DNA of 34,658 nt. Source: an uncultured Lachnospiraceae bacterium. GTDB lineage: Bacteria; Bacillota; Clostridia; Lachnospirales; Lachnospiraceae. The stretch spans positions 1 to 34,658 of the forward strand of contig CANQHZ010000035.1 in the NCBI GenBank assembly GCA_947623805.1, written 5' to 3'. The notes under the pieces were generated by a model. The model was not told where the DNA came from. It searched no databases and saw only the letters and a program-made list of their open reading frames with translations. Shown here piece by piece: positions 1 through 34,658 of the stretch (position 1 is the stretch's first letter; every line of letters starts with the position of its first letter). The translations under genes were made by a program, and so were the position numbers.

Positions 1-151
1 ATTCATATTTTGTTCATATTTCTTTTTAAAAATGTTCAAGAACAAAACACGATTTAGACATTTTAAGACTATATACTGTAAACATAAGGTGATACGAAAC
101 AGTTTCACCGATAATACAGCATATTACTTAATAATAACTTTTTCATAATAA

Positions 152-198
152 ATGCCAAGTAGCTTTATAGCTGCTTGGCATCCTCCCTTTTATAAGGG
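152..198. terminator. Terminator region downstream of fbp
   Basis: A 12-bp stem pairs 152-163 with 170-181 around a 6-base loop; on the minus strand it is followed by a T-rich run (TTTATTATG), as expected for the end of the fbp transcript. Next to it, CCCTT (185-189) pairs with AAGGG (194-198) and is followed by a T run on the plus strand, so the region may also stop transcription arriving from the left. The rest of 1-150 is AT-rich and holds no gene that I can support. Confidence 0.7.
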
Positions 199-203
199 AT
201 TTT

Positions 204-2129
204 TTATTTTTCAAACGGGCTTATATGCATCAAAAGTCCCTGCCTGTATGCCATAAGCAGACGTTCCAAGTCGTTTATGGTCTGCAATATCTCTTTGCCG
301 TTGTCTGTGTCTTTTACCATCACACGCTCAGGCTCGACCTCAAAAAAGTTGGAGGTAGATTCTATATCCTTATTCTCCTCCAGCGCCTTTGCTATGCTCT
401 CAAACGGCTGATGTGCCTTTAGACGCATTCCATGCGAATTGTATATAAGCGTGTAGCCCGCAATGCCTGTCGTTTTCTGGTACGCCTTGCAAAAACCACC
501 GTCTATCACAATCAGCCTGTTGTTTGCTTTTATCGGTGACTCTCCGTGCGATACCTTGATAGGCGTATGCCCGTTTATGATATGCGCCATCGGCGAATCA
601 AGACCAAACTCATGCAATATCTTTACGCAATATTCTTCCTGCCTGTAATATCTGTAATACGGGTTTTTAGGCTCATCATATGTGCTTTCGTCCACCACAA
701 ATGTGCGCTCAAATGTCTTCATATTTCTTCCAGACAGCGGCGACTTCTTGCCGCACCAAAGATACCACATAAAGTCAAGCTCTGACTGGCTCGGCTCGCC
801 GTAGAACGCTTTTCTTGCCACTTTTGTCGCATAATCCATGTATGCCTTACCCTTGTACAATCTGCCATCAATCTTCATGCCATCAAAATCACCGTTCTCA
901 TCAAGCGGAATACATCCGTGGAAAAGCAGATTTCCGTTGCAGCAGCAGTAAATATTCCCTTTCTCATACAAAAATCCTATGTGACGTTTCAGCGTCTGGC
1001 TGTTGATAAAGGCAGAGCGCAAATCGTCCATTACCTGACGCTCGCGCTCCGTCAGCGTATACGCGTCGTTTACGTTAAGAGTGGGAAACGCATCGTCCTT
1101 GAGCTCATATTCTTTGCCGTCAATCCGCACCGTGCCGCGCGCCTTGTCTATCTTGTCAAGCAGCAGACGGTCCACCATATCGTACTCCGGATGGCGCATT
1201 ATTATCTGCCCCTCAAGCTTAAACAGCATTACCGAAATCGCTTTCAGCGCTGCTTTCATAGGAGGAAGTGAGGGATATGTCTGCTCAGCAAAAAGCGTGA
1301 GGGAGCGCAGGCTTATCGCATAAGCGTTTTCAAGGATTTCTATATTATTGTATTTAATATTGTTTCTGAGCACATTGGCAATGCACGCCTCGCAGCCGCA
1401 CGCCGCTCCCATCCACAAAATATCATGGTTTCCCCACTCAATATCCACACTATGGTGGTTCATAAGCAAGTCAATAATGCGGTCGGCGCTGCCGCCCCTG
1501 TCATATATATCCCCGACTATATGAAGTCTGTCCACGGCAAGCCGCTTTATCAGCCGGCTGAGCGCTTCAATAAACTCATCGGCGCTGTCTATGTCGATTA
1601 TCGTATCTATGATTTTTTCATGATACACATATTGGTTGTTGTCCTCATCAGGCTGCTCATGCAAAAGCTCGTCGATTATGTAACTGAACTCTATCGGGAG
1701 TGCCTTTCTCACTTTTGAGCGAGTGTACTTTGATGAAAGCAGCTTTGCGAGCTCTATCAGATTTTTCAGAGTAATTTTGTACCAGTAAGGCGTGACGGCA
1801 TTCTGTAATTTCAGCATCTTTATTTTTTCAACGGGATAATATACAAGTGTGCAGATTTCCTGTCGCTCGCGCTCAGAAAGTCTTTCCTTAAATATCATGT
1901 CCACCTTTTCCTTGATGACGCCCGCGGCATTATTCAAAATATGAAAAAACGCCTCATACTCGCCATGCAAATCGCTCATAAAGTGCTCCGTACCTTTAGG
2001 CAGGTTGAGTATCGCCTTTAAGTTTATAATTTCCCTGCATACAGACGGTATTGAGGGGTATTTCTCCGACAGCAGTCTAAGATATTTTAATTCATCTTCC
2101 GAAACAGGATTAACATTTGAAAGTTCCAT
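204..2129 (-). CDS. fbp: Fructose-1,6-bisphosphatase class III
   Basis: Hydrolyses fructose-1,6-bisphosphate to fructose-6-phosphate and phosphate, the committed gluconeogenic step, in the cytoplasm. The 641-residue length and sequence match the Firmicutes class III (FBPase_2) family. The calcineurin-like metal site is visible: SDLHGE (D53, H55), GDIYDRGG around residue 206 and GNHD around 233, with a later NGHTP motif near residue 518. The start at 2129 is supported by GGAGGTG eight bases upstream. A promoter lies directly upstream (2157-2186) and a hairpin with T run follows, so it looks monocistronic. No truncation or missing metal ligand was seen. Confidence 0.96.
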   Translation of the reverse strand: MELSNVNPVSEDELKYLRLLSEKYPSIPSVCREIINLKAILNLPKGTEHFMSDLHGEYEAFFHILNNAAGVIKEKVDMIFKERLSERERQEICTLVYYPVEKIKMLKLQNAVTPYWYKITLKNLIELAKLLSSKYTRSKVRKALPIEFSYIIDELLHEQPDEDNNQYVYHEKIIDTIIDIDSADEFIEALSRLIKRLAVDRLHIVGDIYDRGGSADRIIDLLMNHHSVDIEWGNHDILWMGAACGCEACIANVLRNNIKYNNIEILENAYAISLRSLTLFAEQTYPSLPPMKAALKAISVMLFKLEGQIIMRHPEYDMVDRLLLDKIDKARGTVRIDGKEYELKDDAFPTLNVNDAYTLTERERQVMDDLRSAFINSQTLKRHIGFLYEKGNIYCCCNGNLLFHGCIPLDENGDFDGMKIDGRLYKGKAYMDYATKVARKAFYGEPSQSELDFMWYLWCGKKSPLSGRNMKTFERTFVVDESTYDEPKNPYYRYYRQEEYCVKILHEFGLDSPMAHIINGHTPIKVSHGESPIKANNRLIVIDGGFCKAYQKTTGIAGYTLIYNSHGMRLKAHQPFESIAKALEENKDIESTSNFFEVEPERVMVKDTDNGKEILQTINDLERLLMAYRQGLLMHISPFEK

Positions 2130-2156
2130 AATGGCAGCACCTCCGTTCTTTAGTTA

Positions 2157-2186
2157 ATTATAACCTAACTATACGGCTTTTCGCAA
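2157..2186 (-). promoter_or_regulatory. Sigma-A type promoter of fbp
   Basis: On the minus strand TTGCGA (2181-2186) is separated by 18 bases from a perfect TATAAT (2157-2162), placing the transcript start about 20 bases before the fbp ribosome binding site. Confidence 0.65.
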
Positions 2187-2228
2187 CTATATTTTAGGCA
2201 TTTTGCACTACCGTATTTTGCACTACCT

Positions 2229-2711
2229 TTATGCCTCACTCGCAAACCCTGTCCCGCTTGGCGCGTATTCGCTCAGTATGCTTGCCTCGCCATATTTATC
2301 ATAAGAATATAGCATAAACCCGCCCTCATCATCGGCACTCACGGCAATATCGCCTCCCAGCGCGCGCTCAAGCTCCTTTAACATTCCATAGTGACTAAAC
2401 TGATAGCGCGCACTCGCGTCATTCTCAAGCGCTCTGGTGAGTTTATCTATAAGCTCCTGTCTGTATTCAGGCGTTATACGCCGTTTTTCGTTTCCGCTAA
2501 AATCTCCTATATATCCGCCATGCAAAAGGCACCAGTCTACCGTATCGCATATTTCCGATAAAAATATGGCTATCGCCGCTTCTATCGTCATCATGGCTAT
2601 CGGATGTCCCCTCTGTTTAGACGTCTCCTCGCCATTTTCCGTATTGTCTATGCTGCTTATATTTTCGATACGGGAGAGCCTCTGCAGGTCTGTATCCCGT
2701 CTTGTAGTCAT
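2229..2711 (-). CDS. Hypothetical protein, 160 aa
   Basis: I do not recognise this protein. The frame stays open further upstream, but the ATG at 2711 (MTTRRDTDLQ...) is preceded by GAGGGG at short spacing and is preferred to the basic, Cys-containing extension ending at 2810. The protein is hydrophilic and mostly helical-looking in the middle (residues about 40-110), with an acidic, glycine-rich C-terminal part. No signal peptide or membrane segment is visible. It is divergent from the small Cys-motif gene at 2901 and lies 67 bp upstream of the fbp -35 box, so its transcript may read into fbp. Function unknown. Confidence 0.6.
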   Translation of the reverse strand: MTTRRDTDLQRLSRIENISSIDNTENGEETSKQRGHPIAMMTIEAAIAIFLSEICDTVDWCLLHGGYIGDFSGNEKRRITPEYRQELIDKLTRALENDASARYQFSHYGMLKELERALGGDIAVSADDEGGFMLYSYDKYGEASILSEYAPSGTGFASEA

Positions 2712-2838
2712 TTTCCCCTCATTTCCGCCGCTTTTGCGGCATATATGGCAAAAAATTCTATGTTTATTATTTATATCGGATTTTATTTTAGATTTTTTAG
2801 CCTGCGGCAATTTGCTTATTCCATATTTTTACGTTTTA

Positions 2839-2847
2839 TGGTATACT
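2839..2847 (+). promoter_or_regulatory. Extended -10 promoter for the 2901 gene
   Basis: TG-g-TATACT (TG at 2839-2840, TATACT at 2842-2847) is an extended -10 element about 55 bases before the ATG at 2901. No good -35 hexamer sits 17 bases upstream, which is typical of extended -10 promoters. Confidence 0.5.
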
Positions 2848-2900
2848 GCTTATATGGGCGCAAGCCAAATTCGCATACCGGACAGGATTGGAGGATTGTT

Positions 2901-3236
2901 ATGTTTACAGAACAAAAGCTCGAAGAACACTACGGCAAAATTCCCTCAGACGCTTTACATATCATAAGAGACGAATATAAATGGGCTCTTGAGGAATGTG
3001 GAGTGCACAATGATGAACAGCTCAAATACATAGAAAAAGCTCTCTCACTGCGCGGAGAAAGCCTTGAAGTACGCGTCAACCGCAAGATTTTATTTTTGTG
3101 TAAATGCGGTCAAAGCCGTATCGTTACTACCAATGCCAATGATGACAAAATAAAAATGTTTATCTTCGACCAGTACAATGTACCTTGCACTAAGTGTCGC
3201 AATGTCAATATGTACACATGGAAATATATGGAGTAA
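2901..3236 (+). CDS. Small CxC/CxxC (zinc-ribbon-like) protein, 111 aa
   Basis: Function unknown. The reading frame is open from 2604, but the ATG at 2901 is the only start with a good ribosome binding site (GGAGG at 2889-2893) and it lies behind an extended -10 promoter. The N-terminal 60 residues are charged and helical; residues 60-111 contain CKCG (C67, C69) and CTKC (C96, C99), a spacing that suits a zinc ribbon or similar metal site. No membrane segment. Followed by a 9-bp hairpin, so it appears monocistronic. Confidence 0.75.
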   Translation: MFTEQKLEEHYGKIPSDALHIIRDEYKWALEECGVHNDEQLKYIEKALSLRGESLEVRVNRKILFLCKCGQSRIVTTNANDDKIKMFIFDQYNVPCTKCRNVNMYTWKYME

Positions 3237-3244
3237 GACATCAA

Positions 3245-3277
3245 AAAGCTCTCAAGGCAGCCAAAATAGCTGCCTTG
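3245..3277. terminator. Hairpin between convergent genes
   Basis: A 9-bp perfect stem pairs 3253-3261 with 3269-3277 with a 7-base loop. On the minus strand it is followed by AGAGCTTTTTG, so it may end the GNAT transcript; on the plus strand it follows the small Cys protein but lacks a strong T run. Probably a bidirectional terminator. Confidence 0.5.
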
Positions 3278-3294
3278 GAGTTTATAAGATACCC

Positions 3295-4473
3295 TTAAAA
3301 TGCATCCGCTTCGGGCAGGAAAAACGGCAGAGGAAACCACCCGTTAGGGATGTTTTTTAATTTACCCTGCGGATTTTGCTGTTCTCGGAAACACAAAGGT
3401 GTAGTGAGCAGATAGACAAGCTCGCTGCTGTTTTCTACAATTATATCGGGAACAGTACATGCTGTTTCAACTTTTATTTCCTGAGCGGCGCCTGCATCTG
3501 ATACCGTTACTTGATAACCGGCGCCTGTCTCGTTTATGACTATCGTACATTCGCCCTGCTCAAGCCTACGGTACTTTGATTTCCACTTAAATAAAAATTC
3601 CAATACATTTCTATAGTTCAGAATTTTTATCTGATGTGACATTCCTACATTATAGTAATCGCACATCTTGTCAAGAAAACCCATTTTTTCCGTTTCATCT
3701 GCTCCCACGGTAATGCCGGTCTCATCGCAGTCTATGTTATCTATAAATTCATAAATAATCTCAGGGAGCATATAAATATCATCAAGTTCAAATTCAAAGA
3801 TATTGCGCTCATCAAACGACGCGTTTATGTATCCCACCAGATTTTCATTGTGATATACAAGATATATAATGCCGCCCCAGCTTTGAAGACACGGCAAAAA
3901 GTCTTCTCTTGAGCGCGCTGTCACATGGCGCCGGCTATACAGCGCATACAGCCTGTCTATTATGTCATCTGCGTCCTCGGTCTGTCGGTCCATGATTTCA
4001 AAGCTGTAAAACGTCTCCGCGCCAAAATCGTCTCCGTATAAGCTTTGACAGCAGTGGCGTATGCTGTCGCGCGTTATGTTATAATTGTATTTGATGCCCG
4101 CCCGCTCAAAACCATAATGTCGATAACGATGGCGTCCTCCGTCAAGTATCATCAAATCGCATTGGACCGCTCTCGCACTCTCCTCTGCCTGTTTCATCAA
4201 CTCAGTCATGTATCCTTTATGCCTGCTGTTTGGGTGGACAGAAACTGTCCCCACATACGCTGCCTTGAGCCTGCAGTCAGATTGCCTTAGTTCCAATGGA
4301 TATAAATCGATAAGCGCGCGTATTTTTCCGTTTTCCTCTATTATATGGTGCTTTAGCCTTTCTGCCCTGTCATGCGAATACGCTTTCGGCAAAAGCTCTG
4401 CAAAATCTATCCCCTCACCTTTCAAATTAAAAACCAAATTTGCAAAGTCAATAATATCCTCTAAATTTTTCAC
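3295..4473 (-). CDS. GNAT N-acetyltransferase, Eis-like, 392 aa
   Basis: Predicted acetyl-CoA-dependent N-acetyltransferase; substrate unknown. Residues about 1-140 form the GNAT fold, with the acetyl-CoA binding motif visible as VGTVSVHPNSRHKGYMTELM (V-x-P-x-x-R-x-x-G-Y). The remaining 250 residues resemble the second GNAT-like and sterol-carrier-like parts of two-domain Eis-type enzymes, which fits the length near 400. The frame can be extended to a TTG at 4506, but GTG at 4473 is preferred because AAGGAG lies 8-9 bases upstream of it; the longer version would translate through that ribosome binding site. The preceding bactofilin terminator sits just upstream, so a separate promoter is likely although none stands out. 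Confidence 0.8.
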   Translation of the reverse strand: MKNLEDIIDFANLVFNLKGEGIDFAELLPKAYSHDRAERLKHHIIEENGKIRALIDLYPLELRQSDCRLKAAYVGTVSVHPNSRHKGYMTELMKQAEESARAVQCDLMILDGGRHRYRHYGFERAGIKYNYNITRDSIRHCCQSLYGDDFGAETFYSFEIMDRQTEDADDIIDRLYALYSRRHVTARSREDFLPCLQSWGGIIYLVYHNENLVGYINASFDERNIFEFELDDIYMLPEIIYEFIDNIDCDETGITVGADETEKMGFLDKMCDYYNVGMSHQIKILNYRNVLEFLFKWKSKYRRLEQGECTIVINETGAGYQVTVSDAGAAQEIKVETACTVPDIIVENSSELVYLLTTPLCFREQQNPQGKLKNIPNGWFPLPFFLPEADAF

Positions 4474-4489
4474 TCCTGCTCTCCTTTTG

Positions 4490-4522
4490 ACAAAAATAAA
4501 ACGCAAACCGTCGGCTTGCGTT
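4490..4522 (-). terminator. Rho-independent terminator of the bactofilin gene
   Basis: On the minus strand 4516-4522 pairs with 4500-4506 (7 bp), with an inner CC/GG pair and a tight loop, followed by a T-rich run (TTTATTTTT) at 4499-4490. It lies between the bactofilin stop and the GNAT start. Confidence 0.75.
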
Positions 4523-4530
4523 CTATCACA

Positions 4531-5061
4531 TCATGATTTTTTTGAAGCTTTTGGTTTAACAGGCTTATCATCTTCCTGCTTAGGCGGCTCCTCTACCGCG
4601 GGGAATAAACTCTTGACGTCCACATCGGAATAGCAGAAACTGCACTTTCCGTTTATAGCCGCACCGTTGCTTACTTCCAGAACTTTTACCTTTATATCAC
4701 TGTCGATAATCGCCTTTTCTCCCACGGTCATGCTGTCCTTTATGTCAAGATTACCCTGAATAGCCCCGTCTACTACAAGTTTCTCGGCGCTGATGTTGCC
4801 CAGGATGACCGTGTTTTCCCTTATAATCGCGCCCTGAGTACAGTCAATGTCGCCTTCTATAAATGAGTCCTTGGCGTATAAATCAATTGCCTTAATGTTG
4901 CCTTTCACATTTCCGCATATGTTTATGCAGTCGCCCGATTTGATATTGCCGTTGACTTCGCCGTACATCTCAAGCTTTCCTGTCATATCAATATTTCCGT
5001 TGATAATTGTTCCCTTAGGTATAACAGCCGTTCCTGCGCCTGTTTCTTCAAAATTGTTCAT
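4531..5061 (-). CDS. Bactofilin (polymer-forming cytoskeletal protein)
   Basis: Small cytoskeletal scaffold that self-assembles into filaments, usually at the membrane or pole, and recruits partners such as cell-wall enzymes. The central part (about residues 12-145) is a run of short beta strands with glycine turns every 8-18 residues (GTIINGNIDMTG, GEVNGNIKSGD, GNVKGNIKA, GAIQGNLDI), the right-handed beta-helix signature of the bactofilin (DUF583) family. The C-terminal tail (about 30 residues) is charged, proline/lysine-rich and probably disordered. The ATG at 5061 has GGAGGTAACAGG upstream. Length 176 is normal. It faces away from the ECF S-component gene across a 263-bp AT-rich divergent region. 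Confidence 0.88.
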   Translation of the reverse strand: MNNFEETGAGTAVIPKGTIINGNIDMTGKLEMYGEVNGNIKSGDCINICGNVKGNIKAIDLYAKDSFIEGDIDCTQGAIIRENTVILGNISAEKLVVDGAIQGNLDIKDSMTVGEKAIIDSDIKVKVLEVSNGAAINGKCSFCYSDVDVKSLFPAVEEPPKQEDDKPVKPKASKKS

Positions 5062-5324
5062 TGTTACCTGTTACCTCCGTATTTAAGTTTTAGCTTTTTT
5101 AAGCACAAACCCACTATATAACACTTGATATATATATTAAAGCCTATTTACGCCCAAAAATCAACATTATATGCAAAATTTACGTAGTAAAATTTACAAG
5201 TTGTCAAACTGTCCCTTAAAAAATATTTAAAATTGTCTATTTCTAAAAAGTCAGTCTGCGATATACTAATTAAGACAAACGGATTGTCACAATCAAAACA
5301 CACCATGAATGGAGGAACATTATC

Positions 5325-5939
5325 ATGACGCAAAAAAATCTGAAAACATATAAGTTAGCCCTGACCGGACTTATGGCAGCGCTTTCATATGTAGTATTTA
5401 CTTTTTTACAAATAAAAATTCAGCTCCCAGGCGGAGATGCGACAAGTATTCACCTTGGCAATGCCGTATGCGTGCTTGGAGCGCTTTTGCTCGGCGGTCC
5501 ACTTGGCGGCATAGGCGGAGCCATAGGCATGACTATCGGTGATTTATTCGACCCAGTGTATGTAGCATACGCTCCCAAGACTTTTATATTGAAGCTTTGC
5601 ATCGGTTTGATTACCGGTTTTGTAGCTCATAAGCTCGGAAAGATTTCGACCCTGCACGACTCAAAAAAGGTTTTCAGCTGGGTGCTTGCAGCGTCCGTGA
5701 GCGGACTTTTATTCAATGTTATTTTTGACCCGCTTGTGGGATATTTTTACAAACTTATCATTATTGGAAAGCCTGCGGCAGAGCTTACGCTTGCATGGAA
5801 CATAACCTCAACCTCTATCAACGCCGTAGTTTCAACAGTAGCGGCAACGGCAGTATATATGGCATTAAGGCCTGCGCTTGCAAAGGCAGGACTTCTGCCG
5901 CCTATCGGCAAAGCCTCATTAAAGGACAAAACCGCTTAA
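5325..5939 (+). CDS. ECF transporter S component (vitamin-binding membrane subunit)
   Basis: Substrate-binding integral membrane subunit of an energy-coupling-factor vitamin importer; it would work with the shared EcfT/EcfA modules encoded elsewhere. The 204-residue protein has about six hydrophobic segments and the pattern of PF07155-type S components (IHLGNAVCVLGALLLGGPLG, then GGAIGMTIGDL). Vitamin specificity cannot be read directly. A pyridoxal kinase about 8.5 kb away (14395) makes a B6 precursor one possibility, but they are not adjacent, and I saw no riboflavin or thiamin riboswitch in 5062-5324. Start supported by GGAGG at 5311-5315. Ends in a strong terminator. Confidence 0.85.
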   Translation: MTQKNLKTYKLALTGLMAALSYVVFTFLQIKIQLPGGDATSIHLGNAVCVLGALLLGGPLGGIGGAIGMTIGDLFDPVYVAYAPKTFILKLCIGLITGFVAHKLGKISTLHDSKKVFSWVLAASVSGLLFNVIFDPLVGYFYKLIIIGKPAAELTLAWNITSTSINAVVSTVAATAVYMALRPALAKAGLLPPIGKASLKDKTA

Positions 5940-5949
5940 TAAAAAATCA

Positions 5950-5985
5950 AGCCCCGGTGCTTATTCTGGCATCGGGGCTTTTTCA
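5950..5985. terminator. Strong bidirectional terminator
   Basis: An 11-bp GC-rich stem pairs 5950-5960 with 5969-5979 around an 8-base loop. T runs follow on the plus strand (end of the ECF S gene) and on the minus strand (end of the first chemoreceptor gene). Confidence 0.88.
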
Positions 5986-5991
5986 TTTCTT

Positions 5992-7722
5992 TTATTCCAG
6001 CTCAAACATACTCGTATTCGACGAAAGGGTATCTGACATCTTAATAATCGTATCTACATCATTGCTGCACTCGGTAACAATATTTCTAAGCTCCTGCATA
6101 GATGCCGATGTTTCCTCCGTGCTCGCCGCATTCTCCTCGGAAAGAGTTGCAAGACTTTCAACCGCCTGTAGTACATTGTCCTTAAGGCTGTTGAGGTTTT
6201 CTACCTCTTTGCGAATATTGTCTACCGCGCCACCAACCTCATTTATCTCCATATTGAGGTTGCCAAATACTGTCTGGGTATTTTGCAGCTCAGCGCCTTG
6301 CTTGTCGATTACCTCTGTAACCTGTTTCATCGTGTCTACCGTGACATTGGAATTTTTGATAAGCAAATCTATAATGCCTGTAATGCGGCTTGCCGACTCC
6401 GCCGACTGGTCTGCCAGTTTCCTGATTTCATCAGCCACCACTGCAAAACCTCTGCCCTGCTCGCCTGCTCTGGCCGCCTCTATGCTGGCATTGAGTGAAA
6501 GTAAACTCGTCTGGTCCGCTATATCCGTGATGACATCCGCCGCCGACTGAATATCAAGTGCCGACCGATTTGTCATATTCGTCTGCTCATACACTACGTC
6601 AAACGCCTGTTTCGTCTCATTACTTATCTTGATAAGCTCTACAAGCGTCGCGTCTACACTCTTATTGTACTCACGCATCTTATCCGTATTGCCCACAAGC
6701 TGTTCGACATTCTGCGATGTGCTCTCTATGGCATTGCCCATACCCTGCACTTCCGTGCCGACATCCGCCGTGTTCTGCGCCTGCTGCGTAGAGCTGTATG
6801 CCATTTCCTCAACGGCGCGGTCAACATTCCCTATGTAATCTGTCATACTCCTGAACGAATCGGAGAAGTTGCCGGATATTCCCTCCAAATCGCCCGACGC
6901 GCTCTTGATATTATTGACAATCGTCGAAAGACTGCTGATAAGCTTATTCACGCTATGCGCTATATCACCGACTTCATCGGCACGCTGCAGAAGTTTTCCG
7001 TCAACACTGGTGTTAAGCTTGCCCTCCGCAACGCTGTTTAAGCTTGCGATAACGTTTACTATTACCGCGAGTATGCTCTTTATGCTGAAAATAGTCAATA
7101 TCACGCTGACTACAAGAATCGCAGCCACCACCACAAGGCTCAGCATAAGGTTCTGCGAATAAATTGCCGTTATGTTTGACTTGTCAAGTCCTACGAAAGT
7201 CATACCTATGATTTCATCAGCATTCTGCTGGTGCAACGGGCAATACATCGCGTAATACTCCTTGCCCGCGATAACTACATTGTCGGAATAATAATCCTGC
7301 CCTTCAACCACTACAGCCTGGTATATCGCAGGGTCTGCCGTCGTGCCAATCATACGGGTGCCCGTCTCGTCAACAAGGCTTGTCGCCATGCGCGTGTCTC
7401 CGTAAAATACAGTAACCTGCAGGTCTACCTCTTTACTGAAATTATCGAAAAAGTCTGTGTTGTCACTTATACTTTTCTTACCTTTGTAAAATTTGCCATT
7501 GTTGTACACATATGTACCGTTTGCCAGATTGCCTACCGACACTTCAAACGCATACTGCGCCGCGCTAAGCTCATGCTTTACCATAGCGTCTATAATGCTG
7601 GAGCTGAGTTTCTCCATTGAAATTACCGCTACAACCGACAGAAGAAGCATCGGAACAAGCGCCAATATCAACAGCCTCGGCATTAGTTTTAGTCCTTTTC
7701 TCTTTGTATTGCTCTCCTCCAT
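5992..7722 (-). CDS. Methyl-accepting chemotaxis protein (Cache-type), copy 1
   Basis: Transmembrane chemoreceptor that would signal to CheA/CheW. Domain order in the 576 residues: N-terminal membrane segment (about 15-35), extracellular single-Cache domain (about 40-185; [20 protein letters not shown] and the [11 protein letters not shown] region), second membrane segment (about 190-212), HAMP (about 213-265), long cytoplasmic coiled coil with the signalling tip [20 protein letters not shown] followed by [19 protein letters not shown]. It is a tandem paralogue of the gene at 7793-9526: signalling parts are almost identical, sensor parts less so. Ribosome site GCAGGGA. No CheR-binding pentapeptide at the C-terminus (ends FELE). 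Ligand unknown. Confidence 0.93.
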
Positions 7723-7792
7723 GAATATTCCCTGCCTTTCTATACAGACATTTAGAGCTAATAGTATACTTTTTATTATATTATGTGTAGTC

Positions 7793-9526
7793 CTATTCTA
7801 CCTCAAACATGCTCGTATTTGATGCGAGGGCATCTGACATCTTAATAATCGTATCTACATCATTGCTGCACTCGGTAACGATATTTCTAAGCTCCTGCAT
7901 AGAGGCTGAAGTCTCCTCCGTGCTTGCCGCGTTCTCCTCGGAAAGAGTGGCAAGGCTTTCAACCGCCTGAAGCACATTGTCTTTAAGGCCATTAAGATTT
8001 TCTACCTCCTTGCGGATGTTATCCACTGCCCCGCTGACCTCTTTTATCTCCATGTTGAGGTCATTGAATACTGACTTGGTATTCTGCAGCTCCATGCCCT
8101 GCTTATCAATTACCTCTGTAACCTGTTTCATCGTGTCTACCGTGACATTGGAATTTTTGATAAGTAAATCTATAATGCCTGTGATGCGGTTTGCCGACTC
8201 CGCCGACTGGTCTGCAAGCTTTCTGATTTCATCAGCCACTACCGCAAAACCCTTGCCTTGCTCGCCCGCTCTTGCCGCTTCTATGCTGGCATTGAGCGAA
8301 AGCAGGCTCGTCTGGTCCGCTATATCCGTGATGACATCTGCCGCTGACTGAATATCAAGCGCCGACCGATTTGTCATATTTGTCTGCTCATATACTACGT
8401 CAAATGCCTGTTTTGTCTCATTGCTTATCTTGATAAGCTCTACAAGCGTCGCGTCTACACTCCTGTTGTACTCGCGCATCTTATCCGTATTGCCTACAAG
8501 CTGTTCGACATTCTGCGATGTGCTCTCTATGGCATTCCCCATGCCCTGCACCTCTGTACCGACATCGGCGGTATTCTGCGCCTGCTGCGTAGAACTGTAT
8601 GCCATTTCCTCTACCGCGCTGTCAACATTTCCTATGTAATCTGTCATGCGTCCGAAAGATTCTGAGAAATTACTTGATATATTCTCCAAATCACCCGACG
8701 CGCCTTTAATGTTGTTGACTATGGTGGAAAGACTGCCTATAAGTTTATTTACGCTGTGCGCTATGTCACCGACTTCATCGGCACGCTGCAAAAGCTTTTC
8801 GTCCACGCTGATATTAAGCTTGCCCTCCGCAACGCTGTTTAAGCCGACGATGACATTTACTATTACCGAAAGTATACTCTTTACACTGAAAATAGTCAGC
8901 ACTACGCTCACTGCAAAAATCACCATCAGCACCACAAGACTTAGCATAAGGTTTTGCGAATATATCGATTTTATGTTTGACTTGTCAAGTCCCACAAAAG
9001 TCATTCCGATGATTTCATCTGTGTTTGGCTGGCATAGCGGACTGTACAGCGCATAATATTCTTTGCCCGCGATAACCACATCGTCGGAATAGTAATCCTG
9101 ACCGCCCGTTACTACGGTCTCATATATCTCCGGACTGGCTGTCGTGCCAATCATGCGCGTGCCGTCCTCATCAACAAGACTTGTCGCCACTCGAATATCG
9201 CCATAAAATATCGTGACCTGCAGGTCAACCTCCTGGCTGAAATCATCAAAGAAATCAGTGTTGTTGCTTATGTTTCTCTTGCCCTTATAGAAATTACCGC
9301 CGGCATATATATATGCGCCGTTTGACAGATTTTCTACCGATACTTCAAAAGCATACTGGGCAGCACTCAGCTCGTGTCTCACCATAGCCTCTATAATGCT
9401 GGTGCTCAACTTTTCCATTGAAATTACCGCTACAGCCGACAGAAGAAGCATCGGAACAAGTGCCAATATCAAAAGTCTTGGCAGCAGTTTTAGTCCTTTT
9501 CTTTTTGTATTATTATTTTCCCCCAT
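7793..9526 (-). CDS. Methyl-accepting chemotaxis protein (Cache-type), copy 2
   Basis: Chemoreceptor of 577 residues with the same order as its downstream neighbour: membrane segment, extracellular Cache domain (about 40-185), membrane segment, HAMP and MCP signalling domain with the tip [20 protein letters not shown]. Differences from copy 1 concentrate in the sensor (for example [16 protein letters not shown] against [16 protein letters not shown], and [12 protein letters not shown] against [12 protein letters not shown]), suggesting related but not identical ligands. AGGAGA precedes the ATG at 9526. Upstream sequence of both copies shares the block around GTATACTAT and AGCTCTA, so the duplication included regulatory DNA. 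Ligand unknown. Confidence 0.93.
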
Positions 9527-9613
9527 AAATATCTCCTGCCTTTCTATATGAACATATAGAGCTTATAGTATACTTTATATAGTAACATATTCTTTATTTT
9601 TTTACAACAATTT

Positions 9614-9641
9614 AATATAATGTATACACAATTTTGTGCAA
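9614..9641 (-). promoter_or_regulatory. Candidate promoter of chemoreceptor copy 2
   Basis: TTGCAC (9636-9641) and TATATT (9614-9619) on the minus strand are spaced by 16 bases, just downstream of the terminator of the third chemoreceptor. An alternative -10 (TATACT near 9570) lies closer to the gene and is also present upstream of copy 1. Confidence 0.4.
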
Positions 9642-9645
9642 TATG

Positions 9646-9679
9646 GCAAAAAGGCGCGAATTTTTTCGATTCACGCCTT
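9646..9679 (-). terminator. Terminator of the third chemoreceptor gene
   Basis: On the minus strand 9669-9679 pairs with 9651-9661 over 11 bp (one G-U pair in the minus transcript), followed by TTTTT at 9650-9646. It separates transcription of the third receptor from the tandem pair. Confidence 0.8.
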
Positions 9680-9695
9680 TTATTAGACCCTTATT

Positions 9696-11165
9696 TTATG
9701 AATTTTTAAGGTCCTGAGCCAATTCATATACCGCCTCAAATATCTGCTTGCACTTCTCAACCTCACTGACTGTGACATTGGAGTTTTCCAAGCCCTCGCT
9801 TGACGATGCGGCAACTTCCTCGCTTGTAGCCGAAAGCTGTGAAATGTGGTCGTATATATTGTTTGATGATTTGACAATCTGTTCGGTACCGCTGCGCACC
9901 TCGTCTATATTGCACGAAAGCGCTTTGACCTCGTCTGAAACTATCGCAAATTTTGCTTTCGTCTCGTCAATGAGTTCATTCTGCTTTGCGACTGAGCTTA
10001 CTGCGTTCTCTATGCTCTCGTTTGCGCGCTTTGTGTCCTCATTTAGCTCCTGAATGATATTTGTAATATTTGTGGACGCGTCTTTTGTATCCTCCGAAAG
10101 TTTCCTGATTTCTTCCGCTACTACCGAGAAACCTCTGCCCGCCTCGCCTGCTCTCGCCGCCTCTATGCTGGCGTTAAGCGCAAGGAGATTTGTCTGGCTC
10201 GAAATGCTTATGATTGAATCCACAAAGCTCTCCACCTTTTCAACTTTTTCAGTAAGCTCTGTGATAACCTCCTCCATAAGCTTACTGCTGCGGCTTACGT
10301 TGTCCGCCTGCTTGCCAAGCTCCTGAACCGACTGCACGCCGTCATGCACTGTGGCTGATACGCGCTGCGACGAATTTATCATCGCGCTTGTGAGCTCGCC
10401 CGCGTGCTCCGCCTGATTAAGTATCTCACCGCATATTTCAGCCTGACCTTGAATTGCCTCCGCCGTGCTCTCCGTGCTGCCTGCAATGTTTTCTATTGAG
10501 GTATGGCTGTTGCCAAGGCTCTCCCTGAGTGTCTCAAACATTTCCATGGCCTCACCAAAGTGCTTGATGATGTTTTCAGCGACAGTAACCATTATTTCAT
10601 TGCTCTGCTTCTGTTTCTCAGCTGCCTCCATAATTGTGTCTGTATTCTCGTGATTGAATTTGACAAGCAGCGACGTAATCCTGATTGACGAGTACGCTAC
10701 AAGTATGCATATGAAAATGTTTACCACCATCGTCGAGCCTATAGGCTGCGAGCCTGAAACAAGCTCAATGAGCATACGTATTATGTTTGCGCCAAGTATT
10801 ACTGAATTGCCCGCTATGATAATGCGTTTGTTGAGATATGCCATTGCCGCAAAAAGGATAGGAAGTGCATACATGCATGTGTCCTCTGTAGTGCCTACAA
10901 GCCTTACGATTATGTACACACATGATGCTGCCGCCAGCATACACCTTGCACATAGCATAGTTTCACGTTTCATAATGAATAGCACAACTATGGCAATCAG
11001 CGCAACCAGCGAAGCTATCAGCTGCAGATAAGATTTCCATGATATAGCGGCTTTATCCGCTGTGCCCAGGAATGCCACAAGCGATAAAAAAATATAGCCT
11101 ACAATAACAATGAGCACGGGAAATACTACTCCGTTTGCACGTTTTAATTGATTGTCCGTCATCAT
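9696..11165 (-). CDS. Methyl-accepting chemotaxis protein with polytopic N-terminus
   Basis: A 489-residue receptor of a different design from its neighbours. Residues about 12-185 are hydrophobic and contain five or six membrane segments with almost no extracytoplasmic loop, in place of a periplasmic sensor. Residues about 200-489 are an MCP signalling domain with the tip [20 protein letters not shown] and [19 protein letters not shown]; no HAMP is evident. Such receptors may sense a membrane or energy signal; that is inference. Two adjacent ATGs (11165, 11162) follow AAGAAGGG. It has its own terminator, so it is likely expressed separately from the tandem receptors. Confidence 0.88.
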
Positions 11166-11318
11166 AATATCGTACCCTTCTTTCTGTGTTAGATTATGTT
11201 TTTTCAGAATATTTGTCTTTTTCTGTCAAATATACTGTTATTTTATTGTACCACTTATTTTTTTAATTGTATAGTAAAAATTACTCATTATAAATAGGAA
11301 ATTTTAAGTAAATTAAAT

Positions 11319-11370
11319 AAAAAGCACAAAAATAGCCGCCCATTTATGCCAAAACTAGAGCGACCATTTT
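11319..11370 (-). terminator. Terminator of metY (minus strand only)
   Basis: On the minus strand 11358-11370 pairs with 11329-11341 over 13 positions, three of them G-U pairs, followed by TTTTTGTGCTTTTT. On the plus strand the wobble pairs become mismatches, so the hairpin is strand-specific. The remaining part of 11166-11416 is AT-rich without a recognisable gene. Confidence 0.6.
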
Positions 11371-11416
11371 GTCAGCTTTAAACCAGTACGGTTATGATAC
11401 TGTGCAATTTTATTTA

Positions 11417-12727
11417 TTATTCTGATATTGCCTTAAATGCCTCATCCAAGTCCTCGATTATGTCATCGATATGCTCTGTGCCAATCGAAAGTCTTACTGT
11501 ATTCGGCTTTATTCCCTGCTCGGCCTTTTCCTCGTCGCTAAGCTCGGCGTGGGTAGTGGTGTAGGGATGTATGACAAGCGATTTGACATCAGCTACATTT
11601 GCGAGCAGCGAAAACAGTTCGAGATTATCTATGAAGTCTTTTGCTTTCTGCTCGCCGCCCTTTATCTCAAATGTAAAGATTGTGCCACCGCCATTGGGGA
11701 AGTATTTTTTGTACAGTCTTTGCTGCTCGGCGTCTGTGGTTACGGCAGGGTGATTTACTTTTTCCACAAGCGGGTGTTTTGAGAGGTAGTCCACTACCTT
11801 GAGCGCGTTCTCAACGTGGCGCTCCACTCTGAGGGAGAGTGTTTCCAATCCCTGCAGAAAGATAAACGCGTGGAAAGGCGAAAGCGTCGCGCCTGTATCG
11901 CGCAGGAGTATAGCGCGTATCCTGGTGACAAAGGCCGCCGCACCAGCCGCATCGCAGAAGCTTATACCATGATAGCTTGGGTTCGGCTCGGTAAGCTGTG
12001 GAAATTTGCCGCTTGCTTTCCAGTCAAATTTGCCGCTGTCCACTATCACTCCTCCAATTGTCGTGCCATGCCCGCCTATAAATTTTGTCGCCGAATGTAC
12101 TACTATGTCCGCGCCGTACTCGATTGGCCTTACGAGATAAGGCGTCGCAAATGTACTGTCTACGACAAGCGGGATGCCGTGCCTGTGCGCGATTTTGGCG
12201 ATTTCTTCTATATCGGAAACCTCCGAATTGGGATTGCCAAGTGTTTCTATATATAATGCCTTTGTGTTGTCTTTAATCGCTTTTTCAAAGTTGCTTACAT
12301 CCAACGGGTCTATAAACGTCGTGTCTACGCCGTAGTCAACAAGTGTATGCGCAAGAAGATTGTATGTACCGCCGTAAATATTTTTTGCAGCTACGATATG
12401 ACCGCCGTTCTGCGCAAGGTTTTGTATCGTATATGTGACTGCCGCTGCCCCTGAAGCCACTGCGAGCGCCGCCACGCCGCCCTCCAGCGCTGCCATTCTC
12501 CGCTCAAATACATCTTCTGTGGGGTTTGTAAGTCTGCCGTATATGTTACCGGCATCCGAAAGGTTAAAGCGCGCTTCCGCATGGGCGGAATTTTTAAAGA
12601 CGAATGACGATGTCTGATAAATAGGCACTGCCCTTGCGTCTGTGACAGGGTCAGGACTTTCCTGCCCTACGTGAAGTTGAAGTGTTTCAAATTTCAGATT
12701 TCTTTCATTGTATGATTTTTTGCTCAT
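11417..12727 (-). CDS. metY: O-acetylhomoserine sulfhydrylase (PLP-dependent)
   Basis: Makes homocysteine from O-acetylhomoserine and sulfide (or acts as the matching cysteine synthase) in methionine biosynthesis; cytoplasmic. The 436-residue length and N-terminal [10 protein letters not shown], then [10 protein letters not shown], are characteristic of the MetY branch of the Cys/Met metabolism PLP family. The PLP lysine is K215 in [13 protein letters not shown]; other cofactor residues appear in SGAAAVTYT and [10 protein letters not shown]. The ATG at 12727 follows GGAGA. A consensus promoter lies about 65 bases upstream and shares sequence with the iscR promoter, suggesting control by a sulfur- or Fe-S-responsive Rrf2 regulator. 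Monocistronic with its own terminator. Confidence 0.95.
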
Positions 12728-12791
12728 AATTTTTTCTCCATTTCCGCCCGGATAATCAGGCTGCTTTAAATTTGACGTCTAAATTTGTTAT

Positions 12792-12820
12792 ATGATAACT
12801 CTTTATTCCTAGTATGTCAA
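12792..12820 (-). promoter_or_regulatory. Promoter of metY with possible Rrf2-family operator
   Basis: Perfect TTGACA (12815-12820), 17-base spacer, TATCAT (12792-12797) on the minus strand. The sequence around the -35 reads ACCTATTGACATACTAGG, a CCTA...TAGG dyad, and is nearly repeated at the iscR promoter. Confidence 0.7.
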
Positions 12821-12974
12821 TAGGTTTAATAAGTTTTTTATAATATTGCATTATTCTTTTTTCATAGTTATAATTATAATAATATCTGCCAAAACAGCAT
12901 GCCTTAATCGAAAACTGTTTTTGCACATAAGATTTCAAATACAATTAATTTTATTTAGGAAATGAGGAACTAAT

Positions 12975-14348
12975 ATGAATTCTGCAGCCGCCAAAAGGAC
13001 AAACACAATATATTCAATGATATTATTGGCTCTTAGCCTTTTATTTTATCTGTTTTTTGCATATTATGACGGATATGTTATTTGCGTTGACTCTCCTACT
13101 TATATCGATATGAGCACATCCAGAGAGCCGTTTTACTGTACGTTTTTAGCTATTCTCCGCTATATATTTGCAAACCATAATGATTTTTATCTGACGGTCG
13201 CTATTTATATCCAAAGCATATTGGCAGCACTTGCTGCATGGATTTTAGCTGATTATCTGAGGAAAGAACTGAACCTTTCACTTTTTATCTCATTGGCAAT
13301 ATTGGCTATGCCTCTTGCGACTTCTTTTTTGTGTCGTTTCGCGGCATTGCGGTCTGCCATGTATTCAAACAGCATATTGACCGAGGGTTTGGCTTGTCCA
13401 TTATTTCTTATTTTTATCCGCTGCTTATTGGAATACTACTTTAAGCATAACTACAAAAGCCTAATCAGTGCAGGCATACTTTCTTTTATAATGATTTCCA
13501 CGCGAAAGCAGATGAGCCTGACATTAATTGTGCTGTTATTCGTATGTTTCTGCTGCGCGATAAAATACAAATGCTTCAAGAGCGAGGTCATTACGTTTGT
13601 CTTATTTAGCATAATCGTCTTAGCTTGCAATGTAATTTTTGACAACGGCTACAATTATCTGGTTCATGGCGAACCCGCCAGACATTCGAGTGATAACAGA
13701 TTTATTGCCACAATGACGATTTATACTGCCGAGCGCGAATATGGCGAATATATTTCTGACGAAGCTGTCAGAAATATATTTTATGATGTATATGACTCCT
13801 GCGAGGAAAATGGATTTTTAAAGCACTGCGCAGGAAAAGGCTGGTACGAGCGCAACGACCATTTTGGTAATAATTACGACAATATTCAGATAGATACTCT
13901 CTGGCCCACGGTACGGAGCTATGTCTATGCAAACTATTCGGGAAGCTATGTATTTCTTGAGGAAAAGGTTGATGAATTGACGCATGAAATGATTGCCTCG
14001 CTGCTGCCTCATGTGTGGAGACAGATACTTGCCACTTTTGGCGACAATTTACTGGCAGGGTTCATTATGACAGTCGCTAAAAATAGCCCGCTCCTTATTT
14101 GGTATTCGATAATAATCTACATTGTTTATATAGTTTTTCTGGCAATAAATATCAAGCGTGAGGGAATGACGCTTATTTCCTTTTTAAGCCTTTTGACGCT
14201 GGTATCTATTATATTTAATGTGGCTATTGTTTCTGCTGTGATTTTCTGCCAAACAAGATATACGATTTATAACATGCCTTTGTTTTATATAAGCCTTATT
14301 TTGCTTTTGTATAATTGTATTTTAAAGGGTAAACTACATGCCAAATAA
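12975..14348 (+). CDS. Polytopic membrane protein, GT-C glycosyltransferase-like, 457 aa
   Basis: Function not firmly recognised. The protein has about nine to eleven hydrophobic segments: one at residues 12-32, several between 75 and 215, then a hydrophilic loop (about 225-340) containing HGEPARHSSDNRF and DHFGNNYDN, and four more segments to the C-terminus. The first extracytoplasmic loop holds VDSPTYIDMS, reminiscent of the acidic first-loop motif of GT-C polyprenyl-phosphate-sugar glycosyltransferases; that assignment is inference. Start at 12975 is supported by GAGGA at 12964-12968. The pyridoxal kinase gene follows after 46 bp on the same strand, so the two may be co-transcribed. The gene is more AT-rich than its neighbours. 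Confidence 0.6.
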   Translation: MNSAAAKRTNTIYSMILLALSLLFYLFFAYYDGYVICVDSPTYIDMSTSREPFYCTFLAILRYIFANHNDFYLTVAIYIQSILAALAAWILADYLRKELNLSLFISLAILAMPLATSFLCRFAALRSAMYSNSILTEGLACPLFLIFIRCLLEYYFKHNYKSLISAGILSFIMISTRKQMSLTLIVLLFVCFCCAIKYKCFKSEVITFVLFSIIVLACNVIFDNGYNYLVHGEPARHSSDNRFIATMTIYTAEREYGEYISDEAVRNIFYDVYDSCEENGFLKHCAGKGWYERNDHFGNNYDNIQIDTLWPTVRSYVYANYSGSYVFLEEKVDELTHEMIASLLPHVWRQILATFGDNLLAGFIMTVAKNSPLLIWYSIIIYIVYIVFLAINIKREGMTLISFLSLLTLVSIIFNVAIVSAVIFCQTRYTIYNMPLFYISLILLLYNCILKGKLHAK

Positions 14349-14394
14349 TTTTCATAGCATTATGATATTATAACAGATATTAGAGGTTTGTCTT

Positions 14395-15243
14395 ATGAAA
14401 AGAGTTGCGTTGATTAATGATTTGTCGGGATTGGGGCGGTGTTCGCTTACGGCGGCTATTCCTGTGATTTCTTCTATGGGCATGGAGGCTTGTCCATTTC
14501 CTACGGCTGTTTTGTCGGCTCAGACGGGTTTTGAAAGTTATTTTTTTGATGATTATACTGATAAAATGGATATTTTCACAAATGAATGGGCGAAAATGGG
14601 CGTGTGTTTTGACGGAATACAATCAGGATTTCTTGCAAATCCTGTCCAGATAGAGAAAGTGATTAATTTTCTCGATATATTTCAGAAAAAAGGTACACTG
14701 TATCTTGCAGACCCTGTGCTCGGCGACAGCGGGATTAAGATGAAAGCTTTCAGCAGCAAGCTGCTTGACTGTGTACGCGAGCTTGTGCGGCGTTCAAGCA
14801 TCTGTACTCCAAACCTTACAGAATTGTGCCTGCTTGCGGGAGATGATTATGACACTATTGTCACTTTTGCTGACAATGCTGACTATAACGAGCGCATCTG
14901 CGAGGTGGCGCACAAGCTTGTAAAATCAGCATACGGAGAACAGACCGTGCTTGTTACGGGAATTATACGCCAAAAGGATAATGCGGCGTATGTCGGCAAT
15001 CTTGCGGTGAGCAGTAACGAGAGTTTCTACTTGGAAACGCCTTATACCGGCAAGAGCTTTTCGGGTACGGGGGATTTATTTGCGGCTGTGATTTGCGGAG
15101 CTATGGTTAAGGGATTTTCTGTTGATTGCGCGATGAAAAAGGCGGCTGAATTTCTGCAGCCTGCCATTGAGGAGGCATCTGCCGAAAATATTGACCGTAA
15201 TTATGGCATCTGCTTTGAAAAATATTTGCGTCTTCTTATGTGA
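14395..15243 (+). CDS. pdxY: Pyridoxal/pyridoxamine kinase
   Basis: Phosphorylates pyridoxal or pyridoxamine with ATP in the B6 salvage pathway, supplying PLP (the cofactor of MetY and NifS encoded nearby). The 282-residue protein shows PdxK/PdxY family features: N-terminal INDLSGLGRCSLTAAIPVIS, the conserved T-x-x-S-x-T-G-F/Q-like stretch LSAQTGFESY, VLGDSG, TPNLTEL and the C-terminal anion-hole motif FSGTGDLFAA with the catalytic Asp. The ATG at 14395 has only AGAGGT as a ribosome site. Which B6 vitamer is preferred cannot be read. The symbol follows the family; pdxK is an equally acceptable name. Confidence 0.88.
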   Translation: MKRVALINDLSGLGRCSLTAAIPVISSMGMEACPFPTAVLSAQTGFESYFFDDYTDKMDIFTNEWAKMGVCFDGIQSGFLANPVQIEKVINFLDIFQKKGTLYLADPVLGDSGIKMKAFSSKLLDCVRELVRRSSICTPNLTELCLLAGDDYDTIVTFADNADYNERICEVAHKLVKSAYGEQTVLVTGIIRQKDNAAYVGNLAVSSNESFYLETPYTGKSFSGTGDLFAAVICGAMVKGFSVDCAMKKAAEFLQPAIEEASAENIDRNYGICFEKYLRLLM

Positions 15244-15399
15244 TGCTGGCAGACGCAAGGCAGCTCAGCCAAGCCGGATAAGTTAGCCTTAGGCTTGGCA
15301 ATAAGCTTTGGTATGCTGCTTGCACAATTTACCTAAATTTATCAGCTTAGTTAAGCTGCTGCCCTATTTTAGTGTCGTATATTTAGATAATCCACATTA
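15244..15399. other. Intergenic hairpin between convergent pdxY and GH53
   Basis: GCCAAGCC (15268-15275) pairs with GGCTTGGC (15292-15299), with a 3-base bulge and a further TAAG/CTTA helix inside. No T run follows closely, so it is at best a weak terminator. A second dyad, CAGCTTA-gt-TAAGCTG, lies near 15341-15356. No gene is visible here. Confidence 0.35.
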
Positions 15400-17139
15400 T
15401 CACTGATTACTCGGCATAAGGCTTGGCTGCTTTATCATTCCGTAAATAGCGGGGGCGTCTATCATTACAGCTACAGTAACCGCGCTGTCATTTTCAAGCG
15501 TAAACTCTGCGCTGTACTTTGTCCAGCCGTCTGCTGACGGGAAAATTTCCTTTGAGCCCAGCGTCTCGCCTTGCTCATTCTTTACATAAATTCCCACCTT
15601 TACATTTGTAGTGTTATCCCCTTGATAATAAACGGAAAAGCTGTATGCGCCTTTTGAAAGCTTAGCCGTCTTCTGGCTTATCGACAGCTTGAAATTACTC
15701 TCGGCTTTAAAGTATATATAATTTACCGGAATAATCGGTGGTATTTCACTTACCTCCTGCCGCATTTCAAGGCTCAGACTTCCGTCCTCTGCCGTTTGCT
15801 CTATAACCCATTCCTCGGGAAGACCTTTAAAAATATTTTCAAGGTCTGCATTGGCCAGAAGATTGTTTCTGCTGTCTTTTTCCACAAATTTTATCTTTAA
15901 CTCTATTGCTTCGCCGCTTTCGGAAAGCTCCCCTTTTATGACGCGAGTGTCATTTTTATCTGCTGCAAGGACAGGCGCCCATGTAACCGTCTCGCGTTCA
16001 AGCCGCCCGTCATATTTTAGTGTTCTGATTGTTTTTGGCAGATATTCTGATATATCACAACCTTTAGGCACTTCAATATCTGCAGGTGCATATATTTTAG
16101 CCGTCTTATTTACATCTATGCCCATGATGTCCGTATTAAACGCCTTTAGCCCAAGCGTAGGCTTGCCGTCGCTGTCCACAATTCCCATGCAGTAACCCCA
16201 TCCGTCATCATTTTCATCGTTCGGTCTTATGAACGGCTCCCAGTAAAAAACGCCCATTCCCATGCCGCCTCTTATATGAGCGGCTATGCTCATTATCAGT
16301 TCAAAAACCTGCTTCTGCGCCGCGCCGCCTGCGGGAAAACCTGAAATTCTTTCCTGCTCCTCGCCAAACATGTTATCCCTGCTCCTGCGATACGCATGTG
16401 CCATCTCAGCTATTATCAGCGGTCTCTTGTAACGCTCTGCGAGATTTTCCATTGAATTTTTCAAATCATTGAAAGTACCGTGCCAAAACGGATAGTATGA
16501 CAGCCCAATCACATCAAAATCAGTTACGCCATGCGCAAGCGCGTTGTCAAACCATTCCCTGAAATAATAAAACCTGCCGCCCTGGTCAAGATGAAGCATT
16601 ATCTTTGTATCGCGCCCTTTCTGCGTCTCCCTGACTGCGCGTATTCCGGCATTTAAAAGTCCCGCAAGCCCGTCCCAATTTGAGGTAAGCCCGTCGGGCC
16701 AAAGCATGCCACACCTTATCTCATTGCCGACCTGCACCATATCGGGATATGTACCATTTTCGTCAAGCTCTATAAGGACCGCTTTTGTATAGTCATATAC
16801 TGCGTCCTCCAACGCCTTTCCCGTCAGGTTTTTCCATGCGAGCGGCTTATTCTGCTGCCCCGGGTCCGCCCAGTAATCTGAGTAATGGAAATCAAGCAGA
16901 AACCCTAAATCGCGCGACTTTATCTCTTTCGCCATCCGCTTTGTGTATTCAAGATTGCAATATCCCCCCGACTCCTTTACGTTTTCAGGATTGTTCCATA
17001 TACGGAGCCTGCCGTAATTAAAGCCCTGCGCCTTGCCAAAATCAAGAATATTGACCTCATTGCCGTCAAAATCATAATATTTGTGCCCTCTGTCCATCAT
17101 CTCCATATGTGATGAGATGTCCATGCCCTTAATAAACAT
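15400..17139 (-). CDS. GH53 endo-beta-1,4-galactanase with Ig-like and CBM-like domains
   Basis: Hydrolyses beta-1,4-galactan side chains of pectin (arabinogalactan type I). From the ATG at 17139 (MFIKGMDISS) the GH53 catalytic barrel spans about 1-345, with the acid/base in VQVGNE (E140) and the nucleophile in LIIAEMAHAY (E245). Residues about 350-425 look like a bacterial Ig-like (Big_4) module with PKTIRTLKYDG and VTWAP; residues about 430-579 look like a jelly-roll galactan-binding CBM (CBM61-like). The frame extends to an ATG at 17199, but the family start is MFIKGMD and the extension is not a signal peptide. No export signal is visible with either start, unusual for a polymer-degrading, CBM-bearing enzyme. 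Its own promoter is upstream. Confidence 0.9.
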   Translation of the reverse strand: MFIKGMDISSHMEMMDRGHKYYDFDGNEVNILDFGKAQGFNYGRLRIWNNPENVKESGGYCNLEYTKRMAKEIKSRDLGFLLDFHYSDYWADPGQQNKPLAWKNLTGKALEDAVYDYTKAVLIELDENGTYPDMVQVGNEIRCGMLWPDGLTSNWDGLAGLLNAGIRAVRETQKGRDTKIMLHLDQGGRFYYFREWFDNALAHGVTDFDVIGLSYYPFWHGTFNDLKNSMENLAERYKRPLIIAEMAHAYRRSRDNMFGEEQERISGFPAGGAAQKQVFELIMSIAAHIRGGMGMGVFYWEPFIRPNDENDDGWGYCMGIVDSDGKPTLGLKAFNTDIMGIDVNKTAKIYAPADIEVPKGCDISEYLPKTIRTLKYDGRLERETVTWAPVLAADKNDTRVIKGELSESGEAIELKIKFVEKDSRNNLLANADLENIFKGLPEEWVIEQTAEDGSLSLEMRQEVSEIPPIIPVNYIYFKAESNFKLSISQKTAKLSKGAYSFSVYYQGDNTTNVKVGIYVKNEQGETLGSKEIFPSADGWTKYSAEFTLENDSAVTVAVMIDAPAIYGMIKQPSLMPSNQ

Positions 17140-17221
17140 TTTTTCTACCCGCCTTTCCGATTGCACTGACATTCTGCCGAAAGTCCATGCATATCGCATA
17201 AGCAGAATATCCCATTAATTT

Positions 17222-17250
17222 ATTATATACCCAAATCACGGTTTACTCAA
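17222..17250 (-). promoter_or_regulatory. Promoter of the GH53 gene
   Basis: TTGAGT (17245-17250), 17-base spacer, perfect TATAAT (17222-17227) on the minus strand. It places the transcript start near 17215, which allows translation from either 17199 or 17139. Confidence 0.68.
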
Positions 17251-17313
17251 TTTTTTATCCAAAATTTTCTTTTTTGTGTGCGTTAATTCAAATATTCAGG
17301 CAAAAGTGCAATC

Positions 17314-17352
17314 AAAAAACACTGCCAAAATACCATTTCAGCAGTGTTTTTT
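17314..17352. terminator. Bidirectional terminator after nifU
   Basis: A 12-bp perfect stem pairs 17314-17325 with 17341-17352 with a 15-base loop and A/T runs on both flanks. On the minus strand it ends the iscR-nifS-nifU transcript 11 bp after the nifU stop. Confidence 0.85.
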
Positions 17353-17362
17353 ATACTCATTT

Positions 17363-17800
17363 CTATTGTTCTTCTTCCTCAAGCCTCTCCTCAATATCAT
17401 TTACAGGCTTTTGCAAACCCTCGATTTTGATGTTGTTTTTCTCGGCGTAATCCCATAGCGCCGCATGGATTGCCTCCTCCGCAAGAAGCGAACAATGCAC
17501 CTTTACAGGCGGAAGTCCGTCGAGTGCCTCCATTACCGCTTTGTTTGTGACCTGCAGCGCCTCCTGTATGGTCTTACCCTTTACAAGCTCGGTCGCCATG
17601 CTGCTCGTCGCTACAGCTGCGCCGCAGCCGAAAGTCTTGAATTTCGCCTCCCTGATAATGCCGTTATCGTCGATATCAAGGTACATACGCATTATATCGC
17701 CGCACTTGGCATTGCCTACCGTACCTACACCGCTAGGATTTTCTATCTCACCCACATTGCGTGGATTGTTGAAATGGTCCATTACCTTTTCACTGTACAT
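17363..17800 (-). CDS. nifU: NifU/IscU-type Fe-S cluster assembly scaffold
   Basis: Scaffold on which Fe-S clusters are built with sulfur from the cysteine desulfurase encoded just upstream. The 145-residue protein has the three conserved cluster cysteines, C33 (NAKCGD), C59 (FGCGAA) and C103 (VHCSLLAEEA), plus the cluster-release Asp D35. Residues 125-145 are a charged tail, a common clostridial extension; no NifU C-terminal or ferredoxin-like domain is present. AAAGGA precedes the ATG. The 90-bp gap to nifS contains the remnant of a palindromic repeat described separately. iscU is an equivalent name. Confidence 0.93.
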   Translation of the reverse strand: MYSEKVMDHFNNPRNVGEIENPSGVGTVGNAKCGDIMRMYLDIDDNGIIREAKFKTFGCGAAVATSSMATELVKGKTIQEALQVTNKAVMEALDGLPPVKVHCSLLAEEAIHAALWDYAEKNNIKIEGLQKPVNDIEERLEEEEQ

Positions 17801-17828
17801 ATTTTTGTTTCCTTTCTATATAAATAAT

Positions 17829-17878
17829 AAAATATTTTGACTAAATTCGTCCAGTTGAGAAAGCATTTCGCAGTTACC
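17829..17878 (+). repeat. Remnant of the ~90-bp palindromic repeat family (copy E)
   Basis: TATTTTGACTAAATTC at 17833-17848 matches the right arm of the palindromes at 31551 and 34254. The similarity continues past the arm: CAGTT-AG-A...CATTTCGCA here (17852-17871) resembles the sequence right of copy A (31660-31680). The left arm is absent, so this is a decayed or partial copy, sitting between nifS and nifU. Confidence 0.6.
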
Positions 17879-17890
17879 TCATAAAATAAC

Positions 17891-19063
17891 TTACGCCTGT
17901 TTCTTTACAAAGTCCTCATAAAGCGGAGACATTGAGCGCAGCCTTGCGACTATCTCCTTTAACTTTTCGACTGTAAAATCTATCTCATCTTTTGTATTTT
18001 CCACTGAGAGCGTGAGCCTCAATGAGCCATGTGCTATCTCATGCGGAAGCCCAATTGCAAGCAGTACATGCGACGGGTCAAGAGAGCCGGACGTGCAGGC
18101 TGAACCTGATGACGCACATATTCCATTCTGGTCTAAGAGTATCAAAAGCGACTCACCCTCAATAAACCTAAAGCAGAAATGCGCGTTGTTCGGAAGCCTT
18201 TTTACTGCATCACCGTTTAAGCGTGTATAGGGTATCTCGTCAATGACACGCTTTATCAGATAATCCCTTAGCTCTGTCTCCTTTTTTGCGTTTTCTTCAA
18301 GCTTTTCCTTAGCAATTTTTGCCGCCGCGCCAAAGCCGACTATACCTGCCGTGTTGAGCGTACCCGCGCGCCTTGAACGTTCCTGCGCCCCGCCGTGTAT
18401 GAACGAGCCGATACGCACGCCTTTCCTGATATACATGATGCCTACGCCCTTTGGCGCATTGAGCTTATGGCCGCTCGCGCTCAGCATGTCGATGTTCATT
18501 TCATTTACATCAATGGGAATATGCCCGTATGCCTGAACCGCGTCTGTGTGGAAAAGTATACCGTGTTTCTTTGCAAGCGCGCCTATCTCGACTATCGGCT
18601 GGATTGTGCCTATCTCGTTGTTTGCTGTCATAATCGTGATTAAAATTGTGTCAGGGCGTATGGCTTTTTCGAGCTCGTCAAGCCTGACAACTCCGTTTTC
18701 ATCAACATTTACGTATGTCACCTCATAGCCCTGCTTTTCAAGGTACTGGCATGTGTGGAGTACGGCATGGTGTTCTATCGTTGAGGTTATGATGTGCTTG
18801 CCCTTGTCCTTGTTAATCTCGGCTGCCGCCTTTATTGCCCAGTTGTCGGACTCGCTGCCGCCTGCCGTAAAATAAATTTCATTTGTCTCAGCGCCTATAA
18901 GCTCTGCGGCATTCTTTCTCGCCTCGTCAACCGCGCTCATCGCCTTACCCGCAAAACTGTATATTGCGGAGGGGTTTGCGTACTGCTCACAAAAATACGG
19001 CTTTATCTGCTCGAAAACTTCCTCGGTAACACGCGTTGTCGCCGCGTTATCCAAATAAATCAT
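17891..19063 (-). CDS. nifS: Cysteine desulfurase NifS/IscS-type
   Basis: PLP enzyme that converts cysteine to alanine and passes the sulfur to the NifU scaffold. In the 390 residues: N-terminal MIYLDNAATT, H99 stacking on PLP (TIEHHAV), D174 (HTDAVQA), Schiff-base lysine K200 (SASGHKLNAPKG) and the catalytic cysteine C323 in SSGSACTSG. The SACTSG loop is of the longer IscS/NifS group-I kind. GAGGT precedes the ATG. It lies between iscR and nifU in one operon. Confidence 0.95.
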   Translation of the reverse strand: MIYLDNAATTRVTEEVFEQIKPYFCEQYANPSAIYSFAGKAMSAVDEARKNAAELIGAETNEIYFTAGGSESDNWAIKAAAEINKDKGKHIITSTIEHHAVLHTCQYLEKQGYEVTYVNVDENGVVRLDELEKAIRPDTILITIMTANNEIGTIQPIVEIGALAKKHGILFHTDAVQAYGHIPIDVNEMNIDMLSASGHKLNAPKGVGIMYIRKGVRIGSFIHGGAQERSRRAGTLNTAGIVGFGAAAKIAKEKLEENAKKETELRDYLIKRVIDEIPYTRLNGDAVKRLPNNAHFCFRFIEGESLLILLDQNGICASSGSACTSGSLDPSHVLLAIGLPHEIAHGSLRLTLSVENTKDEIDFTVEKLKEIVARLRSMSPLYEDFVKKQA

Positions 19064-19237
19064 TATCTTTACCTCTTTTCTTTTTATATCTTATATAGAC
19101 AATGCAAAGCAGCAAATGCCTATTTTATATCATTGATAAATACATCGTGTCGATTTGTTATCCTTAATTCATATATGATTATGGGGTATTTGTGCTGTAA
19201 AAAACGGAAAAGCACCGCTGTCAAATAACCTAACGCC

Positions 19238-19663
19238 TTAAGAATTAGCAGCCTTTTCCTGTTCTATATCCAACAAATCCTGTATCGTAGTCGTGTCTAT
19301 AACGCCGTTGACTGCGTCATAAATACGCCTATATACTTCAACCGTCGCACATTTGCCGTCACGCTCACACGGGAGCGCGTTTTCCGTAAGACAATCAACC
19401 GGTGCAAGCGAACCTTCTGTAAGCCGCAAAACCATACCCACGGTATAATCCTTCGGCGGGCGTACAAGCTGATAACCGCCCTGAGCTCCGCGCGTGCTGC
19501 GTACATAACCTGCTTTGTTTAATACGGCGATAATCTGCTCCATATATTTTTCAGAAATCTCCTGCCTTGCGGCTATGTCTTTCAACTTGACTGTCTCGCC
19601 GATATGATTCGCCAAGTCCGTCATTATCCGCAAAGCATATCGCCCTTTGGTAGATATAATCAT
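19238..19663 (-). CDS. iscR: Rrf2-family Fe-S/cysteine regulator IscR
   Basis: Winged-helix repressor controlling Fe-S cluster assembly. The frame is open to 19708, but the ATG at 19663 begins the family-typical MIISTKGRYALRIM and has a perfect AGGAGG at 7-base spacing. The 141-residue protein has the helix-turn-helix (about 25-65, SEKYMEQIIAVLNKAGYVRS, then RGAQGGYQL) and three cysteines C91, C99 and C105 in CLTENALPCERDGKC, the cluster-ligand arrangement of IscR, not of the cysteine-free CymR. First gene of iscR-nifS-nifU; likely autoregulated through the promoter at 19718-19746. The 174-bp gap to nifS has no gene. Confidence 0.93.
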   Translation of the reverse strand: MIISTKGRYALRIMTDLANHIGETVKLKDIAARQEISEKYMEQIIAVLNKAGYVRSTRGAQGGYQLVRPPKDYTVGMVLRLTEGSLAPVDCLTENALPCERDGKCATVEVYRRIYDAVNGVIDTTTIQDLLDIEQEKAANS

Positions 19664-19717
19664 GTGCCGCCTCCTTGTTTTAATAATCAGGAATATGCGT
19701 TTTTCCACTCATCTATA

Positions 19718-19746
19718 GGTATAGCACCCAATCTCTATTATGTCAA
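19718..19746 (-). promoter_or_regulatory. Promoter of iscR operon with possible IscR operator
   Basis: Perfect TTGACA (19741-19746), 17-base spacer, TATACC (19718-19723) on the minus strand. The 18 bases ACCTATTGACATAATAGA around the -35 differ from the metY promoter at only two positions. The -35 lies just 15 bp after the stop codon of the upstream HD-GYP gene. Confidence 0.7.
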
Positions 19747-19760
19747 TAGGTTTTCTATAT

Positions 19761-21395
19761 TTATTCATGCATTACATAATTTTTATCTTCTTTTATAAGC
19801 TCAAGCATAATATCCGCTATCTCAGGGTCAAACTGAGTGCCTTTGCAGCGCTCGACTTCGTTTTTCACATTTTCCTGAGCTATTACGCCACGATAGCTGC
19901 GCTTTGAAGTCATGGCATCGTAAGCATCGGCAACCCCTATGATTCTTGCAATCTCAGGGATTTCTTCACCTTTTAGGCCATCCGGGTATCCTTTTCCGTC
20001 ATACCTTTCGTGATGCCATCTTGCGCCTATGGAAATATCAGGTATCTCGGTTATCTCTTTTAATATGTTTGAACCGATTACGGGATGGGTCTTTATTACC
20101 GCGTATTCTTCATCCGTAAGCCTTGAGGGTTTGTTTATTATTTCCTTTGGCACACCGATTTTTCCTATATCATGAAGAAGTGCGGCATACCTTAGGCGCT
20201 CCAGAGCATCGCCCGCATAGCCCATTCGCTGCGCAAGCATGACGGAATACTTCGCCACGCGCGTAGAATGACCGTTTGTGTAAGAATCTTTTGCATCAAT
20301 TGTATTGGCAAGCGCCTGCACCATCTGAAGTGACATGCGCTCTACCTTGCGCCGTCTTTCCTCGGCTACGGCTGTCTGCTTTGCAACCTCATCCTGCAGG
20401 TTCTTTTTCAGATATTCAAGCTCTATTATTCTGCGTATTCTCTGTCGTGCCACATCTTTTCTGAACGGCTTCCTGATGAAGTCGGCAGCTCCCTCTTTAA
20501 ATCCCTGCAATTCCGTATCCTCGTCTATATCCGATGTCAAGAATATCACTGGAATATCTTTATATTCATCAGTGGATTTTAATTGATGGATAAGCTCTAT
20601 GCCGCTCATATCAGGCATGTGCACATCAAGCAAAATGAGCGCGGGCTGCCGCTTTTTGAGACGCTTAAGCGCTTCCTTTCCTGACATTGCAGACATTACG
20701 CGGTAGTGCTCACTGAGCATACCCGTCACGGCATGGACATTAATAGCATCGTCATCTACTACCATAATAAGAGGCTTGTCGGCATCCTCACATTCGAGCT
20801 TTTTTTCCTCAAGTCTGTCACACATGTTTTCCGTAAGCGTAAGAATTTCTTCCATCGCCACGTCCGCCATAAAAATATCAAGCTGTTCCAGCATTGTGTG
20901 CATGTCGTCGGGAAACATATATGTTTTCAGTTCTTTCATCGCCTTATCCGCCTCGTCGAGGTCAAAAGCGTCTATCGAATCATGCAGACGCAGCAAAGTT
21001 TCCTGCATAAGCTCTGTAGAAACTACCTGCCTGGTACCGTCATCACCCTCGGCATATTTTTTCAAAATCGGCTTATAGCTCTGGTAAAGCTCAAGTGCGC
21101 GCGGCGTAAGCCTGAGAAGCTCGCTTTTGTTGCCATCCTTTCCAAGCATTTCCAGCTGATAAAAAAGCGCCGACAGTTCTGACGCTCCTATCATCCGTGC
21201 AGTGTTTTTGAGTGCATGTACTTCTATGGTATATTCGCGGATTTTTCCGTTCGCAAGGCAGTTTTTCAGTTTTTCGGTCTTAGGGTCTATCAGCTTATAA
21301 AAATCCTTAAGTAAATCCAAAAAAAGCTTTTGCGTGCCGCAGTTTTTTATTCCTTCTGATACATTTATGTTTTCTATGGTTGGGAGGTCTTGCAT
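19761..21395 (-). CDS. Hpt-REC-HD-GYP protein (predicted c-di-GMP phosphodiesterase)
   Basis: Predicted two-component output protein that degrades cyclic di-GMP. Order over 544 residues: N-terminal Hpt domain (about 10-115, phospho-His H60 in HALKNTARMIGA), helical segment (about 125-205), receiver domain (about 208-330; D214-D216 acidic pocket, phospho-Asp D257 in LILLDVHMPD, K309), coiled coil (330-355), HD-GYP domain (about 355-540; H376, HD pair H408-D409 in LLHDIGKIG, GYP at 469-471 in HHERYDGKGYPDG). All HD-GYP metal residues appear intact. Having a His-phosphotransfer and a receiver domain in one polypeptide suggests intramolecular relay from an orphan kinase. The ATG at 21395 has AGGAGA upstream. 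Likely affects motility, consistent with the nearby chemoreceptors. Confidence 0.9.
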   Translation of the reverse strand: MQDLPTIENINVSEGIKNCGTQKLFLDLLKDFYKLIDPKTEKLKNCLANGKIREYTIEVHALKNTARMIGASELSALFYQLEMLGKDGNKSELLRLTPRALELYQSYKPILKKYAEGDDGTRQVVSTELMQETLLRLHDSIDAFDLDEADKAMKELKTYMFPDDMHTMLEQLDIFMADVAMEEILTLTENMCDRLEEKKLECEDADKPLIMVVDDDAINVHAVTGMLSEHYRVMSAMSGKEALKRLKKRQPALILLDVHMPDMSGIELIHQLKSTDEYKDIPVIFLTSDIDEDTELQGFKEGAADFIRKPFRKDVARQRIRRIIELEYLKKNLQDEVAKQTAVAEERRRKVERMSLQMVQALANTIDAKDSYTNGHSTRVAKYSVMLAQRMGYAGDALERLRYAALLHDIGKIGVPKEIINKPSRLTDEEYAVIKTHPVIGSNILKEITEIPDISIGARWHHERYDGKGYPDGLKGEEIPEIARIIGVADAYDAMTSKRSYRGVIAQENVKNEVERCKGTQFDPEIADIMLELIKEDKNYVMHE

Positions 21396-21438
21396 TGTCT
21401 TCTCTCCTAATTGATTAAACAGTTTTGATTCTTAGTAT

Positions 21439-21468
21439 ATTATATAGTATATAAATATTATTTTGCAA
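21439..21468 (-). promoter_or_regulatory. Promoter of the HD-GYP gene
   Basis: TTGCAA (21463-21468), 18-base spacer, TATAAT (21439-21444) on the minus strand, in an AT-rich gap after the DUF4132 stop codon. I see no terminator between that stop and this promoter. Confidence 0.55.
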
Positions 21469-21517
21469 TATGGTTTCTATATTTCCAAACGTTCAAAATG
21501 CTGCCCTTGATTTGAAT

Positions 21518-24100
21518 TCAGTCAGGTCTGCTTTTACGCCAGCCTTCGTCTTTGCCATCGCTTGATGCCATGGCATTTGCAAGCTGCAGAACAATCTCGC
21601 TGAAATACCTCGGCGGTATGTCCTTTAGCGGGATTATTTTGTCGCCTTTTGCCTCATCATAGCAGTAACTCCCGCGCTCTATCGTGCCAGCCTTGTAAAA
21701 TCTCGCATCGTACACGGTTATTTCCTCGCCGCCGCCATAGCCTGAGCCTACAAAGCTTCCTGAAAAATGAAGCTCCACGCCAAGCCCCGTTTCTATGTCC
21801 TCACGGTAAAATGTGTAAAAACCGCCTCCATCCTGTACCGAACCTCTGTACCAGCCTGTGCCTGTGAGCTTGCTCATCAGCGAAAGGTCATTTATTTTAA
21901 TCCCGCCAAAGCGCTCTAAGGTCGGCATTTTCTTCTCTGCATCAGTCAGTCTGTATACTTGCCTGTACAGCTGTGTTATAGGCTGTGTTAGCTCATAGTC
22001 CTCCAACTGCTGCCGCCATTTAGAAAGTGACATATCTGTCAGTTCTATTGGGTGGACAAGAGATATTTTTACGCCTGACCGTTTCGTCTGTGTTAGCTCT
22101 GTCTGTGTGGACTGTACCTGTATGGACTGCGTCTGGGCCGTCCCTGCTGCTTGCTGCGTCGTCGGCTGCATATACGCATTAGCAGCGCTCTCTGGCAGCA
22201 TATACTCCTCCTCGTCCTCTGTGTTAAAGCTTCCATCCTCCATATATCTAAAACTCTGGACAAGCTTTCCCTCCTCATAAATGCCCCATATCAGCCCTAT
22301 AGCAAACTGGTGCATTATCGGATTTTTTACAAAAAGGGCTTTCCATGCATCTGCCGTCCATTCGCGTTTTGCCATAAGCGCATATTCCATGCGTGCTTTC
22401 TGGCTCGACACTGCCGATTTCATCTGCTTTTTCAGCTGTTTAAAGGCATCAATCGCTACCTTAGCTTTTTCCTCATCATCCTTTTTGCCGACAGAAGGGA
22501 GATTTTTAAGTTTTTTGCCTGTTTCGTCAAATACCTCCGCTTCAAGGGCAGGCGTGAACGTTACCTTGAATTTTCTCTCGCCGTAGTCGAAAATCCGCTC
22601 CATATTTTCATCAAACCCAAGGTCTGGCACGATTTTGTCTGCAAGCTCCTCGCGCGTGATGCCAAGCTGTTCGGCGGCGTACTCCATAGCCTCGCCCGCA
22701 GCCGCCTTTACCTGTTTAAACTTGTACTTTCGCGCCATGCCGTCCACCGCCAAAAGTGCGCTCGGAGTAGGATTGAGGGCAAGCGCCTTTACCGCCTCGG
22801 CGGCTATCGCTCCCCTTAAATTCTGCGCCCACTCGCCAATCTGCCGCACAAGCCTGTCCACTATCTCACTGCCACCGTGGATAGATGCCGTGTAGAGTAC
22901 CCATCGTTTCTTCGTGTCCGCGCCAAGCAAAAGCCATCTGCTGTACAGCTCGTTTACATACACGGCAAGCTCATCCTCTCTAAGGCTGTCCGCAAGCAGC
23001 GCACCGCTTGCGCTTATGCCGTTTTTGTCCGCTGTCGAATAGCATAGCAGAAACGCCTGCATATACTCCTCGGAAGCGACCGTGCCGTCCTTTTTATGTA
23101 CCGCGTCAAACGGCGTCTGGTATGCCCATTCAAGCGAACGCTTTCTGCCGCCCTTGTGCAACTGCTTCACAAGCTCGTCAGACGTGATTTCATTTTTGCT
23201 GCGGACTGTGCCTTTATCCGCAGACTCTCCTGTAGCTGTATTTTCTGAGATTGAGTTTCGTATCAGGGCTGCCAGCTTTGCGCTTTTTTCTTTTTCAAGC
23301 ATATTGAATAAAGTTTTTGCACAGTCTATGCCGTCGCTCTGCCAATTTATCAGCACGCGTGCGGCAAGCTCGCGTTCGGCAAACTTCTTTGATATGGCAA
23401 GCCTCTTTATGTCCTCCGCCCAGTCCTTTCTTTCACACAGCATGTCAAACAGGAGATTTCTCACTATGCCCGAGCCGTCCTGCGCATATGAGATGATTTC
23501 GCTCTTATTTTTCTCTGGCTTCTGTGACAGCACCGTAAGCGCAAACCAACGCGCCAGTGCGCTTACGCCCGCAAATGCCTCCAGCGTCTCCTCGCGCCTT
23601 TCGTCCAAATATCTGGTAAAAACCTTCCTTAATGCATCAGCCAATACTTCCTCATCATTTACCTTGTAGCCTCTTTCCTCCATTATGTCGATTATGTATA
23701 ACTGGTATTTAAGCATCAGCCCTTCTTTTTCGTAATCGGCAAACAGTTTTTCGATTTTTTCGGGCGAAAACTGCTGCCAGTTTTCATGCTCAATCAAGCA
23801 TCTATGCACTTCATTGCCCATTTGCATAAGAGTATTGACAACCATACATCTGAGGAAAAATTCCTCGTCATTGTATGTCTTATAAAATTCAAAAATCCCC
23901 GAATCAATGAAATACCACCACTTTACAGGCATATTATCGGCAAAGCTGTAAAGCTCGTCAAGCTTTGCTGAACCCATGATATATCTTTTTATTGTGTCCT
24001 TTTCAGCATCAGTGAGTAAGCTTACATTATTGTTGGGCGAATATCTGCTTATAAGTTTGTCCGCTATCTTTTCCATTTCTTCGATTTTTTTGTCGCTCAT
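21518..24100 (-). CDS. DUF4132-domain protein (short paralogue, 860 aa)
   Basis: Relative of E. coli YehI/MolR, a family found with MoxR AAA+, VWA and SWIM proteins; biochemical role unknown. The ATG at 24100 follows GAGGA, whereas the open frame to 24118 begins with a TTG that overlaps the upstream stop. Residues 1-290 are helical, HEAT-like; 320-600 contain RSLEWAYQTPFDAVHKKDGT and LGFDENMERIFDYGERKFKV; the conserved C-terminal DUF4132 core includes NPIMHQFAIGLIWG and GTGWYRGSVQDGGGFYTFYR. It aligns with residues about 425-1217 of the paralogue at 25889-29542 and lacks that protein's N-terminal 400 residues. A Thr/Gln-rich insertion of about 45 residues (QQAAGTAQTQSIQVQSTQTE) is missing from the paralogue. 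It follows an Rpn gene by 14 bp, so the two are translationally close. Confidence 0.8.
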   Translation of the reverse strand: MSDKKIEEMEKIADKLISRYSPNNNVSLLTDAEKDTIKRYIMGSAKLDELYSFADNMPVKWWYFIDSGIFEFYKTYNDEEFFLRCMVVNTLMQMGNEVHRCLIEHENWQQFSPEKIEKLFADYEKEGLMLKYQLYIIDIMEERGYKVNDEEVLADALRKVFTRYLDERREETLEAFAGVSALARWFALTVLSQKPEKNKSEIISYAQDGSGIVRNLLFDMLCERKDWAEDIKRLAISKKFAERELAARVLINWQSDGIDCAKTLFNMLEKEKSAKLAALIRNSISENTATGESADKGTVRSKNEITSDELVKQLHKGGRKRSLEWAYQTPFDAVHKKDGTVASEEYMQAFLLCYSTADKNGISASGALLADSLREDELAVYVNELYSRWLLLGADTKKRWVLYTASIHGGSEIVDRLVRQIGEWAQNLRGAIAAEAVKALALNPTPSALLAVDGMARKYKFKQVKAAAGEAMEYAAEQLGITREELADKIVPDLGFDENMERIFDYGERKFKVTFTPALEAEVFDETGKKLKNLPSVGKKDDEEKAKVAIDAFKQLKKQMKSAVSSQKARMEYALMAKREWTADAWKALFVKNPIMHQFAIGLIWGIYEEGKLVQSFRYMEDGSFNTEDEEEYMLPESAANAYMQPTTQQAAGTAQTQSIQVQSTQTELTQTKRSGVKISLVHPIELTDMSLSKWRQQLEDYELTQPITQLYRQVYRLTDAEKKMPTLERFGGIKINDLSLMSKLTGTGWYRGSVQDGGGFYTFYREDIETGLGVELHFSGSFVGSGYGGGEEITVYDARFYKAGTIERGSYCYDEAKGDKIIPLKDIPPRYFSEIVLQLANAMASSDGKDEGWRKSRPD

Positions 24101-24114
24101 TTTAATCCTCACTT

Positions 24115-25059
24115 TCAAACCGTCTGTTTGTCAAATTTTTCCAGATACCCCTGAGCCTTTTGAAGTGATGTGCCAAGCTGTGCCTGAAGCTGTTTTATAA
24201 TTTCACTGTCTGGCAGCCCAAGGTCATAGCCCATTTTAATGATGCCCTTCATAACACCTTGCTCTATTCCCTTTTCTATTCCCTTATCATATATAGTCTG
24301 CCCCATTCCGCTCATCTTATCGACCTCCTCTCGGATTTGCGGGTTCCTGTCCATATCTATGTATTTCTGGATATTCTCTTTATCAGACGCAAATACCGCA
24401 TTTAAATATTTAAATATGTCACAATCGGTAGTTTTGTTTCCACGCCTTATTATCACCACTTCCATTAAATCATAGTTTTCTTCTGGCTCGTCTGTATGCC
24501 CTATCACGTCTTCCTTTACAAAATGATACCTTGTCACGGTGTTTTGCAGCTTTTCAGGTATATTTTCATTGCAAACCCATATGCTGTAGGCTTTTTCTAG
24601 CCGATTATAATCTGTCGTTTCCGTGAGTATGCCAAGCTGTGACGAGACTTCCCTCGCCACATAGTATGTACCGCGTTTCGTTATCGGGTATCTTACATTA
24701 TAATCGTTATGTACTTCAAAATTTATGTGCAGCATTATGCAAATCATCTCATTTGAAAGCTTCGGATTTTTTGCCTTAAAGCGGCAGTCATAATAAATTG
24801 TCTTATCTGTAGGCGAAGTCATTTCCGTACCCGCGCTATTTATCCGTGGCGGCAAGTCGCTCACTGTATCTGACAGGCTTATCGAGTCCGCATCTATCAG
24901 CGCAATTATCTCATCATTCGTACAGTCCTTAAATTCCGCAACTACCTCCTTCAAAATCGGCGCGATAGCCTCACGATACCTGAAAAACGCCTTGCACATC
25001 GCGTCGTACTTCTGCCTGCCGTCCATTGTGTCTATAAGCTGTATTATTTCCTCGTTCAT
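24115..25059 (-). CDS. Rpn-like PD-(D/E)XK nuclease/'transposase' family protein, copy 1
   Basis: Member of the Rpn/PD-(D/E)XK putative transposase group, whose studied members are endonucleases that promote RecA-independent recombination. Over 314 residues the core is visible as D91 (TIYYDCRF) and E115 in INFEVHND, followed by YPITKRGTYYVAREVSSQLG; the usual Gln/Lys after the Glu is His117 here, so catalysis is uncertain. The tail carries the family's YDKGIEKGIEQG repeats, then MKGIIKMGYDLGLPDSEIIK. The first about 270 residues are nearly identical to copy 2 at 29642-30580, but the tail is unrelated. The ATG at 25059 is preferred over the preceding TTG. The stop is 14 bp before the DUF4132 start, with its own promoter upstream. 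Confidence 0.82.
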   Translation of the reverse strand: MNEEIIQLIDTMDGRQKYDAMCKAFFRYREAIAPILKEVVAEFKDCTNDEIIALIDADSISLSDTVSDLPPRINSAGTEMTSPTDKTIYYDCRFKAKNPKLSNEMICIMLHINFEVHNDYNVRYPITKRGTYYVAREVSSQLGILTETTDYNRLEKAYSIWVCNENIPEKLQNTVTRYHFVKEDVIGHTDEPEENYDLMEVVIIRRGNKTTDCDIFKYLNAVFASDKENIQKYIDMDRNPQIREEVDKMSGMGQTIYDKGIEKGIEQGVMKGIIKMGYDLGLPDSEIIKQLQAQLGTSLQKAQGYLEKFDKQTV

Positions 25060-25087
25060 CAATTAAATTATGCCTTTCCGTAATTTT

Positions 25088-25116
25088 AATATATCATCTA
25101 TATGCGGGGATTTCAA
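25088..25116 (-). promoter_or_regulatory. Promoter of Rpn copy 1
   Basis: TTGAAA (25111-25116), 17-base spacer, TATATT (25088-25093) with TG-a immediately upstream of the -10, on the minus strand. The same promoter is conserved upstream of copy 2. Confidence 0.65.
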
Positions 25117-25195
25117 GATTATAAAGTTAAGCTTTCTGCCTTTATTTATATGCCTTTGAAATACAAGATGAATATGATTTGTTAGAAAATTTTAT

Positions 25196-25237
25196 GAAAA
25201 TATGGCACTCACATTTTGATTTATGCAAGTGCCATAT
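25196..25237 (-). terminator. Hairpin/terminator upstream of Rpn copy 1
   Basis: ATATGGCACT (25200-25209) pairs perfectly with AGTGCCATAT (25228-25237). On the minus strand the stem is followed by TTTTCATAAAATTTT, so it should stop transcription arriving from the upstream DUF4132 unit. It is part of the duplicated cassette. Confidence 0.55.
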
Positions 25238-25291
25238 CAGAATAACATAAATATAAAGAAATGTAAACCCAAATGTAAAAAATAGAACAAA

Positions 25292-25465
25292 CAATATGCT
25301 TTTCATCAGCTTATTCAACATTTATTAATCACTTTAATCAGCACTCCTACGCCAGTCAAACCACTTATTGCTATCCATTGTACAAAAGAAAAATAAACTT
25401 CCTCAACACAAAAAATCCTCTCCAAACCCAACCAACAATAAACACCAAAACCATTCCAACACTCA
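25292..25465. other. Non-coding interval between Rpn cassette and structured element
   Basis: Part of the 829-bp gene-free stretch 25060-25888. From 25057 to 25291 it holds the duplicated Rpn 5' region; 25292-25465 is AT-rich with no reading frame, promoter or repeat that I can support; 25466-25689 is the structured element; 25690-25888 holds terminator sequences. Confidence 0.5.
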
Positions 25466-25689
25466 GAAGGCAGCTAATATACTGTCAAGCGCCTAGACCG
25501 CAAAAGCCGAATTTTCTTATGTGGGGCAAGATAACCTAGGGGCAAAATTGGCACGGACGCCAATTTTAGCCGAGCGGCGACACGGATGTCGCCTCTCGGC
25601 GGCCCCGCCGCCCTAGAACATCTATAAGCCCCGCATTAGAAAATTCGGCTTTCGCGGACTCGCGCGCAGACAGTATATTAGCTGCCTTC
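25466..25689. repeat. 224-bp multi-hairpin element with perfect 21-bp terminal inverted repeats
   Basis: The left end (25466-25486) is the exact reverse complement of the right end (25669-25689). Inward, 25498-25527 pairs with about 25629-25658 with only three mismatches, then AGAT/ATCT and CTAGGG/CCCTAG pairs close a junction. Inside are three hairpins: AAAATTGGC/GCCAATTTT, GGCGAC/GTCGCC flanked by CCGAG/CTCGG, and CGGC/GCCG. The first two have loops ACGGAC and ACGGAT. The interior is strikingly GC-rich against AT-rich flanks. It encodes no transposase. It could be a non-autonomous mobile element (MITE-like) or a structured RNA; sequence alone does not decide, and no clear target-site duplication is seen. 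Confidence 0.85.
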
Positions 25690-25813
25690 GTCCTCATTAG
25701 AATACCCCAGCCTCACCAAGCCCCCATTAAGCAACACCGAAAAACGCCGCCCTTTGCACACTCAATAGATATCACTGGCAAAACGCACCCTACACACTTA
25801 TTAAAGACAACCG

Positions 25814-25867
25814 AAAAAACGCCACCCTTACGTTTCTTATAAACATTAAGAAACACTCAAACGGCGT
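25814..25867 (-). terminator. Terminator of the long DUF4132 gene
   Basis: On the minus strand ACGCC (25867-25863) pairs with GGCGT (25823-25819) followed by a T run; inside it GTTTCTTA/TAAGAAAC (25832-25839 with 25847-25854) forms an 8-bp hairpin. A similar downstream stretch, GGGCGGCGTTTTT with CGGTG, recurs near 25735-25752, as if the terminator tail had been duplicated. Confidence 0.6.
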
Positions 25868-25888
25868 ATTTTACCGCCCTAAAGCTTC

Positions 25889-28800
25889 TTAATGATTTTT
25901 CCAGTTATCATCCCTCTCCTCACTAGCCGCCGTAGCCTTTTCAAGCTGCAGCACAATCTCACTAAAATACCTCTGCGGCACATCCTTCAGCGGAACAATC
26001 TTATCCCCTTCCGCCTCATCATAACAATAACTCCCGCGCTCAATAGTCCCCGCCTTATAAAACCTCGCATCATACACAGTTATATCCTCGCCGCCATCAT
26101 ACCCCGAACCTACAAAGCTCCCCGAAAAATGCAGCTCCACGCCAAGCCCCGTTTCCACATCCTCTCGGTAAAAAGTATAAAAACCTCCCGCATCCTGCAC
26201 AGAACCGCGATACCACCCCAGTCCCGTAAGCTTGCCAGTCAGCGACAAATCATTTAATATACACCCGCCAAACCGCTCTAATGTCGGCATATCCTTCTCA
26301 GCATCTTCCAGCCTGTAAACCGCCCTGTCAAGCTGCTCTATCGGCTGCTTTATCTCATAATCCTCAAGCTGCTGCTTCCAGTTGGAAAGTGACACATCCG
26401 TCATTTCTATCGGATGCACAAGAGCAATTTTTACACCGCTTTCCTCTGGCAGCTCATACTCCTCCTCATCCTCCGTATTGAAAGTGCCGTCCTCCATATA
26501 CCTGAAACTCTGCACAAGCTCCCCATTATCATAAACTCCCCAAACAAGCCCAATCGCAAACTGGTGCATTATCGGATTTTTCACAAACAGCGCCTTCCAA
26601 GCCTCCGATGTCCACTCGCGTTTCGCAATAAGCGCATACTCCAGGCGCGACTTCTGGCTCGTTATAGCCGCCTTCATCTGTTTTTTCATTTCCTTAAATT
26701 CACCAATCGCTGCAGACGCCTTTTCCTCGTCGTCCTTCTTGCCAACTGCTGGAAGATTTTTAAGCTTTTTGCCCGTCTCGTCAAATACCTCAATTTCAAG
26801 CGCGGGAGTTATCGCTACCTTGAATTTCCTCTCGCCGTAGTCAAAAATCCGCTCCATATTTTCATCAAATCCAAGGTCTGGCACAATCCTGTCCGCAAGC
26901 TCCTCGCGCGTGATGCCAAGCTGCCCCGCGGCGTACTCCATAGCCTCTCCCGCCGCCGCTTTCACCTGTTTAAACTTGTACTTTCTTGACATACTGTCAA
27001 CCGCAAGCAGCGCACTCGGAGCGGGATTCAGCACAAGCGCCTTGACAGCTTCGGCGGCTATCGCGCCCCTCGCGTTCTGCGCCCACTCTCCGATTTGGCG
27101 CACAAGCCTGTCCGCTATGGCGCTGCCGCCGTGGATCGATGCCGCATAAAGCACCCAGCGTTTCTTTGCCTCCGCGCCTGCCGCAAACCATTTTTCATAA
27201 AGCTCACTGACATATACGGCAAACTCGTCCTCGTTAAGACTCTCCGCAAGCATTGCAGCGTTTGCATTTATCCCGTTTTTCTCAGCAGACGAATAGCACA
27301 AAAGTATCGCCTGCAGATATTCTTCGTCTGCCACCGTGCCGTCTTTTTTGTGCACCGCGCTAAACGGAGTCTGGTACGCCCATTCAAGCGAACGCTTTTT
27401 GCCTCCCTTATGCATCACCTGCACAAGCTCACTTGCCTCAACCGCATTGGCAGCGCCCTGTCCGTCTCCTGCGGCTGTGATTGTCAGGGAATTTTGCAGA
27501 AGCGACGCCATCTTAGCGTTTTTCTCCTTTTCAAGCGCCGCCTTAAACAGCTCACTGTAGTCTTTTCCCTCGCTCTGCCACTTTCCAAGCACGCGGACAG
27601 CGATTTCGCGCTCGCCCGCCTTTTTCGCCGACATAAGCTTTATGATATCATCCTCCCAGCCATGCTGTTTATAGAGTATTTCCAGCAGCCTCTCTTTTAC
27701 CGCCTTTGCGCTCTCTTTTGCAAGGGCAAGGATTTCCGCCTTGTTTTCTTCGGCATTAATGCTCATGATGTCAAGGCTGAATACCTTCCCTTCAGTGCCT
27801 GCGTCGTCAAACGCCGCCATTGTTTCTTCCCTGTTCTGCGACAGATATTTTGCAAAAATCGGCGCTCCCGCCTTATGAAATGCCGCATATTCGGATCCCC
27901 AATTTGTGCCTGTCATATACTCCGCCATGCAGCAGAATGTCAAAAACTGGTGCTTTATTTTCACGCCCTCCTGCTCAAAAACGCCAAAAAGCCGCCTGAC
28001 ATCCTCATCAATGGTATTCCCTGTCCGTTCTCTCATTAATTCCTGTACCAGATATCCTCCGCCGCCTCTCACTGCCATTGCGGCATCCCATCTGCGCACA
28101 TATTCATCACTGCCGTAAATCCGCTTGTATCCTGACACTTCTCTAATATATGTGTCTGCTGTCCAATCATCACCATCATAAAGCGTATAGTCCAGCTTGT
28201 AGAACTCGGACAGCGGCGTCTTTCCTAAAATATAATCCAGAATCACAGCTTTTTCATTATCGGGCATTGCGGAGAAATGCATCATAATATCCCGCTTTGT
28301 GGTAATTATGGCATCCTTTTTTACCCCGTCCTTTGTGCGTTCCGCGATTATCTCATCAAACAGCGCGGGATCATTTTCCTTGGCGCACGCTATCATAGAG
28401 TTTACCTCTTGTCTGCCGTATATGCGGTCGTCAATGCCATTGCGTATAACCTCGCAATAAGCCTCCCTGTTCTTCACCATCTGCCTTTTGAGGATTTTCT
28501 CCGCTCCACTGTGCTTGATATTCTCCTTTGCCGCCCATGTTATGTAATCCACCGCATTTATGTTGAATATCTCATCAAAATCAGCGCCTATCTTTGTGAT
28601 TGCGTTATTCATATCTTCGCTCACAAATCTAATTGCTTTGAGCGCATCGTCCGTGAACATTGCGATATGGATTTTGATTACATTCCTGAGTACCTGTGAC
28701 AGAGGAAAATTGATGTAGGCAGGTTTTGTTACCTCGCTTATTGCTTCTCGGCAGGTTTTTGATACGCTGCTGCCTAGTCTGCGCGCATTGATGCGCGGCC

Positions 28801-29542
28801 GTATTCTTTCAAGGCTGCTGTCAAAATCTTCATTACCCACTGCCTTGATAAGCTCGAAAGCAGGCGGTATTTCGGTTTCTACCGCAGCTTCAAACGCATA
28901 TATGATAAGGTTTTCATATTCCTTTAAATATGGCAAATCGTCTTTCTCTATTTCAATATCAGGGTTTTTATAGTCGGCATTGCCGCTGTCGATAAATGCG
29001 TTGGTGTATTTTTTCTTAAAATATAGCGCAAGCAGCAAAAGCTTTGCCCTTGGCGAGTCCTCATGATACTGCATAGCTTTGAGCAGCGCATCATTGCTGT
29101 AGTTACCGTACTCTAATTGATTTATATGATGGCTGCCTATAGGAAAGCGCTGTTCTATATAATGCGCCGCCATTATCGCCAAGTATTTGCACTGCGCGTC
29201 TTTCGTAAACCACTGCCCTGCATTAATATTGCCTGCAAAAGTGCGCAGCGCATTATCGCATGTCGCTTTGCCAAGCGCAAACAGGACATCCGTAAATCTG
29301 CGCACGGTTTCCTTTCCGCCGTTAAAATATAGTAAAGGTCCGTACGACATTGTCGAAAAGCCTATTGACTTTATTTTCAAAAAGTTTCTGTAGTTAAGCT
29401 GTGATAGCGTCTCCTCGTCCGCATCTCCCATAAGGTAGTTCTCCACTATCGCCGCCTCGTCCTGCGTGAGATTGAGCGGGGCAAGCCTTGAAAGCATCTC
29501 CTGCACCAAAGCTCCATCCTGCTGTGTTCCGTTCCGCTGCAT
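25889..29542 (-). CDS. DUF4132-domain protein (full-length, 1217 aa)
   Basis: Long paralogue, close in length to E. coli YehI (about 1210 residues), of a family linked to MoxR-AAA+/VWA/SWIM loci. Molecular role unknown. N-terminal 400 residues are helical and start with LTQDEAAIVENYLMGDADEETLSQLNY; a related unit recurs near residue 430 (MPDNEKAVILDYILGKTPLSEFYKLDY), where alignment with the short paralogue begins, suggesting an internal repeat. The shared region has KRSLEWAYQTPFSAVHKKDGT, GFDENMERIFDYGERKFKVA and the DUF4132 C-terminal core NPIMHQFAIGLVWG to GLGWYRGSVQDAGGFYTFYR. No membrane segments or signal. The ATG at 29542 follows GGAGG. It lies 99 bp downstream of Rpn copy 2 and ends at a hairpin terminator. 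Confidence 0.85.
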   Translation of the reverse strand: MQRNGTQQDGALVQEMLSRLAPLNLTQDEAAIVENYLMGDADEETLSQLNYRNFLKIKSIGFSTMSYGPLLYFNGGKETVRRFTDVLFALGKATCDNALRTFAGNINAGQWFTKDAQCKYLAIMAAHYIEQRFPIGSHHINQLEYGNYSNDALLKAMQYHEDSPRAKLLLLALYFKKKYTNAFIDSGNADYKNPDIEIEKDDLPYLKEYENLIIYAFEAAVETEIPPAFELIKAVGNEDFDSSLERIRPRINARRLGSSVSKTCREAISEVTKPAYINFPLSQVLRNVIKIHIAMFTDDALKAIRFVSEDMNNAITKIGADFDEIFNINAVDYITWAAKENIKHSGAEKILKRQMVKNREAYCEVIRNGIDDRIYGRQEVNSMIACAKENDPALFDEIIAERTKDGVKKDAIITTKRDIMMHFSAMPDNEKAVILDYILGKTPLSEFYKLDYTLYDGDDWTADTYIREVSGYKRIYGSDEYVRRWDAAMAVRGGGGYLVQELMRERTGNTIDEDVRRLFGVFEQEGVKIKHQFLTFCCMAEYMTGTNWGSEYAAFHKAGAPIFAKYLSQNREETMAAFDDAGTEGKVFSLDIMSINAEENKAEILALAKESAKAVKERLLEILYKQHGWEDDIIKLMSAKKAGEREIAVRVLGKWQSEGKDYSELFKAALEKEKNAKMASLLQNSLTITAAGDGQGAANAVEASELVQVMHKGGKKRSLEWAYQTPFSAVHKKDGTVADEEYLQAILLCYSSAEKNGINANAAMLAESLNEDEFAVYVSELYEKWFAAGAEAKKRWVLYAASIHGGSAIADRLVRQIGEWAQNARGAIAAEAVKALVLNPAPSALLAVDSMSRKYKFKQVKAAAGEAMEYAAGQLGITREELADRIVPDLGFDENMERIFDYGERKFKVAITPALEIEVFDETGKKLKNLPAVGKKDDEEKASAAIGEFKEMKKQMKAAITSQKSRLEYALIAKREWTSEAWKALFVKNPIMHQFAIGLVWGVYDNGELVQSFRYMEDGTFNTEDEEEYELPEESGVKIALVHPIEMTDVSLSNWKQQLEDYEIKQPIEQLDRAVYRLEDAEKDMPTLERFGGCILNDLSLTGKLTGLGWYRGSVQDAGGFYTFYREDVETGLGVELHFSGSFVGSGYDGGEDITVYDARFYKAGTIERGSYCYDEAEGDKIVPLKDVPQRYFSEIVLQLEKATAASEERDDNWKNH

Positions 29543-29641
29543 TTTGTTTTCCTCCGTTTCTTTGTTTAAATTCTCCTCTTAGTCCATTAAAAATGGGCTT
29601 TTTATCTGTCCGTAAAACATATCTGTAAAACAATTTGGTGA

Positions 29642-30580
29642 CTACATTTTACCAGCATACATCATATAATATTCCTCCGCCTTCTCCCTCGTAATACTGA
29701 AAAGCTTCTGGAGTTTATCTATGCTGCGCTCTTTGGGAATATGCTCCTCTATGTTGTCAAGTATAAGCGCTCTAACGCCCTGCTCTATTCCTTGCTGTAT
29801 TCCCCTGTCATATATAGTCTGTCCCATTCCGCTCATCTTATCGACCTCCTCTCGGATTTGCGTGTTCCTGTCCATGTCTATGTATTTCTGGATATTCTCC
29901 TTATCAGACGCAAATACCGCATTTAAATATTTGAATATGTCACAATCGGTAGTTTTGTTTCCACGCCTTATTATCACTACTTCCATTAAATCATAGTTTT
30001 CTTCTGGCTCGTCTGTATGCCCTATCATGTCTTCCTTTACAAAATGATACCTTGTCACAGTGTTTTGCAGCTTTTCAGGTATGTTTTCATTGCAAACCCA
30101 TATGCTGTAAGCTTTTTCCAGCCGATTATAATCTGTCGTTTCCGTGAGTATGCCAAGCTGTGACGAAACTTCCCTTGCCACATAATATGTACCGCGTTTC
30201 GTTATCGGGTATCTTACATTATAATCGTTATGTACCTCAAAATTTATGTGCAGCATTATGCAAATCATTTCATTTGAAAGCTTCGGATTTTTTGCCTTAA
30301 AGCGGCAGTCATAATAAATCGTCTTATCAGCAGGCGAAGTCATCTCCGTACCAGCGCTTTTTATACGCGGCGGCAAGTCGCTCACCGTATCTGACAGGCT
30401 TATCGAATCCGCGTCTATCAGCGCAATTATCTCATCATTCGTGCAATCCTTAAATTCAGCGACGACCTCCTTCAAAATCGGCGCTATAGCCTCACGGTAC
30501 CTGAAAAACGCCTTGCACATCGCGTCATACTTCTGCCTGCCGTCCATTGTGTCTATAAGCTGTATTATTTCCTCGTTCAT
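29642..30580 (-). CDS. Rpn-like PD-(D/E)XK nuclease/'transposase' family protein, copy 2
   Basis: Twin of the gene at 24115-25059. Over residues 1 to about 270 only a handful of changes are seen (for example RIKSA for RINSA, SPADK for SPTDK, EDMIGH for EDVIGH, RNTQIR for RNPQIR). The catalytic-core residues D91, E115 and the following His are the same. After YDRGIQQGIEQGV the protein ends in a different 40-residue tail (ILDNIEEHIPKERSIDKLQ, then LFSITREKAEEYYMMYAGKM). Such tails in Rpn-type proteins are known to vary between paralogues; the role here is unknown. The ATG at 30580 is preferred over the preceding TTG. It is followed after 99 bp by the long DUF4132 gene. Confidence 0.82.
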   Translation of the reverse strand: MNEEIIQLIDTMDGRQKYDAMCKAFFRYREAIAPILKEVVAEFKDCTNDEIIALIDADSISLSDTVSDLPPRIKSAGTEMTSPADKTIYYDCRFKAKNPKLSNEMICIMLHINFEVHNDYNVRYPITKRGTYYVAREVSSQLGILTETTDYNRLEKAYSIWVCNENIPEKLQNTVTRYHFVKEDMIGHTDEPEENYDLMEVVIIRRGNKTTDCDIFKYLNAVFASDKENIQKYIDMDRNTQIREEVDKMSGMGQTIYDRGIQQGIEQGVRALILDNIEEHIPKERSIDKLQKLFSITREKAEEYYMMYAGKM

Positions 30581-30608
30581 CAATTAAATTATGCCTTTCC
30601 GTAATTTT

Positions 30609-30637
30609 AATATATCATCTATATGCGGGGATTTCAA
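30609..30637 (-). promoter_or_regulatory. Promoter of Rpn copy 2
   Basis: TTGAAA (30632-30637), 17-base spacer, TATATT (30609-30614) with an upstream TG, identical to the copy 1 promoter. Confidence 0.65.
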
Positions 30638-30715
30638 GATTATAAAGTTAAGCTTTCTGCCTTTATTTATATGCCTTTGAAATACAAGATGAATATGATT
30701 GTCAGAAAATTTTAT

Positions 30716-30757
30716 AAAAATATGGCACTCGCATTTTAATTTATGCAAGCGCCATAT
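30716..30757 (-). terminator. Hairpin/terminator upstream of Rpn copy 2
   Basis: 30720-30729 pairs with 30748-30757 (one mismatch compared with the perfect stem of copy 1). A TTTTTATAAAATTTT tract follows on the minus strand, so it probably terminates the phosphoesterase transcript. Confidence 0.55.
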
Positions 30758-30875
30758 CAGAATAACATAGATATAAAGAAATGTAAACTCAAATGTAAAA
30801 AATAGAACAAAAATAAAACAAAAAACAGAACAAATAAACAACCCTTCATCGCACATCTCTCGCAAAGCCACACTA

Positions 30876-31490
30876 TCACGCTTTCCGCCGCCTTAAATCG
30901 CACTCAATCCACTCATCAAGCGTAAGCGGCTCATAATCAGAATACATGCAGAAACAGTTAATCATATTGCATGGAATGTTGCGCGTTTCTCCCGCCGCGT
31001 CTGTCGCGACCGTGGCTCGCGTTATTTCCTGAAATTTTTCCACAAGCCGCTGGTCCTGCGTATCGTGGACATGACCGTAGAGCATATATGTCTTTGGCGC
31101 GCCGTTTTTGTCAAGAAGATACTGTCCGTTGTAGCATATGATAGGGTAATGGCACAACACCACCTTACGCTTGTTGTCAGATAGCTCATCATATGGCTTA
31201 ATCCACACAAATCGGCTTAAATCCATATCCTTGCTCGACAGAAAATAGTCGTGGTTTCCTTTTATCAGATACAGTCTGCCGTTCAGCCGCTTTAAGAGCT
31301 CGTTTGTTTCCTTCCCCGAACCAAAGGACAAGTCGCCGATAATCACTACATCATCATTTTTCCGCACTTTATTATTCCATTTTTGTATAATGTATTCATT
31401 CATCTCGCCGACATCCGCAAAGCCCCTTTTGTCCATCTTATTGTTAAGCGCCTCGTGGAAAAAATGCAAATCCGCTATATAATATCTCAT
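30876..31490 (-). CDS. Calcineurin-like metallophosphoesterase, 204 aa
   Basis: Small soluble phosphoesterase of the YfcE-like kind; substrate unknown (phosphodiester, nucleotide or phosphoprotein are all possible). All five metal motifs are present: D7-L-H9, GD at 52-53 (IIGDLSFGSG), GNHD at 78-81 (KGNHDYF), H114 (VLCHYP) and GHVHD with H140 and H142. The ATG at 31490 has AGGAG at 6-base spacing. It sits between the SWIM/small-protein pair and the Rpn-DUF4132 units on the same strand, separated from each by palindromic or hairpin DNA. Its membership of the system is suggested only by position. Confidence 0.87.
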   Translation of the reverse strand: MRYYIADLHFFHEALNNKMDKRGFADVGEMNEYIIQKWNNKVRKNDDVVIIGDLSFGSGKETNELLKRLNGRLYLIKGNHDYFLSSKDMDLSRFVWIKPYDELSDNKRKVVLCHYPIICYNGQYLLDKNGAPKTYMLYGHVHDTQDQRLVEKFQEITRATVATDAAGETRNIPCNMINCFCMYSDYEPLTLDEWIECDLRRRKA

Positions 31491-31547
31491 TTGATACTCC
31501 TATCCGCTTAATTACAAATAGACATTTGCAAAACTCTATTGGACAAC

Positions 31548-31680
31548 ATAGAATTTAGGCAAAATATGTAAAATGAGCGGCGTCTCACGGAGCGTTTATG
31601 TACTATATCTGTGATACAGTACATTGACGTGATTTTTATATATTTTGACTAAATTCAGACAGTTTAGGACACATTTCGCA
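31548..31680 (+). repeat. ~90-bp palindromic repeat family, copy A
   Basis: The left arm (GAATTTAGGCAAAATATGTA, from 31551) pairs with the right arm ending AAATTC at 31656, with two or three mismatches. Between them this copy has an extra 10-bp hairpin (31600-31609 with 31613-31622, one mismatch, TGT loop) absent from the others. The segment right of the arm (31660-31680, CATTTCGCA) recurs next to remnant E. It occupies most of the gap between the phosphoesterase and the small protein. Confidence 0.75.
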
Positions 31681-31681
31681 A

Positions 31682-32044
31682 CTACTTATAATTACGGGCT
31701 TGGTCATTTAACGCTTCATTAAAATAATATCCCGCTGTCCTGTCATATGTAATTTTTTCCCTGCATATGTAAAGATATTCCTGCAAATCCGCATACACCC
31801 GCGCCAAATCGTCTGCCTCCGCTTTGGTTCTGTGCCGCCGCGCTCCAATTCCTTCAATCAGACTTCCAAGCAAATGTGACAGATGTGTCATTCCATATTG
31901 CATACACAGACTCTTAATGGAATCAAGCTCCTCCAGCGTGCTGTCATGCACTGTGTCAAACCCGCTCTGAAACAAATCCTCAAGCTGCTCCTGAACGTCA
32001 GCCACAAGCTCCTCCAGCGCCTCCTCCTTATCATTAAATGCCAT
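31682..32044 (-). CDS. Small helical protein, 120 aa, coupled to the SWIM gene
   Basis: Not recognised. The frame is open from 32068, but the ATG at 32044 (MAFNDKEEALEEL) is chosen because GAGGAG lies just upstream and the gene then overlaps the SWIM stop by 11 bp, the pattern of translational coupling. The protein looks entirely helical and acidic at its N-terminus (EEALEELVADVQEQLEDLF), with a middle HLSHLLGSLIEGIGARRHRT and an aromatic-rich C-terminal helix (YADLQEYLYICREKITYD). No membrane segment or catalytic motif. Coupling suggests a stoichiometric partner of the SWIM protein; that is inference. Confidence 0.75.
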   Translation of the reverse strand: MAFNDKEEALEELVADVQEQLEDLFQSGFDTVHDSTLEELDSIKSLCMQYGMTHLSHLLGSLIEGIGARRHRTKAEADDLARVYADLQEYLYICREKITYDRTAGYYFNEALNDQARNYK

Positions 32045-33944
32045 CTTCGTCCAGCTCCTCTTTTTCAAACACCGTAATCGGGTACATCCTCATACGCCCG
32101 TCCCTCATATACAGCTTGCCCAGAAAGCAGGGCAGCTTTTCATTTGTAATGCGTTCAAGGTAGCGTATGCCCCCTGATTCCTTCTGGGAATACTCCACCT
32201 CCACTATAAGCTCGCGTCCCATCTTATCATATAAATTCATAAAAAGCCTCTGCTCCGTCTCCGAAAAATACGCCTTTTCGCAATACTCAGGCCGCACAAA
32301 CACAAGCTTTATATCCTGCCCACTGTCGCTGTCCTGCTCCTTCAGCCAGTTTTTCGGCGCGCTTATCTGTTCCTCAAAAAGCCTTGCAAAATCATCATAA
32401 TACCAGCCTTTTATATCCTCCAGCCCCAGCCTGTTTACCTTTGTCCTCTCGCCCAGATATTCCCCCTTCGTGTCCTGACTTGACGAAAGACGTTTCCTGC
32501 CATCGCACTTCGCGCCCGTAAGATGTATCTTCGCAATCGAAAGCTTTCCAATCGGTATCGGAAGCCCCCACGGCGCCTGCTCCCTCTGCGGTCTTCTCTT
32601 TCTGACACTACTGTCATAAAATGTCGGCCGTGCCGACGTGTAAGTGTACCATTCCTTTGTATTCTGCTCCAGAAAATATACCGTCTCACCCGCATAGCCG
32701 TTACCGCTCACAAAGCTTTCCATTGCTATTCCCAAAAGGTCAAGCCTGCCCACAGGCATATATTCCGACCTGAACTCCCCCGCAAGCGCAGCGACAGCAT
32801 CACTGTCCTCCGCCTCCAGCAAAAGCCCCGCCCTGCAGTAAAGCCTTGTAAGCTGTTCCACAAGCTTCTGCGCCTTAAACGAAGCCGCGCGCTTCATATA
32901 TTTTTCATATCCCGCCCGCAGCGACCTCCAATATCCCTCAAACCTCGCAAGCTCCGCATTGTGACAAATTATCGCAAGCCGCTCCATATAATCAAGCAAA
33001 TCAGGCGAAGTCCTCGAAAGCCCCGTATTCAAAAGCTCCTCTATAAACTCCCGCATCTGCCGCGCCACAGCTTTTACATTCTCAATAGCAAAACTCGGAC
33101 CGTCCTCACTCCCCTCCACAAGACCTTCCGCCGCCACAATCTTGTCCTCTATCTGACACCACAATATAGCAGCCGCCTTATGAATACACATCTCCTTTTT
33201 ATGGCACGTACACGAAGAATATTCAAGCGGCGATATAAGCTTTACCGTCATATCCTGCCTTGAAAACCTTACAGTAATTATACTCGTACGCACTATCTCA
33301 GGCTTTTCCCCCGATTTAATCTGCCCGACAATATTCTGCATCTGCTTAACCCCAATCACCTTCTTCAAGCTCTGCAGAGGATATGCATCTATCTCACTTT
33401 CTAATGCCTCCAACATTCCCCTATTCTCCGCAGCATTTGACGCCCGCTCATCCGCCAACGCACCAGCACTCTCAGTACCACCCTTACCTGCCCTATCACC
33501 TATTCCCTCTGTTGCCCCTGCTATTTCTGATATTCCTGTCCCTTCTGACATTCCCGTCACTTCTGACGCTCCTATCACTTCCGATGTTCCCGTCACTTCC
33601 GACACTCCTGTCGTTTCTGACGCTTCCGTCACCCCCGCTGCCTGCTCATCTACCCCCGAAACATCTACCTTACCACCCGCAAATTCCTCCTTCAACACAA
33701 TAATCCCCAACACAACATGCCGACATATACTCCTCGAAGGACACGAACACTCACTTTCCGCCAAAGGATTTTTAATACGCACAGTCTCACCGCCAACCTC
33801 AACCACAGCCTCCTCATCCGCAGACACTACCCTATATCCGCCCTCCTCCTTATCCTTATAAGCCCGCTTCAATATACCTTTATTAGAAATACCAACAAGA
33901 TAATCATCATCCACAGCACTCAACACCGCACCCCAATCGCTCAT
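32034..33944 (-). CDS. SWIM zinc-finger protein with two SWIM motifs, 636 aa
   Basis: SWIM domains bind zinc through CxC...CxH and mediate nucleic-acid or protein contacts. Two copies are visible: C66, C68, C74, H76 (ECSCPSRSICRH) and C245, C247, C253, H255 (SCTCHKKEMCIH). Between them residues about 100-160 are a low-complexity linker of hexapeptide repeats (SEVTGT, SEVIGA, SEVTGM, SEGTGI, SEIAGA). The rest (about 270-636) is helical then beta-rich, without a recognised catalytic motif. The ATG at 33944 follows GAGGAG at 5 bases; a GTG at 33950 is also in frame. E. coli YehQ is the nearest analogue by context. The gene lies between the VWA gene and the small helical protein. Confidence 0.85.
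   Translation of the reverse strand: MSDWGAVLSAVDDDYLVGISNKGILKRAYKDKEEGGYRVVSADEEAVVEVGGETVRIKNPLAESECSCPSRSICRHVVLGIIVLKEEFAGGKVDVSGVDEQAAGVTEASETTGVSEVTGTSEVIGASEVTGMSEGTGISEIAGATEGIGDRAGKGGTESAGALADERASNAAENRGMLEALESEIDAYPLQSLKKVIGVKQMQNIVGQIKSGEKPEIVRTSIITVRFSRQDMTVKLISPLEYSSCTCHKKEMCIHKAAAILWCQIEDKIVAAEGLVEGSEDGPSFAIENVKAVARQMREFIEELLNTGLSRTSPDLLDYMERLAIICHNAELARFEGYWRSLRAGYEKYMKRAASFKAQKLVEQLTRLYCRAGLLLEAEDSDAVAALAGEFRSEYMPVGRLDLLGIAMESFVSGNGYAGETVYFLEQNTKEWYTYTSARPTFYDSSVRKRRPQREQAPWGLPIPIGKLSIAKIHLTGAKCDGRKRLSSSQDTKGEYLGERTKVNRLGLEDIKGWYYDDFARLFEEQISAPKNWLKEQDSDSGQDIKLVFVRPEYCEKAYFSETEQRLFMNLYDKMGRELIVEVEYSQKESGGIRYLERITNEKLPCFLGKLYMRDGRMRMYPITVFEKEELDEDGI
33515..33640 (-). repeat. 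18-bp in-frame tandem repeats inside the SWIM gene
   Basis: About six imperfect 18-bp units, reading on the plus strand as variants of TCTGACGCTCCTATCACT, encode the hexapeptide linker (S/T)E(V/G/I)(T/I/A)G(x). The unit length keeps frame whatever the copy number. Confidence 0.75.
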
Positions 33945-33999
33945 ACCCACTCCTCATTTTACCAAATCAATAACTAATTGCAAACTGTATTCCCAACCA

Positions 34000-34088
34000 T
34001 CCTAATTTGTGCGAAATATACAAAAACGTAACTAAACACTCCACAAAACGTCGCTTATTTTTCATATTTCACTCAAATTCTATGTCAC
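34000..34088 (-). repeat. ~90-bp palindromic repeat family, copy D (reverse orientation)
   Basis: The left arm AATTTGTGCGAAATATACAA (from 34004) pairs with the right arm ending CACTCAAATTC at 34080, with about four mismatches. Read on the minus strand it aligns along its length with copy C, including the AAGCGACG block and the TTTTTGTATATTTC right arm. Confidence 0.7.
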
Positions 34089-34247
34089 AAAATAAAATTT
34101 CACAAACACTTAAATGAAACTCCCCACAGCAGAGCTGCGGGATATCAGCCCGAAACTCCCTCCGCCCGTCATTAGCTTGTTACGCAGCAGAGCTACGAGA
34201 AATTTACTCTGAGATATAAAATCCATTCCCACAAATCCCAATCCAAT

Positions 34248-34340
34248 AACGTAGAATTTAGTCAAAATATATAAAATCAGCGACGTTTCGCATCGCGCAC
34301 CAAGTCGCGATTTTATATATTTTGACTAAATTCGGACTCC
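34248..34340 (+). repeat. ~90-bp palindromic repeat family, copy B (perfect arms)
   Basis: A perfect 25-bp inverted repeat: 34254-34278 (beginning GAATTTAGTCAAAATATA) with 34309-34333. GCGAC (34280-34284) and GTCGC (34304-34308) extend the stem after a one-base bulge, leaving a loop of 19 bases. Confidence 0.85.
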
Positions 34341-34384
34341 TTAAAAAGCCTCCGCAACAGCCATATTATTTTCAGCAATATCCA

Positions 34385-34476
34385 ACTACGTAGAATTTGG
34401 GTGAAATATACAAAATAAGCGACGATTTGCGAAGCACCTAGTCGCGTTTTTGTATATTTCACACAAATTCGACCTC
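34385..34476 (+). repeat. ~90-bp palindromic repeat family, copy C
   Basis: The left arm GAATTTGGGTGAAATATACA (34393 onward) pairs with the right arm 34448-34470 over 23 bp with one mismatch, and GCGAC/GTCGC (34419-34423 with 34441-34445) extends it. Compared with copy B several arm positions have changed on both sides so that pairing is kept. Confidence 0.85.
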
Positions 34477-34489
34477 CTTAAAAAACCTT

Positions 34490-34658
34490 CTACAAAACCC
34501 TGCTGACAAACTCCCCCAGCTCCTCCGGCGTCATAGCCCCCACAACCGCCCCCATCTCCGCCAACATAGCCGCCGCCTGCCTATCATAATTCGGATTAGC
34601 CTCCATATCCAGCGCCGTAAGCACCACCATCTTCGCCCCACTCTCAATGATCCCCTTA
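34490..34658 (-). CDS. VWA-domain (YehP/CoxE-like) protein, C-terminal end only
   Basis: Partial: the gene runs off the right edge of the window and only the last 56 codons are present. The readable end, MVVLTALDMEANPNYDRQAA followed by MLAEMGAVVGAMTPEELGEF, resembles the last strand and helix of the von Willebrand factor A domains in proteins encoded with MoxR-type AAA+ ATPases (pattern A-L...P-x-x-D...L-x-x-x-G-x-x-V-x-A-x-T-P-x-x-L). The metal-binding DxSxS site would lie outside the window. It precedes the SWIM gene on the same strand. The assignment rests on a short segment and on context. Confidence 0.65.
   Translation of the reverse strand, partial: KGIIESGAKMVVLTALDMEANPNYDRQAAAMLAEMGAVVGAMTPEELGEFVSRVL

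Follow-up and report, generated by a model that had tools for sequence, protein, structure and literature searches.

A TwoAYGGAY element of Lachnospiraceae as a candidate non-autonomous mobile hairpin with a putative two-site CsrA-binding core

CsrB is a single gene with many CsrA sites. It is placed together with the TwoAYGGAY family in the Rfam clan CL00106 (CsrB as RF00018, TwoAYGGAY as RF01731). Bacterial MITEs are short, contain no internal gene, end in terminal inverted repeats and are flanked by target duplications. Integron attC sites are palindromes in which the arms vary and the unpaired features are strand-specific. Transposons of the IS66 family have GTAA ends and make an 8-bp target duplication.

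The type given for RF01731 in Rfam is 'Cis-reg'. In the passages of Weinberg et al. 2010 that treat the motif, it is described from human gut, gamma-Proteobacteria and Clostridiales and is considered probably RNA, neither cis-regulatory nor a riboswitch (PMC2864571). Gardner et al. 2014, in the passages concerned, list TwoAYGGAY as a family of unknown function and propose that its loops bind CsrA (PMC4333381). Further covarying pairs in its helices appear in passages of the Rfam 15 (PMC11701678) and CaCoFold (PMC7657543) papers, and a passage of a preprint calls it "relatively unexplored" (PMC11661157). A CsrA site is described, in part of a 2020 paper, as short hairpins exposing ANGGA, and the same text states that no antagonist sRNA had been identified in species that use FliW, Bacillus subtilis among them (PMC7366521). 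Mobility is not mentioned in the passages on TwoAYGGAY or RF01731 that were covered. Those of PMC2864571 and PMC4333381 hold nothing on terminal repeats, target duplications, copy-number range or close inverted pairs, nor on csrA co-occurrence or scarcity of wobble pairs. The literature covered holds nothing on point for CsrA together with miniature inverted repeats, two subjects that the passages concerned treat separately, nor for such repeats in Lachnospiraceae. Relative to these passages, the present comparison suggests as new a dispersed mobile-type repeat, covariation nearly without wobble pairs, and CsrA-type loops combined with csrA co-occurrence.

The element was found in a contig of an uncultured Lachnospiraceae bacterium (CANQHZ010000035.1, assembly GCA_947623805.1). 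The whole 34,658-nucleotide stretch that was analysed is called the window. The original prediction described a 224-bp cloverleaf with perfect 21-bp ends, a near-perfect 30-bp inner stem, two further helices and three enclosed hairpins, two of them with ACGGAY loops. All of these parts are present:

25466-25689, plus strand (the strand with the AYGGAY loops): whole hairpin element, arms and core, defined by its fold, its arms and its multiple copies in its own genome
25494-25661, plus strand: match to RF01731 TwoAYGGAY, model positions 1-168 of 168, 88.4 bits
25466-25486: left outer arm, a perfect 21-bp complement of the right outer arm at 25669-25689
25498-25527 and 25628-25657: inner arms, 28 of 30 positions paired
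25529-25532 and 25620-25623: helix AGAT/ATCT
25536-25541 and 25611-25616: helix CTAGGG/CCCTAG
25544-25567, plus strand: hairpin 1, 9-bp stem, loop ACGGAC at 25553-25558 with C-G closing pair, putative CsrA-type site
25569-25600, plus strand: hairpin 2, loop ACGGAT at 25582-25587, putative CsrA-type site
25601-25609: third hairpin, 3 bp
25690-25693, plus strand: GTCC immediately outside the right arm, the same in 6 of 13 copies of this genome and also found in units of G411, another genome of the genus

The predicted rise in GC content is also seen, with 54.5% in the element against 30.8% in the 224 bases to the left and 42.9% in the 224 bases to the right. The plus-strand RNA folds at -141.7 kcal/mol (z -16.7) and the minus-strand RNA at -148.4 kcal/mol (z -14.7), and none of 200 shuffles was as low on either strand. 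The cloverleaf structure is real, and a fold of this stability lies far outside what chance gives for either strand. Among the listed ORFs of at least 80 aa, none overlaps 25466-25689. The loop ACGGAC is complementary to GTCCGT at the right end, which recalls the guide-to-cleavage pairing of IS200/IS605.

The match to RF01731 is full-length and well above the gathering cut-off (88.4 bits against 43, E 3.7e-14), and the element has the two AYGGAY-loop hairpins of the family. With Rfam TwoAYGGAY it therefore shares the full-length match, the two loops and the occurrence in Clostridia; the proposal of a two-site CsrA ligand is already published. A MITE-like mobile element and a structured non-coding RNA had been offered as alternatives, and each holds in part, as the sequence belongs to a catalogued RNA family and the family behaves in a MITE-like way. 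The reading that we favor by a little, taken as one joint statement, is a non-autonomous mobile hairpin of the MITE type with a conserved core that forms a putative two-site CsrA-binding hairpin. Its bases are dispersal, a patchy and variable copy number, fixed ends with 8-bp duplications in a genome of the same genus, presence and absence at matching sites, almost purely Watson-Crick covariation, a conserved loop with its closing pair, and csrA co-occurrence. A transposase acting on the ends would spread the element. The plus-strand RNA, when made, would offer a two-site clamp to a CsrA dimer, bind it and compete for CsrA.

The element is dispersed. Its own genome (3.96 Mb, 229 contigs) contains 13 full matches over the model cut-off, and blastn adds three further copies that are cut off at contig ends. 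It is thus neither single-copy nor free of covariation, as an alignment of 43 cores shows compensatory change at 31 of its 32 predicted pairs. In the family, the model search gave matches in 65 of 397 genomes, a survey in which six candidates were scored per genome and carriers may be missed. In the genus, 12 of 38 genomes carry the element and 26 have none. The carriers hold at least 54 (G411), 43, 19, 16, 13, 13, 9, 6, 6, 3, 2 and 1 copies; the first value is a lower bound, since all 54 scored candidates of G411 matched. None of 14 control genomes had a match over the cut-off. The 224 bp matched nothing in a phage collection or a plasmid collection, and an origin from phage or plasmid was rejected on this ground.

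The clearest signs of mobility come from G411. Here seven pair-units align, and the homology stops at inverted ends GTAACAGTTCAGCC. This 14-mer occurs at 289 places in G411 with at most one mismatch, and its reversed control at 0. In the loci examined, 22 distinct elements of less than 700 bp have facing GTAACAGTTCAGCC ends with no more than two mismatches. Eight of the 22 are flanked by an exact direct repeat of 8 bp, against 0.34 in shuffled pairings; with at most one mismatch allowed, the 8-bp duplication is found at 12, the 8 exact ones included, against 0.49. Duplication lengths of 5, 6, 7, 9 and 10 were seen at one element at most. The TwoAYGGAY core is present by model match in 16 of the 22, of which 4 have exact duplications and 3 have duplications with 7 of 8 positions equal, and the other six (79 to 200 bp) are without core. 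A different hairpin MITE of 136 bp in G411 (for example L146 1187-1322 and L238 1379-1514) also has ends GTAACAGTTCAGCC and exact 8-bp duplications, so that several types of MITE use one and the same end.

Outside G411 the duplications are weak. In a scan at arm ends, exact 9-mers were found in 3 of 187 cases against 0.1 expected, which is suggestive, and in the element's own clade exact 8-mers at 6 of 23 against 1.6 expected. This general scan is weak, and its matches of even length are confounded by the palindromic arms. No clear target duplication flanks the window copy. The copy lies at the same place in the relatives G428 and G429 and is therefore not recent, and its own movement is not seen. 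A comparison with the close relatives G428, G429 and G430 brought out presence and absence differences at several sites, and no exact empty site. By model, G428 has no copy at the C139 site, where the flanks align and 164 unrelated bases replace 272, and G430 has none at the junction of the flanks that border C34 and C104 here. G429 has the C15 pair, which is missing from G428, where the homology of the flank stops. None of G428, G429 and G430 has a copy at C37, and in G428 and G429 just an arm-like remnant is left there. G429 has an arrangement of copy, about 4.6 kb and copy (L178, L177), and in the window's genome (L014) a single copy joins the outer flanks; recombination between copies likely accounts for this pair of arrangements.

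No transposase recurs behind the 77 of about 289 GTAACAGTTCAGCC ends of G411 that were examined. The transposase-family search covered IS66, which was rejected as partner since 10 of the 12 carriers in the genus, G411 included, lack its transposase. C12 of G411, with 2.7 kb between facing ends, was also rejected as an autonomous element. Read by eye, none of its ORFs resembles a transposase; they look like genes for a phosphatase, an aminotransferase and a GntR-type regulator. The window copy without clear duplication, the weak duplications outside G411 and the lack of an end-sharing transposase among the G411 ends examined all weigh against the mobility half of the favored reading. That the family is mobile is nevertheless highly probable, with support through one relative, G411.

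The ends themselves differ between copies. In G411 the terminal repeats GTAACAGTTCAGCC are shared, while the outer arms of the window's genome fall into several groups, one common to C25 and C172 and another to C34 and C104. The two arms of any one copy in this genome are almost perfectly complementary, and 9 of 13 have an exact GAAR start and YTTC end. Copies from other genera (113) have yet other arms, which are often longer. The centre is thus kept and the arms are variable. The original prediction proposed to look for a transposase that shares the 21-bp ends; these are not a fixed transposase signature of the family, and no transposase with matching ends was found in the part of G411 examined. 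At up to 3 mismatches GAAGGCAGCTAATATACTG occurs at just 5 places, the two arms of the window copy and the three contig-end copies, whose arm sequence differs from the window's by one mismatch. Other arms are found in the majority of the 13 full copies. A centre conserved over many genera, with arms and ends that vary between and within genomes, differs from bacterial MITEs, with which the element has its short length and lack of an internal gene in common and, in G411, also the shared terminal inverted repeats and the target duplication. With attC sites it shares the palindrome, the variable arms and the strand-specific unpaired features; no array is seen here, and G411 has the 8-bp target duplication instead.

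Copies often occur in close pairs. Among 162 of 171 copy-holding loci (L126-L134 left out, 5 duplicate loci dropped), 29 neighbouring pairs lie within 1.5 kb, and 26 of the 29 are in minus-then-plus order. These pairs are not independent, because several G411 pairs (gaps 102-103 bp) are one multiplied unit. In seven neighbouring pairs with gaps above 250 bp, translated and inspected by eye, no recurrent gene lies between the copies, and a carried partner gene was rejected.

The loops of the core and their closing pairs are strongly conserved. In 115 copies from other genera, hairpin 1 keeps the C-G closing pair in 115 and a GGA loop in 103, and hairpin 2 keeps them in 105 and 106, respectively. 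In 77 copies of the own genus the GGA loop is found in 72 (hairpin 1) and 77 (hairpin 2). Among the GGA copies, the strict ANGGAN form is present in 82 and 60 copies of the other genera for hairpins 1 and 2, and in 60 and 76 of the own genus. Most other stem pairs swap freely, unlike the closing C-G pairs. The result is mostly C(ANGGAN)G hairpins, two per copy, about 30 nt apart, which corresponds to the CsrA site of PMC7366521. The SELEX consensus of CsrA is ACARGGAUGU, and the loops of the element agree with it. Judged from sequence, the two hairpins look like a binding site for one CsrA dimer. Hairpins exposing ANGGA and the Rfam clan are common to the element and the CsrB-type sRNAs. The element differs in having two sites per copy, many dispersed copies and no promoter seen, and it is known here from sequence.

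CsrA (PF02599) occurs in 210 of 397 family genomes, in 62 of 65 carriers and 148 of 332 non-carriers (odds ratio 25.7, p 4e-16, with kinship ignored). The carriers without a CsrA match are G168, G319 and G358. Within the genus there is no csrA signal, with 12 of 12 carriers against 23 of 26 others. As CsrA is present in 35 of 38 genus genomes, its absence provides no argument there against a CsrA sponge. G411, the richest carrier, has a single divergent CsrA (57 bits). An association that ignores kinship, the missing genus signal, the three carriers without CsrA, the divergent CsrA of G411 and the lack of a promoter-like site on the plus strand speak against the CsrA half of the favored reading. 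The csrA gene is multiplied in the clade, with 5 matches in the window's genome and 7, 8 and 4 in G428, G429 and G430, against 0 to 3 in the remaining 34 genomes of the genus; four of the G428 matches are on one contig. If the CsrA link is real, the family would point to RNA partners of CsrA in Clostridia.

The two CsrA-type hairpins, the CsrB clan and the csrA co-occurrence would equally suit an ordinary gene for a CsrA-sponge small RNA, as proposed by Gardner et al. 2014, that was multiplied by duplication; the mobile ends seen in one relative would then be secondary. We regard such a gene as improbable. Between 0 and at least 54 copies per genus genome, copies at contig ends and target duplications are traits of transposons, the helices lack wobble pairs, and the plus strand has no promoter- or terminator-like site in 25050-25950.

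The base pairs of the core vary almost entirely within Watson-Crick types. In the 115 distinct copies from other genera, aligned to the model, 95.5% of 3,623 cells are Watson-Crick, with 33 G-U (0.9%), 37 A-C (1.0%) and 95 other pairs (2.6%), and at 29 of the 32 paired positions at least three Watson-Crick types occur. The 77 own-genus copies are 96.5% Watson-Crick, with 19 G-U, 5 A-C and 53 other pairs. In the 43-row MAFFT alignment the value is 88.6%, with 36 G-U, 30 A-C and 90 other pairs. Control RNAs behave differently. In SRP RNA of 30 genomes of the family, folded and counted with the same script, there are 214 G-U pairs (22.3%) and 1 A-C (0.1%), and 13 tRNAs in the loci (ARAGORN structures) have 19 G-U and 0 A-C. 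In the arms of 126 copies there are 343 G-U and 362 A-C mismatches, in a loose alignment from which single genomes deviate, such as G176 with 51 G-U to 7 A-C. The three orthologues of the window copy, compared by eye, show one-sided changes of both kinds. G-U pairs are tolerated in RNA helices and A-C pairs are not. The rarity of both here argues for upkeep in the form of double-stranded or hairpin DNA. The near lack of wobble pairs suggests that the palindrome is maintained at the DNA level, and scarce wobble pairs, which selection on RNA folding does not predict, speak against the RNA half of the favored reading. The palindrome may be kept perfect as a cruciform, or by hairpin-templated repair during the mobility cycle. 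In a family carried by a transposon with such covariation, covariation alone is no proof of RNA.

The same counts raise the possibility that the element acts as DNA alone. It would then be a MITE that requires its hairpin in DNA form, as a cruciform or single-stranded intermediate, with loops that serve as recombinase contacts and an RNA label that is an artefact of palindrome covariation. The about equal rarity of G-U and A-C, the diversity of Watson-Crick types, the contrast with SRP RNA and tRNAs, the arm mismatches and the target duplications all agree with it. A DNA-only element would not lead one to expect csrA co-occurrence, or a sequence matching the CsrA site that is held fixed on one strand in the loop and its C-G closing pair. 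The surplus of G-U over A-C in the own genus (19 to 5, p 0.007) also disagrees with it and speaks against a complete absence of RNA-type constraint. On balance we think a DNA-only element unlikely, though a serious competitor to the mobile hairpin with a CsrA-binding core. An extension of the latter is about as unlikely. A transposon family may spread predicted CsrA docking sites through Clostridia, where copy number would set CsrA titration and the control of neighbouring transcripts and a DNA-level mobility step would keep the hairpins. Each insertion would then add a two-site CsrA clamp, and genomes would differ from 0 to more than 50 copies.

The surroundings of the window copy include the following:

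24115-25062, minus strand: neighbour gene, not part of the element, no Pfam match, TIGR01784 (Rpn) at 17.4 bits with a cut-off of 52.1
25879-25859, minus strand: terminator-like site of the DUF4132 gene, between gene and element
25889-29542, minus strand: DUF4132 gene, its 3' end facing the element
29642-30583: duplicate of the 24115-25062 gene, weak Rpn match (TIGR01784, 16.2 bits)

The original prediction placed the element between two Rpn-DUF4132 units. The DUF4132 gene was confirmed; the Rpn similarity is weak and below the cut-off. By tblastn at 1e-5, the window is the only one of 13 own-genome loci with an Rpn-like or DUF4132 gene within 1.5 kb, and no such gene was found at 12 loci of G428 and G429 or at 138 other loci examined. 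A link of the element to these genes was rejected, with three further G428/G429 copies, outside the tblastn set, standing against the rejection as they adjoin Rpn-like paralogues. The position between DUF4132 units looks mostly incidental.

Both neighbours are on the minus strand, and in 25050-25950 promoter-like sites occur on this strand only. The plus strand has neither a promoter-like nor a terminator-like site there. Of 124 copies with a gene called on the right (3' side, Rfam strand), 77 have this gene directed into the element, as do 9 of 11 in the window's genome, by simple ORF calls. This orientation would fit a giant 3'-end hairpin, a terminator or stabiliser, made on the opposite strand for the gene to the right, as would the minus-then-plus order of 26 of 29 close pairs, expected between convergent genes. 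Such a role appears very improbable. The right-hand gene of the window already has its own terminator-like site, the sole one in 25050-25950, and none is called at the element. The minus-strand loops read RTCCRT and would offer no CsrA-type site. Harmless insertions, too, commonly lie at the 3' ends of genes.

Other repeats were observed in the window. A 1,045-bp duplication with 95% identity (24252-25296 and 29773-30815) comprises most of the Rpn-like gene and its upstream region. More stretches similar to it occur in the same genome and in G428 and G429, and three in these relatives adjoin a TwoAYGGAY copy. Another inverted-repeat family (GAATTTAGTCAAAATATATAAAA and relatives) has several copies, at 34004-34488, 17832-17877 and 31634-31685 of the window. 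Three adjacent ORFs of 489 to 577 aa on the minus strand (5992-11165) have repeated stretches in common, with 82-86% identity.
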